Positions 1-64,000 of a DNA stretch of 64,000 nt are shown here, piece after piece. Position 1 is the stretch's first letter; each line of letters opens with the position of its first letter. Source of the stretch: Shinella curvata. GTDB taxonomy: Bacteria; Pseudomonadota; Alphaproteobacteria; Rhizobiales; Rhizobiaceae. A program made the translations under genes and the position numbers. Below the pieces are notes generated by a model. The model had not been told where the DNA came from, ran no database searches, and saw only the letters and a program-made list of their open reading frames with translations. The stretch spans positions 62,001 to 126,000 of the forward strand of contig NZ_JALJCJ010000009.1 in assembly GCF_022899935.1 (NCBI RefSeq), given 5' to 3'.

Positions 1-1
1 A

Positions 2-85
2 CTTGGCGGGTCGATCGACTACGATTGGGTCGAGGGTGGCGTCGTGGTGACGCTCAGGATGAAGGAAAGCCATCTCGCGGACTGA
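2..85 (+). CDS. C-terminal end of an HWE-type histidine kinase (partial)
   Basis: Only the last 27 codons are inside the window; the reading frame is open to the left edge and ends in TGA at 83-85. The peptide LGGSIDYDWVEGGVVVTL resembles the last strands of the HWE-kinase ATPase domain, where a GG(S/T)-x-(E/D)-(Y/F)-x-W-x-x-x-G-x-x-(V/I)-x-(I/L) run is common. It converges on the GAF-HWE kinase at 143-1330. The family call is inference from a short tail, so the domain content to the left is unknown. Confidence 0.55.
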   Translation, partial: LGGSIDYDWVEGGVVVTLRMKESHLAD

Positions 86-142
86 CAGGCGTGCCGTGGG
101 TTTTAGACCGGAGCGATGTAAGGCGCTCCACAGATGCGGGCG

Positions 143-1330
143 CTATCGCTGAAGCATGGATGTAGGAATGTCGAGGGTCACCACCAGGCCGTCAGCCAGG
201 AAGTTTCGCTCGAGCGTTCCCATGAGCTGCGCCTCGACCGTCCTGGCGACCATTCTGCTCCCGAATCCCTTTCTGGACGGCTCATGCGTCAGCGGCGGCC
301 CGCCGACTTCGCGCCAGACCATATGGAAGATGTCGCCTTCGCAGCGGCCCGTCAGATCGATATAGCCATCGACCGTCGAAAGCGCGCCGTACTTGGCCGC
401 GTTGGTGGCCAGCTCGTGGATGACAAGGGCAAGGGCTGACGCCGCCTTTTCGCCGACGGACACCGTTGGGCAGAAAACCTTGACATGCCGGTCGTTGCGC
501 TTGAAAGGCGCGAGCAGCGCGTCGATCAAACTCCCAAGGCCGCCGGTAAATCCGTCGCCATCGGATTTGACGTTGATGATAAAGTCGTTCGCCTTGCTGA
601 GCGCCTGTATCCGTCCTGTGACGCTTCGCACGAAGCCGTCGAGATCGGTCTTTGTTCTCGATGACACGATAAGCAGACTGGAGATTACCGAGAAGATGTT
701 CTTGATACGATGGGCAAGCTCACCCTGGATGAGGGAACGCTGCGCGTCGAACCGCGCCATTTCGGCAACCCGCTCCCGCAGCGAGATCTGCTCTTCGACG
801 AGTTTGGCGAAATCTGCAAGGATTTCCTGCTCGCGGGCCGTCCATGTATGGGGAATAGAATCGATAGCGCACAGCGATCCCAGAACGTGGCCATCCTCGC
901 TCTTCAGGGGTATGCCGAGGTAGGCGCGAACATTCAATTCCGGTATCGCAAGATTGTCGCAAACGAGAGGATCAAGCGTGGCATCCGCTATCACCAGCGG
1001 CGCGGCCCTGGAAACGACGTGCTGGCAAAACGAATGCGTCAAGGGCGTTTCGCGCTCGGTCTTCCACGGTTCGGGCAGCCCGAACGTGCTTTTAAAGAAC
1101 TGTCGCTTCGCATCCACAAGGGAAACAAGCGCTACCGGCACCGACAGGGTCGCCGCCACCAGCCGCGTGAGACGGTCGAAGCGTTCCTCGGGGCCGCTAT
1201 CCATCAGATCGGTCTGATAAAGCGCCGACAGCCGCTCCTGGCCGATGTCCAACCGATGGTTATCAATATTTCCGGAGAGTGGGGACGCGTCGAATACTCG
1301 GGTCAAGTTGTGTCCTTGGACATTGTTCAA
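143..1330 (-). CDS. GAF domain HWE-family sensor histidine kinase
   Basis: A soluble sensor kinase of 395 residues with no membrane segment. Residues about 45-190 form a GAF domain (VPVALVSLVD at the start, YLGIPL and GSLCAID later), typical of kinases that sense small ligands or redox state. The phosphoacceptor region is ELAHRIKN (His about 207). The ATPase part has the HELATNAAKYG N-box (about 305-315) and the WRE triplet (about 339-341) that defines the HWE family. These kinases usually phosphorylate stand-alone receivers or PhyR-type regulators, so a link to the stress island further right is possible but not shown. The start drawn is TTG with no obvious ribosome site; a later TTG or the ATG near residue 43 could be the real start. 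Confidence 0.9.
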   Translation of the reverse strand: MNNVQGHNLTRVFDASPLSGNIDNHRLDIGQERLSALYQTDLMDSGPEERFDRLTRLVAATLSVPVALVSLVDAKRQFFKSTFGLPEPWKTERETPLTHSFCQHVVSRAAPLVIADATLDPLVCDNLAIPELNVRAYLGIPLKSEDGHVLGSLCAIDSIPHTWTAREQEILADFAKLVEEQISLRERVAEMARFDAQRSLIQGELAHRIKNIFSVISSLLIVSSRTKTDLDGFVRSVTGRIQALSKANDFIINVKSDGDGFTGGLGSLIDALLAPFKRNDRHVKVFCPTVSVGEKAASALALVIHELATNAAKYGALSTVDGYIDLTGRCEGDIFHMVWREVGGPPLTHEPSRKGFGSRMVARTVEAQLMGTLERNFLADGLVVTLDIPTSMLQR

Positions 1331-1456
1331 GATCTGTACAAGCCAATGCGGCGACAGTCATTGCCCACTTCTCCATCGTTCAATTAGATATCGGATACGC
1401 GGAAAGCAAGGCCGTGATTGGAAATGGAGCGCTGTAAAGCAGGTCTGAGCGGTAAA

Positions 1457-1487
1457 TTTCCGCCAGCTTTCCTATCGCTGGCGGAAA
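1457..1487 (-). terminator. Strong inverted repeat downstream of the 1513-2421 gene
   Basis: TTTCCGCCAGC at 1457-1467 is perfectly complementary to GCTGGCGGAAA at 1477-1487, with a 9-base loop. On the minus strand it follows the stop codon of the membrane protein gene and is followed by ATTTA rather than a full T-run, so it is a probable terminator or mRNA-stabilising hairpin. Confidence 0.5.
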
Positions 1488-1512
1488 CTGTTCGTGACCC
1501 ATGTTGGAAGTA

Positions 1513-2421
1513 TCAATCCTGACCGCGGGTACTCGCAGCATTGTAACTCAATTTTGTTCCCATTGCGCCGCCGAACCAGGACGCAACCGCACCAAGCAAG
1601 AGGGCTGCAAATGCGAGGATAGCACCGGCAGCAACGATTTTGGTTGCCGCCTCGGCCGTGTCGACGGCTTTCTGCTTCGCCGTTTCTACCGCCTGCTTGT
1701 ACTGAACCTCATATTGCGCCACCTGCGACTTGGCCTGATCCAAGGGAATGTCTTGAGCGCGTGCCAACGCGTCGGCAGCCCGGTGGCGCGCGTCGTCCGC
1801 TCTGGCCTGGTCACCGGAGACGGCGGCCTGCACAGCCGCGACGGCCGCGTCGCGCAGAGCCTGAGGATCATTGCCGTTCGTCACAGACCGGATCTGCTGC
1901 TCGATGTCTGAAAACGGATTGTCGACATTGGCCACGACGGGCGCTGCTGCCGTGACGGTCGTCGCCGCCGTCCGGCCCAGGCCTACGAGCATGCTGCCCA
2001 GTCCGCTGAAAGCCCCGCCGACGAGTGCGCCGATCGACGTTGTCAGGAGATAGAGAGCCAGCAGCGTCGTGACGGCCCATGAGGTCAGCCCGTGATAACC
2101 GCCGGTCGATTTGACCGGGCGCCCGGACAGGCGGCTGGCGATGTAACCGCCAATGAAAGACGCGACAACGCCGGCGACCACAAACCAGATGACCCCGACC
2201 GTAGAGAAGGCGCCGGCCGACGGATTATCGGAGGTTGCCGGGTCAATCACAGACGCACCGATGCCGACGCCCAGAAGGTTGAGAAGAACCTGAACGGAAA
2301 GCGCGACGGCAACACCGGCGAGGACCGCGCCCCACGAGATCCTGTTGAGAAGAACATTTCCATGCAGATTGGGTGATGAAAGCCTGTCCGAACTGCGAAC
2401 GACTTGATCAGAGTCTGTCAT
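1513..2421 (-). CDS. Multi-pass membrane protein, stress-associated type
   Basis: A protein of 302 residues when started at the ATG at 2421, which has GAGGA about 8 bases upstream; the frame stays open to 2535 but the extra residues look non-coding. After a short polar N-terminus there are hydrophobic segments around SWGAVLAGVAVALSVQVLL, a second near FVVAGVVASFIGGYIA, a third near VTTLLALYLLTT, and one at the C-terminus (AILAFAALLLGAVASWFGG). Between the third and last segment lies a charged, Ala/Gln-rich helical stretch of about 90 residues likely to be outside the membrane. Similar proteins in rhizobia are usually listed as hypothetical membrane proteins or PhnA-like; I do not know a function. 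It shares strand and neighbourhood with the BON and CsbD genes. Confidence 0.8.
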   Translation of the reverse strand: MTDSDQVVRSSDRLSSPNLHGNVLLNRISWGAVLAGVAVALSVQVLLNLLGVGIGASVIDPATSDNPSAGAFSTVGVIWFVVAGVVASFIGGYIASRLSGRPVKSTGGYHGLTSWAVTTLLALYLLTTSIGALVGGAFSGLGSMLVGLGRTAATTVTAAAPVVANVDNPFSDIEQQIRSVTNGNDPQALRDAAVAAVQAAVSGDQARADDARHRAADALARAQDIPLDQAKSQVAQYEVQYKQAVETAKQKAVDTAEAATKIVAAGAILAFAALLLGAVASWFGGAMGTKLSYNAASTRGQD

Positions 2422-2482
2422 GGAATAGTCCTCGATTGATAAATTGTAACGGGAGTGCTTGCTAAGAGCGCTATGAGCCGGT

Positions 2483-2734
2483 CTAGCTCGCCACGTGAAT
2501 GCGGCAGACCACGCGTCTTGACGTGAAACCAGCAACTATCTCGATTGCCCTTGCGACCGCCCAATCGGATGACGCGTATCCGGTCAATAGAACCGCGCGT
2601 TCGATAACTTCGACATCGATCGCACAGTCGCAGAGGTCCTCTGAATAGGACAAGAGGCACCTTATCGCCGGGCCGATCGAAAATTGGTCGGGCGATGGCG
2701 ACAGTGACACCATAGGCGGTGAAAACAGCATCAT
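2483..2734 (-). CDS. BON-domain-like small protein
   Basis: An 83-residue protein. The second half (about 35-82) follows the BON pattern of a hydrophobic strand, a VLLTG(Y/V) turn, a helix with AVARAIEIV, and a final strand GFTSRRVVCRI. BON domains bind phospholipid or polysaccharide and occur in envelope-stress proteins such as OsmY. No signal peptide is seen. The start is the first of two tandem ATGs, with GGAGG five bases upstream on the minus strand. It lies between the csbD-like gene and the membrane protein gene, all on the same strand, which fits a small envelope-stress group. The family assignment is by pattern only. Confidence 0.65.
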   Translation of the reverse strand: MMLFSPPMVSLSPSPDQFSIGPAIRCLLSYSEDLCDCAIDVEVIERAVLLTGYASSDWAVARAIEIVAGFTSRRVVCRIHVAS

Positions 2735-2751
2735 CTCAGCCTCCGGACGTG

Positions 2752-2777
2752 ATCAGGCTCGCCCGAGCGAGCCTGAT
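2752..2777. terminator. Perfect hairpin between the CsbD and BON genes
   Basis: ATCAGGCTCG at 2752-2761 pairs perfectly with CGAGCCTGAT at 2768-2777 around a 6-base loop. A T-run (TTTT) follows on the plus strand and an A-run precedes it on the minus strand. Because both flanking genes read leftward, it probably ends or attenuates csbD transcription before the BON gene. Confidence 0.55.
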
Positions 2778-2786
2778 TTTGCAAAC

Positions 2787-2966
2787 TTACTTCAGGGCGT
2801 CCCTGACCGCGTCCTTGCCTTTGCCGACGGCGCTCTGCGCTTCGCCTGCCGCCTTATCGACCTTGCCTTCGGCTTCGAGCTTCTTGTTGCCCGTCAGCTT
2901 GCCAGCGGCTTCCTTGATGGTGCCTTTCAGCTCCTTGGCGGCGCCTTCGATACGATTCTTGTCCAT
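2787..2966 (-). CDS. CsbD family stress protein
   Basis: A 59-residue, highly charged protein beginning MDKNRIEGAAKELKG, followed by IKEAAGKLTGNKKLEAEGK and a KVDKAAGEAQ tract, which is the CsbD/YjbJ family signature at its normal length. These are small hydrophilic proteins induced by general stress; molecular function is not settled. The ATG at 2966 has AAAGGA seven bases upstream. No EcfG-type promoter was found upstream. Confidence 0.92.
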   Translation of the reverse strand: MDKNRIEGAAKELKGTIKEAAGKLTGNKKLEAEGKVDKAAGEAQSAVGKGKDAVRDALK

Positions 2967-3103
2967 GGTATATCCTTTCCACGTTGTTCATTCTTAAAGA
3001 CCTGACGCCGGACTTGCCGGTGTCATGTCATCGAAAATGGGCCAGCGTTTGAAGGATTTTGAGATTTGAAAATACTAACACGGCTAGTAGTTCGTGACCT
3101 TTT

Positions 3104-4627
3104 TTAGCGACTCGAACTACTTTTTGTGTCTTTCGGGCGAACGGCAGCTTTTCGGTTAGGCGCACCCGTAAAACCCCGCTCGCGTGCCCAGATCACCGCG
3201 GCAGCGCGTCTGTTGACGCCGATCTTTCCATAAAGAGATGTGACGTGGTTGCGTATGGTGTTCTTTGAGAGATGCAGGCTTTTGGCCATCTCCGCATCAC
3301 TTTTTCCGACGCAGATCAAGCCGAGGATTTCGCGCTCCCTTTCACTCAGTTCCATCAGGCTGGCTGTGGGGACCGCGGTCGAGCCCTGTTTGAGCGTTGC
3401 CAGACGGTCGACGATCGAGCGGCTGAACCATGACGTGTCTGCCATGACACTCTCGATTGCTTCGACCAGTTGGGCCTCGCTGCGACTGCGTTCGGTGACA
3501 TCCTGAAGAGCCCAGATCACACATTGCTCGTCATTGATCTCCACCCTTTCGGCGGAGACGAGACAGTCGGCCGTTCCGCCGTCCTTCTGCTTCATGCGCA
3601 GCGGCTCGTTTCTAACAAAGGTGTTGTCGCGCAGCTTCTGCTCCAGTGTTCTCCGAGCTGCGGTATCTTCCCAGAGTTTGAGTTCTGCCGCTGTCCGGCT
3701 GACGACTTCCGTCAAAGCATATCCGGAAGTCTGCAGGAAAGCGTCATTCGCCTCCACGAACACAAAATCGTCGAGACGGGATATCGCGGCGGGTGCCGGC
3801 GAAAGCCGGAAGGATTTTGAGAACCGCTCCTCGCTCTGGCGCAGGGCGTTCTGGGCTTTCCTGCGGGCGTCCAGATCCGCAAAGGTGAACAGCATGCACG
3901 GCTCTTCGATCACGGAAATCGGTTCCCCGGCGACAATCACAAGCCGGTCACCACCGTTGGGAAGCGGAACGAGTGCCTCGCGGTGGCGGATCACGCGCCT
4001 TTCGCTTAGTTTCAGAAGAGCGTCTTCTCCGGTTTCACAGTTCGAGAACAGCCCGACGGCGTCCACGGTCTTGCCGATGACATCCTCCCTGCTGAAGCCC
4101 GTCATCTCGAGAAAGCCCCCATTCACGCGAATGAATCGATTGTCTTCCAGACGGCAGATCAGGCCGGGAGCAGGATTGGCGTTGAAGGAGCGTTCAAATC
4201 TTTCTTCGGCCTCGAAGCGCGGCGTTTCATCGCGCAGGATGAGAGCGAGCACATCCGCTTTGTCCCCGATGTCCGAGATGATCATGCTGCGGACGGTGTG
4301 CACCCAGACAAGATCGAGATCGGTGGATGGCGAGACTTCGAGCGTAACATCGTCGATTGTCTCGCCGGCCAGCAGCCGTTCTATCGGGTACTGGCCTTCT
4401 TCCAGCGGATGGTTGTTACGGTATCGCAATGTGAATCGACGTCGATACTCGGTTGCATCCCCACCGAGTTCCTCAATCGCATTTGCGCGATGCATGACGA
4501 TCGCGGAGTCATTGGCCCAAACGATCGCGCCTGCCTTATCAAGAAGTATGATACCGTCGCTTAGCCCGCCAATGAGTTTCTGGAGGCTGCCCCGGTTGAT
4601 GCGTGGAGGCTCGGGTTCGTCGTTCAT
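3104..4627 (-). CDS. PAS-domain LuxR-type transcriptional regulator
   Basis: A cytoplasmic protein of 507 residues with three successive PAS modules (roughly 15-130, 140-265 and 270-390; second and third begin FERSFNANPAPG and FSKSFRLSPAPA) and a C-terminal LuxR/GerE helix-turn-helix (about 430-490) containing ELSEREREILGLICVGKSDA and LSKNTIRNHVTSLYGKIGV. There is no receiver domain, so the signal is presumably read directly by the PAS domains (ligand, redox or light not determinable). It sits directly downstream of the large hybrid kinase (38-base gap, same strand), suggesting shared transcription and a related signal. AGGAT lies upstream of the ATG. Confidence 0.9.
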   Translation of the reverse strand: MNDEPEPPRINRGSLQKLIGGLSDGIILLDKAGAIVWANDSAIVMHRANAIEELGGDATEYRRRFTLRYRNNHPLEEGQYPIERLLAGETIDDVTLEVSPSTDLDLVWVHTVRSMIISDIGDKADVLALILRDETPRFEAEERFERSFNANPAPGLICRLEDNRFIRVNGGFLEMTGFSREDVIGKTVDAVGLFSNCETGEDALLKLSERRVIRHREALVPLPNGGDRLVIVAGEPISVIEEPCMLFTFADLDARRKAQNALRQSEERFSKSFRLSPAPAAISRLDDFVFVEANDAFLQTSGYALTEVVSRTAAELKLWEDTAARRTLEQKLRDNTFVRNEPLRMKQKDGGTADCLVSAERVEINDEQCVIWALQDVTERSRSEAQLVEAIESVMADTSWFSRSIVDRLATLKQGSTAVPTASLMELSEREREILGLICVGKSDAEMAKSLHLSKNTIRNHVTSLYGKIGVNRRAAAVIWARERGFTGAPNRKAAVRPKDTKSSSSR

Positions 4628-4665
4628 TGGAGGATCCTTGGACTTTCCGTCGCCTGCGGTGAAAA

Positions 4666-7600
4666 CTATTTCGCCGCATCCACCTCGTCTGCCCGGTCGC
4701 GCGATGGGGCTTGCGCGCTTGTTTCCATGAGCGCACGGCCAAGCTGTTCTGCATCATAAGGCTTGCAGAGGACGAATCCGTCGGAATCGCGCACAGCAGA
4801 AGCGTCCCCGGTCGCAAAGATGATCCTCGATGAAGGCCGCAAAGCACGAGCCCGCTCCGCAAGAACCTTGCCCGAGACGCCCGGAAGGCTGATGTCCGTG
4901 ACGAGGACGTCGAAGGGAACCGTTTCCAGCGCAGCCATGGCTTCTTCGGCGCTCCCTGCATCAACGACGATGTGGCCTGCGTCCTTCAGGATATCGGACG
5001 TGTTCATCCGGATCAGCGCATCGTCTTCAACAAGAATGATCGTAAACTGGACAACGGGTGCGGGCGACGTCTCACGCAGCTTGGGGGCCGGTGGCGGCGA
5101 GAGCACGGCGTCGGACCTCTGCCGCTGGTTGTTGATGACGTGCCGGAACTTTCGCGCCAAGGCATCCCGTGTATAGGGTTTGGAGAGGAGTTCCACGCCG
5201 GCATCGAGCTTTCCGCCATGAACGATGGAGTTTTCTGTATAACCCGAGGTGAAGAGCACGGCGATATCCGGCAGGCGCTCCTTGGCCTTGCGCGCCAGCT
5301 CCGGGCTTTTCAATGTGCCGGGCATGACCACATCGGTGAACAGGATATCGATGGGTATGCCGCTGTCGATGACGTTCAGCGCGCTGGCGGCGTCTACCGC
5401 CTTCAGCACGCGGTAGCCGAGATCTGCAAGGAGGGCGACAACCGTTTCCCGCACCTCCTCGTCATCCTCGACGACAAGAACCGTTTCCGTTCCGCCGGCA
5501 ATCGGCCCGTTGTCGACGTTGATCTCCATATCTTCCGACTCGAGGGCTCGTGGAAGATAAAGCTTGATCGTCGTGCCGTGACCGATTTCCGAATAGATTT
5601 TTACGTGGCCGCCGGATTGCTTGACGAAGCCGTAGACCATCGACAGGCCGAGACCGGATCCCTTTCCCTCCGCCTTCGTCGAAAAGAACGGTTCAAAGAC
5701 CTTGTCGATAATTTCCGGCGGCATGCCGGTCCCGGTATCGGTGACGGCGAGCAGGACGTACTGGCCGGGCGTGACCTCGTCATGCGTGCGCGCATAAAGC
5801 TCGTCAAGATGCGCGTTTGACAGCTCGATCGTCAGCTTGCCGCGGCCGTCCATCGCGTCACGCGCGTTGATGGCGAGGTTGAGAACCGCGTTCTCGATCT
5901 GCGCGGGATCGATGAACGTGTTCCAGAGCCCTCCGGTGACGACCGTCTCCACCTCGACAGCCTCGCCGATTGCCCTGCGAAGCATGTCGTCCATGCCTTG
6001 CACAAAGCGGCTGATGTTGACGACCTTCGGTTCGAGCGCCTGACGACGGCCGAACGCAAGCAACTGACTTGCCAGTTTCGCGCCGCGGCTGACACCGGCC
6101 ATAGCGTTTGCGACACGTTTCTCGGCGCGTTCGTTTCCGGCGATATCCTTGGAGAGCAAAGCCAGATTCCCGGATACGACCTGGAGGAGATTGTTGAAGT
6201 CGTGCGCCACGCCGCCCGTCAGCTTGCCGACGGCTTCCATCTTCTGTGATTGCGCGAGCTTGATTTCCGTCTGCCGGCGCTCGGCAATTTCCGTGATAAC
6301 CCGCGCCTCAAGCGTTTCGTTCAGCTGCCGCAGCTGTTCTTCCGCCCGCTCGCGATGGCGCACTTGCCGCGCCAATGCATCTGCCTGCTCGCGCAGTGCG
6401 GCTTCAGCCGCGCGCTGGTGCGTGATGTCGGTGTGCACGCCAACCCATTCGAGGATGTCCCCGTTCCTGTCGAGAATGGGCAGCGCCCGAACCGCAAACT
6501 GGCGCCACGAGCCATCATATCTACGAACCCGGTGTTCATAGACGAACATGGTTTTCGTTGCGACGGCCTGCTGCCAGGCCGCGACGCTTCCAGCCGTATC
6601 GTCAGGGTGGACCGCGTTTGACCAGCCGTATCCGTGATATTCTTCCGGTGCTTGCCCGGTCAGGGCAGCCCACCCTGGTTGCTCTCCAACCATGCGGCCG
6701 TCGGCGCTGTTCGTCCATAATATCCCGTGGACAGCGTCCATGGCAGTTCGGAAGCGGGCGTTGCTGAACTCGATCGCGGCCTCGCGCGCGGCACGCTCTT
6801 GAATGTCGATGCCGAGAATATGCACACCAGGAATTGAGCCGTCCGGTTCGACATGGGGCACATATCGGACCTCCAGGCGCCGGACCGAGCCGTCGGCCTT
6901 GGGCATATCCGTTTCGGCCGTAAAGGTTTCACCGGCCAGTCCCCGATCGATCGAGGCTCTGCGGTCGGCATAGGCCTGTTTGCCGATCATGCTCTCGACA
7001 TGTCGGCCGACCATAGTTTGAGGATCGACATCGAACCAGTCGCGATAGGCGGCGTTGGCAAAGCGGTAGATGTGATCGCGATCGACGTAGGAGATCAGCA
7101 TCGGCACAGCATCGGTGACCCGGCGCAGCTCCGCCTCTCGCTCGGCGAGTTTCTTCTCCGCGGAAATCCTCGCGCTGTTGTCAACGATCGTGCACATCAC
7201 GCCGCCGACCGTTCCACTCGCTTCGTAAACCGGTGTGTAGAAGAGGTCCAGTATCATCGTCTGGGGACCGTCCGGACGCTGAAACACGATCGGCTGGTCG
7301 CGATGAAACACGGTCTCACCGTTCAGGCCGGCTTCCAGTATAGGCCGATTCCAGTCCCAGACCTCCGGAAAGGCTTTCGCCACGGGTGTTCCCAGTGCCG
7401 AAGGATGGCGCTCCCCAGCAATCTCCCGATAGGCGTCGTTGTACAGCATGACGTGCTCGTCGCCCCACATAAGCACCTTCGCGACAGGGGAATTCACGAT
7501 ATTGGCGACAGTCGCCCGCAATTCGAGGGACCAGCCGTCAACCGCGCCAAGGACATTGTTGGCCCAGTCCTTCGTCCTGATGAGGTTGCCGCACTCACCA

Positions 7601-7797
7601 CCGCCGATAGGCCAGCCGGAAACAGGAGCCGACCTCGGCTTTGCATCTGCGTCTCTGAGGGCTCGCAGGCCCGCGCGCACGACCTCGCTGGCATTGGCAA
7701 AGTCGCCGGATGCCAGGCGTTCGTTGATGAAACCCTCAAGCTCGGGGGTGAGCGATACGTTGCGTGACTGACGATGGACCATGGCCGTTCGTGCCAC
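4666..7797 (-). CDS. Hybrid sensor histidine kinase with an N-terminal ParD-like ribbon-helix-helix domain
   Basis: A 1043-residue fusion. Residues about 10-50 ([17 protein letters not shown], then [12 protein letters not shown]) match ParD-type antitoxins, normally a free DNA-binding protein. Three PAS-type sensor segments follow (about 75-215, 225-345, 350-470), a predicted coiled coil (about 470-520), a HisKA domain with AHDFNN (His about 532), and a HATPase domain with [11 protein letters not shown] and [12 protein letters not shown]. Two receiver domains end the protein: LVVEDDEEV...LFTDVVMPG...LLSKPY (about 785-900) and ILVEDDALI...LVTDISLPG...LCKPY (about 925-1030). No membrane segment is visible. 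The frame is continuous through the junction. The antitoxin-like domain could dimerise or bind DNA; no ParE toxin gene is adjacent. Same strand and 38 bases upstream of the PAS-LuxR gene. Confidence 0.93.
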
Positions 7798-7852
7798 CGG
7801 TAAGGGGCTGTGTCAACAGATGGCATACGACAAGAAATTCAGTATCTTCACT

Positions 7853-7878
7853 GGAACCAGAATGCTCGACATCGCGTT
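7853..7878 (+). promoter_or_regulatory. EcfG-type promoter candidate before the LOV kinase
   Basis: GGAAC at 7853-7857, 17 bases, then CGTT at 7875-7878, a full match to the rhizobial EcfG/RpoE2 pattern. It ends only 2 bases before the ATG at 7881, so if used, translation must begin at a downstream GTG (7908 or 7920). Confidence 0.5.
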
Positions 7879-7880
7879 AA

Positions 7881-9014
7881 ATGACGCTGAATTTTGTGGA
7901 AGGAACGGTGGGGGTACTGGTGGATCAACGCGATGATTGGCACCTGACAGGCAGGCTTCACTACGACCATGGTCGTGGCGACCCGTTCGCTGCCGCCGTG
8001 CGCGCCACCAGAATGGCGATGGTGATCACCGATCCGTCCAAGCCGGACAACCCGATTGTTTTTTGCAACGAGGCGTTCCAAAAGCTGACGGGATACGCCC
8101 AGGACGAGGTTCTTGGGCGGAACTGTCGTTTTCTGCAAGGCCCTGCTACTGACCAACGTTCGACCGACAAAATAAGGGAGGCGATTTCGAGGGGCGAGAG
8201 CATTGCCATCGAGTTATTGAACTATCGCAAGGACGGCTCCACTTTCTGGAATGCGCTTTATCTCAGCCCGGTCCGCAGCGACGATAGTTCCATCCAGTTC
8301 TTCTTTGCATCTCAGCTTGATGTAACCAACCATGTCGCTGCCAAAGACCGCGCGGTTGCGCAAAAAGAGGAGATCGAGAACGAAGTCGCCAGGAGGACCA
8401 GTCAGCTTGAAGCTGCGCTGGAAGCGAAGACGTTGCTCCTGCATGAGGTCGACCATCGGGTCAAAAACAACCTCACCATGATAGGTTCGCTGCTTCGGCT
8501 ACAGTCGCGTACGATCGGGGATCCGGAGATTACGGCCAAACTCGAGGCGATGATGGAGCGGATCGACGCCCTGGCAACCGTTCATCGGACACTTTACCAG
8601 TCGGACGACGTGACCAAGTTCGACATCAGTGCGTTTGCGGTGACGCTTGCGCAAGATGTTATCGGCTCAAGCGGGCGATCGGATATCTTGCTGGCAACGG
8701 ATCTGGAGCCGATCCTGATCCCTGCCGGTCACGCCTCTTCCCTTGGGCTGGTTCTCAATGAAATCCTCACAAACGCCATCAAGCACGGCCTTCGCGAAGG
8801 GCGCGCGGGGATCTTGACGCTTTCCGGAAAATCCACCGCTAACGGTGCGGAAATCCGTGTAGAGGACAATGGCATCGGCCTTTCGGACGAACCGTCGAAG
8901 GGGCTCGGGCGGATGCTTGTCGAGCGTCTAACGAAGCAGACTGGGGCAACGGTGGAATGGGCGAATCTCGACCCCGGTACGAGTGTGACCATTCACCTGA
9001 ATGATCGGAATTAA
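7881..9014 (+). CDS. LOV-domain blue-light sensor histidine kinase (HisKA_2)
   Basis: A soluble kinase of up to 377 residues. The LOV domain (about 35-150) contains the flavin-binding motif GRNCRFLQG (79-87), whose Cys82 should form the photoadduct with FMN, plus NYRKDGSTFWN. A linker coiled coil leads to the HisKA_2 motif LHEVDHRVKNNLTMIG (His192) and an ATPase domain with NEILTNAIKHG and VEDNGIG. LOV kinases of this kind control the general stress response in Caulobacter (LovK) and virulence in Brucella. The receiver gene at 9017 starts 2 bases after the stop, so the two are a cognate pair. The upstream EcfG-like promoter would make it part of the stress regulon; it also makes the ATG drawn doubtful, with GTG at 7920 (or 7908, after GGAAGGA) as alternatives. 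Confidence 0.94.
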   Translation: MTLNFVEGTVGVLVDQRDDWHLTGRLHYDHGRGDPFAAAVRATRMAMVITDPSKPDNPIVFCNEAFQKLTGYAQDEVLGRNCRFLQGPATDQRSTDKIREAISRGESIAIELLNYRKDGSTFWNALYLSPVRSDDSSIQFFFASQLDVTNHVAAKDRAVAQKEEIENEVARRTSQLEAALEAKTLLLHEVDHRVKNNLTMIGSLLRLQSRTIGDPEITAKLEAMMERIDALATVHRTLYQSDDVTKFDISAFAVTLAQDVIGSSGRSDILLATDLEPILIPAGHASSLGLVLNEILTNAIKHGLREGRAGILTLSGKSTANGAEIRVEDNGIGLSDEPSKGLGRMLVERLTKQTGATVEWANLDPGTSVTIHLNDRN

Positions 9015-9016
9015 AA

Positions 9017-9463
9017 ATGGAAAGGCCAAAGCCCCCATTGAGCGTGCTTATTGTCGAGGATGAGCCACTGCTTGCCATGGACGTTGAAATGATGGTTGAG
9101 GATGCGGGCCATCGCGTGATGGCGGAAGCGGCGTCGCTTTACGATGTTGAGGCGCTCGATCCGGCGCATTCTCCCGACATCGCATTCGTCGACATGCAGC
9201 TTGCGCTTGACACCACCGGCCTCCAGGTCTGTTCTCTGATCCAGAAGCGGTGGAGCAACACGATCATCATATTCGTGACCGCAAATCCAAAGAAAATTCC
9301 CGATGATTTCAGCGGTGCGCACGGGGTTATTCCAAAGCCATTTTCACGGCATGGGTTTATGACCGCGCTTCATTATCTTAAGGAGAGCGTTTGCACCCCG
9401 CCGCCCATCACGGCATTGCCAGGGAGCTTCGTTCCATCAGAGCACCTTTCCGCGAGATGGTGA
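9017..9463 (+). CDS. Single-domain response regulator paired with the LOV kinase
   Basis: A 148-residue receiver domain with no output domain: acidic pocket VEDEP near residue 14, phosphoacceptor Asp in IAFVDMQLA, switch Thr in FVTA, and Lys in IPKPF. A 25-residue proline-rich tail follows. Receivers of this type near LOV or HWE kinases commonly act as phosphate sinks or shuttles. Spacing to the kinase stop is 2 bases, so it is co-translated with it. Confidence 0.92.
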   Translation: MERPKPPLSVLIVEDEPLLAMDVEMMVEDAGHRVMAEAASLYDVEALDPAHSPDIAFVDMQLALDTTGLQVCSLIQKRWSNTIIIFVTANPKKIPDDFSGAHGVIPKPFSRHGFMTALHYLKESVCTPPPITALPGSFVPSEHLSARW

Positions 9464-9711
9464 CGATTTTGTAGTCTGAGGCAAGATCGCACTACATCGC
9501 TCTGGGCGATTGTGGGCGCAACCTTCCGGGTGGAGCTAGAAAGAGGTAATCGAGATTACAGTTACGGACCTCCTCGCCTGATTGCTTGGCCAAAGGCAAC
9601 GTCGCGCTCTACGTTGACTCACGATTCCAATCCACAGAAATCAACAGCTTAGAGCAAAGCTGCACGCCTAGGCTTAAATCCATTAAAGACCTGGGATATC
9701 AGGCTTCGAGC

Positions 9712-9976
9712 TCATGCTCTATCAATCACCGATTCGGATATGTCCACGCCGAGCACATGGCCATTCGAGCCGACGCGGGCGGCGGGATCCATAGTGGTCG
9801 ATCCTGCGCGGGCGCCCGACGTCCACTGCGCCTTCAGCTTTGGCTCGCGCCGCATCGTCGATCGCCGCCTAACCGAACGCCGTCATCATGGCATCGAGCC
9901 GGATTTGGTAAGCCACCCAACGCTCTCAGCTCTGGCCATTCCAGTCGGCTACCCGGAAAACATTCTCATCTGTCAT
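9712..9976 (-). pseudogene. Decayed class I SAM-dependent methyltransferase gene
   Basis: Reading leftward from an ATG at 9976 gives MTDENVFRVADWNGQS, then a stop (9926-9928), then ERWVAYQIRLDAMMTAFG, then a second stop (9869-9871). After a frameshift the adjacent frame gives GSTTMDPAARVGSNGHVLGV followed by DISESVIDRA and a stop at 9712-9714. This is the start and SAM-binding region of a rhizobial methyltransferase (normally WNG..GERW, VLDVGCG.G, GHVLGVDIS), with the glycine loop lost. The ATG overlaps the TGA of the tetR gene (ATGA), so it was once translationally coupled to it. Nothing recognisable of the C-terminal half remains. Confidence 0.75.
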
Positions 9977-10656
9977 ACGCTATCCTTTGCCTGATCGGCG
10001 CTAACCTGCCCATCCGCAATAGCGCTGTTGCCGCGGTGCGCGGCGATGAACATGGCGACGGCTGACCGGCAATAGGATTCTATTTCACTGTCGTCTTCCG
10101 CCTCCGCCGCATCGAAGCGTGCGATAAGCAGGAGATCGGAGCCCTTGATGAGCGCTCCGAACAAGCGGGCTGACTGGTGAGGGTCTGGTACATTTAGAGC
10201 TGCTTTTGCGTGCAACTGACGCAGCAGCGCCTCAATCTGAGCGGTGACACGCATAGGGCCGGCTTCGTAAAAGAGCTTGCTCAATGATTGTTGGTTCGTC
10301 TTGTCTGCCACGACGGTTGCTTCGACACTGCGAACGTCCGGGCTCATCAGCATGCGGAGCAGGGATGACCCAGCAGCCATGAGCTGCTGCTCGGCGGAAC
10401 CGTTGACGCCTTCAAAAAGGGCTTGTGGTGTAAGCTGACGGCAGCGGGCCGAGATGGCCGCGCTGAACAGCGCTTCCTTGTTCTCGAAGTGCCTGTAGAT
10501 GCTGAGCTTGGATATCTTTGCTCGTCTGGCAACCTTGTCGAGGGTTGTCGCCTGAAACCCCAATTCCACAAACAGTTCGCACGCAGCGTCGACGATCGTC
10601 TGGCTAAGCCCCTCGTTGGCGGGCCGGCCGCGCCGGTTCGGAATATTTTCATTCAT
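9973..10656 (-). CDS. TetR/AcrR family transcriptional repressor
   Basis: A 227-residue regulator counted from the ATG at 10656 (an in-frame ATG at 10683 is also possible but lies inside the operator). The N-terminal TetR helix-turn-helix reads IVDAACELFVELGFQATTLD, then KVARRAKISKLSIYRHFENK, and the rest is a helical ligand domain. It is divergent from the flavoprotein and RND pump genes at 10762 onward, and a 26-bp palindrome lies between them, so it most likely represses both itself and the pump operon until a toxic ligand binds. Its stop codon overlaps the start of the methyltransferase pseudogene. Confidence 0.93.
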   Translation of the reverse strand: MNENIPNRRGRPANEGLSQTIVDAACELFVELGFQATTLDKVARRAKISKLSIYRHFENKEALFSAAISARCRQLTPQALFEGVNGSAEQQLMAAGSSLLRMLMSPDVRSVEATVVADKTNQQSLSKLFYEAGPMRVTAQIEALLRQLHAKAALNVPDPHQSARLFGALIKGSDLLLIARFDAAEAEDDSEIESYCRSAVAMFIAAHRGNSAIADGQVSADQAKDSV

Positions 10657-10670
10657 GGCAATTGCGATCC

Positions 10671-10702
10671 TTGACAGTATCATAATTCATGAATTACGAT
10701 AC
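10671..10702 (+). promoter_or_regulatory. Promoter and TetR operator for the efflux operon
   Basis: Positions 10677-10702 form an inverted repeat of 13-bp arms with one mismatched pair (arm GTATCATAATTCA, core TAATTCATGAATTA at 10683-10696). A plus-strand -35 TTGACA (10671-10676) and -10-like TACGAT (10695-10700, spacer 18) overlap it, so a bound dimer would block RNA polymerase. The tetR start codon is 20 bases to the left, consistent with autoregulation. Confidence 0.65.
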
Positions 10703-10761
10703 CACATAGTATTTGAAATGTTCAAGCCAAAGCAAGCCAAAGAGTGAACGCGGAGCCTATC

Positions 10762-11655
10762 ATGAATGACGTCATCATCATCGGCGGCAGCTTTGCCGGT
10801 CTCGCCGCCGCCCTTCAGCTCGGTCGGGCCCGTCGCAAGGTCACGGTTCTCGACACCGGTCTGCAACGCAATCGCTTCGCCGGTCACTCGCATGGTCTGC
10901 TCGGGCACGATCACAAGCCCCCGATGGACATCCTGGCCGAGGCGCGACACCAACTGGCGCGTTATCCCACGGTCACGCTGTTCAACGCCCGTGCCGACGG
11001 TATCTCCGGCGCCATCGACAATTTTACCGTCAGCACCGGTGACGGCGAAAGCCTGAGTGCGCGGCGTCTGATCCTGAGCTATGGCGTGGTGGACCAGATG
11101 CCCGATGTCTCGGGCTATGCCGAGAGCTGGGGTACGGCCATCGTGCCTTGCCCCTATTGCGATGGCTTTGAAGTCGCTGGCCAACATTGGGGCCTCGTCT
11201 GGTCCGGCCCGCAGTCGATGAATCAGGTCAGGCTGTTCCACGATTGGACCGACACGTTGACCGTCTTCGCCGATGGTCACGACATTGCGCCGGATATTCG
11301 AGCCGATCTGGAGCGTCGCAACACGCCTCTCGTCCAAGGCCGGATCACTGAAGTCGCCCATCATGGGGGCCACAATGCCACCATCAGACTCGACACCGGC
11401 TTTGATGTCGCTGTCGACATCCTGTTCGCGCATCCACGTAACACGCCGTCCGCGCCTCTGCATGAGCCGCTGGGCCTCGCCACGGTCAATACGCCAACCG
11501 GTATAGCCCTCAAAGTCGACGAGCGCCGCGAAACCAGCGTGCCCGGCATCTACGCCGCCGGCGACCTCGCCAACCCCGGCATGCCCTCTGTTACCACGGC
11601 CATATCGCAAGGCGCGACAGCGGGGATCTCCGCACAGCAGTCCATGCTGGCTTGA
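10762..11655 (+). CDS. FAD-dependent oxidoreductase, thioredoxin-reductase-like
   Basis: A 297-residue flavoprotein. It opens with the FAD-binding motif DVIIIGGSFAGLAAALQLGRA, has a redox-type CPYC motif in VPCPYCDGFE at the position of the thioredoxin reductase CxxC, and ends with the second FAD motif GIYAAGDLANPGMPS. The usual NADPH-binding GxGxxA is poorly conserved (WGLVWSGPQSMNQ), as in ferredoxin- or self-oxidising relatives of TrxB. GCGGAG precedes the ATG at 10762; a GTG at 10744 is in frame. It is the first gene after the TetR operator and is followed 18 bases later by the RND adaptor, so it may detoxify or oxidise the same compounds the pump exports. Confidence 0.88.
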   Translation: MNDVIIIGGSFAGLAAALQLGRARRKVTVLDTGLQRNRFAGHSHGLLGHDHKPPMDILAEARHQLARYPTVTLFNARADGISGAIDNFTVSTGDGESLSARRLILSYGVVDQMPDVSGYAESWGTAIVPCPYCDGFEVAGQHWGLVWSGPQSMNQVRLFHDWTDTLTVFADGHDIAPDIRADLERRNTPLVQGRITEVAHHGGHNATIRLDTGFDVAVDILFAHPRNTPSAPLHEPLGLATVNTPTGIALKVDERRETSVPGIYAAGDLANPGMPSVTTAISQGATAGISAQQSMLA

Positions 11656-11673
11656 CGGAAAAAGGGTCGGTCC

Positions 11674-12780
11674 ATGAAAGCCAAGTTCCTCCTCACCGCA
11701 GCGGTGGTCATTGCAGGCGCGGCCACAGCGGCGGCGGCCGTGTTCTGGCCCACGGAAAAAGTGTCGGCAACTGCCGATCCGAGAACCGCAATTCCCTTCG
11801 TTAGCGTCGTCAAGGTCAGAACACCCGACAGTGTTTCACGCAGCTTTACCGGAACGATCGCGACGAGGGTTCAAAGCGATCTCGGCTTCCGCGTTCCGGG
11901 CAAGATCGTCGAGCGGCTCGTCAATCTCGGTGAGGACGTCAAGGCCGGACAGCAGCTGATGAAAATCGACGGAACCGATCTGCGTCTTGCCCAAATGGCA
12001 AAGCGCAACGCAGTCGCCGCAGCACAGGCAACATATGTCCAGGCAGTTAGCGATGAAAGGCGCTTCGCGGCACTGGTGAAGACCAATGCGGCTTCGACGC
12101 AGCAGTACGAGAGAGCCAAAGCGGTGCTCGACACCGCTACAGCACAGCTTGCTGCGGCAAAAGCCGAGGCGGCAGTCGCCGAGAACGAGGCGACATACAC
12201 CATTCTGCTCGCAGACGCCGACGGCACGATTGTCGAAACTTTGGCAGAGCCGGGGCAGGTGGTTGCGGCTGGCCAGATCGTGGTCAAGCTTGCGAAAGCC
12301 GGAGCGCGCGAGGCGCTGGTCTGGATGCCGGAAAACCTTAGGCCGGAGCCTGGTGCGACGGCTCAGGCGAGCATCTACGGCCGGGACGCTGAAGACAACG
12401 CGGTGCTGCGCCAGATCTCCGCCTCCGCCGATCCGCAGACGCGCACATACGAGACGCGCTGGGTGTTGCAAGGGGCTGCTGCGGATGCGCCGATCGGCGC
12501 GACCGTGACCATCAAGATCGCCAACAAGGAGGCGCTCGCCCATGCAGAGATACCGGTCGGGTCCATCCTCGACGATGGCAATCGCACGGGTGCTTGGGTC
12601 GTGGACGAAAAGGCTTCCAGCGTGCATTTCCGTCCCTTGAAAATCGAAAAGTTGAGCGAGGACGCCGCGATTGTCTCCGGCTTGAAGGCGGGAGAAACGG
12701 TCGTCGCACTCGGCGCCCATCTCCTGACCGACGGCGAGAGGATTCACACCGGCGTCGAAAAGGCAGAGGCGGAAAACTGA
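11674..12780 (+). CDS. RND efflux pump periplasmic adaptor (membrane fusion protein)
   Basis: A 368-residue HlyD/AcrA-family adaptor linking an inner-membrane RND pump to an outer-membrane channel. It begins with a hydrophobic signal or anchor (FLLTAAVVIAGAATAAAAV) with no lipobox Cys. The lipoyl/barrel-sandwich halves are visible as LGFRVPGKIVERLVNLGEDV and ADGTIVETLAEPGQVV, separated by an Ala-rich alpha-hairpin (about 115-180). The beta-barrel and membrane-proximal domains follow. Its TGA overlaps the pump ATG (TGATG), giving coupled translation. No outer-membrane factor gene is nearby. Confidence 0.93.
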   Translation: MKAKFLLTAAVVIAGAATAAAAVFWPTEKVSATADPRTAIPFVSVVKVRTPDSVSRSFTGTIATRVQSDLGFRVPGKIVERLVNLGEDVKAGQQLMKIDGTDLRLAQMAKRNAVAAAQATYVQAVSDERRFAALVKTNAASTQQYERAKAVLDTATAQLAAAKAEAAVAENEATYTILLADADGTIVETLAEPGQVVAAGQIVVKLAKAGAREALVWMPENLRPEPGATAQASIYGRDAEDNAVLRQISASADPQTRTYETRWVLQGAAADAPIGATVTIKIANKEALAHAEIPVGSILDDGNRTGAWVVDEKASSVHFRPLKIEKLSEDAAIVSGLKAGETVVALGAHLLTDGERIHTGVEKAEAEN

Positions 12781-15700
12781 TGAGCTTCAATCTTTCCGCG
12801 CTCGCCGTTCGTGAGCGGGCGGTCACCCTGTTTTTTATCGTTCTCCTGGCGGCTGCGGGCGTCTATGCCTTTTTGAGCCTCGGGCGCGCGGAAGATCCGT
12901 CTTTCACTATCAAGACGATAACGGTGACGTCCGTCTGGCCGGGGGCGACCGCCCGCGAGATGCAGGACCTTGTCGCCGAGCCGCTGGAAAAGCGCATTCA
13001 GGAACTGACCTGGTATGACCGTGTCGAGACCACGACACGCCCGGGTTACGCGTATTTGACCGTCACGCTGAGAGACGACACGCCCGCCAGTGCGGTCGAG
13101 GAAGAGTTCTATCAGGCGCGCAAGAAACTGGGTGACGAGGCACGGAACCTGCCCTCCGGTGTCTTCGGGCCTTTCGTGAACGACGAATATTCGGATGTCA
13201 GCTTCGGGCTTTATGCGCTGAAGGCCAAGGGCATGCCGATGCGCGACCTCGTGCGTCAAGCCGAAACCATCCGGCAGGATCTCCTGCACGTTCCGGGCGT
13301 CAAGAAGATCAATATTCTCGGCGAACGTCCGGAACAGATCTTTGTCGAGTTCTCGTTCGCCAAGCTCGCCACGCTCGGCGTTTCGGCCCAGAGCATCGCT
13401 TCGGCTCTCCAGAACCAGAACAATGTCACGCCGGCCGGCTCGATCGATACACGCGGACCGCAGGTCTTTATCCGCTTCGACGGCGCCTACAACAATATCC
13501 AGGCCATCGCCGACACACCGATCGTCGCCGGCGGTCGCACCTTGAAGCTGTCGGATTTCGCCGACATCCGTCGGGGATACGAAGACCCGGCAACCTACAT
13601 CATCCGTCATGACGGCGAACCCGCGATCATGCTTGGTGCCGTGATGCAGTCGGGATGGAATGGTCTGGAATTGGGCAAGGCGCTTGAGGAACGATCGGCG
13701 ATTATTGCGCAGTCGCTCCCGCTCGGCATGACGCTGGCCAAGGTCAGCGATCAGGCCGTCAACATCCAGGAAGCGGTCGGCGAGTTCATGCTGAAATTCG
13801 CCATGGCGCTCGGCGTCGTGCTGTTCGTCAGCCTGATTGCGCTGGGTTGGCGTGTCGGCATCGTCGTGGCCCTTGCCGTGCCGCTGACGCTTGCCGTGGT
13901 GTTCTTGATCATGCTGGAGACCGGACGGTTCTTCGATCGCATCACACTTGGCGCTCTGATCCTCGCACTCGGTCTGCTGGTCGACGATGCGATCATCGCC
14001 ATCGAAGTGATGGTAGTGAAGATGGAAGAGGGCATGGACCGTATCAAGGCGGCCGCCTATGCCTGGAGCCATACAGCGGCGCCCATGCTCTCGGGCACGC
14101 TCGTCACCATCATCGGCCTGATGCCGGTCGGTTTTGCCAAGTCGACAGCCGGCGAGTATGCCGGCAACATCTTCTGGGTCGTGGGCTTCGCCCTGATCGT
14201 GTCTTGGATCATCGCGGTGGTGTTCACGCCCTATCTCGGTGTCAAGATGCTGCCCGAGATCAAACCGGTCACCGGCGGCCACGAGGCGATCTACGGCACA
14301 CCGAACTATCAGCGTCTGCGGTCCGTCATCCGGTTCGCGGTCCGCCGTAAATTCCTGACCTGCGCCGCCGTTGTCGTCATCATGGGCCTTTCGGTCTTTG
14401 GAATGGGCAGCGTCAAGCAGCAGTTCTTCCCGACTTCGGATCGTCCTGAGGTTCTGGTCGAAGTCCGTTTGCCGGAAGGCACCAGCATCGAAACGACCAC
14501 CGCAACCGTCGAGAAACTCGAAAAGTGGCTGAAGCAGCAGCCGGAATCCAAGATCGTCACCAGCTATATTGGCCAGGGCGCGCCACGCTTCTTCTTCGCC
14601 ATGGCCCCGGAGCTGCCGGACCCCGCCTTTGCCAAGATCGTGGCGCTCACGCCGGATGCGCATGCCCGCGAAGACCTCAAGCATCGCATGCGTGCGGCCA
14701 TCTCCGAAGGTCTCGCACCTGAAGCCTCCGTCCGTGTCACCCAGCTCGTGTTCGGACCATACACACCGTTCCCGGTCGAGTTCCGCATCATGGGGCCTGA
14801 CCCGAAAAAGCTCTATGACATCTCCGAACAGGCACTCGCTATCATGAAAACCGTGCCGGACGTTCGCCAGGCCAACCGCGACTGGGGTAACCGCACGCCT
14901 GTCGTCCGGTTCATCCCCGATCAGGAAAGACTGAACCTCATCGGCCTTTCACCGGCCGAGGCGGCCCAGCAAATGCAACTGCTTCTGTCGGGCGTACCGA
15001 TCACGCAGGTCCGCGAGAACATACGCAACGTTCCCGTGGTTGCGCGCAGCGGGGGAGAAATCCGCCTCGATCCTTCGCGGCTTGGGGACTTTTCGTTGAT
15101 CAGCAGGGACGGCCGCGCCGTGCCGCTCGACCAGATCGGGCACTCCGAGGTGACGTTCGAAGAACCGATCACGAAGCGCCGCGATCGCATGTCGGTCATT
15201 ACCATTCGCTCGGATATCAACGAGGCAACGCAGCCGCCCGAGGTTTCCCAGGCTGTCATGACCGCCCTGCAGCCGCTGATCGCCTCGCTTCCCGTCAGCT
15301 ATAGGATCGAAATGGGTGGCAATATCGAGGAGTCGCTCAAGGCGAACGTCGCTCTCGTCAAGGTTTTCCCTTTGATGATCGCAGCGACGCTGATTGTCAT
15401 CGTGCTTCAGGTTCGCAGCCTGTCGACCATGACCATGGTCATGCTGACAGCGCCGCTGGGCCTAGCGGGTGCAGTGCCGGCATTACTCCTGTTCAATCAG
15501 CCATTCGGCTTCAACGCCATCCTCGGATTGATCGGGCTCGCAGGGATTCTGATGCGAAACACGCTCATCCTGACCGAGCAGATCAAGGAGAACAAGGCGG
15601 CCGGTCTCGATGACTATCACGCGGTCATCGAAGCGACGGTACAGCGGACACGCCCTGTCATCCTGACGGCGCTTGCCGCGGTTCTCGCCTTCATTCCGCT

Positions 15701-15893
15701 GACCCACTCGGTGTTCTGGGGCTCGATGGCCTACACGCTGATCGGCGGCACGGCTGTTGGCACGGTGATGATCCTGCTCTTCCTGCCGGCACTCTATGCG
15801 GCCTGGTTCCGGATCAAGCCGACGGAAGACAACGGCTACGCGACCGCACACGTCGCGGAACCCGGACTGCCGCTGGCGTTGGCTGCGGAATAA
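12780..15893 (+). CDS. RND family multidrug efflux transporter
   Basis: A 1037-residue inner-membrane proton-driven pump of the AcrB/HAE superfamily. The first membrane helix is ERAVTLFFIVLLAAAGVYAF, followed by the conserved EDPSFTIKT and WPGATAREMQDLVAEPLEKR of the porter domain. The proton-relay helix carries LGLLVDDAIIAIEVMV, with the paired Asp residues. The second half repeats the fold (FFPTSDRPEVLVEVRLPEGT, then GLIGLAGILMRNTLI). The true start is the ATG overlapping the adaptor stop; the open frame upstream is an overlap artefact. It forms an operon with the flavoprotein and adaptor under TetR control. Confidence 0.95.
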   Translation: MSFNLSALAVRERAVTLFFIVLLAAAGVYAFLSLGRAEDPSFTIKTITVTSVWPGATAREMQDLVAEPLEKRIQELTWYDRVETTTRPGYAYLTVTLRDDTPASAVEEEFYQARKKLGDEARNLPSGVFGPFVNDEYSDVSFGLYALKAKGMPMRDLVRQAETIRQDLLHVPGVKKINILGERPEQIFVEFSFAKLATLGVSAQSIASALQNQNNVTPAGSIDTRGPQVFIRFDGAYNNIQAIADTPIVAGGRTLKLSDFADIRRGYEDPATYIIRHDGEPAIMLGAVMQSGWNGLELGKALEERSAIIAQSLPLGMTLAKVSDQAVNIQEAVGEFMLKFAMALGVVLFVSLIALGWRVGIVVALAVPLTLAVVFLIMLETGRFFDRITLGALILALGLLVDDAIIAIEVMVVKMEEGMDRIKAAAYAWSHTAAPMLSGTLVTIIGLMPVGFAKSTAGEYAGNIFWVVGFALIVSWIIAVVFTPYLGVKMLPEIKPVTGGHEAIYGTPNYQRLRSVIRFAVRRKFLTCAAVVVIMGLSVFGMGSVKQQFFPTSDRPEVLVEVRLPEGTSIETTTATVEKLEKWLKQQPESKIVTSYIGQGAPRFFFAMAPELPDPAFAKIVALTPDAHAREDLKHRMRAAISEGLAPEASVRVTQLVFGPYTPFPVEFRIMGPDPKKLYDISEQALAIMKTVPDVRQANRDWGNRTPVVRFIPDQERLNLIGLSPAEAAQQMQLLLSGVPITQVRENIRNVPVVARSGGEIRLDPSRLGDFSLISRDGRAVPLDQIGHSEVTFEEPITKRRDRMSVITIRSDINEATQPPEVSQAVMTALQPLIASLPVSYRIEMGGNIEESLKANVALVKVFPLMIAATLIVIVLQVRSLSTMTMVMLTAPLGLAGAVPALLLFNQPFGFNAILGLIGLAGILMRNTLILTEQIKENKAAGLDDYHAVIEATVQRTRPVILTALAAVLAFIPLTHSVFWGSMAYTLIGGTAVGTVMILLFLPALYAAWFRIKPTEDNGYATAHVAEPGLPLALAAE

Positions 15894-16000
15894 TCGCGAT
15901 AGCCGCAACACTCCATGGTTCATGCCGAGACCCCGTCGGGTATCGGCGCAACGTGCAAGCCTTGTTCGCCAGCTCCTGTCTAAGAATCGAAAGGAAAAAA

Positions 16001-16819
16001 ATGGAAAACGCAGGTGTCATAGTCACTGGAAACCCCGACGTCCGCTCCACGACGACCGCGTTGGTTACGGGCGCGTCGAGCGGTTTGGGACTTGAATTTG
16101 CCGAATTGCTGGCCGCACAGAACATGGATCTCGTCCTCGTAGCGCGACGACGGGAACCGATGGAAAAGCTCGCATCGGATCTTCGCCGGAAATACGGTGT
16201 CTTTGTTCAGGTCGAGCCCATCGATCTTGCGCAATCCGGTGCGGCTGCCCGTTTGAAAAGCACCTTGGACGAAAAGGCATTGCGGATCGATATGTTGGTC
16301 AACAATGCCGGGTTTGGGCTTCATGGCGATTTTGTGGACACGCCGCTTGAGCGCACTGTTGAAATGATTCAGCTCAACATCACGGCTCTCACGGAACTGA
16401 GCCATATCTTCGGGCGAGACATGGCCGCGCGGGGGTCCGGGGACATACTTCTCATAGCGAGTCTTTTGGCCTTCCAGCCAGTCCCGACTTATGCTGCTTA
16501 TGCGGCCACCAAGGCATATGTGTTATCTTTGGGGGAAGCTTTGCATGATGAATTCCGTTCGCGAGGCGTGACGGTCACCAGCCTTTGCCCGGGCCACACC
16601 GAGACAGGGTTCGACGCAGCGGCCGGCGCTCACATCTCGGCTGCGCTGCGCATGCTGACCATGAAACCGCGACCGGTCGCGGAAGCCGGCCTTCGAGCAC
16701 TGTCGCAAGGCAAAGCGTCGGCTATCGCTGGATTCATGAACAACCTCGTTGCATTTTCCAATCGCTTGACCCCGCGATCAATGCAGCGGGCGTCGATGAA
16801 AAGGGTGATGGCACCTTAG
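16001..16819 (+). CDS. Short-chain dehydrogenase/reductase (YqjQ/DltE-like)
   Basis: A 272-residue classical SDR. The NAD(P)-binding motif is TGASSGLG, the structural motif is NNAG in MLVNNAGFG, the catalytic Ser is in LLIASLLA, and the YxxxK pair is in YAATK. The start at 16001 has AAGGA six bases upstream. Substrate unknown. It lies 107 bases after the RND pump on the same strand and could be transcribed with it, although the gap allows a separate promoter. Confidence 0.9.
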   Translation: MENAGVIVTGNPDVRSTTTALVTGASSGLGLEFAELLAAQNMDLVLVARRREPMEKLASDLRRKYGVFVQVEPIDLAQSGAAARLKSTLDEKALRIDMLVNNAGFGLHGDFVDTPLERTVEMIQLNITALTELSHIFGRDMAARGSGDILLIASLLAFQPVPTYAAYAATKAYVLSLGEALHDEFRSRGVTVTSLCPGHTETGFDAAAGAHISAALRMLTMKPRPVAEAGLRALSQGKASAIAGFMNNLVAFSNRLTPRSMQRASMKRVMAP

Positions 16820-16858
16820 GAATTTGTTTCGAGCTTGTGCGGGCAAAGGCATGGCCCA

Positions 16859-17095
16859 TCAGCGAATGTGATCCTTTATTGCAGTTCGCAGGGTATCGTT
16901 GATGCGGTCCTGCCAGCCGGGACCGTCTGCCTGGAAGTGCGCCAATACATCGCTGTCGATCTTCAGCGAGACCAGCTCCCGCGTGTTCGGAATGGTGGGT
17001 CTTTCAACGGCCGGCGCCGCGATCTTCTTGGCCGGCTTGAACAGTTCCTCGGCCGCGTCTCTCGGGTTGGCTGGTCTTCGGGGCGTGTTTGCCAT
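16859..17095 (-). CDS. BrnA-like antitoxin without a BrnT partner
   Basis: A 78-residue protein whose C-terminal half, LVSLKIDSDVLAHFQADGPG and WQDRINDTLRTA, is the ribbon-helix-helix region of BrnA antitoxins (pfam BrnA_antitoxin). Three ATGs lie in tandem at 17101, 17098 and 17095; the third is the best spaced from GAGG, so it is used here. In complete systems a brnT toxin gene lies immediately upstream; here the upstream gene is the iron permease-like gene and no BrnT-like frame is visible. It is an orphan regulator or remnant. Confidence 0.8.
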   Translation of the reverse strand: MANTPRRPANPRDAAEELFKPAKKIAAPAVERPTIPNTRELVSLKIDSDVLAHFQADGPGWQDRINDTLRTAIKDHIR

Positions 17096-17245
17096 CATCA
17101 TATCCTCGTCGTGTGGGTGTCTTGTTGCACACCTTTGGCCGATCGCGCCAGCGGTCACATGATCTCGGAGCGCTCCGGCCGGCCGTATGACCGGTGATCA
17201 GCGCTCGCACGGTCTATTGGGACAGGCGTATCCCGATGGACCGCT

Positions 17246-17662
17246 TCAGGGCTTCGTCGGATTGTTTTTTCTGGCCGTCCGTTCAGCATGCGCGTTCTGC
17301 AGCAGTGCCTGCGACCGCCGGGCCGCTTTCTCGCATCGGGCATGAAGCTCTTCCAGTTCCTTGTCGGTCAGCCTCTCGATCCCGACGAATTCGTTTTCGG
17401 CATCCGTGAACAGAATGATCTCATCAAGCTTGGCCTGCAGCGCGGCGCTATCGCGATTTTGGGTGTTTTGAATGAGGAATACCATGAGGAAGGTGATGAT
17501 GGTCGTCGCAGTGTTGATTACCAATTGCCATGTTTCCGAGAAACCGAAAAACGGTCCCGATACGGCCCAAATGATAACTGCCGCCACACAGAGAATGAAG
17601 GCGTAAGGGCTTCCCGTGGCATGGGCGGTTGCTGTGGCAAACCTTGCGAAGAAAGGATCCAT
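17246..17662 (-). CDS. Low-affinity iron permease family membrane protein
   Basis: A 138-residue protein beginning MDPFFARFATATAHATGSPY, with two hydrophobic segments (FILCVAAVIIWAVSGPFFGF and LVINTATTIITFLMVFLIQN) followed by NTQNRDSAALQAKLDEII, the conserved block of the low-affinity iron permease family (PF04120). Bacterial members are small and their transport role is not proven. The ATG at 17662 was chosen because the family N-terminus begins there. An EcfG-type promoter lies about 80 bases upstream (17745-17769), which would place it in the general stress regulon. Confidence 0.88.
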   Translation of the reverse strand: MDPFFARFATATAHATGSPYAFILCVAAVIIWAVSGPFFGFSETWQLVINTATTIITFLMVFLIQNTQNRDSAALQAKLDEIILFTDAENEFVGIERLTDKELEELHARCEKAARRSQALLQNAHAERTARKNNPTKP

Positions 17663-17998
17663 GGCGAGGCCTTTCGGTTGCAATAGGATCGAGAATCCAT
17701 CCTGGCCGTGTTTATGGCTGGTGTTCCAGCGCGGTTCTTCCAGAACGACAGGTGATCGTGCTTGTTCCGCACCGCACACACGGCAAGCGGTGGCGCGGCC
17801 TGTTTGGGCTTATTCGCGCACCGTGGACAACCCGTCGATTGCCTGATGTCGGCCATTCGGAATTTTCCGTATTCGCACGCGATGCCGACACGGCCCAGGA
17901 TTTCTTCCGACCACATGCCCATGATGGCGCCGATCGTTGTGTCCGCTGGCGTCTCGGCTAACCTGAAGAGACGCCAAATGGGTCAATCAGGAGAATGC
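17663..17998. other. Gap of about 335 bases between the iron permease-like gene and DUF2200
   Basis: Apart from the minus-strand EcfG-type promoter at 17745-17769, I see no confident gene here. A minus-strand frame from 17922 has fairly coding-like codon use and a CPRC pair but runs into the permease gene in another frame and has no ribosome site. Confidence 0.5.
17745..17769 (-). promoter_or_regulatory. EcfG-type promoter for the iron permease-like gene
   Basis: On the minus strand GGAAC (17769-17765), 16 bases, CGTT (17748-17745): an exact match to the EcfG/RpoE2 consensus, about 80 bases before the ATG at 17662. Confidence 0.7.
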
Positions 17999-18376
17999 AT
18001 GGCAATTCACCGTATCTATTCGGTCAGCGTCGCCAATGTTTATCCCCACTATGTCGCGAAAGCGCAGAAGAAGGGGCGCACGAAGGCGGAAGTCGACGAG
18101 ATCATCTGTTGGCTGACGGGATACAGCCAAGACGCGTTGAACGACGCGCTGGTACGGCAAGTCAGCTTCGAGGATTTCTTTGCCGGAGCGCCGGACATGA
18201 ACCCATCGCGAACAATGATCAAGGGCCTGATTTGCGGCGTTCGCGTGGAAGAAATCCAAGAGCCCCTCATGCGGGAAATCCGCTATCTGGACAAGCTGAT
18301 CGATGAGCTTGCGAAAGGCAAGGTGATCGAAAAAATCTTGCGACGATCGGGTTCGACCGTAGATGGTACACATTGA
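17999..18376 (+). CDS. DUF2200 family protein
   Basis: A 125-residue soluble protein beginning [20 protein letters not shown] and continuing with [31 protein letters not shown] and the C-terminal block [14 protein letters not shown], the whole DUF2200 (PF09966) pattern at its usual length. Function unknown. The ATG at 17999 begins the family domain exactly; the longer frame upstream looks non-coding. Its 3' end overlaps the small membrane protein gene at 18363. Confidence 0.9.
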
Positions 18377-18539
18377 CCAGTTGATTATGTTCTGCGCCGG
18401 CGTCTGGATGACGGTCGCTGGTTTTGGCTATCTCGACACAGGCGCACGAGAAGATTGGCTTGTGCGGATCGTCAGGCAATTCCGATGGGCAGGCCCTCTG
18501 CTGATCGGGATTTCGATCATCTTGCTGTTCGCGCCATAG
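18363..18539 (+). CDS. Small membrane protein (58 residues)
   Basis: The frame [20 protein letters not shown] continues to a second hydrophobic stretch [18 protein letters not shown] before TAG, giving two probable membrane segments joined by a charged loop ([15 protein letters not shown]). Its ATG lies inside the last codons of the DUF2200 gene (14-base overlap), a typical coupled arrangement. It is too small for family naming; function unknown. Confidence 0.65.
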
Positions 18540-18589
18540 ATGCCCACATGACAAGGCGATTTGCATGTCATGCGAGGGCAATGCGCTGA

Positions 18590-18781
18590 ATGACGAGACG
18601 CTATTGGCCAGCGAGTTCATCGCTGATCGGTTGGGAACCGGTGCCTCTGTGTCTTGTCAAGGCCGATGATCTTCCGTCAACAGCCGGGCGCACAATCGGC
18701 GAGGAGATGTCGTGGGTGGAGGTGTTCAGCCGCGGTAACTGGCCGAGGCGGCGGGCGACGGGCGTGAACGTCTACATCTAA
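18590..18781 (+). CDS. Hypothetical small protein
   Basis: A 63-residue frame beginning MTRRYWPASSSLIGWEPVPL and ending in a basic segment. Codon third positions are G/C-rich as in neighbouring genes, but no clear ribosome site precedes the ATG and no family is recognised. Its stop overlaps the stop of the minus-strand gene ending at 18778. Confidence 0.35.
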   Translation: MTRRYWPASSSLIGWEPVPLCLVKADDLPSTAGRTIGEEMSWVEVFSRGNWPRRRATGVNVYI

Positions 18782-18900
18782 AGGAAGGGCGTGAGCGCGG
18801 TGGGCACGCCGAGAACGATGGCAACGCTGAGAAGAATGGCTGCTGCCAGTTTCACGCGATTGCGCTTGCGCGTCGTCTCTCCCGTCCAGTCGTAGGTCAT
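18778..18900 (-). CDS. Small single-span membrane protein (40 residues)
   Basis: The ATG at 18900 has AAGGGACGG immediately upstream. The peptide starts MTYDWTGETTRKRNRVK and ends with one hydrophobic helix (LAAAILLSVAIVLGVPTAL), a basic-then-hydrophobic layout that would insert with the N-terminus inside. The same frame stays open upstream to at least 19317, so it could alternatively be the C-terminus of that longer frame. Confidence 0.5.
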   Translation of the reverse strand: MTYDWTGETTRKRNRVKLAAAILLSVAIVLGVPTALTPFL

Positions 18901-19317
18901 GTCCGTCCCTTCATAGGCATGCAAATCGCACTCACAACTGCGATGCGGCGAATTTGTCTTCGGCGCGGGCGCGGCGCAACCCCTCAATTCTTGCGTCGGG
19001 TCACGCGAGGTCGGAAAGCCCGGGAGCGCCTCGTATCGCTCAACCAGGCCCCTGCGAGACCGATGCGGCTTGGGCATCGCATCGGGCCGCGCAGCTTGTC
19101 CTCTTTGAAACGCCTGATGCGTCAAGGTTTCGACGCGCGCTCGACAGCGCGCGTGCGCCTCCTTCAACATCCGCCGCGCGCGGTAGATACTGAAGGGAGC
19201 CGGTTCGTCGGTCAGCCTGTGCTGCTCGAGCTTTGTGTCGATGTCACGGATGGCGCGGACCAGGAGGTCGGCAGAAATGTCGTTTCGCGCGAGGCGGCGA
19301 AGGCGCTGACTTGGCAT
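18778..19317 (-). CDS. Possible longer hypothetical protein sharing the 18778 stop
   Basis: From an ATG at 19317, preceded by GAGGA, the frame encodes a helical, Arg-rich N-terminal part (MPSQRLRRLARNDISADLLV, then RAIRDIDTKLEQHRL) of about 70 residues, then a low-complexity stretch that looks poorly coding, then the 40-residue membrane peptide above. I think it more likely that two genes have fused into one open frame than that this is a single protein. No family recognised. Confidence 0.3.
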   Translation of the reverse strand: MPSQRLRRLARNDISADLLVRAIRDIDTKLEQHRLTDEPAPFSIYRARRMLKEAHARCRARVETLTHQAFQRGQAARPDAMPKPHRSRRGLVERYEALPGFPTSRDPTQELRGCAAPAPKTNSPHRSCECDLHAYEGTDMTYDWTGETTRKRNRVKLAAAILLSVAIVLGVPTALTPFL

Positions 19318-19596
19318 GTTCATTCCTCGAATCGGCTCCATCATGGAGTCGCGCCAAGCTATCTGCTCGTTCGCTCGATCCAACCCACCGCCGATTGCGC
19401 ATGGCCTTTTGGTTTCCAAACTGCATGTAGGGAGCGAACAGCCGCGTGCGAATGCCTCATTGTAGGACAGTGTCGGGTAAATAGGTGATGGCATGCGGTT
19501 TCTCTCACCGAGCGAATTCGCCACGAGCTAGCGGCAAAACCGTACGAAGCCCCTGGCAACGCTGCTTTCGAACGAAACGGTGCATTCGATCGATCT

Positions 19597-19992
19597 TCAA
19601 CGACCCGATTCATCGATTCCCAGATCATTGCGGAACTGCAGTTTGGCCAGCTGCGACTCGGCGACAAGGACCAGCCCGTCTGGCTCGTAGGCGAGGTCTA
19701 TCTCCCCACAGGCGCTGAGGCTGGTGGCGATCAGACGGGAACCGAACCCTGTGCGCTCGCTTGCTGCGTTCGAAATGGGCGGTCCACCCGTCTCCCGCCA
19801 CGAAGCTACGAGGATTTCAGCCTTGTCGCGCCGCTCAATGCTCCATGTGATCTCGACGCGCCCGTCGGCATTCGAAAGCGCGCCGTATTTCGCGGCATTA
19901 GTGAGAAGCTCATGGAAGGCCATGGAAAATGACAGCGCGGCTTGCGGCCCCAATTCGACGTCAGGGTTGTCGGCCGTAGTTCCCCCATTCAT
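19597..19992 (-). pseudogene. Truncated HWE histidine kinase (ATPase domain only)
   Basis: A 131-residue frame holding only the C-terminal catalytic part of an HWE kinase: LGPQAALSFSMAFHELLTNAAKYG (written here as two pieces, LGPQAALSFSMAFHEL and LTNAAKYG), WRETGGPP, and TGFGSRLIATSL. The phosphoacceptor domain and any sensor are missing, and nothing in the 230 bases upstream restores them in another frame. It is best read as a gene remnant, although an expressed ATPase fragment cannot be excluded. Confidence 0.7.
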
Positions 19993-20226
19993 CCGTCATT
20001 CAGAAAACAAGGTTCAACGTGTTCCTGGCCGCGGTGCATGCGGCTTGAGAGGGGTCCGTGGCTTAAGCCCCTACGCCCCCGCGGACCTCTCACAAGGAAT
20101 TCACGCCAACAAAGTTGACGTTTCACCACCGTCCGGTGCGAACGCATGTGACAAAGGTTTCCTTCTCGGAGGACAGACAGCGGCACCGCCTGACGACGCC
20201 GGCAAGCGAGAAGATCGCCTGTCGGC

Positions 20227-20511
20227 TCACCGACAGTTTTCGAGGTCGCGGATCATCACCGCTGCATCACGCAACGAGGCGCGCACTGTGTCGTCTGTCG
20301 CGAGCCCCGCACCTATGCTGCGGCCGACGTCATCGAGCAATACGACGGCATCGGCCACATTGCCTGTCGGTCCCCGGCCTGTCGCCTTGCGCAATCGGCG
20401 AATCGCTCTTGCTGCTTGATCGAGTAAGTCGCGCGCATCTTTGCCGTCAGCGAGCGTACCGGCCTCCGCGACGCGGCGAAGTTCCAGGATCAACGTGTCA
20501 TTCGACGGCAC
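20227..20511 (-). CDS. Hypothetical protein (94 residues)
   Basis: A GTG start at 20511 has an excellent ribosome site, GGAGGA, six bases upstream, which supports a real gene. The protein is almost entirely helical and charged (LILELRRVAEAGTLADGKDA, LLDQAARAIRRLRKATG, SLRDAAVMIRDLENCR), with no Cys pairs, signal peptide or membrane helix. No family recognised; neighbours give no functional hint. Confidence 0.6.
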   Translation of the reverse strand: MPSNDTLILELRRVAEAGTLADGKDARDLLDQAARAIRRLRKATGRGPTGNVADAVVLLDDVGRSIGAGLATDDTVRASLRDAAVMIRDLENCR

Positions 20512-20754
20512 GGCAATTCCTCCAACATGTATGCTTCATATAATGAAGCGCGATTGTTCTTCTTCAAGTGCTCTCTATCTATCATCGTGCCTGCTGCGAC
20601 GCTGGCCGGAAGCTGCAAGGGGCAAGCACGTCACCCCACGTGGCTTCCGTCATTTCCCGAGACCGCGCCGCCCAGCTGCGGCTCGACGCTCCGCAGAGCA
20701 AGGACACCGATGCTAACGTCGTCGCGCTCGGTCGACCTCTGGCAGAGAGAGAAC

Positions 20755-21060
20755 ATGGACGAGATTTGGGATCTTGAGCGAGGTTTCTTGCTAGAAGGTA
20801 TCGAGCATTGTGAGGCCCACATCCGCCACAATGCACCGGTGATTTTTCCTGGAATGGGAATTCTCGATCGTGCGTCAGCACTCGACAGTCTGCGCGCTGC
20901 TCCCCGATGGGTTGGTGTTCGGATGAGCGAGCGACGAACTATAGCGACGGAGGAGGTCTTCTTCCTGGCATATGCGGCGGTAGCGTTCCGCAACGGTGAT
21001 CGACCTTATTGCGCCCACTGCGGCTCCTCCTATGTCGGGCAGGAGAGGGCTGGCGCTTGA
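20755..21060 (+). CDS. NTF2/SnoaL-like (DUF4440-type) protein with a disrupted C-terminus
   Basis: The 101-residue frame MDEIWDLERGFLLEGIEHC, FPGMGILDRASALDSLRAAP and MSERRT...FLAYAAVAFRNGDRPY follows the DUF4440/NTF2-like pattern. The expected ending W-R-L-x-x-H-Q-Q-T is missing from this frame but is present one frame over, as GWRLMAHQQTLVA ending at 21089, so a frameshift around 21040-21050 has replaced the last strand. An ATG at 20710 with AAGGA upstream is an alternative start. Either a pseudogene or a recently altered protein. Confidence 0.6.
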   Translation: MDEIWDLERGFLLEGIEHCEAHIRHNAPVIFPGMGILDRASALDSLRAAPRWVGVRMSERRTIATEEVFFLAYAAVAFRNGDRPYCAHCGSSYVGQERAGA

Positions 21061-21085
21061 TGGCGCATCAACAGACGCTGGTGGC

Positions 21086-21334
21086 TTAGGGGATGGCTGA
21101 CCGGCAATTGCTGTGGGCGTCTGTCGCGCGCACAAAGCGCGCCCGCGCCACGGCCTCCGCGGTCGGCCTTTTAAGCTCGGGACGAAACACTCCGCCGGGA
21201 AAGGCATCGAGCAGGTATCGTGCGCAGTCTCTTCTCATATTCGGGCCTCGGCTGAACCAAGGTTGCGAAACGAGATCCACAAAAACCGCCCGCACTGCTG
21301 CAAGTTCCTCTGGCTCGAACATATCGTGACCCAT
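21086..21334 (-). CDS. Hypothetical protein (82 residues)
   Basis: The ATG at 21334 has GGGAGGAGAC directly upstream, a very strong ribosome site. The protein begins MGHDMFEPEELAAVRAVFVD and contains WFSRGPNMRRDCARYLLDAF, an acidic N-terminus with a basic C-terminal half (AVARARFVRATDAH). No known domain identified. It overlaps the alternative end of the NTF2-like gene tail to tail. Confidence 0.6.
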   Translation of the reverse strand: MGHDMFEPEELAAVRAVFVDLVSQPWFSRGPNMRRDCARYLLDAFPGGVFRPELKRPTAEAVARARFVRATDAHSNCRSAIP

Positions 21335-21479
21335 GTCTCCTCCCAACACGCGTCAGCCAACAAGCCTCCGAACGATCGGTTCAAGGCGCATCCTCAATTT
21401 CTCGCGGTGTGGCTCCTGCCCTAACCCACCGCCGCGTACGACCCGCTTTCGACGGAAGAAGCTGCGGAGTTATCATATC

Positions 21480-21659
21480 GTGAAATACGAAGCCGGCATG
21501 CAAATTCTCTATGATGTGGTGAGTAAGGGTGTGTTCATCCAGTTCCGCGGCAGGTCGGAATTTCTGACCGGTCCCTTCGCGAGCCGGCATGAAGCTATCC
21601 TGGCTGCGGAGGATTATTGTCGGCGTATGGGATGGGGTGGAGACGATCACCAAAAATGA
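21480..21659 (+). CDS. Hypothetical small protein (59 residues)
   Basis: Starts at GTG 21480 with GCGGAG ten bases upstream (an ATG at 21498 is an alternative). The sequence MQILYDVVSKGVFIQFRGRS followed by EFLTGPFASRHEAILAAEDY resembles the small rhizobial proteins with a short beta-sheet followed by one helix and a CRRMGW tail. Function unknown. Confidence 0.5.
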   Translation: MKYEAGMQILYDVVSKGVFIQFRGRSEFLTGPFASRHEAILAAEDYCRRMGWGGDDHQK

Positions 21660-21848
21660 GGAGGGCGCAAACTTTTGACTATCCGAACGTGCGGTGAGGC
21701 GGATACTTGAACATCCTTTTGCGTTCGGCCAAGAAGCGTGACCTACAGTTGTCCTTGATGGGGCAGGGCGTGGGCAATGACCTTGAACGCTGGCAGGTGC
21801 TGCGGGCGGCTGCGACAACAAGGAAATATCCACTAAAGATAACGCCTG

Positions 21849-22736
21849 CTAGGCGTCCTCCGGCGCCTTCGCAGGGCGGGTAGTGCGATAAACCTCTTCA
21901 AGGTTCATCATGTTCGAAAGGTCGACGCTCATGGACGCCTCGTAGCCGAAGGCGCCGCGAATAAGGCAGGTCTGCGCGGCGGCTTCCGCTGCTTTTTGCA
22001 GGATGGCTTCGGGCCGGAGGCCATCGAGCAGGCCGACGAGGACGTTGGCGATGTAGGTGTCGCCGGCTCCCAGCGTATCGACAGCGTCGACCTGCTTGGC
22101 GGGGCCTTCGACCATGCCGGTTTCGCCGGCGAGAAGAGCGCCTTCGATGCCCCGGGTGACGAGGCTCCAGCGAGCGCCGGCTGCACGGGCGTGCTCAGCC
22201 AATCCCAGTGCCTCCTCACGGGAAGCGCTGCCAGCCGAGAAGGCGATCAGGAAGCAATGCGGCGCCACCTGAGCGATGCGCTCGGGATCATGGACGGTGG
22301 CAAGGTCGTAGGAGATTTTCGTCGCCGCGGCGAAGCGCGGCAGCCAGGTGTCAACATGACTCGATCGGCCGGTGTGTACGGCGTCGAAGTCCGAAAGCCG
22401 CGCCAGGTCGGCTCCTCCCGGGGCGATGATCGAGACACCAAGATTGGCGCCGACGAACACCCGGTCACCGTCCTGTGTCTCGATCACGCAATAGGCTGTC
22501 TGCCCTGGTTCGGTGCGCAGTGACGAGACATCCACGCCTTCCTCGATCAAAGCCCGGCGGATCAGGCGACCGGCTTCGTCGTCGCTGACCGCGCCCGCAT
22601 AGGCTGTTTCGGCGCCTGCGCGGCGTGCGAAAACGGCATGATTAACGCAGTTTCCGCCGGGAAACATCAGATTCTGGTCGCGGTAGCAATCAACGACATT
22701 ATCACCGAAAGCGAGAATTCTGGCGGCGCGCGACAT
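21849..22736 (-). CDS. PfkB-family sugar kinase, fructoselysine-6-kinase (FrlD)-like
   Basis: A 295-residue ribokinase-fold enzyme. FGDNVVDCY and FPGGNCVNHAVFARR at the N-terminus match the GDN-VD-Y and GGN-VN motifs of FrlD, and DTLGAGDTYIANVL near the C-terminus is the PfkB catalytic motif with the base Asp. FrlD-type kinases phosphorylate fructosyl-amino acids at C6, making the substrate of the FrlB deglycase; a FrlB-like gene lies at 28631. The gene has its own promoter (-10 TATAAT) directly abutting a LacI operator at 22762-22775, so it should be induced with the importer at 24334. AGGAG precedes the ATG. Substrate identity is inferred from context. Confidence 0.85.
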   Translation of the reverse strand: MSRAARILAFGDNVVDCYRDQNLMFPGGNCVNHAVFARRAGAETAYAGAVSDDEAGRLIRRALIEEGVDVSSLRTEPGQTAYCVIETQDGDRVFVGANLGVSIIAPGGADLARLSDFDAVHTGRSSHVDTWLPRFAAATKISYDLATVHDPERIAQVAPHCFLIAFSAGSASREEALGLAEHARAAGARWSLVTRGIEGALLAGETGMVEGPAKQVDAVDTLGAGDTYIANVLVGLLDGLRPEAILQKAAEAAAQTCLIRGAFGYEASMSVDLSNMMNLEEVYRTTRPAKAPEDA

Positions 22737-22761
22737 TGGACGGACTCTCCTGAGAAGAAAC

Positions 22762-22781
22762 TGAGAACGTTCTCAATTATA
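22762..22781 (-). promoter_or_regulatory. LacI operator and -10 box of the FrlD-like kinase
   Basis: TGAGAACGTTCTCA (22762-22775) is a perfect 14-bp palindrome with the central CG typical of LacI-family operators. On the minus strand a consensus -10 TATAAT (22781-22776) abuts it, so the operator covers the likely transcription start. A -35-like TTTGCC lies 16 bases further upstream. Confidence 0.75.
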
Positions 22782-22984
22782 GGGCTGCGTCAAAAAAGGC
22801 AAACGGTTTCCTGCGTCAGCCGTGCCGGAAATGGGGTGCGGTAGCGAAATTCAGAGGAAAGGGTGCGGCCTTGCTGAGGGGTGACCGTCAACCTTTCTCT
22901 CATGAAAATCATGAAGAAACGATGCGATAGCTAGCTTTCGGGCGTCAGTCGCGACAAGGATCGTTACCACTGTGCTCCGCGAAA

Positions 22985-24073
22985 TCAGAGCCGCGCGACG
23001 GAACCGCGCTCGATCAGCTCTGCGGGCATCAGCACCGTGCGCGGCGGATAATCCTCGCCGCGGATGCGCTCCAGCAGCATCCGTGCGGCCGCTTCGCCCA
23101 TGGCAAGCCGCGGCTGCGCGACGGTGGTGATGCCCGGGCGATGAAAACTCATCCAGTCGAGATCGTCAAAGCAGATGATCGAGACATCCTGCGGGATCGA
23201 GAGCGTCAGTTCGGCCAATGCCCGCATCGTGCCCTCCGACATGGTGCCGTCGGTGGTGAAGAGCGCGGTCGGCGCCTCGGGGGCCGCCATCACGCGGGGC
23301 ACGACGGCCTGGGCCGCCTGGGCGGAATAGCTTCCGGCCCTGAGCGTCAGGCGTGGATCGACGGGCAGGCCCTCGATCCGGTGCGCCCGGATATAGCCGA
23401 GAAGACGCTGCCAGCTCGGATAGAGTGTTTCACTCTCGATCGGGTCGCCGGCGATGGCGCGGGCGAGGAAGGATTCCAGGCCGCCGCTCTCCTCGTCGAC
23501 GAGTTCCGCCACGATGCCGATCCGGCGGTGGCCCGCGGCGATCAGATGGCGCACCGCCTGCTCGGCAGCGGCAATGTTGTCGGTCGCGACACGGTCGACC
23601 ATCAGGCCGGCGACGGCACGGTCGATCAGCACGAGCGGTACGCCCATAGCCCTGAGATTGTGCAGGTGTCGCGCCTTGCGCGTGTCGCTTGGGGTGACGA
23701 TCAGCCCGTCCACCTGCTTCTGCGCCAGAAGCTCGACCGAATGAACCTCCTTGGGCTGGGCTTCGTCGCTGTTGGTGATCAGCAGGCCGAAGCCGTTGGC
23801 CTCCGCGACATTGGAAACGCCGCGCAGGACTGAGGCATAGAACGGGTTCTGGATATCGCCAGCGACGACGCCGAGCGTGCGGGTCTTGCCGGTGATGAGG
23901 CTGCGCGCCAGCGCATTGGGACGATAGCCGAGGCTCTGGGCTGCCTTGAGAACCTGCTCCTTCTTGTCCTCGCTGGTATAGCCGTAGCCGCCGAGCACGC
24001 GTCCTGCGGTCGCCGTGGAAACGCCTGCTGCCCGCGCAACATCCGTGATCGTTGCCTTGCTTTTCGGAGCCAC
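22985..24073 (-). CDS. LacI-family transcriptional repressor (GAGAACGTTCTC regulon)
   Basis: A 362-residue repressor from the GTG at 24073, preceded by GAGAGG. The N-terminal LacI helix-turn-helix is ITDVARAAGVSTATAGRVLG with the hinge NALARSL; the rest is a periplasmic-binding-protein-like sensor (GVVAGDIQNPFYASVLRGVS, IICFDDLDWMSF). It is divergent from the ABC importer and followed by the sugar kinase. The palindrome GAGAACGTTCTC occurs in front of the importer, the kinase, the flavoprotein at 29780 and the epimerase at 31361, so this gene is the best candidate for controlling all four. The inducer is presumably the imported sugar-amine or its phosphate. Confidence 0.93.
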   Translation of the reverse strand: MAPKSKATITDVARAAGVSTATAGRVLGGYGYTSEDKKEQVLKAAQSLGYRPNALARSLITGKTRTLGVVAGDIQNPFYASVLRGVSNVAEANGFGLLITNSDEAQPKEVHSVELLAQKQVDGLIVTPSDTRKARHLHNLRAMGVPLVLIDRAVAGLMVDRVATDNIAAAEQAVRHLIAAGHRRIGIVAELVDEESGGLESFLARAIAGDPIESETLYPSWQRLLGYIRAHRIEGLPVDPRLTLRAGSYSAQAAQAVVPRVMAAPEAPTALFTTDGTMSEGTMRALAELTLSIPQDVSIICFDDLDWMSFHRPGITTVAQPRLAMGEAAARMLLERIRGEDYPPRTVLMPAELIERGSVARL

Positions 24074-24243
24074 GCGGCAATTCCTCTCACATTTTCGCCC
24101 TGCCGAAATGAGAAACCTATCATGTGAGGTTCGCAGAAAACGGCAGCTCTTCTTAGGTGTTAGCAGATTGGCGAAGGTTTTCAACGCCAATAACCGCAGT
24201 TCTCGGTGACGACGGCGCTTGACGGATCGGGAATCTCCGTGTC

Positions 24244-24264
24244 TCATATGTGAGAACGTTCTCG
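24244..24264 (+). promoter_or_regulatory. LacI operator upstream of the first ABC importer
   Basis: GAGAACGTTCTC at 24252-24263 (perfect 12-bp palindrome), just downstream of TTGACG (24219-24224) and a -10-like TCATAT (24244-24249). It lies 70 bases before the binding-protein gene and 179 bases before the divergent repressor gene. Confidence 0.7.
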
Positions 24265-24333
24265 CGACTGTATAAGGGGAGCCGGAGAACGCCATCACGA
24301 GCCCGCCGGGTTCGCTACAACAAGGAGGTCGTC

Positions 24334-25179
24334 ATGTTGAAATCCATTCTGGCCGGATGCGTCCTGAGCGCTGCACTGGCGATGCCGGCGCTGGCCGATG
24401 TCATTCCCGCTTTGCACGATGCGCTGCCGCAGGAATACAAAGACAACGGCATCAAGGCCGCCGTCTTCAACGACTGGGCACCGGACGAATACCAGGATGC
24501 CGATGGTCAGCTCAAGGGCTGGAGCGTCGATATCGCCAAGGAGATGGAGCAGCGCCTCGGCGTGACCTTCGCCTTCGAGGGCACGAGCTTCGATGCCATC
24601 ATTCCGGGCCTGCAGTCCAAGCGCTTCGATGCCGGCTTCTCGTCCTTCGGCACGACGGCGGAGCGGCTGAAGACGCTCGACTTCGTCTCCCAGCGCCGCA
24701 TCGGCACCTCCTTTGCCTATCCGAAGGACAGCGCGCTCGACATCAAGTCGGCCGCCGACGCCTGCGGGCTGACGATCGCCGTCCTCAACGGCTCGTGGGA
24801 CATCGGCCTTCTCGAAAAGTTGAACGTCAACGAATGCAAGGACAAGCCGGTGGTCATGCAGACCCACGGCACACAGGCGCAGGCCGAGCTTGCCGTGCGC
24901 TCCAATCGCGCGCAGGCCACGGTGGGCGGATCGGTCAAGCTTGCCTATATGGCAACCCAGACCGGCGACCTGAAGGTTTCCGAACTGGTTCTTTCGCCGG
25001 TCAACAGCTGCATCGGCGTGCGCAAGGGTGATCCGCTCGGCCAGGTGCTGACGGATACGATCCAGTCGATGATCGACGATGGCACCTATGAGAAGATCAT
25101 GGCCAAGTGGGGCCTGAACGACAGCGGCATGCTGAGCAAGGCGCTGCTGATCACCGAAGAGCACCCGGCAGATCTGTGA
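24334..25179 (+). CDS. Polar amino acid/opine-type ABC transporter substrate-binding protein
   Basis: A 281-residue periplasmic protein with a clear signal peptide (MLKSILAGCVLSAALAMPALA) and a family 3 binding-protein fold: GWSVDIAKEMEQRLGVTFAF, FDAGFSSFGTTAERLKTLDF, and a C-terminal DTIQSMIDDGTYEKIMAKWG. Such proteins capture polar amino acids and, in Rhizobiaceae, opines and Amadori compounds. GGAGG lies five bases before the ATG at 24334. First gene of an importer operon (24334-26948) under the LacI operator at 24252. Confidence 0.92.
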   Translation: MLKSILAGCVLSAALAMPALADVIPALHDALPQEYKDNGIKAAVFNDWAPDEYQDADGQLKGWSVDIAKEMEQRLGVTFAFEGTSFDAIIPGLQSKRFDAGFSSFGTTAERLKTLDFVSQRRIGTSFAYPKDSALDIKSAADACGLTIAVLNGSWDIGLLEKLNVNECKDKPVVMQTHGTQAQAELAVRSNRAQATVGGSVKLAYMATQTGDLKVSELVLSPVNSCIGVRKGDPLGQVLTDTIQSMIDDGTYEKIMAKWGLNDSGMLSKALLITEEHPADL

Positions 25180-25248
25180 GGCCATGTCCGGCCCGAGGCA
25201 TGCTTCGGGCCGGACCACACAGCCCGGGATGGGCAGCAAGGAACGACG

Positions 25249-26172
25249 ATGCCTGACAAACCCCTCTCGCGCCCCTCAATCCACGATGTGAAGCCTATTG
25301 CGGTGCCGAAGATCGGCCACTGGATCGGCGGCGTAGCGCTTGCGATCCTCGCCGTCGTCTTCCTGCAGGTGCTGGTCACCAACAAGAACATGCAATGGAG
25401 CGTGGTCGCCGAATATATGTTCAGCCCAGCGATCCTTTCCGGCCTCGGCATGACGCTGCTTTTGACGGCGCTTGCCATGGCGCTTGGGCTCGCGATCGGT
25501 GTCGTGCTCGCCATCATGCGCCTGTCGGCCAGTAGTGTCTTCCAGTCCGTCAGTTGGAGCTGGATCTGGTTCTTCCGGGGCGTGCCGCCGTTGGTGCAAA
25601 TGATCTTCTGGTACAATCTGGCGCTGCTCCTGCCGGAGATCTCGATCGGTATACCGTTCGGCGGACCGAAGCTCATCTCCTGGAATACCAACGAACTCAT
25701 CACTCCATTTAGTGCCGCCATCATGGGCCTCGCGTTCACCGAAAGCGCCTATGCGGCCGAAATGATCCGCGCCGGCATCCAGGCGATCAATGCCGGCCAG
25801 ACGGAGGCCGCCGCCACGCTTGGGCTGACGCGCGGCCAAACGCTTCGCCGCATCGTGCTGCCGCAGGCGCTGCGCATCGTCATTCCGCCGATCGGCAATG
25901 ACACGATCTCGATGCTGAAATTCACCTCGCTCGTCTCCGTGCTGGCGTTGCCCGATCTGCTCTATTCGGCGCAGATGGTCTATGCCCGCACCTACCAGAC
26001 GGTGCCGCTGCTTCTGGTCGCGACCATCTGGTATCTCGTGCTCACCACCGTCCTGACCGTCGTCGAGCACGCCGTCGAACACCGATTGAAATCCGAACGC
26101 CGCGCGGGTGCGAAGAAAGCGGGCGGGTTCTTCCCATTCCGCCTGTTCGCGCGCCAGCAGGAGACCCTGTGA
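25249..26172 (+). CDS. Polar amino acid/opine-type ABC transporter permease
   Basis: A 307-residue inner-membrane permease of the HisM/GlnP type. A first helix ([18 protein letters not shown]) precedes the core, where the EAA loop reads [35 protein letters not shown] and [20 protein letters not shown] are the family hallmarks. Only one permease is encoded, so it presumably works as a homodimer. It overlaps the ATPase start (TGATG). Part of the 24334-26948 importer operon. Confidence 0.93.
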
Positions 26173-26948
26173 TGAATGTCGAGCCGCTGCTGAAAGTCGA
26201 GCGCCTGCGCAAGAGCTTCGGCGCTCACGAAGTGCTGCGCGGCATCGATGTCGCGGTGCTGCGTGGCGACGTGACCTGCATCGTCGGCCCCTCCGGTTCC
26301 GGCAAGAGCACGCTGCTGCGCTGCCTCAACTATCTCGAAAAGCCCACGGGCGGCGCGATCTTCCTCAACGGTGAGCCGGTCGGTGTGCGCTGGAAGGGCG
26401 AAAAGCTCTACGAGATGAGCTTCAACGAGCTTGCACGCCAGCGCCAGCGCATGGGCATGGTGTTCCAGGGGTTCCATCTCTTCCCGCACAAGACGGTGCT
26501 CGAAAACGTCATCGAGGCCCCGGTTCTGGTCAAGCGCGTGCCGAAGGCGGCGGCGATCGAAGAGGCGATGGTGCTTCTGGAGAGCGTCGGCATGAAGGAG
26601 CGCGCGGACTATTATCCGGCCCAGCTTTCCGGCGGCCAGCAGCAGCGCGCGGCGATCGCCCGCTCGCTGGCGATGAAGCCGGATGTGATGCTGTTCGACG
26701 AGCCGACCTCGGCGCTCGACCCGGAGCTTGTCGGCGAGGTTCTGGCCGTCATGCGGCAGCTGGCCAATGACGGCATGACCATGGTCGTCGTCACCCATGA
26801 AATGGGCTTTGCGCGTGATGTTGCCGACCATCTGATCTTCATGGATGGCGGAGTGATCGTGGAAGAAGGGCGGCCGGCGGATGTGCTGACACGCCCGCAG
26901 CACGATCGTACGCGGGCGTTTCTGGCGCGGGTTCTGGCTGACGCGTAA
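26172..26948 (+). CDS. Polar amino acid/opine-type ABC transporter ATP-binding protein
   Basis: A 258-residue HisP/GlnQ-like ATPase. Walker [15 protein letters not shown]-loop in [13 protein letters not shown], signature [15 protein letters not shown], Walker [15 protein letters not shown] and the switch His in VVTHEMGF are all intact. It powers the permease encoded just upstream. The cyclodeaminase-like gene converges on it with a 4-base gap. Confidence 0.95.
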
Positions 26949-26952
26949 AGCG

Positions 26953-27891
26953 TCAGCCGAGCGCCTGCGACAACGCCGATGCGGTGAAAAGGTCGAGATG
27001 GGCGCCGCCGTTGTTCTTGAACACGGTGATCTGGTCGGCACTGACGCGGCCTTCTCTCTTCCCCTGCACGAGCTCGAAAAGATCGGCCTTGACGGCATCC
27101 CAGGTGATGGCACCGGAGGCGACGGCCTGCGAGAGATCGCCGCCGCCGCGCATGTTGTTGCGGCTGTCGACGAAGATCGTGCCGCGCATCAGGGCCGCGT
27201 CGTCGGCTTCCCGAAGCGTCGGCAGATAGGCGCCGACGAGATCGAGGTGGGTGCCGGGCCGCAGAAGCGCTCCCTTCACCAAGGCCGTGTCCGACATGGT
27301 GACGCAGGACACGACGTCGGCGCGAGCGACCGCGGCATCGAGATCGCCGCTCACCGTGGCGTCGATGTCCTGCTCCCGAAGCTGGACGGCGACGGCTTCC
27401 GCCCGCGCGGCGGTGCGGTTCCAGATCGCGACCCGCCGCAGCGTGGGGCGTGCGGCCAGATGCGCCGCGGCGAAATGCGGCGCAAGCGCGCCGGCACCGA
27501 CGATCAGCAGCTCTTCCACATCCTGTCGCGCGAGGATGGCGGCGCCGAGGGCGGAATCGGCAGCGGTCTTGCGCGCCGTCATGGCCGCGCCGTCGGCGGC
27601 CAACAGCGGCCCGCCGGTCTTACCGTCGAACAGCGCCACCAGACCCTGAACGGCCGGTTGCGGCGGCGTGAGGCTCGCGTTCTGCGGAAAGACGCCGACC
27701 ATCTTCACGACGATCGGGCCGCCGGGCGCCCAGCCGGGCAGGGTGACGAACTGGGCTTCACCGCCGGCCGGATCGGACTGCACCACGACCTCGGAGGCGG
27801 GCATGTCCCCAAGATGCGCCTTGCGCAGCGCCTCGATCAGAAACGGCCAGGGAAGCGCCGCGTGAACCGCGGCGGCGTCGAAAACGTGCAT
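26953..27891 (-). CDS. Ornithine cyclodeaminase/mu-crystallin family protein
   Basis: A 312-residue NAD(P)-dependent enzyme of the OCD family. VVVKMVGVFPQN and TARKTAADSALGA carry the conserved substrate-binding Lys/Arg region, and ELLIVGAGALAPHFAAAHLA is the dinucleotide-binding motif, followed by FVDSRNNM. Family members act as ornithine cyclodeaminase, imine or pyrroline reductases, or opine-type dehydrogenases. It is the last gene of an operon with the GntR regulator and FrlB-like deglycase (10-base gap to gntR), so it probably processes the amino acid or imine released from the sugar conjugate. AAAGG precedes the ATG at 27891. Confidence 0.88.
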   Translation of the reverse strand: MHVFDAAAVHAALPWPFLIEALRKAHLGDMPASEVVVQSDPAGGEAQFVTLPGWAPGGPIVVKMVGVFPQNASLTPPQPAVQGLVALFDGKTGGPLLAADGAAMTARKTAADSALGAAILARQDVEELLIVGAGALAPHFAAAHLAARPTLRRVAIWNRTAARAEAVAVQLREQDIDATVSGDLDAAVARADVVSCVTMSDTALVKGALLRPGTHLDLVGAYLPTLREADDAALMRGTIFVDSRNNMRGGGDLSQAVASGAITWDAVKADLFELVQGKREGRVSADQITVFKNNGGAHLDLFTASALSQALG

Positions 27892-27901
27892 GGCGAACCT
27901 T

Positions 27902-28612
27902 TCAGGTCTTGATCGTGTAGGTGACCAGATGGCTGGGGGTGACGAGTTGCGACAGAGCGAGCGGACGCCCCTGCGCGTCGGTGACGATCTTTTCGATGCG
28001 GTAGACGGGCTGGGTGGCGCTGACGCAGAGGATGGCGCGCTCGCCGGCGGTGGCAAGGCCGACATCGATCTGCCGCTCGGCATGGGCCGGCTCGATGCCG
28101 GCTTTTTCGCGCAGCGCCGCGAAGAACGAGCCGCCGGCCGCGACCGGCTCGATCACCTCGGGAAAACGCAGCGCATCGAACCACAGCGTTTCCAGCGTCA
28201 TCGGCCGGCCGTCATCCTCCAGCAGCCGGTCGAAGCGGATCAGCGCTTCGGCCTGCAGCCGGGCGCGGATGGCAGGCGCGTCGGGATTGTCGGCACAGGA
28301 GAGGATGCGATGGCCGGCCTTGCGCCCGAGCCCGTCCATGGTTTCGGAAAAGCCGGACAGAGAGACCAGCGTCTGGCGCACCTTGCCCGGCATGACGATG
28401 GTGCCGCGGCCTTGCTGCCGCTGCAGGCGGCCGTCGGCGCACAGTTCGCCGATGGCGCGCCTGAGGGTGATCCGGCTGACGTCGTAGCGCGCCATCAGCT
28501 CCGGTTCCGGGGGCAGGAAGCTGCCCTCGGCGAACTGGCCGGTTTCGATGCCGGCCAAGATCGCGCGCCGGACCTGTTCATAGAGCGGCAAGAGGTTTGC
28601 TTGGTCGTCCAT
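27902..28612 (-). CDS. GntR-family (HutC/UTRA) transcriptional regulator
   Basis: A 236-residue regulator with the GntR winged helix (PLYEQVRRAILAGIETGQFA, then LPPEPELMARYDVSRITLRR) and a UTRA ligand domain (RFDRLLEDDGRPMTLETLWF; PVYRIEKIVTDAQGRPLALS). The E. coli frl operon is likewise controlled by a UTRA-type regulator, FrlR. It sits between the SIS deglycase gene and the cyclodeaminase-like gene, and an 18-bp palindrome in front of the SIS gene is its most likely operator. Confidence 0.92.
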   Translation of the reverse strand: MDDQANLLPLYEQVRRAILAGIETGQFAEGSFLPPEPELMARYDVSRITLRRAIGELCADGRLQRQQGRGTIVMPGKVRQTLVSLSGFSETMDGLGRKAGHRILSCADNPDAPAIRARLQAEALIRFDRLLEDDGRPMTLETLWFDALRFPEVIEPVAAGGSFFAALREKAGIEPAHAERQIDVGLATAGERAILCVSATQPVYRIEKIVTDAQGRPLALSQLVTPSHLVTYTIKT

Positions 28613-28630
28613 CCGCTCTTCCAGGCTTTC

Positions 28631-29632
28631 TCAGTAGCTGATCTTCTTCATGTAGCGCCGTGCTTCCAGCATTTCATGCTTGCGCAGGTCGGCGATCTTA
28701 TAGGCGAAACGCCAGAGCGTGTCGAAGAAGATCAGCGGCACGACATTGCCGCGGAACTGCGGATCAATGCCGGAAAGATCGAGCTTTTCCGCATCGAGAA
28801 CCAGGATGTTCTCGGCCGAGCCGAAGCGGTGGAGGAATTCGTCGGCGCGCTGTTCGAGCGGTCGCGTGCTGTCGAGCCCCTTGAGGAGGATGAAGGCGCG
28901 ATCCTTGTCCAGCACCTCGAACGGGCCGTGGAAGAACTCGTTGGCATGGATCGCCTGGCTGTTGATCCACTGCATTTCCATCAGCACGCAGATGGCGAAG
29001 GAATAGGCCGCACCGTAGCTGGCGCCGCTGGCGACCGTGTAGACGACGTCTTCCTTGGCAAAGCGCGGCGCATAGTCCTCGAAGGCGGGCGCAAAGACGG
29101 CGTGCGCGCGGTCGATCGCCGGCTGCAGGGCGGCAAGGCTGCTGATCAGCGTCTCGGTCAGGTCTTCGCCGCCGGTCAGCGCCACGAGGCCCATGACGAT
29201 CTGGTAGATCCGCGAATAGTTGCTGTCCCTGGCGTCGATCGGCACGCCGGTCGTATAGGGCGCCTCGAAGCCGACGACATGATCGACCGCCTTGGCGAGC
29301 GGTGAGGCGGGCTCGACCGTCAGGCCGATGGTGGCGGCGCCCTTCGAGCGGGCGAATTCGGCGGCGGCGGTGGTTTCCTTGGTGGTGCCGGTCATCGAGC
29401 AGAGGATGACCAGAGAATTCCTGTCGAGCACGCGCGGCGCACGAGCGACGAACTCGGCGGCGTTATATACATCCGAGGGAAGCGGCGCGTGCTGGTCGAG
29501 CAGGAACTTGGCCGGATACATGATCGACAGCGAGCCGCCGCAGGCGACGAAGAACACATGCTTGACCGATTTTGCATCGAGAGCGGAGAGCGCGGCAACG
29601 ATGCCGGCGTCAAAGGCGGAGGGGAGGGACAT
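28631..29632 (-). CDS. SIS-domain sugar-amine deglycase, FrlB-like
   Basis: A 333-residue protein with two SIS (sugar isomerase) domains: HVFFVACGGSLSIMYPAKFL and CSMTGTTKETTAAAEFARSK in the first, and IHANEFFHGPFEVLDKDRAF in the second, ending ARRYMKKISY. The HANEFFHGPFE and RRY...Y features match fructoselysine-6-phosphate deglycase FrlB, which splits the 6-phosphate into glucose-6-phosphate and the free amino acid. GlmS-type amidotransferase domains are absent. First gene of the SIS-gntR-OCD operon. Assignment to Amadori compounds is inferred from these motifs plus the FrlD- and FrlC-like genes. Confidence 0.85.
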   Translation of the reverse strand: MSLPSAFDAGIVAALSALDAKSVKHVFFVACGGSLSIMYPAKFLLDQHAPLPSDVYNAAEFVARAPRVLDRNSLVILCSMTGTTKETTAAAEFARSKGAATIGLTVEPASPLAKAVDHVVGFEAPYTTGVPIDARDSNYSRIYQIVMGLVALTGGEDLTETLISSLAALQPAIDRAHAVFAPAFEDYAPRFAKEDVVYTVASGASYGAAYSFAICVLMEMQWINSQAIHANEFFHGPFEVLDKDRAFILLKGLDSTRPLEQRADEFLHRFGSAENILVLDAEKLDLSGIDPQFRGNVVPLIFFDTLWRFAYKIADLRKHEMLEARRYMKKISY

Positions 29633-29654
29633 GGTCGTACCTTTCTATATGACG

Positions 29655-29672
29655 TTATAATACGTATTATAA
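29655..29672 (-). promoter_or_regulatory. Probable GntR operator upstream of the SIS-gntR-OCD operon
   Basis: TTATAATACGTATTATAA is a perfect 18-bp palindrome, 23 bases before the SIS gene ATG. A minus-strand TTGACG (29690-29685) could be its -35. The A/T-rich arms around a TACGTA centre suit a GntR/HutC dimer, and gntR is the second gene of this operon. Confidence 0.65.
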
Positions 29673-29718
29673 TTTTCGCGACAACGTCAAGCGGACCTTG
29701 ACACCCACGGCAAAATTT

Positions 29719-29732
29719 TGCGAACGTTCTCA
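29719..29732 (+). promoter_or_regulatory. LacI operator upstream of the 29780 flavoprotein
   Basis: TGCGAACGTTCTCA differs from the perfect operator TGAGAACGTTCTCA by one base in the left arm. It lies about 48 bases before the GTG chosen for the flavoprotein. Confidence 0.6.
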
Positions 29733-29779
29733 CATTCGGCATGAAGAGACATCGTTCCGGCGATGTGTGGGAGGTGGGT

Positions 29780-31264
29780 GTGAGCGGCATATACGACACC
29801 GTGGTGATTGGCGGCGGCATCATCGCCGCCGCGGCCGGCCAGCATCTTACGGCGGCGGGCTATCGCACGCTGCTGGCCGAGCGGGATGATTACGGCGCGG
29901 GCACCTCCAGCAAGACCTCGCGCCTGCAGCATTGCGGGCTCGGTTATCTCTCTGCCGCCAGCAGTTCGATTGCGGCCTTTCTTGCCCATCCGCGCAGTGC
30001 AATCGAGTGCCTCAGCCTCATGCGCCGCGCGATGCAGGGGCGGGCGGAGTTCGTGCGCCTGGCGCCCGAGCGGGTAAAGCCCGTCACCTTCATCGTTCCG
30101 CTGACGCCGGAAAACGCCATTCCCCGTTGGAAGGCGCGGCTCGCTTTTCGCCTGATGGCGGCGAGCGACGGCGGTCAGGTGCCCCTCAACCTTCGAATCC
30201 TGTCCGCCGAGGAAGCACGGGCGCATCCGGCACTTCAGGGCATGGCCGGGCTGCGGGACATGCGCGGGGCGATGAGTTTCACCGAATACCAATATCATTG
30301 GCCGGAGCGCATTGTCGTCGATACGATCATGAAGGCCCGGGCGATCGGCATGGAGGCGCTGAACCATACGGCCGTAACTGGGCTGGCGCGGCAAGGCGAT
30401 CGCTGGCGGGTGACGCTGACGACGGCCGGGGGCGCGCGCGATGTTCTGGCGCGGGCCGTGGTCAATTGCGCCGGCGTCTGGACCGATGAGATCGCCGCCC
30501 TGGCCGGGGCGCCGCATCTGCGCAGGAGTATCGGCGAAAAGGGCACGAACATCGTCGTCCGCCTGCCGCAAAGCCTGCGCGGCATCGGTTTCGAAACCGT
30601 GACCGAGGCGGGCGCACCCTTTTACCTGATCCCCTGGGGCGAGCTTCACTATGTGGGGCCATGGGATTCCGCTTCGGATGGCAGGCCGGAGGGGTTTCGC
30701 GCGACGGAGGCGGAGATCGCGGCCATTCTCGGTCAGCTCGGCCGCCTGTTCCCAGGCTTCGGCCTGAACCGCGAGGATGTACTCTATGCCTGGGCGGGCG
30801 TGCGGCCGCGCAGCCTTGCCAGGGACGGCAAGGGCTCTTCACCCGCCGTCTGCGAGCATGATCTAACCGACGAAGGCTTGCCGAATATCTTCACCTTCAC
30901 CGGCGGCCTGCTGATGACCCACCGCGACGCCGGACGGCGGCTGACGCGCGCCGTTCGTCGCCGGCTGTCGCCATCCGGCCCGCCGCGTCCGCTCGACGCG
31001 CCGTTGCCGCCATCCCCGGATATGGATCGCGTCACGGAAACATCCGTCACCCATGCGGTCCTCAACGAGCAGGCGCGCACGCTCACGGATATCCTGCGCC
31101 GTCGCCTTTCCGCCGGCTGGGAACCGGATTTGGGCCGAGGCCACGCGGAAACTGCCGCGAAACTGGCCGCGCCGCATCTCGGCTGGACGCCGGAGGAGAC
31201 GGCGGCGCAGGTCGCCGCTTTCATGGCGGAGACGACGACCGAATTCAGCCTTCGCGTGCCTTGA
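29780..31264 (+). CDS. FAD-dependent oxidoreductase, GlpD/DAO-like
   Basis: A flavoenzyme of 494 residues from the GTG at 29780, which has GGGAGG six bases upstream; an in-frame ATG at 29741 has no ribosome site and sits 9 bases from the operator. The FAD motif is YDTVVIGGGIIAAAAGQHL, followed by AERDDYGAGTSSKTSRLQHC, the arrangement of FAD glycerol-3-phosphate dehydrogenases. VNCAGVWTDEIA and a C-terminal helical domain also fit GlpD. The GlpD substrate residues cannot be verified by eye, and in this context it may oxidise a sugar-amine-derived compound rather than glycerol-3-phosphate. Controlled by the LacI operator at 29719. Confidence 0.82.
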   Translation: MSGIYDTVVIGGGIIAAAAGQHLTAAGYRTLLAERDDYGAGTSSKTSRLQHCGLGYLSAASSSIAAFLAHPRSAIECLSLMRRAMQGRAEFVRLAPERVKPVTFIVPLTPENAIPRWKARLAFRLMAASDGGQVPLNLRILSAEEARAHPALQGMAGLRDMRGAMSFTEYQYHWPERIVVDTIMKARAIGMEALNHTAVTGLARQGDRWRVTLTTAGGARDVLARAVVNCAGVWTDEIAALAGAPHLRRSIGEKGTNIVVRLPQSLRGIGFETVTEAGAPFYLIPWGELHYVGPWDSASDGRPEGFRATEAEIAAILGQLGRLFPGFGLNREDVLYAWAGVRPRSLARDGKGSSPAVCEHDLTDEGLPNIFTFTGGLLMTHRDAGRRLTRAVRRRLSPSGPPRPLDAPLPPSPDMDRVTETSVTHAVLNEQARTLTDILRRRLSAGWEPDLGRGHAETAAKLAAPHLGWTPEETAAQVAAFMAETTTEFSLRVP

Positions 31265-31299
31265 ACCTGCAGGGAAGCCGGATTGTTTGCTAAATAAAA

Positions 31300-31313
31300 A
31301 GAGAACGTTCTCA
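31300..31313 (+). promoter_or_regulatory. LacI operator upstream of the FrlC-like epimerase operon
   Basis: GAGAACGTTCTC at 31301-31312, the same 12-bp palindrome as at 22763 and 24252, 48 bases before the epimerase ATG and after an A/T-rich -10-like TAAATA (31291-31296). Confidence 0.7.
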
Positions 31314-31360
31314 TAAATAGGCGGAAAACCCCGCCAACACCCACCGGAGGAGAACAGATC

Positions 31361-32200
31361 ATGGCACTCGACGAACGCAGTATCAGCGTGATGAATTTCC
31401 ACTATGTCCGGCATACGCTGGACCGGTTTCTGGCCGATGTCTGCGAGGCCGGGGTCTCGCGCATCGAGCTTTGGGCCGCGGCGCCGCATTTCTATATCGG
31501 CGACAGGACGCTGGCCGACGCGCGGGCGCTGGGACGCAAGGTCCGCGGCATGGGCCTCGACATCGTCGCCTTCACACCGGAGCAATGCATCTATCCGATC
31601 AATATCTCCGCCAGGGAGCCGGAGCTACGCGACCGCTCGCTGCGTTATTTCCTGGAATCGATGGAATTCGCCACCGAATGCGGCGCACCGGCGCTTCTGG
31701 TGACGGCAGGCGGCGGCTACCGCGACGAGCCGGCGGAACAGGCGCTGGAGCGTTGCGTCGATTCCATGGGCATCCTCTGCGACCGCGCGCAAAAACTCGG
31801 TATCGAGCTGTGGATGGAATCGCTGCCGGATTCCTTCGCCAACATCATCCGCTCGGCGCGAGAAATCCGCGCGCTGATGGACAGGCTCGACAGCCCCGCG
31901 CTGCACGCGGTCTATGACGTCGCCGGTGCGGTGATGACCCATGAGACGCCGCAGGATTATTTCACCCATCTCGCCGGCCGCGTCGCGCATGTGCATTTCA
32001 CCGATTCCGATGCGGGCGGCAGCCATCTCGCCTGGGGCGACGGCATGATCGACCTCTACCAGCTGGTCGCTTATCTGCGCAGCCAGAATTACGAAGGCTC
32101 GCTGACGGTCGAACTGACCAACTGGAAATACAATGTCGATCCCACCCCGCCGCTAAAACAATGCGTCGAAGCCATGCGCAAGGCCCTCGGTCCGGCGTAG
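31361..32200 (+). CDS. TIM-barrel sugar-amine epimerase, FrlC-like
   Basis: A 279-residue xylose-isomerase-like TIM barrel. RIELWAAAPHFYI, IVAFTPEQCIYPINI, ELWMESLPDSF, VYDVAGAVM, HVHFTDSDAGG and LTVELTNWKYN provide the Glu-Asp-His-Glu metal set. The EIW-PH, TPE-x-x-x-YP-N and HxxDSD blocks are those of FrlC, which interconverts fructoselysine and psicoselysine. GGAGGAG precedes the ATG. First gene of an operon with the flavin demethylase-like gene, under the LacI operator at 31301. Confidence 0.85.
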   Translation: MALDERSISVMNFHYVRHTLDRFLADVCEAGVSRIELWAAAPHFYIGDRTLADARALGRKVRGMGLDIVAFTPEQCIYPINISAREPELRDRSLRYFLESMEFATECGAPALLVTAGGGYRDEPAEQALERCVDSMGILCDRAQKLGIELWMESLPDSFANIIRSAREIRALMDRLDSPALHAVYDVAGAVMTHETPQDYFTHLAGRVAHVHFTDSDAGGSHLAWGDGMIDLYQLVAYLRSQNYEGSLTVELTNWKYNVDPTPPLKQCVEAMRKALGPA

Positions 32201-32211
32201 GGGATACGGAT

Positions 32212-34263
32212 TTGGACGCGAACGCCCTGGGGGCTACGCCGGCAGGCGGGGTCGATCCGTTGCTGAGGCCGCTGCAGCTTGGTCCGCTCACCCTGCGCAA
32301 TCGGATCATGAGCACCAGCCACGAGACTGCCCTCGACGAGGACGGGCATCCGCTCGACGCCTATCAGCGCTATCACGAGGAGAAGGCGAAAGGCGGGCTG
32401 GCGCTGACGATGTTCGGCGGCTCGGCGCGCATCTCCGCCGATACCAGCTGGGGCGGCACGCAGCTCGACGTCTCGAGTGACGCGATCGTCCCGGTGTTCC
32501 GCGCCTTTTCCGAGCGCATCCATCGTCACGACGCGGCGCTGATGTGCCAGATCTCCCATGTCGGCCGGCGGGCCAACGCCACCGTCGGCGCCTGGCTTCC
32601 GGCGCTTGGCCCCTCGCATTCGCGCGAGGACTATAACCGCAACTTCGCCCATGAGATGGACCGCCACGATATCGCGCGCATTGTGCGCGACTTTGGCCAG
32701 GCCGCGCGGCGGGCGCGCGAGGGCGGGCTCGACGGCATCGAGACGATGACCGGCGGCCATCTCATCGGGCAGTTCCTCTCGCCGATGGTCAATCGCCGCA
32801 CGGATGAGTTCGGCGGTTCGCTGGAAAACCGGATGCGCTTCCTGCTTCTGGTTTACGAGGAGATCCGCAAGCAAGTCGGCGGCGATTATCCGGTCGGCAT
32901 CCGCTACACGATCGATGAGGACCACAAGGACGGCCTGAGCTTCGCCGAGGCGGTCACGGTCGCCAACCGGCTGGAGCGGGAAGGGCTGGTCGATTTCTTC
33001 AACTGCATCTTCGGCCGGTTTGACACGCGCCTCAATCTGCTCGTCTACAATATCCCCGACATGACGGCCGCCGCCGCGCCCTGGTTGCATCAGGTCGGGA
33101 CATTCAAGGCGCAGACCGATCTGCCGGTCTTTCACGCCGCCAAGATCGCCGATGTCGCAACGGCGCGCTACGCGGTAGAAGCGGGGCTGGTCGATATGGT
33201 CGGCATGACGCGGGCGCATATGGCCGATCTGCAGATCGTCAACAAGCTGCGTGCGGGGCGGGAGCAGGAGATCCGTACTTGCGTCGGTGCCTCGCATTGT
33301 CTCTACCGCCCGGCGCATTGCATCCACAATCCGGCAACAGGCCGCGAGACCTGGCTGCCGCAGGTGATCGAGCGCTCGCCGCGGGCCGGGCGCAAGGCGG
33401 TCGTCGTCGGCGGCGGACCGGCGGGGCTGGAGGCGGCCCGGGTGCTGGCCGAGCGGGGGCACTGGGTCGTGCTGCTGGAGGCCGCCGACCGGCTTGGCGG
33501 ACAACTGGTGCTGGCTGCGAAAGCGCGGCTTCGACGCGATCTGGTCGGTATCGTCGACTGGCGCATCGCCGAACTGGAACGGCTCGGCGTCGACATTCGG
33601 CTCAATGTCTATGCGGAAGCGGCGGACGTTCTTGCCGAACACCCCGATCTCGTCTTCGTCGCCACCGGCGGCATTCCGGATTTCGGACCGGTTTCCGGCA
33701 GCGACCTCTGTCTCAGCGTCTTCGATGCGCTCGGAAATCCGGCACAGATTGCCGATGACGTACTGATCTATGACGCCACCGGCCGCCATCCCGGGCCTTC
33801 TGTCGCCGCGGAAATCGCCGCAGCCGGGAAGCGCGTGACATTCGTTGCCCGCGATCCCTCGGTCGCGCCGGAAATGGAGCACCATTCGAGCATCACCTAC
33901 CGCAAGGCCCTCGCCGAATGGGATGTTCGGGTGCTGCTGGAATACGAACTCGTTTCGGCGAGCGTGCGGGAGGGGCGACGCGAGGTGGTGTTGCGCCACC
34001 TCCTGACCGGCCGGGAATTGCGCGAAACCCACGCGCAGGTCATTGTCGAACATGGTACCGTGCCGGTGAACGACCTTTTCGAGGAACTGCGCCCGTTCTC
34101 GGCAAATGACGGCGCCACGGCGGTCGAAAGCCTGCTGGGCGTGGCGCCCCTGCGTGCACAGCCGTCCGCCGGCTTCGAGTTGCATCGGATCGGCGACGCC
34201 GTCAGCAGCCGATCGGTCCATGCCGCCATGCTGGATGCCCTGCGGCTCGCGGCACAGTTCTGA
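32212..34263 (+). CDS. Old-yellow-enzyme family FMN/Fe-S/FAD oxidoreductase, demethylase-like
   Basis: A 683-residue two-part flavoenzyme. The N-terminal TIM barrel binds FMN (LQLGPLTLRNRIMSTSHETA, LMCQISHVGRR, IETMTGGHLIGQFLSPMVNR). A Cys-rich segment CVGASHCLYRPAHCIHNPAT follows, where related enzymes hold a [4Fe-4S] cluster; only three Cys are in this stretch. The C-terminal half has the NAD/FAD motif KAVVVGGGPAGLEAARVLAE. The wording around the cluster is closest to N-methylproline demethylase-type enzymes of rhizobia and to trimethylamine dehydrogenase relatives, so oxidative cleavage of a secondary or tertiary amine is a reasonable guess. TTG at 32212 is taken as start (GGGGA upstream); the frame is also open from 32161. 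Confidence 0.85.
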   Translation: MDANALGATPAGGVDPLLRPLQLGPLTLRNRIMSTSHETALDEDGHPLDAYQRYHEEKAKGGLALTMFGGSARISADTSWGGTQLDVSSDAIVPVFRAFSERIHRHDAALMCQISHVGRRANATVGAWLPALGPSHSREDYNRNFAHEMDRHDIARIVRDFGQAARRAREGGLDGIETMTGGHLIGQFLSPMVNRRTDEFGGSLENRMRFLLLVYEEIRKQVGGDYPVGIRYTIDEDHKDGLSFAEAVTVANRLEREGLVDFFNCIFGRFDTRLNLLVYNIPDMTAAAAPWLHQVGTFKAQTDLPVFHAAKIADVATARYAVEAGLVDMVGMTRAHMADLQIVNKLRAGREQEIRTCVGASHCLYRPAHCIHNPATGRETWLPQVIERSPRAGRKAVVVGGGPAGLEAARVLAERGHWVVLLEAADRLGGQLVLAAKARLRRDLVGIVDWRIAELERLGVDIRLNVYAEAADVLAEHPDLVFVATGGIPDFGPVSGSDLCLSVFDALGNPAQIADDVLIYDATGRHPGPSVAAEIAAAGKRVTFVARDPSVAPEMEHHSSITYRKALAEWDVRVLLEYELVSASVREGRREVVLRHLLTGRELRETHAQVIVEHGTVPVNDLFEELRPFSANDGATAVESLLGVAPLRAQPSAGFELHRIGDAVSSRSVHAAMLDALRLAAQF

Positions 34264-34276
34264 GGAGGCCTCGATG

Positions 34277-35347
34277 CTATACGCGAGCGTCGGCGATGGA
34301 GGCGCGGTCGACGACTTCGGTGCGCAGGACGATGCGGTTTGCAGCGCCGGCCTTCCCGTTCAGGCGCTCGACCAGCAGCTTGGCCGCGGTCTCGCCGAGG
34401 CCATAGACGGGCTGGCGCACGACGGTAACGGGAGGCGTCGTGACGGACGTCCAGTCCGCGTCGTGGAACGAGACCAGCGACAAATCGCCTGGAATGCCGA
34501 GATCGAGTTCACGGCACACCTTGAAGACTTCGAGGCCGATCAGGCTATCAGAGGCGATGATCGCTGTCGGGCGCTGCGGCGTTCGCAGCATCGCGGCAGC
34601 CATACGGTGCGTATGCTCCGGCGTCACGGCGCCCACATGCACCCAATCTTCCATGCCATCGAGATTCGCTTCGCGGCACACGCCTAGAAAACCTTCAATG
34701 CGCCGGCGCACGGAGCCGGTGTTGATGTCGGCTGCCGTCCGGAAGCGATGGTCCGGTGTGTCGCAGGCGGTGAGATAGGCGATGCGGCGGTGGCCAAGGG
34801 CGATGAGCCTGCGGGTGACGCCCTCGGCCGCATGCCGGTCGTCGGCAATGACGGTATCAACGTCGAGTGTGTCGCTGCCGCGGTCCAGCAGCGCGAGCGG
34901 CAGGCCCGAGCGGATCGCCTCGCGCAGATGCTCGACATCGCTCTCCTTAGCCGGTGAGACGATGAGGCCGTCCACGCGCTTTGCAAGCAAGGTTCTGATC
35001 GCTGCTTTTTCGGCGGGGACGTCCTCGCCCGAATTGATGAGGATGACTGTGAAGCCCGCCTGGCGGGCAACATCGGTAATGCCACGCACGGCGAGGCTGA
35101 AGAACGGGTTTTCGATATCGCCCACCACGACACCGATCGTGCCCGAGCGGCCCGTCGTCATGCTACGGGCAAGTTCGTTCGGGCGGTAGTCGAGCGCGCG
35201 TGCCGCGGCGGTCACGGCCTCGCGTACCCGGTCGCTGACCGTCCCGTAGCCGCCTAGCACGCGGGCGGCGGTCGCCTTCGAGACGCCGGCCTTATGCGCG
35301 ACGTCGGCCACGGTGACGGAGGTGTTTCGAGGCGGGCTCTGGTCCAT
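34277..35347 (-). CDS. LacI-family transcriptional repressor (GAGACCGGTCTC regulon)
   Basis: A 356-residue LacI repressor started at the ATG at 35347, with TAAGG upstream. DNA-binding part: VADVAHKAGVSKATAARVLG; hinge RPNELARSM; sensor domain with GVVVGDIENPFFSLAVRGIT and VSFHDADWTSV. It is a paralogue of the repressor at 22985 (same RVLGGYG extension). It is divergent from the second importer and faces the operators at 35412-35448, whose centre differs from the other repressor's operators, so the two regulators probably control separate promoters. Confidence 0.93.
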   Translation of the reverse strand: MDQSPPRNTSVTVADVAHKAGVSKATAARVLGGYGTVSDRVREAVTAAARALDYRPNELARSMTTGRSGTIGVVVGDIENPFFSLAVRGITDVARQAGFTVILINSGEDVPAEKAAIRTLLAKRVDGLIVSPAKESDVEHLREAIRSGLPLALLDRGSDTLDVDTVIADDRHAAEGVTRRLIALGHRRIAYLTACDTPDHRFRTAADINTGSVRRRIEGFLGVCREANLDGMEDWVHVGAVTPEHTHRMAAAMLRTPQRPTAIIASDSLIGLEVFKVCRELDLGIPGDLSLVSFHDADWTSVTTPPVTVVRQPVYGLGETAAKLLVERLNGKAGAANRIVLRTEVVDRASIADARV

Positions 35348-35411
35348 GAGCGGTAGCCTTACAAGAGATATTGACGACTGGCAAATGCGAAGATAACAAT
35401 TGTCAAAAGCC

Positions 35412-35448
35412 AAAGAGACCGGTCTCTTTTCATTTGAGACCGGTATCA
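35412..35448 (+). promoter_or_regulatory. Tandem LacI operators upstream of the second ABC importer
   Basis: AAAGAGACCGGTCTCTTT (35412-35429) is a perfect 18-bp palindrome. TGAGACCGGTATCA (35435-35448) is a second copy with one mismatched pair. Centres are 21 bp apart, two helical turns. A TTGACG at 35371 with a -10-like TAACAA at 35394 lies just upstream. Confidence 0.7.
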
Positions 35449-35571
35449 CGATAAGGAGCAGAAATATTCCGGCATGCGAAGTGATGGGCTGGACGCGCGG
35501 GTGACGCCGCCGTCCCGATAGGATCCGCATGCCTAGTAGACATCGCAGACACCACCAGAGGAGACGAAACA

Positions 35572-36408
35572 ATGCGATTCACCGAAGCTCTCACTTTTCC
35601 CTTTTCCCGGTTGCGTGCCGGCGCCCTCGCGGTTGCCTTTGGAGTGCTGGCGGGCGCTGTTACGCCGGCACTTTCTCAGGACAACCCGCTGGGTCTCATC
35701 GATCCCGCCGTCATCAGCGTCGGTACGATGGGCGATGCCAAGCCCTATGCCTTCACCACCGCCGACGGCAGTTTCACCGGCTTCGACATTGAACTCTTCC
35801 TCAATGTCGCCGAGCGCCTGGGCTTCAAGAAGGAACAGGTGGTCTTCACGGGCCAAGAATTCTCCGCCTTGATGCCGTCGGTCGCCAACAGCCGCTTCGA
35901 CGTCGCCGCCGCCGCGATCGGCACGACGGACAAGCGTAAGGAGTCCGTCGATTTCTCGGATGGTTACCTCGCCGGCTTTCTCACCGTATTGACGCCGGAT
36001 GCCGGTATCACCGACGCGGCCGGCCTCAAGGGTAAGCGCCTTGGCGTGGTGCAGGGCACGCTGCAGGAAATCTATGCCGAGAAAAATTTTGCCGGCGCCG
36101 ATCTGGTGAAGTTCCCGGACAACAACTCCGCCGTCTCCGCGCTCAACAATGGCACGGTCGATGCGCATTTTCTCGATTATGAGGCGGCAAAGGATTATTC
36201 GGCGCGCTATCCCGAGCTGAAGGTCGCCGTCAACATCCCGAGTTTCGACGCACCGGCCGGTTTCGTCGTTCGCAAGGGCAATGACGCGCTGCGCGAAGCG
36301 CTGAACAAGGCCCTCCAGGCCGCCATGCAGGACGGCGCCTGGAAAACCCTGCACGAAAAGTGGTTCCCCAGTACGCCGATGCCGGATGCCTATCTTCCCA
36401 AGCAGTGA
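35572..36408 (+). CDS. Amino acid-type ABC transporter substrate-binding protein
   Basis: A 278-residue periplasmic protein with a long signal peptide cleaved near PALSQ ([20 protein letters not shown]). The binding-protein core reads [57 protein letters not shown] and [19 protein letters not shown], the family 3 pattern for polar amino acids. First gene of the second importer operon; a hairpin follows that may favour its expression over the fused permease-ATPase. Confidence 0.92.
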
Positions 36409-36418
36409 TGCCGTCTTG

Positions 36419-36445
36419 CCGGTCCGGCCTCGTCGGTCGGACCGG
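36419..36445 (+). terminator. Attenuating hairpin between binding protein and transporter genes
   Basis: CCGGTCCG (36419-36426) pairs with CGGACCGG (36438-36445), followed by TCTTTCTTT. Such hairpins after binding-protein genes commonly terminate part of the transcription or protect the upstream mRNA. Confidence 0.6.
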
Positions 36446-36468
36446 TCTTTCTTTCAAGGGACCTCCTG

Positions 36469-37977
36469 ATGAACTGGCTTGAAAACCTGCGCCGCAGCTT
36501 CCTCGACTGGAACGCCATGGCTGAAGTCCTGCCGACCATGATCACGGTCGGCGTGAAGAACACGCTCATCCTTGCCGCGGCCTCGACGGTGCTGGGCGTC
36601 GCCATCGGCATGGTGCTCGCCATCATGGGCATTTCCAGGTCGCCCTGGCTGCGCATCCCCGCTCGACTCTATACGGATATCTTTCGCGGCTTGCCGGCCA
36701 TCGTCACGATCCTGCTGATCGGCCAGGGGTTTGCCCGCATCGGACGCGAACTGTTCGGTCCGTCGCCCTATCCGCTCGGCATCCTCGCGCTCAGCCTGAT
36801 CGCCGGCGCGTATATCGGAGAGATTTTCCGATCGGGCATCCAGAGCGTCGACCGCGGCCAGATGGAAGCCTGCCGAGCCTTGTCGATGAGCTACGGCCAG
36901 GGCATGCGGCTCATCGTCGTGCCGCAGGGCGTGCGCCGCGTGCTGCCGGCCCTCGTCAACCAGTTCATCGGCAACGTCAAGGATTCGAGCCTGGTCTATT
37001 TCCTCGGCCTGCTGGCCTCGGAGCGCGAGATCTTTCGCGTCGGGCAGGATCAGGCCGTGGTAACGGGCAACCTTTCGCCGCTGCTCCTGGCCGGCGTCTT
37101 CTATCTCGTCGTCACCGTGCCGCTCACCCATATGGTCAACGCCACCGACAACCGCCTGCGCATCGGCAAGCAGCGTCCGGCGGTCGTCACCAGCGGGCTG
37201 GAGGAGGTCAGCGAGCTTGATGGTGCAAGCCGTACTTCCGAAGCTGCCTTCAAGGGTGGCAGTCTCGATGTGCGCAATCTAGGCATGGCCTATGGCGAGC
37301 TCGACGTGCTGAAAGGTGTCGATCTTTCGGTGAAGCCGGGCAGCGTCACCTGCATCATCGGCCCGTCCGGGTCCGGCAAGTCGACGCTTCTGCGCGGGCT
37401 CAACCGTCTCGTCGAGCCGAAGAGCGGCGATATCCTCATCGACGGCGAGAGCATCCTCGCCATGAAGCCGGAAACCCTGCGCCGGCGGGTCGGCATGGTG
37501 TTCCAGCACTTCAACCTCTTTCCCGACCACACGGCGCTGGAAAACGTCATGCTCTCGCTGACGAAGATCAAGGGCCTGCCGAAGGCCGAGGCCGAGCGCA
37601 TAGCCAAGGCGCGGCTTGCCGATGTCGGCCTTGCGAGCCGGCAGCATCACCGTCCCGGCGGCCTCTCGGGCGGCCAGCAGCAGCGCGTCGCCATCGCCCG
37701 CGCGCTCGCCATGGAGCCGGAAGTCATTCTCTTCGACGAAGTGACGAGCGCACTCGATCCCGAACTGGTCAAGGGCGTGCTCAACCTGATGGCCGATCTC
37801 GGCACGCGCGGCATGACCATGGTCGTTGTCACGCATGAGATGGGCTTTGCCCGCCGCGTCGCCGATCAGGTCGTCTTCATGGACGAGGGGCGGGTCGTGG
37901 AAGCGGGCACGCCTGAGGCGATCTTCGACAACCCGCAGAGCCCGCGTCTCCAGCGCTTCCTCGCGGAAGTGCTTTAG
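36469..37977 (+). CDS. Fused ABC transporter permease-ATPase (polar amino acid type)
   Basis: A 502-residue single-chain transporter. Residues about 1-225 form a HisM/GlnP-type permease ([55 protein letters not shown]). After a charged linker of about 40 residues comes a complete ATPase (about 265-502): Walker [29 protein letters not shown], Walker [14 protein letters not shown] (V where P is usual), [11 protein letters not shown]. These parts are normally two proteins, as in the 25249-26948 importer. The linker is colinear with no stop, so this is a true fusion. AGGGA precedes the ATG. Confidence 0.93.
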
Positions 37978-37995
37978 GCCGGGATGGAGGACACC

Positions 37996-39003
37996 ATGAC
38001 ACCACGGATACGATGGGGCGTGCTCGGCTGCGCGGGCATCGCAGCAAAAGCGGTCATACCCGCCATCCAGTCCAGCCGCCTCGGCCGCGTGACGGCCATT
38101 GCTTCGCGCGATCTGAACAGGGCCACGGAGATGGCGGCGCGCTTCGGCATTCCCAAGGCCCATGGCAGTTATGAGGATCTGCTGGCCGATCCCGAGATCG
38201 ACGCGATCTATAACCCGCTGCCCAACCACCTGCATGTGCCTCTGACGATCAGGGCGCTGGAACATGGCAAGCCGGTGCTCTGCGAAAAGCCGATCGCGCT
38301 GGATGCCGCACAGGCGATGGACCTTGCGGCCGCGCAGAAGGCCGCCGGCCTGCCGGTCGCCGAAGCCTTCATGGTGCGCCATCACGCGCAATGGAAGGCG
38401 GCGCGCGCGCTGGTGACCGAAGGGCGGCTCGGCGAGGTGAGGGCCATCCAGACGATCTTCTCCTACTATCTCGACGACCCGCGAAATGTGCGCAACCAGG
38501 CGGATATTGGCGGGGGCGGCCTGTTTGACGTCGGCTGCTACGCCGTTAACACCGCCCGCTTCCTGTTCGGTGCCGAGCCGCTACGGGCGATCGCCCTGAT
38601 GGACAGGGATCCCGCGTTCGGCACGGACCGGCTGACGAGCGGGCTGCTGGCGTTTCCCGAGGGCCGGCAGCTTGCCTTCACCTGTTCGACCCAGCTTGTC
38701 CTCACGCAGAAGGTCACGATGCTCGGAACGCGGGCGCGCCTGGAAATCCCCATTCCCTTCAATGCCCCGCCTGATGCACCGACCCGGCTCGTGCTGGACG
38801 ACGGCCGCGATCTTGCCGGCGGCGGACGCGAGGAGATCGCCATCGCGCCGGTCGACCAGTACCGCGAGCAGGCCGATGCGTTCGCCGAAGCCGTTCTCAC
38901 CGGCACGCCGCTCGAAACTGGGCTGGACGATGCGATCGCCAATATGAAGGCCATCGACGCGCTCTTCCGCTCCGCTACCAGTGGCCGCTGGGAAGAGCCG
39001 TAA
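37996..39003 (+). CDS. Gfo/Idh/MocA family NAD(P)-dependent oxidoreductase
   Basis: A 335-residue sugar dehydrogenase-type enzyme. Start at ATG 37996 with GGAGG five bases upstream. The N-terminal Rossmann motif is WGVLGCAGIAAKAVIPAI, followed by AIYNPLPNHLHVPLTIRALE and the conserved catalytic EKPIALDA. The second domain has GGGGLFDVGCYAVNTARFLF. Close relatives oxidise inositols, glucose-type sugars or, in rhizopine/opine pathways, sugar-amine derivatives. It begins 18 bases after the fused transporter and is followed by the DAO gene, all one operon. Confidence 0.92.
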   Translation: MTPRIRWGVLGCAGIAAKAVIPAIQSSRLGRVTAIASRDLNRATEMAARFGIPKAHGSYEDLLADPEIDAIYNPLPNHLHVPLTIRALEHGKPVLCEKPIALDAAQAMDLAAAQKAAGLPVAEAFMVRHHAQWKAARALVTEGRLGEVRAIQTIFSYYLDDPRNVRNQADIGGGGLFDVGCYAVNTARFLFGAEPLRAIALMDRDPAFGTDRLTSGLLAFPEGRQLAFTCSTQLVLTQKVTMLGTRARLEIPIPFNAPPDAPTRLVLDDGRDLAGGGREEIAIAPVDQYREQADAFAEAVLTGTPLETGLDDAIANMKAIDALFRSATSGRWEEP

Positions 39004-39047
39004 CCGCCTGATCCAACTGCATGACCAACCGATTGAAAGACACCACA

Positions 39048-40178
39048 ATGACCGACACCATCATCTCCTCGGCCGTCATCATAGGCGCCGGCATCTTCGG
39101 CGTTTCCACCGGCGTCCAGCTTGCCCGGCGCGGCATGCGCGTCACCATCCTCAATGACGGCCCGCCGGCCAACGGCGCCTCCGGCCGCTCGCTGTCCTGG
39201 CTGAATTCGGCACGCATGCGCTCCGAGCCCTATCACCGGCTGCGCATGGCCGGCATCGATCGCTACCGCACGCTTTCGGCGCGGTTTCCGGATGCCGACT
39301 GGCTTCGCTTCGACGGCGGCCTGACCTGGGATGCCGACGACGCGCGCAACGAGATCGACGCGGCCTATCGTTACGAAGTCTCGCTTGCCTATGATGCGCA
39401 GTGGCTTCCGGCCGCTGCCGTCGCCGGTGTCACGCCCGGCATCGATGCCAGGGCGATCACGCCGCAGGGCGCTATCTTCAATCCCGGCGAAGGCTGGGTC
39501 GATCTGCCCGTGCTGGTCGGCCTGCTTCTCAGGGAGTTCTCCTCGCTCGGCGGCGTGCTGGTAACCGATCAGGGGGCCGCGCGGGCCGTGATCGAGGGTG
39601 GCCGTGCCGTCGGTGCCGAAACCGCGACGGGCCAGCTTTTCCTGGCCGATGCCGTCGTGCTGGCGACCGGCCCCGCCGTGCCGAAGATGGCAGCGGCGAG
39701 CGGGCAGACTATCGGTGACGGGACGCCCGTCGCCCTTCTCGTGCAGACCAAGCCGCTCGCCCATCCCCTGCGTGCTGTCCTGAACACGCCGCGTGTCGCG
39801 GTGCGCCCCGCGCCGGGCGGCGCCTTCTCGATCGACGCCGACTGGGCGGCCGACGAGGGGGTGACGTTGCGCGCCGATGGCGGATACGACATCGACGACA
39901 CGGTGGTCGCAGCGCTTCTGGCCGAAGCCGCGAAGGTGATGGAGGGCAATCCGAAGCTCGAGGTCGCCACGATCGGCGTCGGCGGCAAGCCGATCCCTGG
40001 CGACGGCGAGCCGGTTGTCGGCGCGCTCAAGGACATCCCCGGCTATCACGTCGCCTTCAGCCACAGCGGCGCGACACTCGGCCTCATCGTCGGCGAGTTG
40101 CTCGCTTTCGAGGTTGCGACGGGCGGTGAGCACCCGATGTTGGCGACGTTTCGGCCGGAGCGGTTCTCTGCGGTTTGA
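39048..40178 (+). CDS. FAD-dependent D-amino acid dehydrogenase/oxidase-like enzyme
   Basis: A 376-residue DAO-family flavoenzyme. FAD motif SAVIIGAGIFGVSTGVQLAR, then GASGRSLSWLNSARMRSEPY; the C-terminal FAD contact is HSGATLGLIVGELLAFEVAT. This fold oxidises amine carbons of D-amino acids, sarcosine, glycine or opine/Amadori-type secondary amines. ATG 39048 begins the domain; ATG 39021 is in frame. It is the last gene of the second importer operon, so the imported molecule is probably an amine. Confidence 0.88.
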   Translation: MTDTIISSAVIIGAGIFGVSTGVQLARRGMRVTILNDGPPANGASGRSLSWLNSARMRSEPYHRLRMAGIDRYRTLSARFPDADWLRFDGGLTWDADDARNEIDAAYRYEVSLAYDAQWLPAAAVAGVTPGIDARAITPQGAIFNPGEGWVDLPVLVGLLLREFSSLGGVLVTDQGAARAVIEGGRAVGAETATGQLFLADAVVLATGPAVPKMAAASGQTIGDGTPVALLVQTKPLAHPLRAVLNTPRVAVRPAPGGAFSIDADWAADEGVTLRADGGYDIDDTVVAALLAEAAKVMEGNPKLEVATIGVGGKPIPGDGEPVVGALKDIPGYHVAFSHSGATLGLIVGELLAFEVATGGEHPMLATFRPERFSAV

Positions 40179-40205
40179 TCCGTTCGTAACAAATATCAAG
40201 ACCAC

Positions 40206-40236
40206 AAGCCTACCGCTTCGGCGGTGGGCTTCTATT
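40206..40236 (+). terminator. Rho-independent terminator after the DAO gene
   Basis: AAGCCTACCGC, loop TTCG, GCGGTGGGCTT: an 11-bp stem (one T-G pair) with a stable UUCG tetraloop, followed by CTATTT. It closes the 35572-40178 operon. Confidence 0.85.
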
Positions 40237-40526
40237 TAACATCTCTGTTCGGAACTCCAGTTCCGATCACCCGCTCGATCATTAGCGGAGGGCTGCAGTG
40301 CCGGGGTTCCAGTGTACAGAATTTTGATGAGCGGACACAACGTGGAACAGATCGCCACTCGCCTGGTTAGCAAGCGCCGGTCATGATGTCCCTCCCGGCA
40401 GGCCGGTTCTCTCTTCGTTGATCGCCGGCCTTGGTGGCTGCTTGCTCGGCCCGTGTTCCGGGTGAGCGGCCGCCTGCCACGAGGCTTCTGACGGAGAGAC
40501 AAAGGGTGGGTCAATCTGAAATGCCA

Positions 40527-40551
40527 GGAACAAACGCGCTGCCGTCAGGTT
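40527..40551 (+). promoter_or_regulatory. EcfG-type promoter for DUF2934-glgA
   Basis: GGAAC (40527-40531), 16 bases, GGTT (40548-40551); 72 bases before the DUF2934 start. Confidence 0.65.
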
Positions 40552-40622
40552 AGGGCTGAAACCAGTCCGTGGAGGGGCAAGGCCTCGATCCGGGCAGAAC
40601 GCCAGCGAGCGAGGGACGTGCC

Positions 40623-40865
40623 ATGGTCGATTTTGAAGAGCTTGTTCGCACTGAAGCATATCTAATTTGGGAATCGGCGGGCCGGCCTGACGGACAGGAT
40701 CATGAGCACTGGCAGATGGCGCTAGCCCGCATGAATTCTCGTATGCAGGAAACCCGAACCCGAAAAACAGCTGTGGTGGTGCCTCTTGCCGTATCGCGTG
40801 TTGTTCTTTCCTCCCGGAAACATAAGCGCCGAGAAGCGAGCGCCAACCGGATCGCTTCTGCCTGA
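40623..40865 (+). CDS. DUF2934 family protein
   Basis: An 80-residue basic protein. Its first 35 residues, EELVRTEAYLIWESAGRPDG and QDHEHWQMAL, are the DUF2934 motif (A-Y-x-x-W-E-x-x-G-x-P-x-G-x-x-x-x-x-W). GAGGGA precedes the ATG at 40623. Function unknown; DUF2934 genes often travel with stress and glycogen genes in rhizobia. It is followed 59 bases later by glgA and shares its EcfG-type promoter. Confidence 0.85.
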   Translation: MVDFEELVRTEAYLIWESAGRPDGQDHEHWQMALARMNSRMQETRTRKTAVVVPLAVSRVVLSSRKHKRREASANRIASA

Positions 40866-40924
40866 GCGGCCATACCCCCGCGCCTCGGCGACGTTTGTGA
40901 GCAACGGAGATTCACCTTCCGGCT

Positions 40925-42409
40925 ATGCACGTTCTTTCTGTCGTGTCCGAGATCTATCCGCTTATTAAAACCGGTGGGCTGGCTGACGTCGCCGGAGCGC
41001 TCCCAAAGGCATTGGCTACCCAAGGCATTAGGGTTCTATCGCTCGTGCCGGGCTATCCTCAGGTTCTCGCACGACTCCCTCACAGGAAAGAAGCCGGCCG
41101 CCTCGAGGGGGTGCTCGGCCACACCGCGATTGTGACGCGTGCGCAAACCGAAGGTCTTGACCTGCTTGTCCTCGAAATCCCCGAACTGTTCGATCGGGCC
41201 GGAGGCCCCTATCTCGATGAACATGGGCGCGATCACCCCGATAACTGGCTGCGCTTTGCTGCTTTTTCTCTTGCAGGTGCCCGGATTGGCCTTGGTGAAC
41301 TGCCGCATTTGAAGCTCGATCTCGTTCACGTCCATGACTGGCAGGCGGCACTTCTCCCGGTTTATCTTCGACACAAGTACGCAAGCACACTGCCCGTCGT
41401 GTGCACGATCCATAATCTCGCTTTTCAAGGGCAATTCGCTTTCCATATCGCACCGCGACTTGAACTGCCGTCTTCGGCCCTCGATGTCGATTGCCTGGAA
41501 TACTATGGCGGCATCGGTTTTTTGAAAGGTGGCCTTACCTGTTCGGACATCGTGACGACCGTCAGCCCCACCTATGCAAGGGAAATCCTTTCACCAGAGC
41601 TGGGCATGGGTCTCGATGGCGTCTTGCAGACGCGTCGGTCGGCGCTCTACGGAATCGTCAATGGAATCGACACAGAGGTGTGGAATCCGGCAGTGGATCC
41701 GCATCTTCCAAAGACATATGACGTTCGGTCACTGGCACGTCGCCAACAGAACCGTGCCGCGCTGCTTGGCTGTTTCGGCCTCATTGATCATGGGGGGCCT
41801 CTCTTTGCAGCGTTGACGCGCCTAACATGGCAAAAGGGCGCGGACATGCTGCCGGAAGTGGTGGAAGAGATCGTCGCGCATGGGGGACATCTCGTAATCT
41901 GCGGGCAGGGGGACCGTGCGATTGAAACAGCTCTGCAGAATTGTGCGGAACGCCATCATGAGCGTATCGGCCTGCACGTCGGCTACAGCGAGGACTTGGC
42001 TCATCTGATCGTTTCGGGATCTGATATCCTTGTCCAACCTTCGCGATTCGAACCCTGTGGCCTGACACAGCTTTACGCCATGCGATATGGTGCCATACCT
42101 CTCGTCGGCCGCACTGGTGGGCTCTCCGAAACGATAATTGACGCCAACGATGCCGCGATGGCGCGGGAAGTCGCAACAGGCTTCCAGTTTCACCCGGTTG
42201 AGCCACACAGTCTTCGTGAGGCCGTTCGGCGCGCATGCGACGCATACTCTGACCGAAGCTCTTGGTCCAGTCTCCAACGACAGGCGATGAAGGCGGATTT
42301 TTCCTGGGAACGGAGTGCTGCGCAATATGCCCAATTGTTCGAAGCAGTCTGGACGGCCTGGCACCAGTCGACGGGCGGTTCAGCGCCAGCCTCGGCGGGC
42401 CACGCCTAG
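40925..42409 (+). CDS. glgA: Glycogen synthase (ADP-glucose type)
   Basis: A 494-residue GT5 glycogen synthase that extends alpha-1,4-glucan from ADP-glucose in the cytoplasm. KTGGLADVAGALPKAL near the N-terminus binds ADP-glucose, DLVHVHDWQAALLP and YGIVNGIDTEVWNP are family motifs, and the C-terminal catalytic block PSRFEPCGLTQLYAMRYG carries the active-site Glu. Length is normal. Unusually, no glgC, glgB or glgP accompanies it, so it is probably an accessory copy. With treZ at 51943 it suggests glucan storage and conversion to trehalose under stress. Confidence 0.95.
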   Translation: MHVLSVVSEIYPLIKTGGLADVAGALPKALATQGIRVLSLVPGYPQVLARLPHRKEAGRLEGVLGHTAIVTRAQTEGLDLLVLEIPELFDRAGGPYLDEHGRDHPDNWLRFAAFSLAGARIGLGELPHLKLDLVHVHDWQAALLPVYLRHKYASTLPVVCTIHNLAFQGQFAFHIAPRLELPSSALDVDCLEYYGGIGFLKGGLTCSDIVTTVSPTYAREILSPELGMGLDGVLQTRRSALYGIVNGIDTEVWNPAVDPHLPKTYDVRSLARRQQNRAALLGCFGLIDHGGPLFAALTRLTWQKGADMLPEVVEEIVAHGGHLVICGQGDRAIETALQNCAERHHERIGLHVGYSEDLAHLIVSGSDILVQPSRFEPCGLTQLYAMRYGAIPLVGRTGGLSETIIDANDAAMAREVATGFQFHPVEPHSLREAVRRACDAYSDRSSWSSLQRQAMKADFSWERSAAQYAQLFEAVWTAWHQSTGGSAPASAGHA

Positions 42410-42438
42410 CGGTCAGATTTCGGGTCGTTCGCTTCGAA

Positions 42439-42966
42439 TTATTGCTCACCGTCCGTCAAGGTAGCCGGTGAAGCCAGCGATAGCGCCCTCACTTCAAGCA
42501 TGTGCAGCTCGGGATACGTCTTTTCGGCATAGGCGCGAACTTTGCCGGCGATGCCGTCCTGTATGAATGTCAGGTAGAGTTTTTTGATCTCGGCATGGGT
42601 CGTCATTTGTGCCGACATGTAGGCGGCGTCGAAGTCGGCTGCTGGGGCCTCTTGAAGCGCCTTGAGGCCTTGAGCCTGCTCGGCTGGCAGGCTGGGCGAG
42701 ACCGCCGCTTTCTCAGCTTCTGCCGCAGCTTTAAGCTCCTTTTCGGCAGCGGCGATAATCTCGACGGTTTCATTTGCGTAGGTTCGCGTCGCCGGTTTGG
42801 TGGCCCTCGATTGGGCAAGCGTACCCGACTGGATGAGAAACTGGTTCAGCGAAGCGGCTGCATCGACGAATTGTGCGGCAGGCTCCGCCAGCGCACTTGA
42901 TGTCCAGATGCATACAGCAAAGCCGATTGCGTGCGATGTTACTCGGCTGAAGGTGCGATACTGCAT
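42439..42966 (-). CDS. DUF4142 domain secreted protein
   Basis: A 175-residue protein with an N-terminal signal peptide (HAIGFAVCIWTSSALAEPA) and a helical DUF4142-like domain of ferritin-like topology (AAASLNQFLIQSGTLAQSRA, DFDAAYMSAQMTTHAEIKKL, YLTFIQDG). A second family member lies at 55109. Function is not known; such proteins are common in stress regulons. Start at ATG 42966 with AGAGAGG upstream. A minus-strand EcfG-type promoter is at 43000-43024. Confidence 0.82.
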   Translation of the reverse strand: MQYRTFSRVTSHAIGFAVCIWTSSALAEPAAQFVDAAASLNQFLIQSGTLAQSRATKPATRTYANETVEIIAAAEKELKAAAEAEKAAVSPSLPAEQAQGLKALQEAPAADFDAAYMSAQMTTHAEIKKLYLTFIQDGIAGKVRAYAEKTYPELHMLEVRALSLASPATLTDGEQ

Positions 42967-42999
42967 GGTTTTTGCCTCTCTGGTCTCGCCGGTCCTTCG

Positions 43000-43024
43000 A
43001 ACCTCCAATCGTCCTTTTGGTTCC
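43000..43024 (-). promoter_or_regulatory. EcfG-type promoter for the first DUF4142 gene
   Basis: Minus strand GGAAC (43024-43020), 16 bases, GGTT (43003-43000), 34 bases before the ATG at 42966. Confidence 0.65.
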
Positions 43025-43029
43025 CTAGA

Positions 43030-43449
43030 TTAGTCCGCGTCGTTCGGCGTCGGCTTGTGAACGGGGTCATTTTCCCTGTCCAGGACGCCCTGCTCAGCTT
43101 TGTAAAAATACTGGCTGTTTACGAGCCATCCTTTGAGTGGCCGGAGAGGAAGGAGACAGGCCAGCAGGACGAGTGGACCCGTCGTCGCGACCTGGACCCA
43201 TAGGGGTGGACTGTGAACCACTTCGAGCCAAGTCGCGAACGCCACGGCAGGGACACAGGTGAAGCAGATGACGAAGAAGGCAGGACCGTCCGCGGGATCG
43301 GCAAAGGAATAGTCGAGCCCGCAAACTTCGCATTCTGGCTTCAAGGTGAGGTAGCCATTAAACAGATGCCCTCGACCGCAACGGGGGCATAGACCCCTGA
43401 TCCCTGTGCGATAGGGCGAGATCGGCGGCCACTCCTTCGTCGCGCTCAT
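43030..43449 (-). CDS. DUF983 family membrane protein
   Basis: A 139-residue protein with a zinc-ribbon-like start (GLCPRCGRGHLFNGYLTLKP, then CEVCG) and two membrane helices (FFVICFTCVPAVAFATWLEV and VQVATTGPLVLLACLLPL). This is the DUF983 layout; function unknown. Its ATG overlaps the stop of the NDH-2 gene (ATGA), so the two are translationally coupled and it may assist the quinone-linked dehydrogenase. Confidence 0.9.
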   Translation of the reverse strand: MSATKEWPPISPYRTGIRGLCPRCGRGHLFNGYLTLKPECEVCGLDYSFADPADGPAFFVICFTCVPAVAFATWLEVVHSPPLWVQVATTGPLVLLACLLPLRPLKGWLVNSQYFYKAEQGVLDRENDPVHKPTPNDAD

Positions 43450-44816
43450 GGTAGATGCTCCTTAGATTGCGACCGCTCCTTTCTTCCTGGCTCCGGCTCG
43501 TGTACCGGCTGCGTTCGTGCGCCGTCGCCTCCTGAGCGGATATGGTCTTCGTCGATTATCCGGGCGCCGCGCTGTCTTGTGAAATAGCGAAAAACCCATT
43601 GAACGGTGACAAGCAGGCGCTTCTCGAAGTTGATCAGCAGATAGACGTGTACGAACGCCCACAGGAACCAGGCAAGCCGGCCTTTCAGTGTCCACTTTCC
43701 GAAATCGAAGATCGCGGCGTTTCGGCCGATCACGGCGGTGTTGCCGCGATTGTGAAATCGGAATGGCGGGATATCGCGGGATCCGGCAAATTCCTTCTTG
43801 ATCCGCCGGGCAAGGTAGACACCCTGCTGTTTGGCGACCTGCGCCAACGCGGGGAGTGCTGCACCGTTCTCGTCGAGAGCGAGTGCGGTGTCACCAATGG
43901 CATAGATATCGGGATAGTCTTTTACCGACAGGTCGCTTTCGACCGGTATCCGTCCCTGGCGGCCACCGGCACGGCCCAGCCAATCTGCAGCCGGCGAGGC
44001 GCGAACACCCGCGCCCCAGATCACACACCCTGTGTCGATCCGTTCGCCATCGAGGAAAACCGAACGGTCATCGAGTGCCGTGACCCGGCGGTCCGTGATG
44101 ATGCGAACGCCGATACCATTCAGGTAGTGGTGAGCATAGGCAGCAAGCTTTTCCGGGAACGCGGACAGGATGCGCGGCGCGGCCTCGATGAGAACGACCT
44201 CGAAATCGCTTTCGCCGATCGTCCTGAAATCGCGGGCGATCATGTAGCGCGCCAGTTCCGAGATCGCTCCTGCCATCTCGACGCCGGTCGGTCCTCCACC
44301 GATGATCACGAAGGTTAGAAGCTTGCGGCGCTCGACCGGATCGAAGATACGCTCGGCGCGCTCGAAGGCCGCCAGCAACCGATGCCTGATCAAGCGCGCC
44401 TCATGGATGGTCTTGAGGCCGGGAGCGTAGGCTTTCCATTCATCCTTTCCGAAGTAATTGTACTCCGAGCCAGTCGCGATCACGAGCCTGTCGTAGGGAA
44501 AGAAGTCACCACCCTTCAGGGCGACGCAGCGTTGAGCATGATCGACACCTTTGACCTCGCCTAGCACGACGCGAACATTGCGAAACCGGCCTAGTGTCCG
44601 CCGCACAGGCTCTGCAATATCGGCTGGAGACAAAGCGGCGGTCGCGACCTGATAAAGCAGCGGCTGAAAGAGGTTATGGTTGCGCCGATCGATAACTGTG
44701 ACATCGATGTCGGTATTGCCAAGGCCGCCCGCACAGGCAAGTCCTCCGAATCCTGCCCCGACAATAACGACCCTGGGCCGTGAATGCGCGGCCCGTTTGG
44801 TGTGTGGTTGTGACAT
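43446..44816 (-). CDS. Type II NADH:quinone oxidoreductase (NDH-2)-like
   Basis: A 456-residue single-subunit, non-proton-pumping dehydrogenase that passes electrons from NADH to quinone. FAD motif VVIVGAGFGGLACAGGL, NLFQPLLYQVATAALSPADI (a clear NDH-2 hallmark), NADH motif FVIIGGGPTGVEMAGAISEL, second FAD motif IYAIGDTA, and the C-terminal amphipathic membrane anchor WFLWAFVHVYLLINFEKRLL. Runs with DUF983, and its likely promoter is the EcfG-type site at 45110-45134, upstream of a small frameshifted gene. Switching to NDH-2 under stress would limit membrane over-reduction. Confidence 0.93.
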   Translation of the reverse strand: MSQPHTKRAAHSRPRVVIVGAGFGGLACAGGLGNTDIDVTVIDRRNHNLFQPLLYQVATAALSPADIAEPVRRTLGRFRNVRVVLGEVKGVDHAQRCVALKGGDFFPYDRLVIATGSEYNYFGKDEWKAYAPGLKTIHEARLIRHRLLAAFERAERIFDPVERRKLLTFVIIGGGPTGVEMAGAISELARYMIARDFRTIGESDFEVVLIEAAPRILSAFPEKLAAYAHHYLNGIGVRIITDRRVTALDDRSVFLDGERIDTGCVIWGAGVRASPAADWLGRAGGRQGRIPVESDLSVKDYPDIYAIGDTALALDENGAALPALAQVAKQQGVYLARRIKKEFAGSRDIPPFRFHNRGNTAVIGRNAAIFDFGKWTLKGRLAWFLWAFVHVYLLINFEKRLLVTVQWVFRYFTRQRGARIIDEDHIRSGGDGARTQPVHEPEPGRKERSQSKEHLP

Positions 44817-44861
44817 GACGTTGGTTCCCTTTCGGCCGGCGTCTGCACGAAGACAAGATGT

Positions 44862-45078
44862 TCATGGTGTGAGGACGACCTTGATGCAGCCCGGAAGCGC
44901 AGCCTCAAAAAACCGGACCGCGCCGAACTCATCGTCCGTCAGCAGGCAGTAGAGGATGATGAAGGCGCCGAATGCGATCAGAGCCAACCCGCCATTGCCT
45001 GTGACATCGAGGGCCAAGGGCAGGCCGCCCGCGAGATAGTCGAGAAAAACCGTTGGCGCGAGTTGGAATGAATCGCAC
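44862..45078 (-). pseudogene. Frameshifted small membrane protein gene upstream of ndh
   Basis: A minus-strand frame open from 45107 to a TGA at 44862-44864 reads FLDYLAGGLPLALDVTGNGG, LALIAFGAFIILYCLLTDDE and a tail ending KVVLTP; it is strongly protein-like with one membrane helix, but has no ATG or GTG. A GTG at 45078 with CGGAAG upstream starts MRFIPTRANGF in the neighbouring frame, and removing one T from the T5 run near 45052 joins the two. It lies just downstream of an EcfG-type promoter. Either a genuine single-base frameshift or a sequencing error. Confidence 0.55.
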
Positions 45079-45109
45079 GAGAACTTCCGGATCGCTAAAG
45101 ACGGCCGCT

Positions 45110-45134
45110 AACCTGCCGTAGGCCGTTTTGTTCC
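45110..45134 (-). promoter_or_regulatory. EcfG-type promoter for the small membrane gene, ndh and DUF983
   Basis: Minus strand GGAAC (45134-45130), 16 bases, GGTT (45113-45110). It is divergent from the plus-strand site at 45191-45215. Confidence 0.65.
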
Positions 45135-45190
45135 TGCCCGACTGCGGGTGGCATGGATGGCCGTGACAGGAAGAGGTGGCTCGAAGAAAG

Positions 45191-45215
45191 GGAACCATTC
45201 CTGCCGCTCGCGGTT
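45191..45215 (+). promoter_or_regulatory. EcfG-type promoter for the 45244 gene
   Basis: GGAAC (45191-45195), 16 bases, GGTT (45212-45215), 29 bases before the ATG. Confidence 0.65.
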
Positions 45216-45243
45216 AGCCGCTCAAGCACCCCAGGAGCGCCCC

Positions 45244-45597
45244 ATGAAAGAACGGCCTATCTCCGATGGTCTCAATCCGGCGCAGGTTCGCGGCGATATT
45301 CAGGCGGGACTTACCGGTGACAAGCGTCCTGGATTTGATCCTGCTCTCGTACCGCTTGAGACCGACGCCGAGGCGGCGGGCACGCCCCTCGATGCCACGA
45401 TGATCGAGACCGCGCGCAGGACGCAGCTTGAGGGGAAGCGCCCGGATGTCTCTGGGAACGAAGGCTCAGCCATGCGCCCGATTTTCCCGGCAAACCATCC
45501 GCCTCAAACCAAAATACCGGTGGTCGGCATTGCGCTTGTATTCGCGGCGGCGGTCTTCGTGTTCGCAGGGGTCGCTTTCGCCTTTGGGTGGCTTTGA
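45244..45597 (+). CDS. Hypothetical protein with a C-terminal membrane anchor
   Basis: A 117-residue protein: a hydrophilic N-terminal 85 residues (MKERPISDGLNPAQVRGDIQ, IETARRTQLEGKRPDV) followed by one strong C-terminal helix (VVGIALVFAAAVFVFAGVAF). It is probably a tail-anchored inner-membrane protein facing the cytoplasm. GGAG lies upstream of the ATG. No family recognised. It has a dedicated EcfG-type promoter, so it is a predicted general stress protein. Confidence 0.7.
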   Translation: MKERPISDGLNPAQVRGDIQAGLTGDKRPGFDPALVPLETDAEAAGTPLDATMIETARRTQLEGKRPDVSGNEGSAMRPIFPANHPPQTKIPVVGIALVFAAAVFVFAGVAFAFGWL

Positions 45598-45639
45598 CCC
45601 GGTGGAGGCGCTGAGATATTTGGAAAGAGAGGACGAACC

Positions 45640-45900
45640 GTGCTGTTCGGCGACGTAAAAAACTGGCCGCGTGCGGTGATAGTCACATACAATCACGACA
45701 CGTCATTTGTGGTCGTGCAAAATTCGTTGGAAGCTGCAGAGTATCTGGTACATTGTTGGCCTAGGCGTTCCGGGAAGGCATTTCGAAAAGCCCTCAAAGT
45801 TTGCACTGATGCGGTTCAAGGCCGCGCGAGTGACGAAGAGGCCCAATCCAGGTTCATTGCCGCGGCACGAGAAGCCGAGGTTGCGGTTACGATCCACTAG
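45640..45900 (+). CDS. DUF982 family protein
   Basis: An 86-residue protein from the GTG at 45640 (GAGAGGACGAACC upstream). It has the DUF982 pattern: KNWPRAVIVTYNHDTSFVVV, SLEAAEYLVHCWPRRSGKAF, then CTDAVQGRASDEEAQSRFIA. These small Rhizobiales proteins have unknown function. It may be read through from the 45244 gene, with a 42-base gap. Confidence 0.85.
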   Translation: MLFGDVKNWPRAVIVTYNHDTSFVVVQNSLEAAEYLVHCWPRRSGKAFRKALKVCTDAVQGRASDEEAQSRFIAAAREAEVAVTIH

Positions 45901-45915
45901 GCTCACGTCGACCCT

Positions 45916-46146
45916 TTACAGGATCTTGCGGCGTTGCCAGGCTTTGTAGGGTGAAAGCGCCTGACCTGGAAACCGTCGTTCGATTTCGGTTTCCACTAGC
46001 TGGATGAAAGCCAGCGCCCTTTCGCCTTCCTCCTCCTGCTCGCTGATGCCTTCGAGTTGCGACATCGCCTCGAAGACCTCGTCATCGGTCATCGTCGCAA
46101 GAGCGGTCTCAAATGTGGCTGGGTCGCTCAGCTTATCGTTCGCCAT
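45916..46146 (-). CDS. Hypothetical protein (76 residues)
   Basis: An acidic helical protein, MANDKLSDPATFETALATMT, DDEVFEAMSQLEGISEQEEE, then ALAFIQLVETEIERRF. AGGAG precedes the ATG by 8 bases, which supports expression. It converges on the DUF982 gene. No family or function recognised. Confidence 0.65.
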   Translation of the reverse strand: MANDKLSDPATFETALATMTDDEVFEAMSQLEGISEQEEEGERALAFIQLVETEIERRFPGQALSPYKAWQRRKIL

Positions 46147-46269
46147 TTCGTCTTCTCCTGAATATTGCTTCGCGTGCGAGGCGATCGTGCCTATTGTTGC
46201 CGGCTTCTGCTTTCATTAAGTCTTCCGGCGTCACGAAGCGGGTAGGCAGCCGAACTGCTATGTCGCAAC

Positions 46270-46860
46270 TTAGCTGAGAAGCTTGCCTTCCCTGTCGCGA
46301 TGGATGGTTTCCATGAGGCGGCCCAGCCAGACATTGATCGAAACGTCGTGGGGCTTCGATCGCGCATGGTCTATTGCTTCTTGTAACGTAAGTTCGACCA
46401 GACGATCGGCGGCATGGGGATCGTTGAGATGGAGGCGCGCCGCCAAACGAAGCTGAGGAAGCGCCGAGAATACGGTCTCTTCGCGCGAGCCCTTCGCAGC
46501 AGGGCCTGGATCGAGGGCAAAACGGAGCGCGCTGTACACGGTTTCTGCCTCAGCCGGTTTCGACAAATAACTGGCATAGCGAAAACGGTCGGGAATCGCG
46601 ATGTCGTTGCACCCAGTGTAAAAGACAAAAGGAATGTGCCGATTGGCGAGCTGGTCGGCGAACGGGAAGACGTACGTGTCGTCTAGACGAATATCGAGAA
46701 TTGCGGCATCGGCATCATCAAGGTAGTCGGCCGCCCGTTCTATGGAAGACGCCGGGCCAAGGACGGTTGCGCCGAGCTTGACGAGAAAGCGTTCAAGCTC
46801 GGTCGCGATAAAATACTCGTCCTCGACGATGAGAACTCTGGAGCCACTGACGATTGTCAC
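46270..46860 (-). CDS. Receiver domain fused to a sigma-region-2-like C-terminus
   Basis: A 196-residue protein from the GTG at 46860 (AAGGA six bases upstream; ATG at 46866 and 46893 are alternatives). Residues about 8-120 are a receiver: VLIVEDEYF, phosphoacceptor in AAILDIRLDD, FYTG and YLSKP. The C-terminal part, LPQLRLAARLHLND, ADRLVELTLQEAIDHA and VNVWLGRLM (written V-S-I-N-VWLGRLM in the protein), lines up with region 2 of the EcfG protein encoded nearby (IPALRAFARTF, DDLVQETLFRAL, SWLFTIM). PhyR, the known stress anti-anti-sigma factor, has a sigma-like part before its receiver; here the order is reversed and region 4 is absent. It lies beside nepR-like and ecfG genes and has an EcfG-type promoter. 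Confidence 0.8.
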   Translation of the reverse strand: MTIVSGSRVLIVEDEYFIATELERFLVKLGATVLGPASSIERAADYLDDADAAILDIRLDDTYVFPFADQLANRHIPFVFYTGCNDIAIPDRFRYASYLSKPAEAETVYSALRFALDPGPAAKGSREETVFSALPQLRLAARLHLNDPHAADRLVELTLQEAIDHARSKPHDVSINVWLGRLMETIHRDREGKLLS

Positions 46861-46925
46861 GATCATTCCTTCAAACGCCGGCCAACCAAACATAACGCAG
46901 GTTACTGACCAGTCCGCGTATCGAC

Positions 46926-46950
46926 AACCTTGAGAGGGACCGATTGTTCC
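46926..46950 (-). promoter_or_regulatory. EcfG-type promoter for the receiver-sigma2-like gene
   Basis: Minus strand GGAAC (46950-46946), 16 bases, GGTT (46929-46926), 66 bases before the GTG at 46860. Confidence 0.65.
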
Positions 46951-46969
46951 GGTCAGCGGTCCACACCTC

Positions 46970-46994
46970 GGAACAGTTCTGGCCGATTGGAGTT
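46970..46994 (+). promoter_or_regulatory. Weaker EcfG-like promoter upstream of the NepR-like gene
   Basis: GGAAC (46970-46974), 16 bases, AGTT (46991-46994); the -10 lacks the usual C/G before GTT but fits the looser GGAAC-N18-TT rule. It lies 80 bases before the ATG at 47075. Confidence 0.4.
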
Positions 46995-47074
46995 GGGCGG
47001 GACGTCATCGCATCGGGTTGATCTGTTGAGGACCGAGTGCCGTAGTACATTAGAAATAGAAAGTGGAGGCGCGC

Positions 47075-47224
47075 ATGGCCGAACAGGAAGCCGCAAAACA
47101 ACCCGATAAAGCGGTCGAAGACCTGATGAAAGAGATTCGTCGAGAATCGATGCCGCACAGGATGCTCGAACTCGCCAAGGCGCTCCAGGCAGCGCTCGAT
47201 AAACGCGACGACAGTATCAAGTAG
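47075..47224 (+). CDS. NepR-like small anti-sigma factor
   Basis: A 49-residue charged protein with GTGGAGG upstream of the ATG. The central segment KEIRRESMPHRMLELAKALQ follows the NepR helix pattern (R-x-x-x-x-x-x-P-x-R-(F/M)-L-(D/E)-L-(L/A)-x-x-L), which in the general stress response binds EcfG sigma factors and is displaced by PhyR. Its 3' end overlaps the 3' end of the sigma gene by 8 bases on the opposite strand, unlike the usual nepR-ecfG operon. The call is by pattern on a very short protein; an unrelated small helical protein is possible. Confidence 0.55.
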   Translation: MAEQEAAKQPDKAVEDLMKEIRRESMPHRMLELAKALQAALDKRDDSIK

Positions 47225-47747
47225 AATGGTCCAAAGGGTTGCCGCCCAACTCCTGTGCCAAAGCTTCCCGGGCTCGATTCAAGCGGCTTTTGACCGTGCC
47301 GACCGCGCATCCTATGACACCTGCCGCCTCCTCGTAACTGAACCCCAACCCGGCGACCATCACGATGATCTGACGCTGCTCGCGCGTCAGACGTGATAGC
47401 GCCTTCTTCAGGTCCGTTTCTGCCATCGCCCACTCCTGGGATGGCGACACGGCGAGCTTCAAGGATATGCAGTCAGACGCACCCGGTTGTTCGCGAACCC
47501 TTCTGCGATATTGCGTGCAATAGGTATTGCGCATGATCGTGAAGAGCCACGATTTGAGGCTTGTGCCGGGGCGAAACGTCTCGATGCTACGAAGCGCCCG
47601 GAACAGCGTCTCCTGAACCAAGTCGTCGCCATCAGTCGCGTTGATCGTAAACGTGCGGGCGAAGGCTCTGAGTGCGGGAATGAGATCGACGACCTGTTGG
47701 CTCAGAGCGGCGCATTCTTCTTCCGCGGCGTGCATCGGTCGGGCCAT
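47217..47747 (-). CDS. EcfG/RpoE2-type general stress ECF sigma factor
   Basis: A 176-residue ECF sigma factor from ATG 47747. Region 2: LIPALRAFARTFT, DGDDLVQETLFRALRS, FRPGTSLKSWLFTIMRNTYC; region 4: LTREQRQIIVMVAGLGFSYE and EEAAGVIGCAVGTVKSRLNR. The wording is that of the EcfG group, which directs RNA polymerase to GGAAC-N16/17-CGTT promoters in the alphaproteobacterial general stress response. Many matching sites surround it, but none lies directly upstream of this gene, so it may not be self-activated. It converges on the NepR-like gene. Confidence 0.88.
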   Translation of the reverse strand: MARPMHAAEEECAALSQQVVDLIPALRAFARTFTINATDGDDLVQETLFRALRSIETFRPGTSLKSWLFTIMRNTYCTQYRRRVREQPGASDCISLKLAVSPSQEWAMAETDLKKALSRLTREQRQIIVMVAGLGFSYEEAAGVIGCAVGTVKSRLNRAREALAQELGGNPLDHST

Positions 47748-47858
47748 GATCTCGATCTTCTGGATAATCAATGGGGGCTAACGCCAATGGCGGCCGAATG
47801 TTTCGCCGGGGCGAAACGCTCAGGCACAAAAGCTCTCCGCGCTTTTGGTCGATTTCGT

Positions 47859-47883
47859 GGAACGTCTCACGGATCGCGTGGTT
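47859..47883 (+). promoter_or_regulatory. EcfG-type promoter for the KGG-repeat gene
   Basis: GGAAC (47859-47863), 16 bases, GGTT (47880-47883), 48 bases before the ATG. Confidence 0.65.
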
Positions 47884-47930
47884 AGAAGGCCGCTCCACCA
47901 ATGGGGCAAATCACAAAAGGAGAAGCAGAC

Positions 47931-48119
47931 ATGCCGAACCAGCAGCAGGACAAGGGCGGCCGTGACAGCGGCGGCGATACGTCGAAGCGCGGTTTCGCCT
48001 CTATGGACGAGGACAAGCAGCGCGAAGCCGCGTCGAAGGGCGGCAAGGAATCCGGGGGCAGTTTCAAGAACGACCCCGAAAAGGCCTCGGAAGCCGGTCG
48101 CAAGGGCGGCCAGAGCTAG
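47931..48119 (+). CDS. KGG-repeat general stress protein (GsiB-like)
   Basis: A 62-residue, extremely hydrophilic Gly/Lys/Ser-rich protein with repeats of the form R-G-F-A-S-M-D, REAASKGGKESGG and SEAGRKGGQS, the KGG (stress-induced protein) pattern of plant LEA-like and Bacillus GsiB proteins, thought to protect against desiccation. AAAGGAG precedes the ATG by 8 bases. Preceded by an EcfG-type promoter and followed by a strong terminator, so it is a single-gene unit. Confidence 0.9.
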   Translation: MPNQQQDKGGRDSGGDTSKRGFASMDEDKQREAASKGGKESGGSFKNDPEKASEAGRKGGQS

Positions 48120-48142
48120 CCGCTTTGACGCAAATGCTTTTT

Positions 48143-48168
48143 CTGCCGCCGCGCACCCGCGGCGGCAG
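48143..48168 (+). terminator. Strong hairpin after the KGG-repeat gene
   Basis: CTGCCGCCGCG (48143-48153), loop CACC, CGCGGCGGCAG (48158-48168): an 11-bp perfect G/C stem 24 bases after the stop. No T-run follows on the plus strand; TTTTT precedes it, so it could act in both directions. Confidence 0.65.
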
Positions 48169-48235
48169 GCCCTAGCCCTAGGGAATGCGGACCGAGCACG
48201 GTTTGGGCTGCGCCAGAAGGCGAATGGAGCGAACC

Positions 48236-48469
48236 ATGGATGACCGAGAACAAGAGCAGCGCGAACGTGCATATCGAATCTGGGAAGAGGAGGGGAGGCC
48301 CGAGGGTCTTCATGAAGACCATTGGAGGCGCGCCGGCGAGCAGCCCGATTTCGACGATTTGAATCCGCGACCCGACCAGTCGGCCGAACAGGAGCGCGGC
48401 AGTGCGGGCCATGGTGGGAAGAAGCGCGCGCCGGCAAACTTAGAAGCAACCCTGGCAAATCCAAAATGA
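48236..48469 (+). CDS. DUF2934 family protein
   Basis: A 77-residue protein: EQRERAYRIWEEEGRPEGLH then EDHWRRA is the DUF2934 motif, followed by a disordered, Lys/Gly-rich tail (GHGGKKRAPANLEATL). TGGAG lies 8 bases before the ATG. Third such gene type in this island (others at 40623 and 55899). Function unknown. Confidence 0.85.
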   Translation: MDDREQEQRERAYRIWEEEGRPEGLHEDHWRRAGEQPDFDDLNPRPDQSAEQERGSAGHGGKKRAPANLEATLANPK

Positions 48470-48546
48470 ACGGGCGCCGGGGGCCGAGGAGACGGGCGGC
48501 CCCAGTGTCTCAAATATCCGTTTACATTCCGTGCGGATATCTTTTG

Positions 48547-48572
48547 GGAACAATCACTGGGGGCTCACTGTT
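48547..48572 (+). promoter_or_regulatory. Weak EcfG-like promoter before the DUF6894 gene
   Basis: GGAAC (48547-48551), 19 bases, TT (48571-48572), fitting only the looser GGAAC-N18/19-TT pattern; 26 bases before the GTG start. Confidence 0.35.
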
Positions 48573-48598
48573 CGCGCGCTGTGCAGGAGGACTTGGCA

Positions 48599-48832
48599 GT
48601 GCGATACTTCTTCAACATCCGTGACGGGGAAAAGACGGAGCGGGATCTCGAAGGGTCTGAATTCGATACGCTGGAATTGGCGATCGACGATGCGCAGATG
48701 GCGGCGCGAGAAATCATGGCGGAACGGGTGCTTGCGGGATATGAGCCGGACGGCCAGTCTTTCGATATCGTAGACGAGGACGGTCGCATTCTGGCGAATG
48801 TCCCATTTCGCTCAGCCCTCAGGCCACAGTAG
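48599..48832 (+). CDS. DUF6894 family protein
   Basis: A 77-residue protein from GTG 48599 with GGAGG eight bases upstream. VRYFFNIRDGEKTERDLEGS followed by LAIDDAQMAAREIMAE and VDEDGRILANVPF is the short alpha/beta DUF6894 pattern seen in many copies in Rhizobiales. Function unknown. Its last codons overlap the end of the convergent Crp/Fnr gene by 14 bases. Confidence 0.85.
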   Translation: MRYFFNIRDGEKTERDLEGSEFDTLELAIDDAQMAAREIMAERVLAGYEPDGQSFDIVDEDGRILANVPFRSALRPQ

Positions 48833-49559
48833 AGGTTGCGACACCGGTCAGCGCTGTCGAATCTGCGATAAGACGTCGATATTCCGATTCCGGCAGCCCA
48901 TACGAAGAACCTGCCAATTCCTCAAGGCCGGCGCGATTGCGGATCGTGACGAGACTACGTTCCGATCGGATCAACAGCTTCCCCTCGAGCGCATGCAGTG
49001 CGTCGGTAACGCTCGGTCTGCGAACGCCGAGCATAAGCGCAAAGAAATCATGGGTGAGAGGCAGCCTTCCGCCAAGGCGATCCTGGCACATCAAAAGCCA
49101 GCGGGCGAGCCGTTTTTCGACCCCAAAGCGGCCGTCAGCGAGAGCGGTGGCCGCAATCTGTATCATGAAAACGTGCGCGAAGCGGAGAAGAACCCGCCGT
49201 ATTGCCGGTCGATTGTTCGCCAAAGCCCGCAATGCAGAGGTCTCTATGCGGTGTGCGGTTCCGCCAACTTGCATGAACGCGTAGTGCGGACTGCTATCAA
49301 CGTCGAGGAGGGCGGGGACACCTGAAAGCCCTTCGTGGCCGATACATCCTACCTCTATGCTCTCAGCGCCCCTGGACCCCGCGATCTCCGATGAGAGCCC
49401 GCTCTCGAAGAAATAGACGTGGTCGATGGTCTCATAGGATTTGAACAGGAATTCCCCCTGGCTCAGCTCAACGCGTTCAAGGCGTGCTGATACTTCGGCG
49501 AAATCTTCCGCATGCAATTTTCCAAGTAGGCCGTTTTTCCCGTCATATATTGGTTTCAA
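48819..49559 (-). CDS. Crp/Fnr family transcriptional regulator
   Basis: A 246-residue regulator. The cyclic-nucleotide-binding-like domain reads FLFKSYETIDHVYFFESGLS and EVGCIGHEGLSGVPALL; the C-terminal winged helix reads LTHDFFALMLGVRRPSVTDA then LHALEGKLLIRSERSLVTI. FNR cluster cysteines are absent, so the effector is not an iron-sulfur cluster. Start taken at TTG 49559, which has GCGGAGGG with good spacing; the frame extends to an ATG at 49619 without a ribosome site. This type is frequent in rhizobial stress islands. The target is unknown. Confidence 0.9.
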   Translation of the reverse strand: MKPIYDGKNGLLGKLHAEDFAEVSARLERVELSQGEFLFKSYETIDHVYFFESGLSSEIAGSRGAESIEVGCIGHEGLSGVPALLDVDSSPHYAFMQVGGTAHRIETSALRALANNRPAIRRVLLRFAHVFMIQIAATALADGRFGVEKRLARWLLMCQDRLGGRLPLTHDFFALMLGVRRPSVTDALHALEGKLLIRSERSLVTIRNRAGLEELAGSSYGLPESEYRRLIADSTALTGVATSTVA

Positions 49560-49742
49560 GTCGAACCCTCCGCGCCGTCGAACGTGGCCCCTAACCACAT
49601 TGATACGTTTCGGTTCCATCAGCTCCGGTTTTCGTACCGGCGGTGTAGCAGCGAGGGCGTCAGCCTAAACGCCAATGGATCAGAAGCGCCGTCTGTTCGC
49701 GCGCGCCGCTGTTCCAGTTCGAAAGAACGGGCAAGGTCGTCC

Positions 49743-50141
49743 TCACCAATTTGCGGCACGGGAGAATAAGACCGCGGCGCCCCCGAGCAGCGCTACGGCC
49801 ATGAGAAGACCGGACACGACCGGTGTCCTCACAACCCGCCTGTGCCTCGTGGTCGCAATTTTTTCCCGAAGGGCAACGACGTCGCGCTGTAGCGATTGAA
49901 GCTCCGCACGTTGAAACTCGGCAGGGCTGCCCGGTTGCCTCATTGGACGTAGGCCGAGGAATTCACCCTCGTCGGAGCCCGTCGGCGCCGACGCGGTCGC
50001 GGTGTGCGTTGCCGACACCGGATCAGAAGCGGGAAATGTATCTTCCAACCCCTTTTCCAGTCGGGTTTTGTCTGCCGCCGATTGGTCCGCTTGCTCGGCG
50101 AGCAGGGATTTGACGGCGGGAGAAATTGGTCCGTCTGACAT
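49743..50141 (-). CDS. Hypothetical protein with FPASDP motif and C-terminal membrane helix
   Basis: A 132-residue protein from ATG 50141 (GGAGG five bases upstream). The N-terminal part has LEKGLEDTFPASDPVSATHT, a short motif common in rhizobial stress-island proteins, then a coiled coil (EFQRAELQSLQRDVVALREK) and a final membrane helix (VVSGLLMAVALLGGAAVLF). It is probably tail-anchored in the inner membrane. Function unknown. It lies 51 bases downstream of the ferritin-like gene and may be co-transcribed with it. Confidence 0.7.
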   Translation of the reverse strand: MSDGPISPAVKSLLAEQADQSAADKTRLEKGLEDTFPASDPVSATHTATASAPTGSDEGEFLGLRPMRQPGSPAEFQRAELQSLQRDVVALREKIATTRHRRVVRTPVVSGLLMAVALLGGAAVLFSRAANW

Positions 50142-50192
50142 ATCGACCTCCATGGAAACCACATGTTTTGTGATTGCACAAATTTGCTGAGC

Positions 50193-50705
50193 TTAGACCT
50201 TTGCCGTCTCGCCGACCTCGCGCAGCGAAAGAAATCTCGTGGTAACGCCGACAAGATTGTCCTCAAGCCATCTCGCCATTGCCTTTTCCTCTGAAAGGTT
50301 GGCTTCGATGGCCGACACCGCCGCGCCATAGCCGCCGGCCTCGGCAATCGTCTGTAGGGAGCGATACGCGGCAATTTCGAAGTTCTCGAACGCATAATTC
50401 GCGAACGAGTTCTTGAGGATTTCGTCATCCGCCACGGTGTGGCCGAGCGCGGCCATAGCTCCAGTAAATGACAACGCGAAATCCTTGAGCGTGGAGTGGT
50501 CTTCATTGAGCCCGGTTAGGACGTCCTCAAGGCGCACGATCTGCCGTTCGGTCTCGGCAATGTGCTGCTCCAGCTTCGCTGCCACCTCTGGATAGGTTTC
50601 TATCCTCTTGACCTGCGGTTTCATGATGCTGAGCGCCTGTTTTTCCATCGCGTGTGCATTGCGCAGGCCGGCGATGAAAACGTCTCTGATCTGGTCGGTT
50701 GCCAT
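50193..50705 (-). CDS. YciE/YciF ferritin-like family protein (DUF892)
   Basis: A 170-residue four-helix-bundle protein: DVFIAGLRNAHAMEKQALSI, KLEQHIAETERQIVRLEDVL, ENFEIAAYRSLQTIAEAGGY. The spaced Glu/His residues are those of the DUF892 ferritin-like di-metal site. Such proteins are strongly induced by general stress; enzymatic role uncertain. Start at ATG 50705 with AGGAG. The EcfG-type promoter lies at 50734-50758, 29 bases upstream. A second member is encoded at 53826. Confidence 0.9.
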   Translation of the reverse strand: MATDQIRDVFIAGLRNAHAMEKQALSIMKPQVKRIETYPEVAAKLEQHIAETERQIVRLEDVLTGLNEDHSTLKDFALSFTGAMAALGHTVADDEILKNSFANYAFENFEIAAYRSLQTIAEAGGYGAAVSAIEANLSEEKAMARWLEDNLVGVTTRFLSLREVGETAKV

Positions 50706-50733
50706 GAGCACTCTCCTATTGTGAAGCGCTTCT

Positions 50734-50758
50734 AACCGCCGGCTTATCGAGTTGTTCC
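50734..50758 (-). promoter_or_regulatory. EcfG-type promoter for the ferritin-like gene
   Basis: Minus strand GGAAC (50758-50754), 16 bases, GGTT (50737-50734), 29 bases before the ATG. Confidence 0.65.
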
Positions 50759-50879
50759 CAGGCGGTCGGTTTGCCAAGACGGCCAGCGCAGGGCTCGTAG
50801 AATTTCTCCTTTTCGTCCGCAACCGTACCGCAACCGCTGGCGTGTCGCTGAGTTTCAGTGTCGGAACAAGGAGAGCCCC

Positions 50880-51170
50880 ATGGAACTCATTGACATTCGA
50901 GTTAGCGATTTGACCGACGGCATGATCACCGTTGAATTTGATGGAGAGGGCGGTGAGGCCGCGTCGGTAACGATGGCGGCGGACAGTAATCTGGAGCGAG
51001 AGGCGGCAATCCTGCGTGCCAAGCAAATCCTTGTTCAATTGACAGCGTTCGGTGAGCACGAAGCTAACAATCCAACTGCTAAAGCCGATGCGCGAGGAGA
51101 CGATACGGGCTCGGCCCAAGACATTTTCAAGACGATGCCGCTCGCCCCGTTGTCGAGCCGCGAACTATGA
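50880..51170 (+). CDS. Hypothetical protein (96 residues)
   Basis: Start at ATG 50880 with AAGGAG upstream. The N-terminus MELIDIRVSDLTDGMITVEF is beta-rich and the middle has a helix (LEREAAILRAKQILVQLTAF), followed by a disordered tail. No family recognised. Its stop overlaps the SDR start (ATGA), and the SDR in turn overlaps treZ, so all three are one tightly coupled operon. Confidence 0.65.
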   Translation: MELIDIRVSDLTDGMITVEFDGEGGEAASVTMAADSNLEREAAILRAKQILVQLTAFGEHEANNPTAKADARGDDTGSAQDIFKTMPLAPLSSREL

Positions 51171-51946
51171 CGCCGCGCGTTGTCTTTATCACCGGAGCTG
51201 CCTCAGGCATCGGTCGTGCCACCGCGCGCCTGCTTGCGGCGGCGGAAAATGATCTCGTTCTGATGGATTTGCAGGGAGACGGTCTCTGCGAGCTCGCCGA
51301 CGAGCTGTCTTTATCGGACGGCGTAACAGTCGTCAGTATCGGCGGTGATGTGTCTGACGAAGCCGATATGGACCAAGCCGTTCACGCTGTGACCTCAAAC
51401 TGGGGTCGGTTGGATGCGGTAGTCGTCAATGCAGGCATCAATGGTGTATGGGCGCCGATCGACGATCTGACCCCGGAAGAATGGGATCGGACAATCCGCA
51501 TAAATCTTCGCGGGACATATTTGACGATCAATCGAACAGTTCCGCTTCTGAAGAAGTCTGGAGGAGGCGCGATCGTCGTCGTCGCTTCAATCAACGGCGT
51601 AAGGACATTCACGAATCCCGGGGCAACCGCTTACAGCGCGAGTAAAGCCGCGCAGGTCGCCATGGTCCAGCAGTTGGCACTTGAACTCGCTCGGCACGGC
51701 ATTCGGATCAACGTCGTCTGTCCCGGGGCGATCGATACCAATATCGCAGCCTCATCGCAGATCAGGCATCGGGAGCAGACGGAAATACCTGTGGTCTGGC
51801 CGGATGGCAGTGTGCCGATCACCGGTGGAGAGCCGGGTCGCGCGGAAGATGTCGCTAGGATCATAGGCTTTTTGCTGAGCGATGCGTCGGCGCATATGAC
51901 CGGTTCCCCGATTTTCGTTGACGGCGGACAGGGACTTCTACGATGA
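51167..51946 (+). CDS. Short-chain dehydrogenase/reductase (FabG-like)
   Basis: A 259-residue classical SDR. FITGAASGIGRATARLL binds NAD(P), VVNAGINGVW is the NAG motif, VASINGV carries the catalytic Ser, and YSASK the Tyr/Lys pair; the C-terminus is IFVDGGQGLLR. Substrate unknown. It is overlapped by 4 bases at each end, by the small upstream gene and by treZ, a coupling that suggests a shared role with trehalose synthesis or stress metabolism. Confidence 0.92.
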   Translation: MTPRVVFITGAASGIGRATARLLAAAENDLVLMDLQGDGLCELADELSLSDGVTVVSIGGDVSDEADMDQAVHAVTSNWGRLDAVVVNAGINGVWAPIDDLTPEEWDRTIRINLRGTYLTINRTVPLLKKSGGGAIVVVASINGVRTFTNPGATAYSASKAAQVAMVQQLALELARHGIRINVVCPGAIDTNIAASSQIRHREQTEIPVVWPDGSVPITGGEPGRAEDVARIIGFLLSDASAHMTGSPIFVDGGQGLLR

Positions 51947-53727
51947 GAGCAGCCAACAACCATACCTGGGGTCCGAAACTTCACGCAGATGGATCCGCAA
52001 CCTTCGACATCTGGGCGCCGGCACTGCCCAGTCTCGCCGTCGAGATATCCGAAAAAATTTATCCCATGAGCCCTATCGGCGGAAGCTGGTACTCCGTGAC
52101 CGTAAAGGGCGTTAAATCTGATTCCACTTATCTCTATGTGCTTCCAGATGGATCGCGTGTTCCAGATCCGGCACCGCGGTTCCAGCCTCATGGCGTCTTC
52201 GGGCCATCGCGCTTATGGGATCACAAAGCTTTTGGCTGGACACAGAACCACTGGACCGGCCGGCCATGGGAAGAGCACGTCTTCTACGAAATCCACATCG
52301 GGGCGTTTACTGCCGAAGGGACGTTCGTCGCGGCCCTAGAGCATCTCCCCCGTTTAGCCGAAATGGGCTTCACGGCAGTGGAGATCATGCCGCTCGCACA
52401 GTTTCCCGGCGAGCGAGGATGGGGATATGACGGCGTCTTCCCCTATGCACCCCATAACGCCTACGGCAGCCCGGACGATTTCAAGTGCTTCGTCGATGCC
52501 GCGCATCGGTGCGGTTTGGCGGTCTACCTCGATGTTGTCTACAACCATTTCGGGCCTGAGGGGAATGTGTTGCCGCAACTCGCGCCGGACTTCTTCCAGG
52601 CGGACAATCCGACCCCCTGGGGTGACCGGATCGATTTTGGGCAGGACGCCGTCCGGCGCTTCTTCCTCGACAACGTTATCTACTGGATCGAGGCGTTTTG
52701 CCTCGATGGCCTTCGACTCGACGCTGTCGACCAGATCGAGGATGCGCGTGATCTGCATATTCTTCAGGAGATTTCAGATGCGGTTCGCGAACGTTTTTCT
52801 GAGCGGCATGTCCACCTGATCGTCGAGAACCCGGCAAACGGGACCGATTTGCTTGCTACTCACCACGAGGGTCGCAGGCTATATGACGCGGACTGGAACG
52901 ACGAGTTTCATCATGCCGTGCATGTCGCCGTTACCGGCGAAGCCAGCGGCCATTATGAACCGTTCGCTGACGCGCCGTTCGCAAATATCAAGAAGGCGCT
53001 TGCGGAGGGCTACCTCCATGAGGGAAAGCGCACACTTCCAATCGAACCGAGCCCTTCCGCTTCTTTGCCCCCAACGGCTTTCGTTCACTTCCTGCAGAAC
53101 CACGATCAGGTCGGCAACCGCGCGTGCGGTGACCGTCTTCACACGGCGATCGACAAACACCGTTTCCGCGTCCTGACCGAGATCCTGGTGCTTTCGCCGC
53201 AGATCCCCTTGTTCTTCATGGGTGACGATCATCTGAGCAATCGACCGTTCCATTTCTTCTCGGACTATGAAGGTGAGATCGCCGAGGCGATCAAAGCCAA
53301 TCGGCCGCGAGAGGCCGAAAACTTTGGAGGCTTCCCACCTGGAGTGCGGCCCGAAGACATCGCCGATCCCAACGATCGAGCGACGTTCACCCGATCGAAG
53401 ATCGCGTGGGACCAGACGCACACACCAGAAGTGTCTGATTGGAAAATCCTTCTGGCCGTCCTTCTGGCAGTTCGCAAGAAACACGTCCTCCCGTGCCTTA
53501 CCGGCGCTGAAGGCTATGCTGGCACCGTGATACCCTCGGAAGACAGCTTGATTTTCATCGACTGGCGCATGCCGGGCCGAATGCTTCGCCTACGGGCAAA
53601 CCTCTCGCAGGAACCCCGCGATCTCGACGCTCGCCTAGGTCAACTCGTCTACGCGACTGGGTCTCATACTCACGGAAACTCCCTCGAAGCTTGGTCGACC
53701 CGCCTCTATATCCAACCGCCTGCCTAG
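51943..53727 (+). CDS. treZ: Maltooligosyltrehalose trehalohydrolase (TreZ)
   Basis: A 594-residue GH13 enzyme that releases trehalose from maltooligosyl-trehalose in the cytoplasm. An N-terminal beta-sandwich (FDIWAPALPSLAVEI) precedes the barrel: FYEIHIGAFTAEGTF, GVFPYAPHNAYGSPDDFKC, catalytic Asp in DGLRLDAVDQI, catalytic Glu in HLIVENPAN, and the third acid in FLQNHDQVGNRA. The sequence FFMGDDHLSNRPFHFFSDY differs from the common GEEWG wording of TreZ. The partner TreY (maltooligosyltrehalose synthase) is not in the window. Start overlaps the SDR stop (ATGA). With glgA it ties glucan to trehalose, a stress protectant. Confidence 0.9.
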   Translation: MRAANNHTWGPKLHADGSATFDIWAPALPSLAVEISEKIYPMSPIGGSWYSVTVKGVKSDSTYLYVLPDGSRVPDPAPRFQPHGVFGPSRLWDHKAFGWTQNHWTGRPWEEHVFYEIHIGAFTAEGTFVAALEHLPRLAEMGFTAVEIMPLAQFPGERGWGYDGVFPYAPHNAYGSPDDFKCFVDAAHRCGLAVYLDVVYNHFGPEGNVLPQLAPDFFQADNPTPWGDRIDFGQDAVRRFFLDNVIYWIEAFCLDGLRLDAVDQIEDARDLHILQEISDAVRERFSERHVHLIVENPANGTDLLATHHEGRRLYDADWNDEFHHAVHVAVTGEASGHYEPFADAPFANIKKALAEGYLHEGKRTLPIEPSPSASLPPTAFVHFLQNHDQVGNRACGDRLHTAIDKHRFRVLTEILVLSPQIPLFFMGDDHLSNRPFHFFSDYEGEIAEAIKANRPREAENFGGFPPGVRPEDIADPNDRATFTRSKIAWDQTHTPEVSDWKILLAVLLAVRKKHVLPCLTGAEGYAGTVIPSEDSLIFIDWRMPGRMLRLRANLSQEPRDLDARLGQLVYATGSHTHGNSLEAWSTRLYIQPPA

Positions 53728-53741
53728 GCGCATCGACTAAC

Positions 53742-53766
53742 GGAACAACTTGAGCGGCTGCTGGTT
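53742..53766 (+). promoter_or_regulatory. EcfG-type promoter for the YciF-like gene
   Basis: GGAAC (53742-53746), 16 bases, GGTT (53763-53766), 59 bases before the ATG and directly after treZ. Confidence 0.65.
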
Positions 53767-53825
53767 CGGCTAGCCGCTGAGAGCCCGAGCCATTGCTCAC
53801 CAAAAGTTCAATACAGGAGAAGCCT

Positions 53826-54326
53826 ATGCCTACGAAAACACTGGAAGACCTGTTCACCGATGGTGTCAAGGACATCTACTACGCCGAACGCAAAATTATC
53901 GCTGCCCTGAAGAAGATGATCCGCGGCGCCCAGTCCGAGGACCTGAAGGCCGCATTCGACAAGCACCTGCAGGAAACCGAGGGTCAGGTTGAACGCCTGG
54001 TCCAAGTGTTCGAGCTCCTCGGCAAGCCGGCGCGTGGCAAAACCTGCCCAGCGATCGACGGCATTATCGAAGAGGGGCAGGAGGTCCTGGAGGAGTTCAA
54101 GGGCTCACCCGCGATCGACGCGGGCCTGCTCGCTGCGGCCCAGGCAGTCGAACACTACGAGATCGCGCGCTATGGGACGCTGAAGTCATGGGCGGTCCAA
54201 CTTGGCAAGACGGATGTTGCCGAACTTCTTGAGCAGACGCTGCTGGAAGAAACCAACACCGACGCGACCCTCACGAAGCTTGCGGAAACGAAGGTCAATC
54301 TCAAAGGCCAGAGTAAGGCAGCCTGA
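53826..54326 (+). CDS. YciE/YciF ferritin-like family protein (DUF892)
   Basis: A 166-residue four-helix protein, closer to YciF than the copy at 50193: LEDLFTDGVKDIYYAERKII, AFDKHLQETEGQVERLVQVF, AQAVEHYEIARYGTLKSWA, LLEETNTDATLTKLAE. The E-x-x-H style metal ligands are present. AGGAGAAG precedes the ATG. Preceded by its own EcfG-type promoter and followed by the DUF6766 gene, probably co-transcribed. Confidence 0.93.
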   Translation: MPTKTLEDLFTDGVKDIYYAERKIIAALKKMIRGAQSEDLKAAFDKHLQETEGQVERLVQVFELLGKPARGKTCPAIDGIIEEGQEVLEEFKGSPAIDAGLLAAAQAVEHYEIARYGTLKSWAVQLGKTDVAELLEQTLLEETNTDATLTKLAETKVNLKGQSKAA

Positions 54327-54387
54327 TCGCGAAGCGGGTCGGCGTTGCTACTGCCGACCCGTACATGGCAGAGCGTGGGTGTAGGAC

Positions 54388-55047
54388 ATGAAACTTCTGA
54401 GAGACAACGGCCTTACCATCGTCCTTGTTCTTGCGACCGTGGCAACAATCATTGGCATGGTGATTGCTGGCCACGCAGTCTACAGCGATGAGCTCTCGCA
54501 GCACGGACAGGTTCCAGTCGATTTTTCCGCCTATCTCACTTCCGGTCATTTCCTTTCCGCGCTTTTCGAGAATTGGGAAAGTGAATTCCTCCAGATGAGC
54601 GCCTACGTCGTGCTGACAGCCTTTCTATTTCAGCGCGGCTCGGCAGAGTCGAAAGATCCGGACGAAGTTTCATCACAGGATACCTTTCCACAAGACGATA
54701 CCTTGAACCCCCATGCTCCTGCACCGGTACGCAGGGGCGGTACTTGGGCGAAAGTCTATGCATATTCGCTAGGGTTGGCTCTCTTTGTCCTTTTTCTCGT
54801 GAGCTTCCTGATGCATCTGAGAGATAGCGCCGCCGCGCAGGCGAAAGAGGCCGCGATGCATGGAGGGGTTCCCCCAACAGTATGGGAACATTTCGGCAGC
54901 TCGGAGTTCTGGTTTGAGTCCTTCCAGAATTGGCAGAGCGAGTTTCTCTCGACCGCCGTGCTTGTCGTTCTGTCGATTTTCCTGCGATTTCGTGGCTCGC
55001 CCGAGTCGAAACCGGTTGCAGCTCCTAATGTAAAAACGGGCGCGTAG
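54388..55047 (+). CDS. DUF6766 family membrane protein
   Basis: A 219-residue protein with an internal repeat. Each half has a hydrophobic helix (LTIVLVLATVATIIGMVIAG; LGLALFVLFLVSFLMHL), a segment ending FENWESEFLQMSAYVVLTAF or FQNWQSEFLSTAVLVVLSIF, and a (F/L)R-F-RGS(A/P)ESK exit. This duplicated NW-SEF layout is the DUF6766 family. Function unknown. It follows the YciF-like gene by 61 bases and ends at the 55036-55063 hairpin. Confidence 0.88.
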   Translation: MKLLRDNGLTIVLVLATVATIIGMVIAGHAVYSDELSQHGQVPVDFSAYLTSGHFLSALFENWESEFLQMSAYVVLTAFLFQRGSAESKDPDEVSSQDTFPQDDTLNPHAPAPVRRGGTWAKVYAYSLGLALFVLFLVSFLMHLRDSAAAQAKEAAMHGGVPPTVWEHFGSSEFWFESFQNWQSEFLSTAVLVVLSIFLRFRGSPESKPVAAPNVKTGA

Positions 55048-55063
55048 ATTAGCTCGCGCCCGT
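55036..55063. terminator. Bidirectional hairpin between convergent genes
   Basis: ACGGGCGCG (55036-55044) pairs with CGCGCCCGT (55055-55063) around a 10-base loop that contains the TAG stop of the DUF6766 gene. It lies between it and the convergent DUF4142 gene. Confidence 0.55.
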
Positions 55064-55108
55064 AGTCAGGTCTGAGCCAGACGTCGGCCCCTATACGCAG
55101 GTGTGAAT

Positions 55109-55639
55109 CTACTTGCCTTCGAGGTCTTCGGCCATCTTGAGGTGATGCTCCAGGTCAGGGACTGTCTTGGCCGCCCATGCCTTGAGATCAGGATTGTCAC
55201 CCTCTTCGGCATACCGCTTGAAAACATCGACCGCATCTTCGTGCGCGTCCTCCTGGTCGTCTTGGTAGGCACTATCAAATTCCGCGCCGGACAGCTTTTT
55301 AAGCTCGTCGAGCGATTCCTGCTGATCTTCCGACATCGCGCTTGCGGGCTGAGCCTTGACCTTGCCGCTATCCAGAAGCGCCTTGAGGTCTGCGGTCGTC
55401 TTCTGATGCGCGTCGATCATCTGTTGGGCAAAAGCCTTGATGGTCGCGCTACCTCTTTCCAGGGCGACTTTGCTGGATTCAATTTCAAACATATCGCTCA
55501 TCGAAACTTCTTTAACAAAGTCTTCTGTCTTCGGCGGGATGCCAAGGGTGGAGTTAACGCCGGTCGTCTCCGCGGTGGACTGGGCGAAGGCGGCGGACGC
55601 GAGAAAAAACAGTGCGGGGGCTAGACGAAAAGGTTTCAT
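55109..55639 (-). CDS. DUF4142 domain secreted protein
   Basis: A 176-residue protein with a signal peptide (MKPFRLAPALFFLASAAFAQ) and the DUF4142 domain: FVKEVSMSDMFEIESSKVAL, FAQQMIDAHQKTTADLKALL, FDSAYQDDQEDAHEDAVDVF, PDLEHHLKMAEDL. The His/Glu pattern resembles a periplasmic four-helix bundle. Function unknown. Second member after 42439. Minus-strand EcfG-type promoter at 55668-55692. Confidence 0.9.
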   Translation of the reverse strand: MKPFRLAPALFFLASAAFAQSTAETTGVNSTLGIPPKTEDFVKEVSMSDMFEIESSKVALERGSATIKAFAQQMIDAHQKTTADLKALLDSGKVKAQPASAMSEDQQESLDELKKLSGAEFDSAYQDDQEDAHEDAVDVFKRYAEEGDNPDLKAWAAKTVPDLEHHLKMAEDLEGK

Positions 55640-55667
55640 GGCGGCCTCTCCTTGTGACGGGCTCCCA

Positions 55668-55692
55668 AACCGCCCGAAGACGATAAGGTTCC
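55668..55692 (-). promoter_or_regulatory. EcfG-type promoter for the second DUF4142 gene
   Basis: Minus strand GGAAC (55692-55688), 16 bases, GGTT (55671-55668), 29 bases before the ATG. Confidence 0.65.
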
Positions 55693-55762
55693 AGGAAAGT
55701 GGGCGGCGCTAACGCGACGCGCTCGGGGCAGCAACCTTGTGAACAAAGACCCATAGGCGGAT

Positions 55763-55787
55763 GGAACAACCTTTGTTTCTCCAGGTT
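55763..55787 (+). promoter_or_regulatory. EcfG-type promoter for the 24-residue peptide gene
   Basis: GGAAC (55763-55767), 16 bases, GGTT (55784-55787), 25 bases before the ATG at 55812; divergent from the 55668 site. Confidence 0.65.
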
Positions 55788-55811
55788 CGACGTTCAGAGA
55801 GGAGTACTGCC

Positions 55812-55886
55812 ATGAACCGCATCGTTTACATCGTCGGACTGATCGTCGTCGTGCTCGTCATCCTTTCGTTTCTGGGCCTCCGGTAG
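55812..55886 (+). CDS. 24-residue single-span membrane peptide
   Basis: MNRIVYIVGLIVVVLVILSF followed by LGLR and TAG. AGAGAGGAG precedes the ATG by 7 bases and an EcfG-type promoter lies immediately upstream. One hydrophobic helix fills nearly the whole peptide, with Arg at both ends. Similar tiny proteins occur in other rhizobia as unnamed small membrane proteins. It precedes the DUF2934 gene by 12 bases and is likely co-transcribed with it. Confidence 0.75.
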   Translation: MNRIVYIVGLIVVVLVILSFLGLR

Positions 55887-55898
55887 GGGGGATGCACC

Positions 55899-56300
55899 AT
55901 GCATGATCCCCGGGAACGGCGAATTACCGCGCGCGCTTTTGAGCTTTGGCAAAATGAGAGCTGCCTTGACGGACGAAGCCTCGGACATTGGCTCGAAGCG
56001 GAAAAGCAAATTGATGATGAACTAACTGTAGAAGCGGCCATCTTAGATCAAGCCGAGTCGTCGAAAGGAGGGTCGATGGATCGAGAAACATTTGAGGCCT
56101 TCGATGACGCTGGCATAGAGGCTCTTATATATGCAACAGCATCCCACAACCCTTCGGCTTCCGCGGGCGAGTGGCGGTACTTCCTAGACGGGATCAACGG
56201 CCCAGAGCTTTACATGCACGGCGATAAACGGCTTCGCGAATTCCGACCCGGCGAGGGCGAAGGTGAGGGCGCGCGGCGCGCTTGGACCCTCAGAAGGTGA
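55899..56300 (+). CDS. DUF2934-like N-terminus with an unknown C-terminal extension
   Basis: A 133-residue protein. ERRITARAFELWQNESCLDG then RSLGHWLEAE is a DUF2934-type motif; residues about 60-133 (MDRETFEAFDDAGIEALIYA, GEWRYFLDGINGPELYMHGD) are an extension I do not recognise. An internal ATG at residue 60 has GGAGG just upstream (AAAGGAGGGTCG), so a second, shorter protein of 74 residues could be made from the same frame. Function unknown. Confidence 0.75.
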   Translation: MHDPRERRITARAFELWQNESCLDGRSLGHWLEAEKQIDDELTVEAAILDQAESSKGGSMDRETFEAFDDAGIEALIYATASHNPSASAGEWRYFLDGINGPELYMHGDKRLREFRPGEGEGEGARRAWTLRR

Positions 56301-56366
56301 GCCTGGTACGACACGGAGCGAGAATTTCCTGCCGTTTCAATGAGCGATAGAATTGTTCGAGGGAGC

Positions 56367-56756
56367 ATGACGAAGTCGAGTAAACCACTATCTGGAAGGA
56401 CATACCTCATCCTCGAAGATGAGTATCTGATTGCGTCTGATCTGTTAATCATATTAGAGGGCGCTGGTGCAAAGGTTTACGGACCGATTTCCGATGTGCG
56501 CAACGCGCTAGAGATTCTCAAAGGAACGAGCTTGACGCTCGACGCTGCAGTACTCGATATCAACTTGGCGGGTGATATGGTTTACCCAATAGCGTCGCTC
56601 CTCATGAAAAGGGGAACTCCCTTTATCTTTGCGACTGGGTATGAATGCTCACCGGTTCCTGAGGAGTTCAAGCAGGCGCCGTGTTTATCAAAGCCGACTT
56701 TGGAGGCAGATTTGATTTCTGCGCTTTTAAGCGTGTCGGCGGCATTGCCGAACTGA
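56367..56756 (+). CDS. Single-domain response regulator
   Basis: A 129-residue receiver domain from ATG 56367 (GAGGGA upstream; ATG 56340 in frame). YLILEDEYLIASDLLIILEG, phosphoacceptor in AAVLDINLAG, IFATGY and LSKPTL are all present. No output domain. It is of the type found with HWE and PAS kinases, and is similar in length and style to the receiver half of the 46270 protein. No kinase gene is adjacent. Codon use here is somewhat more A/T-rich than in neighbours, as in the region up to 57.6 kb. Confidence 0.88.
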   Translation: MTKSSKPLSGRTYLILEDEYLIASDLLIILEGAGAKVYGPISDVRNALEILKGTSLTLDAAVLDINLAGDMVYPIASLLMKRGTPFIFATGYECSPVPEEFKQAPCLSKPTLEADLISALLSVSAALPN

Positions 56757-57043
56757 TCTCATTTTGCGGGTAGAGCGATCGCGTCACGAATAGCGCGTCG
56801 CTTAGGGGATTTTTGTGACACGAAGGTCGACCTCTCTCGTGCGGATCAATCTCATTATTTATCAACCCGAACCACTACACGTGACCCAATTAATTAGAAG
56901 CTTACCTCAACCAATCGCGGATCGTCGGTTCGAATCCGCTCAAGAGCATTTAAGAGCGCCGTGAACGGGGAATGACGGCGTGAAATTTCAGCTAGAAAAC
57001 GTCATTCAATTGCATTACATTCTCCTTGAATATGGAGACAGCC

Positions 57044-57352
57044 ATGGCCGCAAACGCTCTCGTACAAACACGTATTGATTCCGAAGTCCGGGATCGTGCT
57101 TCTGCCGTTCTTGAAAGCATGGGCCTCACGGTATCTGATGCGGTTCGTATCATGCTCACCCGGACTGCTAACGAGGGCGCTCTGCCTCTTGAACTTTTTT
57201 CCGGCAGTGAGGCGCATGACGCCTGGTTTCGGACCAAGGTGCTCGAAGCGTTAAACGATACTCGGCCGGATTTATCAGACGACGAGGCCGAGGCGCACTT
57301 TGCCAAACGTCGAGCGGCGGCACGCCATAAAGGTGGTGTGCCAGAATCGTGA
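57044..57352 (+). CDS. RelB/DinJ family antitoxin
   Basis: A 102-residue protein: MAANALVQTRIDSEVRDRAS, AVLESMGLTVSDAVRIMLTR, NEGALPLELF. This is the RelB/DinJ ribbon-helix-helix antitoxin pattern that binds its own promoter and neutralises the toxin. GGAG lies six bases before the ATG at 57044; the frame is open from 57026. Its stop overlaps the toxin GTG start (GTGA), the usual coupling of type II pairs. Confidence 0.92.
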   Translation: MAANALVQTRIDSEVRDRASAVLESMGLTVSDAVRIMLTRTANEGALPLELFSGSEAHDAWFRTKVLEALNDTRPDLSDDEAEAHFAKRRAAARHKGGVPES

Positions 57353-57642
57353 AACTTACTTGGTCTGCTTTTGCGTTATCGGATCGTGACGCCATCTTCA
57401 CATACATCGAGGCAGATAATCCCGCCGCTGCCGTCTTGATCGATGAACGGATAGTCGCTAGCGCACGTCGCTTGCTCGATTTTCCTGCCAGTGGGCGCGT
57501 GGGTCGAATTGCCGGAACGCGCGAACTCGTCATCAATGGCACGCCTTATATCGCCGCCTACGCCGTTGCCGAGACGACAGTTCGAATTCTTCGCGTACTC
57601 CATGGCGCGCAAGAATGGCCAGAAAATCTGCCGCTAAGCTGA
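57349..57642 (+). CDS. RelE/ParE family toxin
   Basis: A 97-residue protein of the RelE/ParE superfamily: LTWSAFALSDRDAIFTYIEA, LLDFPASGRVGRIAGTREL, YIAAYAVAETTVRILRVLHG, ending in AQEWPENLP. The R-I-L-R-V-L-H-G-A-Q-x-W strand is the family hallmark; whether it cuts ribosome-bound mRNA (RelE) or poisons gyrase (ParE) cannot be told from sequence alone. It starts at GTG 57349, overlapping the antitoxin stop. Confidence 0.92.
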   Translation: MKLTWSAFALSDRDAIFTYIEADNPAAAVLIDERIVASARRLLDFPASGRVGRIAGTRELVINGTPYIAAYAVAETTVRILRVLHGAQEWPENLPLS

Positions 57643-57867
57643 TCGACCACGTTTATGTAGGGGCCGACGGTTCGATCCCCATCAAGGCGAGCGGCGCGAG
57701 AAATCACAGAGTCAGCAATCCCGCTTCCATAGAGCGCGGGCCGGATATCAAGAACCGGAATGCGGAAACAATTTCCTTTTCGTACATATGGAGCTGATCA
57801 AGGTCGGGCACCAAACATGAGCGCGGGATTGTCGTGCCGCCGGCCATTGAGGAACGGGAAGTCGACA

Positions 57868-57893
57868 GGAACAACGACTGGTCTGCTGCAGTT
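57868..57893 (+). promoter_or_regulatory. Weak EcfG-like promoter before the 57932 gene
   Basis: GGAAC (57868-57872), 19 bases, TT (57892-57893), fitting only the looser pattern; 38 bases before the ATG. Confidence 0.35.
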
Positions 57894-57931
57894 TCCACCT
57901 CATCACCACAATGCCCATGAAGAGGTCCGCC

Positions 57932-58309
57932 ATGACGGATATTCGCGCCAAAGGTTTTGAAAGTCCATCGCATCTGCAGGAGCATCTTGACGAACTGGAT
58001 GAGGAACGAGCCATCTCTAAAGATAGGCCAGCGCCGGCGGCCGAAGGCAAAAAATCGGCTGAGCAGGAAATCGCCGCGTTGCGTGCCGAGATCGCTGAGC
58101 TGAAGGCGAAGCTTAGCACCATTCGCGCGCAGACAGAGAGCGTGGCAGCACCGGTGACAGAGAGCGAGGTCAGGCCCTGGCTGCGGATCGCTGCAACCGT
58201 AGCGATGACATACCTTCTTGGCCGCATCGTCCAGCGATTGCGGCTCGGCGCGTCGGGCGCAGCCGCAGTGCCGATGATCGCCGCCCAGCTCGACCGCCGG
58301 TTCTGGTGA
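57932..58309 (+). CDS. Hypothetical coiled-coil protein with a membrane segment
   Basis: A 125-residue protein from ATG 57932 (GAGG upstream). The N-terminal half is charged, with a coiled coil (EQEIAALRAEIAELKAKLST); residues about 85-110 form a hydrophobic segment (WLRIAATVAMTYLLGRIV), followed by a small basic tail. No family recognised. Layout resembles membrane-anchored stress proteins; a weak EcfG-like site lies upstream. Confidence 0.65.
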   Translation: MTDIRAKGFESPSHLQEHLDELDEERAISKDRPAPAAEGKKSAEQEIAALRAEIAELKAKLSTIRAQTESVAAPVTESEVRPWLRIAATVAMTYLLGRIVQRLRLGASGAAAVPMIAAQLDRRFW

Positions 58310-58384
58310 GCGTTTGACACCGCGATTTTCGCCCAAACAGTTGGTGAATGTGCCGGGGCTATCCCGGCACATTCCGTTTGGGCT

Positions 58385-60718
58385 CTATAGCAGTTTGTCG
58401 AGCGTGATCGGCAGGTCGCGCACGCGCTTGCCCGTCGCATTGTAGATGGCGTTGGCGACGGCAGCACCAGTCCCTGTGATCCCAATTTCCCCGATACCGT
58501 GGGCACCCATCGGCGCATGGGGATCCGGAATATCAGTCCAAATCACATCGATCTCCGGGACATCCATGTGGACCGGGACATGGTATTCGGCGAGGCTAGG
58601 GTTCATCACGCGCCCCTTGCGCTCGTCGAACTGGGTATCCTCCATCAAAGCAAGACCGAGACCCATGATGATGCCGCCGCGGAACTGGCTGGTCGCGGTC
58701 TTCGGGTTGAGAATGCGGCCGCAGTCGAACGAACCCAAGAAACGCGTGACGCGCGGCTCACCGGTGACCTTGTTGACCTTTACCTCGCAGAACATGGCGC
58801 TGTGGCTGTGCATCGACCAATGCATGGTTTCCAGCGGCTGCGGGGGCTGCGCTTCAACCGTCACCTTGTCGCGCTGCGCGCGGGCCAGAAGCGACTGATA
58901 GGTCTCGTGCCGCTCGGGTTCGTCGAGCTTGCATAGGCCACCGTTTCGGCTGCCGACGTCTTTGGCTTTCAGGCCGGCGAGCGGAGAGTCGTTGCCGGCA
59001 ATCCGCAGCAGTTCTTCGATCAACGCGTTGTGGGCAGCAATCACGGAAGCACCGATCGCAGCCGTCTGCTGCGAGCCGCCCGCCATGATCACGCCGGGCA
59101 GGGTGGAATCGCCGTAGTTGAAGGTAATGGCATCCATCGGCAGGCCGAGACGGTCGGCCGTAACCTGGGTCTGCACAGTCGAGGTCCCCATGCCCATTTC
59201 ATGCACGGCGATATCGACTATCGCCTTTCCTTCCCTGGTAAGGGTAATCCGAGCGGCCCCGCCGGGCATGCGGTAGTAGGGATAGGTCCCTGTGGCACAG
59301 CCCATGCCGATTAGCCATTCTCCGTCGCTGACACTGCGTGGTTTCGGATTGCGACGGCTCCAGCCGAACCGCTCGGCGCCCGCCCGATATGCCTCAACGA
59401 TGTGGCGCGAGGAAAACGGCAGGCCGGAGATCGGATCCTTCTCCGGCTCATTGCGGACGCGCAATTCGATCGGATCCATGCCAAGCTTTTCCGCCAGTTC
59501 GTCCATGGCGCATTCGAGCGCAAACGTGCCGACGGCCTCGCCGGGCGCGCGCATGAACGTATTGCCGAGCATGTCGAGTTCGACCTTCTGGACGTCGAGC
59601 AAGACGTTCTCCGCAGCGTACGCGCTGCGGGTCGGGAGAATGAAGGGTTCCGGCATGGCGTTATGCGGGGTTTTCACGGTCACGCCGGTATGGATGAGCG
59701 CGGTCAGTTTTCCCTCTTGATCGGCGCCGAGGGCGACGCGTTGCTCCGTCGGCGAGCGGCCCCCAACGAGACGGAATACGCCTTCACGGGACAGGACAAT
59801 CCGCACCGGCCGGCCGGCGAGCTTTGCGCCAGCCGCGGCAAGGATGTGATGCTGCCACATCGACTTGCTGCCGAATCCGCCGCCGACGAAAGGCGAGGTC
59901 ACCACGACCTGCTTTTCATCGAGGCCGAAGACCTGCGCCATCGACCAGGCGGTGTGGGCCACGAGTTGCTGAGCATCGTGCATGCGCAGCGTATCGCCCT
60001 GCCAGGCGACGGTTAGACCGTGAAGCTCGATCGGATTGTGATTGTGCCGTGGTGTCGTATAGGTCGCATCGATCTTGAACGCTGCATCCTGCAGAGCTTT
60101 CTCCGCATCGCCGATCTCGTCATGCAACGGCTGCCCCATGAATTCGGCGGTGTCCGTGCCACGATCCCGGGCTTCAGCAAATGCAATGTCTGCATGCTCC
60201 ACTTCATAGCCGACCCTGATGAGAGATTTGGCGTGATCAGCCTGTTCCTGCGTTTCGGCCAGAACCAGTGCGATGGGCTGCCCATTCCAGTGAATCCTGT
60301 CGTCCTGCATGACGGGCAGCTTGTCTCCGCCTGCGGCTTTGGCGCCTGACAGAAACAGGGGCGGTGGCTGCATGCGCGGGGCATTTCTGAAGGTCATCAC
60401 CAGCACGACGCCTGGTGCCGCTTCCGCGTCCGCAGTGTCGAGGCTGGAAAGCCGGCCTTTGGCGATCGTGCTGTAGGCAAGAGCGGCATAGACCATGCCC
60501 TCCATCGGGAATTCGGCCGCGAAAGGCGCTTTGCCCGAGACTTTCAGCGGGCCATCGATCCGGGACACAGGTCGCCCGACATGGCCGTGCCGTTCGCGGA
60601 TGAGCGGATCCGGTTCACCACCGGGGATCCAGCTATCCGGTGCCATCGCAATGGCTTTGGCCATGCCAGCCTGGAAAAGGCCCTGAGCGGTCTGTTTGGC
60701 GTTTTCAAGAATGCTCAT
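58385..60718 (-). CDS. Xanthine dehydrogenase family Moco subunit (PaoC-like)
   Basis: A 777-residue molybdenum-binding large subunit. HGHVGRPVSRIDGPLKVSGK at the start, VVTSPFVGGGFGSKSMWQHH (Moco contact), RAPGEAVGTFALECAMDEL, and the C-terminal catalytic-Glu region MGAHGIGEIGITGTGAAVAN match the PaoC/YagR branch, which oxidises aldehydes, rather than purine-specific XdhB. No signal peptide. Start at 60718 with GGAGG, overlapping the FAD subunit stop (ATGA). Last gene of the three-gene operon 62204-58385. Confidence 0.94.
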   Translation of the reverse strand: MSILENAKQTAQGLFQAGMAKAIAMAPDSWIPGGEPDPLIRERHGHVGRPVSRIDGPLKVSGKAPFAAEFPMEGMVYAALAYSTIAKGRLSSLDTADAEAAPGVVLVMTFRNAPRMQPPPLFLSGAKAAGGDKLPVMQDDRIHWNGQPIALVLAETQEQADHAKSLIRVGYEVEHADIAFAEARDRGTDTAEFMGQPLHDEIGDAEKALQDAAFKIDATYTTPRHNHNPIELHGLTVAWQGDTLRMHDAQQLVAHTAWSMAQVFGLDEKQVVVTSPFVGGGFGSKSMWQHHILAAAGAKLAGRPVRIVLSREGVFRLVGGRSPTEQRVALGADQEGKLTALIHTGVTVKTPHNAMPEPFILPTRSAYAAENVLLDVQKVELDMLGNTFMRAPGEAVGTFALECAMDELAEKLGMDPIELRVRNEPEKDPISGLPFSSRHIVEAYRAGAERFGWSRRNPKPRSVSDGEWLIGMGCATGTYPYYRMPGGAARITLTREGKAIVDIAVHEMGMGTSTVQTQVTADRLGLPMDAITFNYGDSTLPGVIMAGGSQQTAAIGASVIAAHNALIEELLRIAGNDSPLAGLKAKDVGSRNGGLCKLDEPERHETYQSLLARAQRDKVTVEAQPPQPLETMHWSMHSHSAMFCEVKVNKVTGEPRVTRFLGSFDCGRILNPKTATSQFRGGIIMGLGLALMEDTQFDERKGRVMNPSLAEYHVPVHMDVPEIDVIWTDIPDPHAPMGAHGIGEIGITGTGAAVANAIYNATGKRVRDLPITLDKLL

Positions 60719-61701
60719 ACCGCACCTCCGGAAAGTTCTGTCAGCACCGAGACGATGGTGCGTCGGGCAAGTTCGACTTTGAACGCATTGCCTTCGAAAG
60801 TTCGTGCAGCAGCCAGTTCCGCCTCGGCCGCAGCAAGGAATGCGGCTTCGCCGGCAGGCTTTCCACGAAGAGCGGCTTCCGCTCGTTCCGCCCGCCACGG
60901 CTTGTGCGCCACGCCGCCGAGCGCGATCCGCACGTCCCGGACATTGCCGTTCTCGATTTCCAGCGCGGCCGCAACGGAGACCAGCGCAAAGGCATAGCTC
61001 GCGCGATCACGAACCTTGCGATAGGTGGAGTTGGCCGCGATGGAGGATGCCGGCAGTTCGATCGCGGTTATCAGGTCGCCTGGCTGCAGCATGGTTTCGA
61101 TATCGGGCCGATCCCCCGGAAGCCGGTGGAAATCCTTGATCGGGAGGCTGCGCGATCCGTCGCTTCCCTCGATATGCACCATCGCATCGAGAGCGGTCAG
61201 AGCCACGCACATGTCGGACGGATGGACAGCGATACAGGCATCCGATGCTCCCAGGATCGCATGACTGCGGTTAAATCCGGAAAGTGCATCGCAGCCGTCT
61301 CCTGGTGCCCGCTTGTTACAGTGCGATCCTTCGCCATCGTAGAAATAGGTGCAACGGGTTCGCTGCATCAGATTGCCGCCGACCGTCGCCATGTTGCGGA
61401 TCTGTGCCGAGGCACCGGCAACGATTGCCCGTGTCAACGCCGGATAGCGCGAGCGGATAAGGGGGTGTTCCGTGACAGCCGTGTTGCGGGCGGCCGCGCC
61501 GATCATCACGCCGCCGTCCCTCGTTTCGGTGATCTCGGACGACAGTCCGGTAACGTCGACGAGGCCTGTCGGGCGCTCGATCGTCTCGCGCATGAGATCG
61601 ACCAGATTGGTGCCGCCGCCGAGGAATTTGGTGCCGCCGAGCGCGCCCTTTGCGATGGCATCCTGCACATCCGATGCCCGGGCATAGCTGAAGGGGATCA
61701 T
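60715..61701 (-). CDS. Xanthine dehydrogenase family FAD subunit (PaoB-like)
   Basis: A 328-residue FAD-binding subunit. MIPFSYARASDVQDAIAKGA, KFLGGGTNLVDLMRE and ATVGGNLMQRTRCTYFYDGE carry the FAD site. The inserted segment RCTYFYDGEGSHCNKRAPGDGC places Cys residues for an extra [4Fe-4S] cluster, a hallmark of PaoB and 4-hydroxybenzoyl-CoA reductase-like subunits. It passes electrons between the Fe-S and Moco subunits. Overlaps both neighbours by 4 bases. Confidence 0.94.
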   Translation of the reverse strand: MIPFSYARASDVQDAIAKGALGGTKFLGGGTNLVDLMRETIERPTGLVDVTGLSSEITETRDGGVMIGAAARNTAVTEHPLIRSRYPALTRAIVAGASAQIRNMATVGGNLMQRTRCTYFYDGEGSHCNKRAPGDGCDALSGFNRSHAILGASDACIAVHPSDMCVALTALDAMVHIEGSDGSRSLPIKDFHRLPGDRPDIETMLQPGDLITAIELPASSIAANSTYRKVRDRASYAFALVSVAAALEIENGNVRDVRIALGGVAHKPWRAERAEAALRGKPAGEAAFLAAAEAELAAARTFEGNAFKVELARRTIVSVLTELSGGAV

Positions 61702-62204
61702 TCGGCAGCCTCCTTCAGCGTTTCGTTGATGGCGTCGATGATGCCGTTATAGGCACCGCATCGACAGAGATTGCCGCTCATGCGTTCGCGCATCTCGTCA
61801 TGGCTGAAGTCGATCACGTTGGAGTTCAGATCCGAGGTGACATGGCTCGGCACGCCTCGACGGACTTCCTCGACCATCGCGACGGCGGAACAGATCTGAC
61901 CGGGCGTACAGTATCCGCACTGGAACCCGTCATGCTCCACGAAGGCCTGCTGCAGCGGATGCAGAGCTCCCGGCTCTCCAAGCCCCTCGATTGTCGTTAT
62001 CGAGCGGCCGTCGAACTGGACGGCGAGCGACAGGCAGGACAGCATGCGTTCTCCATCGACAAGAACGGTACAGGCGCCGCAGGCACCTTGATTGCAGCCC
62101 TTCTTCGTGCCGTGAAGGTGGAGGCCGTCTCGCAGCAGATCGAGCAGCGAGACGCGCGGATCATCGGGCACCTGGACAGCGTTACCATTGACGGAAATGC
62201 TCAT
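61698..62204 (-). CDS. Xanthine dehydrogenase family [2Fe-2S] subunit (PaoA-like)
   Basis: A 168-residue subunit with both clusters: plant-ferredoxin type GCNQGACGACTVLVDG...C, and the C-terminal CGYCTPGQI...CRCGAY. It begins MSISVNGNAVQVPDDPRVSL with no twin-arginine signal, unlike E. coli PaoA, so the enzyme is predicted to stay in the cytoplasm. GGGAG precedes the ATG. First gene of the operon. No maturation factor (PaoD/XdhC) is in the window. Confidence 0.95.
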   Translation of the reverse strand: MSISVNGNAVQVPDDPRVSLLDLLRDGLHLHGTKKGCNQGACGACTVLVDGERMLSCLSLAVQFDGRSITTIEGLGEPGALHPLQQAFVEHDGFQCGYCTPGQICSAVAMVEEVRRGVPSHVTSDLNSNVIDFSHDEMRERMSGNLCRCGAYNGIIDAINETLKEAAE

Positions 62205-62284
62205 TTGCTTCTCCCGGACTGGTTATGGGCCTACGCAAGAATATTGACGCGCCGTGGATCAGCACGAAACGCCGTTCGGTGAAG

Positions 62285-64000
62285 TCAGGCTTCGATCCTG
62301 ACAGGGATGGCCTTGGAGGCCGGTGTCTTCGACAACGCGTCGTGATGATCGATCGCGTTCAACACGTTGCATTCCGGATAGTAGGCGGCGATCGTTCCGC
62401 GCGGCAGTTTGTGGGCGCGAACCTCCAGACCGGGCAGCGATCGCCGCTTGCCGTCGCCGAAATCGCTGACGAGAGCGACTTTCTGGCCTTCGCGCAGGCC
62501 GGCCGCGGCGATATCGCCCTCGCTCATCAATACGATGTCTCGCGTCCCCTCGATGCCGCGAAAGCGGTCGGAATACCCATAGATCGTCGTGTTGAACTGG
62601 TCGTTGGATCGCATCGTAACGAGACGATAGCGCCCATCGGCGTCCTCGAACGACAGCGCGTTCAGACGATGCGGCCGCGTGAATACCGCTTTCTTTTGCT
62701 CGGTATTCCAGATGCGCTCATGCGCATTGTTGCCCCGGTAGAAGCCGCCGGGCTCGAACATCCGGGCGTTATAATCCTTGAAGTCTTTCGGATAGGTCCG
62801 CTCTATGAGGTCACGGACGAGGCTATAGTCACCGGTCCACGCATCCCAAGTCAGCCGTGGATTGGGCTCGAGCACAGCCTTGGCGAGACCGGCGACGATG
62901 GCTAGCTCGCTTTTGAGATGTTTCGATGCCGGCGGGCGTTTGCCGATCGAGCCGGAGATGTGAGAGAAACTGTCCTCGGTCGTCACCGACTGATTGCCGG
63001 TCTCCTGGTCATCGCGCTCCAGCCGCGACAGGCACGGCAGGATGAACGCCTGTTTCGCCGGGAAAAGATGGCTGCGATTGAGCTTGGTCGATACCATCAC
63101 GGTCAGATCCTGAGCGGCCCAGGCGGCCTCCATCTCCTTCTGGTCGGGGACGGCGCGCACGAGATTGCCCCCAAGCGAAATGAAGGCCTTGACCTTTCCT
63201 GCCATCAGGCCCTTGACCGCATCGACGATGGTCATGCCGTCCTCGGTGGGTGGATCGAAGTCGAACAGCGCCTTCAGCTTGTCCATCGGGATGAGCTTGG
63301 TCTTTTCCGCAATGCCGACGGTGCGCTGGCCCTGCACGTTGGAATGACCGCGCACGGGACAGCAGCCGGCGCCTTCCCTGCCTATGTTGCCGCGCAGAAG
63401 AAGCAGGTTGACCAGCATCTGGATATTGAGCGACCCTTGCGAATGCTGGGTTAAACCCATGCCGTAGACGCCGATCACCCGCTCGGCTTGCACATAGATG
63501 TCGCCGGCCCTGCGGATCTGCGCTTCCGTCAGCCCGCTCTCTCGCTCGATGTCGGCCCAGGCGGTCTCCCGCACTGCGGAGACGAACGTGTCGAAGCCTG
63601 TCGTATGTTCTTCAATGAACGCGATGTCGAGAACCCGCGCGGACCCCTCCGCCACGGCCCCATCGTCCGCTTCGACAACGACCTTGCAGAGGCCGAGTAT
63701 CGCTGCAATGTCGCCACCGGCCTGCACTTGGCAATATTCGTCGGAAATTGCCGTCTCGCGTCCAGTCAGCATGTCGACCGGGCTTTGCGGATTGACGAAG
63801 GACACCAGTCCCTGCTCGATGACAGGATTGAAGGTCACGATTTTGGCGCCGCGCTTTTTGGCTTCCTGCAGCGGGTGCAGGAAGCGCGGGCTGTTGGTCC
63901 CCGGGTTCTGGCCAAAGAAGAAGAAGGCATCCGCTTTCTCCAAGTCTTCCCAGACAATCGTGCCGACCGGCGAGCCGATGACTTGGTTCAGCGCTACCGA
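62285..64000 (-). CDS. FdhF/YdeP-type molybdopterin oxidoreductase (partial, runs off right edge)
   Basis: At least 571 residues of a bis-MGD enzyme; the frame is open to base 64000, so the N-terminus with any Fe-S motif is outside. KADAFFFFGQNPGTNSPRF, GMGLTQHSQGSLNIQMLVNL, GCCPVRGHSNVQGQRTVG, and the C-terminal domain RLVTMRSNDQFNTTIYGYSD (cofactor contact) match the FdhF/YdeP oxidoreductase alpha family, whose members are formate dehydrogenase-like or acid-resistance-associated. It precedes the [2Fe-2S] subunit gene by 80 bases on the same strand. Physiological substrate unknown. Confidence 0.92.
   Translation of the reverse strand, partial: SVALNQVIGSPVGTIVWEDLEKADAFFFFGQNPGTNSPRFLHPLQEAKKRGAKIVTFNPVIEQGLVSFVNPQSPVDMLTGRETAISDEYCQVQAGGDIAAILGLCKVVVEADDGAVAEGSARVLDIAFIEEHTTGFDTFVSAVRETAWADIERESGLTEAQIRRAGDIYVQAERVIGVYGMGLTQHSQGSLNIQMLVNLLLLRGNIGREGAGCCPVRGHSNVQGQRTVGIAEKTKLIPMDKLKALFDFDPPTEDGMTIVDAVKGLMAGKVKAFISLGGNLVRAVPDQKEMEAAWAAQDLTVMVSTKLNRSHLFPAKQAFILPCLSRLERDDQETGNQSVTTEDSFSHISGSIGKRPPASKHLKSELAIVAGLAKAVLEPNPRLTWDAWTGDYSLVRDLIERTYPKDFKDYNARMFEPGGFYRGNNAHERIWNTEQKKAVFTRPHRLNALSFEDADGRYRLVTMRSNDQFNTTIYGYSDRFRGIEGTRDIVLMSEGDIAAAGLREGQKVALVSDFGDGKRRSLPGLEVRAHKLPRGTIAAYYPECNVLNAIDHHDALSKTPASKAIPVRIEA

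Follow-up and report, generated by a model that had tools for sequence, protein, structure and literature searches.

A response regulator with its receiver ahead of a sigma-region-2-like domain, a possible anti-anti-sigma factor for an accessory EcfG

A response regulator gene, which we call RR-s2, lies beside a gene for an EcfG-type sigma factor in the window (the whole stretch of 64,000 nucleotides analysed), and encodes a receiver with a sigma-2-like domain behind it. In PhyR the order is reversed, and excerpts of one source describe PhyR as a unique response regulator (PMC3892343). A first-pass annotation had read RR-s2 as PhyR in reverse order and knew of no described protein built this way; similarly, the PMC literature searched yielded no account of a protein with the receiver ahead of a sigma-2-like domain.

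Pfam searches revealed two domains only in RR-s2 (Table 1), Response_reg (PF00072; residues 9–112, 25.9 bits, cut-off 30.2) followed by PhyR_sigma2 (PF22029; residues 133–183, 20.4 bits, E 5.4e-4, cut-off 27), and neither PF22233 nor any other sigma-4 match at E ≤ 1, in keeping with the earlier claim that only region 2 is present. Both scores are those of the window copy alone and fall below the curated cut-offs, and therefore the relatives matter: receiver residues E13, D14, D56 and K101 are invariant in 17/17 RR-s2 proteins. The GTG start at 46860 (−) is preceded by a good ribosome site, and the coding part spans 46273–46860. The NCBIfam PhyR model NF006623 did not recognise RR-s2 (44.4 bits, cut-off 240), its best stretch lying within the receiver. 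When modelled as an isolated domain, the C-terminal part has a predicted sigma-2-like fold, with helices at residues 130–145, 148–164 and 175–189; a fold search with the whole RR-s2 model listed receivers alone. The fold check and the comparison with sigma-2 and PhyR profiles that the first-pass annotation had proposed thus returned a sigma-2-like fold and profile similarity. The chain ends shortly after the third sigma-2 helix, so that most of what we take to be the region 2 end that binds DNA is absent. Most RR-s2 proteins end in L-L/I/M-N/H/S/D or GPN past this helix (window 46273–46281). These results confirmed that RR-s2 links a receiver to a sigma-2-like domain and that PhyR has these parts the other way round.

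Table 1 Features of the RR-s2 locus (window positions).
Feature	Positions	Strand	Remarks
RR-s2, receiver + sigma-2-like response regulator gene	46270..46860	−	196 aa; GTG start; stop 46270-46272
Receiver domain, RR-s2 residues 1-118	46507..46860	−	
Predicted phosphoacceptor Asp56	46693..46695	−	Invariant in alignment; role inferred from receiver family
Sigma-region-2-like domain, residues 130-196, with conserved tail	46273..46473	−	Profile and fold evidence
EcfG-type promoter GGAAC-N16-GGTT ahead of RR-s2	46926..46950	−	
Near-match, with A preceding GTT, to an EcfG-type promoter; upstream of NepR-like gene	46970..46994	+	Read from sequence; fails stricter pattern
Remotely NepR-like small protein, 49 aa	47075..47224	+	Both helix segments kept; frame opens with GTG at 47063; start as annotated in S. 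zoogloeoides
Accessory EcfG-type ECF sigma factor	47217..47747	−	Sigma70_r2 61.7 bits; Sigma70_r4_2 56.3 bits

We then investigated how widely this architecture is spread. A search of 199 same-family genomes found at least nine (this one included) with a match through both RR-s2 domains, and a C-terminal-domain profile found at least 11 of 397 genomes in the order (this one included) at E ≤ 5.2e-18; EcfG proteins in the latter search began below RR-s2, at 4.2e-15, with the window EcfG at 1.2e-13. Two genomes were common to both lists, giving 18 RR-s2 genomes of families f1, f11, f16 and f50, and these prevalence figures are lower bounds. RR-s2 is also carried by named plasmids of Shinella zoogloeoides (91% identical), Martelella, Mesorhizobium and Ensifer, and by the Rhodobacterales plasmids of Roseivivax and Paracoccus (sigma-2 profile E 9.6e-12 to 2e-13), and is kept across two orders.

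Several neighbours of RR-s2 and related genes were observed alongside. On the Roseivivax and Paracoccus plasmids (L218, L219, L220) RR-s2 has as its neighbour another receiver or a gene of CheR type, and in L220 it is followed by a 51-aa gene that looks NepR-like by eye, where the NepR-like profile described below gives no match. The window holds a further receiver at 56388–56726 (+), 43% identical to that of RR-s2, and a 76-aa gene downstream of RR-s2 at 45919–46146 (−) that is kept in S. zoogloeoides (WP_306035963.1) and is without a noteworthy match in Pfam or NCBIfam.

The comparison with PhyR held for the probable mode of action, whereas it failed for descent. The RR-s2 C-terminal profile had median scores of 54 bits on 16 EcfG versus 16 bits on 22 PhyR proteins. 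The closest solved structures to the RR-s2 receiver were 5ieb SdrG (E 8.6e-15) and 2lpm (E 8.3e-14), whereas PhyR receivers matched it far more weakly (E 0.0004–0.013); we assume that these nearest receivers form an SdrG / Sma0114-type group. SdrG-type-like receivers are also present in several RR-s2 loci. A tree built on few columns and with long branches, separated PhyR with full support and recovered RR-s2 as one clade in just 18% of bootstraps. A circularly permuted PhyR was rejected, with the sigma-2 part nearer EcfG and the receiver nearer SdrG. As judged from sequence and fold, the closest source of the RR-s2 sigma-2 domain is EcfG.

The DAED motif of sigma factors is described, in excerpts of PMC8103513, as essential to holoenzyme formation. 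Its last acid is missing in 27/27 RR-s2 proteins (18 genomes and nine plasmids), with R, H, F, T or L there, and in 22/22 PhyR proteins, with A or G there, whereas 42/42 ECF sigma factors encoded in the same stretches or in this genome retain it. For this count, eight receiver proteins (L221 among them) were grouped by hand and two unmatched motifs were read by eye. The first acid is missing from RR-s2 and PhyR, yet also from 4/42 ECF sigma factors (D or E in the other 38; Q in the canonical EcfG of this genome); as a mimic marker it had been suggested by 16 pattern-caught EcfG proteins, and was dropped after the 42-sigma count. The sigma-2-like domain of RR-s2 is therefore probably degenerate for RNA polymerase binding, as in PhyR.

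The small protein encoded at 47075 belongs to a family with the core P.RLL.LA..LQ.AL, found in the window and 4/8 relatives and in 0/6 other stretches of the same genome, the motif having been written after these five were noticed. That motif was used to choose 11 members for a profile, which matched 23 frames among 12,255 with E ≤ 0.021. Twelve of these were the seeds and one near-copy; the other 11 lay beside EcfG (six), beside RR-s2 (two) or 5 kb from RR-s2 (one), or were a second copy in locus L145 and this genome's own canonical NepR2. In leave-one-out searches with near-copies also removed, 11/11 seeds were recovered (E 7.5e-10 to 6.7e-4). The hmmsearch E value of the same profile was 5.8e-5 for NepR2 and only 2.5 for the genome's NepR1, and hhalign to canonical NepR gave E 3.4e-5 (probability 72). 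The Pfam NepR model PF18557 matched 0/17 NepR-like proteins at E ≤ 1, and its matches in this genome at E ≤ 10 do not include the 47075 protein; PDB sequence searches matched NepR chains at E values of only 1.1 and 1.7, mixed with unrelated chains; and Pfam, NCBIfam and PDB sequence searches assigned the NepR-like proteins to no family. In three named annotated plasmids where the profile found such genes, they are annotated as hypothetical proteins. The kinship of these small proteins to canonical NepR, by profile comparison, appears remote.

A NepR-like gene stands within 1.6 kb of RR-s2 in 13/18 loci (in L151 only at E 0.02) and none was found at that distance in 5/18 (L070, L071, L073, L076, L137). 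Across whole genomes, 17/18 had a NepR-like match at E ≤ 0.1 and one (G084) had none. Within the 18 genomes, 19/21 matches at E ≤ 1e-6 lay within 30 kb of RR-s2, most of them having seeded the profile. On the named plasmids the profile found the gene in 4/9 loci (L214, L216, L217, L222) and not in L215 or L218–L221. Among the 199 same-family genomes, matches at E ≤ 1e-6 occurred in 8/9 with RR-s2 versus 19/190 without detected RR-s2; this co-occurrence is partly circular, five of the eight having seeded the profile and a sixth having a same-genus seed. For 16 of those 19 genomes, the stretch retrieved also contained an EcfG. Loci L223–L241, from same-family genomes in which no RR-s2 was found, hold NepR-like genes of the two-helix kind, most of which have an accessory EcfG close by. 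The claimed adjacency of NepR-like and EcfG genes thus holds for the window, S. zoogloeoides and several relatives, but not for every relative, and the NepR kinship on which it depends is the remote one above.

We also compared the helix content of the NepR-like proteins. Helix 1 is present in 22/22 genes with EcfG as nearest partner (five of them 4.7–8.3 kb from it), versus 3/11 beside and on the same strand as RR-s2, the three coming from one genus (Fisher p 1e-5, the rows not being independent and the helix-1 regular expression having been written after part of them was seen). In the group of 11, L145 is ambiguous by eye. Of five genes in neither group, the pattern scores two as having helix 1, and by eye L143 and L216 also look intact. 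Excluded from both groups were L224, L237, L240, L243, L244 and L245, which have no EcfG in the stretch and helix 1 by eye in 6/6, as well as L073, the second L145 match and the weak matches in L154 and L155. The window protein is of the two-helix kind and divergent from RR-s2. In the CnrY–CnrH complex, according to excerpts of two sources, helix 1 lies on sigma-4 and helix 2 on sigma-2 (PMC7406223), and the complex superimposes on NepR–PhyR (PMC4598750). Because of these counts, and with the helix-to-domain assignment taken from CnrY, a sigma-2-only mimic appears in most cases to have a helix-2-only partner encoded beside it.

The EcfG gene of the window is convergent with the NepR-like gene, with an 8-base overlap, and an EcfG occurs in the same 19-kb stretch for 5/8 first-found RR-s2 relatives. 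The EcfG-type promoter claimed by the first-pass annotation was recovered (Table 1), and GGAAC-N15-17-[CGT]GTT stands ahead of 11/18 RR-s2 genes versus 6.8% of random stretches from the same loci, the L145 match lying just 7 bases before RR-s2. The pattern also precedes 8/16 NepR-like genes, a count left unused for rough start positions in several. Because the window (1–64000) contains 18 EcfG-type sites versus 3.5 expected by shuffling, its sequence suggests a general-stress regulon island. The site at 47859–47883 (+) precedes a small gene resembling an S. zoogloeoides gene annotated 'general stress protein'. In L077, EcfG, NepR-like, RR-s2 and kinase are four consecutive genes; a large kinase of this kind occurs in the same stretch at 8/18 RR-s2 loci including L077, and the window matches it by the C-terminal part alone (164–820 and 19672–19974). 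These large kinases are presumably CheB/CheR proteins with an HWE-type end; the plasmid annotation of the kinase genes is 'CheR family methyltransferase'. Canonical PhyR is present in 18/18 RR-s2 genomes, and this genome has two canonical phyR-nepR pairs.

We favour, at a probability of roughly 55%, the reading of RR-s2 as a phosphorylation-controlled anti-anti-sigma factor for the adjacent accessory EcfG, built independently of PhyR. Without stress, the NepR-like protein would hold EcfG, with helix 1 on sigma-4 and helix 2 on sigma-2. Under stress, a histidine kinase would phosphorylate Asp56 and the receiver would uncover the sigma-2-like domain; this domain, probably unable to bind RNA polymerase, would instead bind the NepR-like protein at helix 2. 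EcfG would thereby be freed, and would raise RR-s2 from its own promoter. Who binds whom, the dependence on phosphorylation and the sign of the effect are what we infer here. In favour count the observed domain architecture with its sigma-2 homology and predicted fold, the intact receiver residues, the loss of the polymerase-binding acid, the recurring gene neighbours, the helix-1 pattern and the promoter sequence. Against it count the remote NepR kinship, the five of 18 loci lacking a nearby NepR-like gene, the canonical PhyR that could serve the accessory EcfG in every genome, the NepR-like genes of genomes without detected RR-s2, and the fact that a sigma-2-only mimic would touch just half of a two-helix NepR. 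Somewhat short of even odds, we place the fuller proposal of a second, independently assembled partner switch, in which a receiver of the SdrG type would have acquired the sigma-2 half from an EcfG and lost the polymerase-binding acid, as PhyR did, and its partners would be half NepR proteins pared down to the helix that binds sigma-2.

The main rival is a brake, in which RR-s2, canonical PhyR or both, and not EcfG, would be the targets of the NepR-like proteins; the module would then turn the main stress response down (anti-anti-anti-sigma), and RR-s2 would soak these proteins up under the control of phosphorylation. Excerpts of work on Methylobacterium extorquens, where two NepR paralogues bind PhyR and no EcfG tested, and one of them when overexpressed lowers stress resistance, argue for this (PMC4814048), as do the helix-1-less forms beside RR-s2 (8/11), which look too short for a whole EcfG; the EcfG-type promoter of RR-s2 fits negative feedback as well. 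We nevertheless regard it as unlikely, since the frequent EcfG at loci with a NepR-like gene and no RR-s2 points to EcfG as partner, and the window protein keeps both helix segments. In a third reading RR-s2 would be an antagonist of canonical NepR, serving the main EcfG as one more PhyR, and the small gene next to it would have nothing to do with it. This would agree with the ubiquity of canonical PhyR and the duplicated phyR-nepR pairs of this genome; it is improbable, the neighbours of RR-s2 being NepR-like genes and accessory EcfG rather than canonical nepR, and RR-s2 offering sigma-2 only to a canonical NepR that has both helices.

Two further readings have very little probability. A decoy role, raised in the first-pass annotation, in which EcfG would face competition from the sigma-2-like domain for RNA polymerase or −10 DNA, is disfavoured by the uniform loss of the last DAED acid and by a chain that ends soon past the third helix, before most of the DNA-binding end; the two other roles named there, anti-anti-sigma factor and feedback inhibitor, are both plausible. 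A degenerate relic without function could explain the weak matches of the window copy to sigma-2 families, and the Rhizobium sp. ACO-34A plasmid (L221:3492–4081), where receiver and sigma-2-like parts are two annotated genes with a 1-base overlap; against this, dN/dS relative to the S. zoogloeoides copy is 0.14 for the gene and the C-terminal domain alike, on few changes, and RR-s2 persists in two orders.

Under the partner-switch reading, a protein this widespread and partly plasmid-borne, with only half the sigma mimic and in many cases half the NepR, would mean that anti-anti-sigma mimicry had more than one origin, and would define its minimal interface; if independent assembly is true, half of the NepR–PhyR interface would suffice for a working switch. 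RR-s2 also suggests a way in which non-canonical EcfG paralogues could be regulated, such as R. etli ecfG2, near which excerpts of PMC3892343 report no response regulator or anti-sigma gene. Small NepR-like genes, furthermore, escape Pfam's NepR model.

Compared with known systems, RR-s2 fails the defining order and content of PhyR though it is PhyR-like in its best reading. Both have a receiver and a sigma-2-like domain without the last DAED acid, and genes that adjoin EcfG and a NepR-like gene behind an EcfG-type promoter; however, PhyR has the reverse order and a sigma-4-like part that RR-s2 lacks, and each RR-s2 domain is nearer another family. SdrG / Sma0114-type single-domain regulators provide the closest solved receivers but have no output domain, whereas RR-s2 has a sigma-2-like one. 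EcfG / ECF15 shares sigma-2 sequence and fold, whereas RR-s2 lacks sigma-4, most of the DNA-binding end of region 2 and the last DAED acid. The NepR-like proteins carry the signature LA..LQ.AL where the two canonical NepR proteins of this genome read LLEKLD, and several are without helix 1. The Methylobacterium extorquens NepR paralogues are likewise small, with a NepR-like core and extra EcfGs in the genome, as excerpts of PMC4814048 describe.
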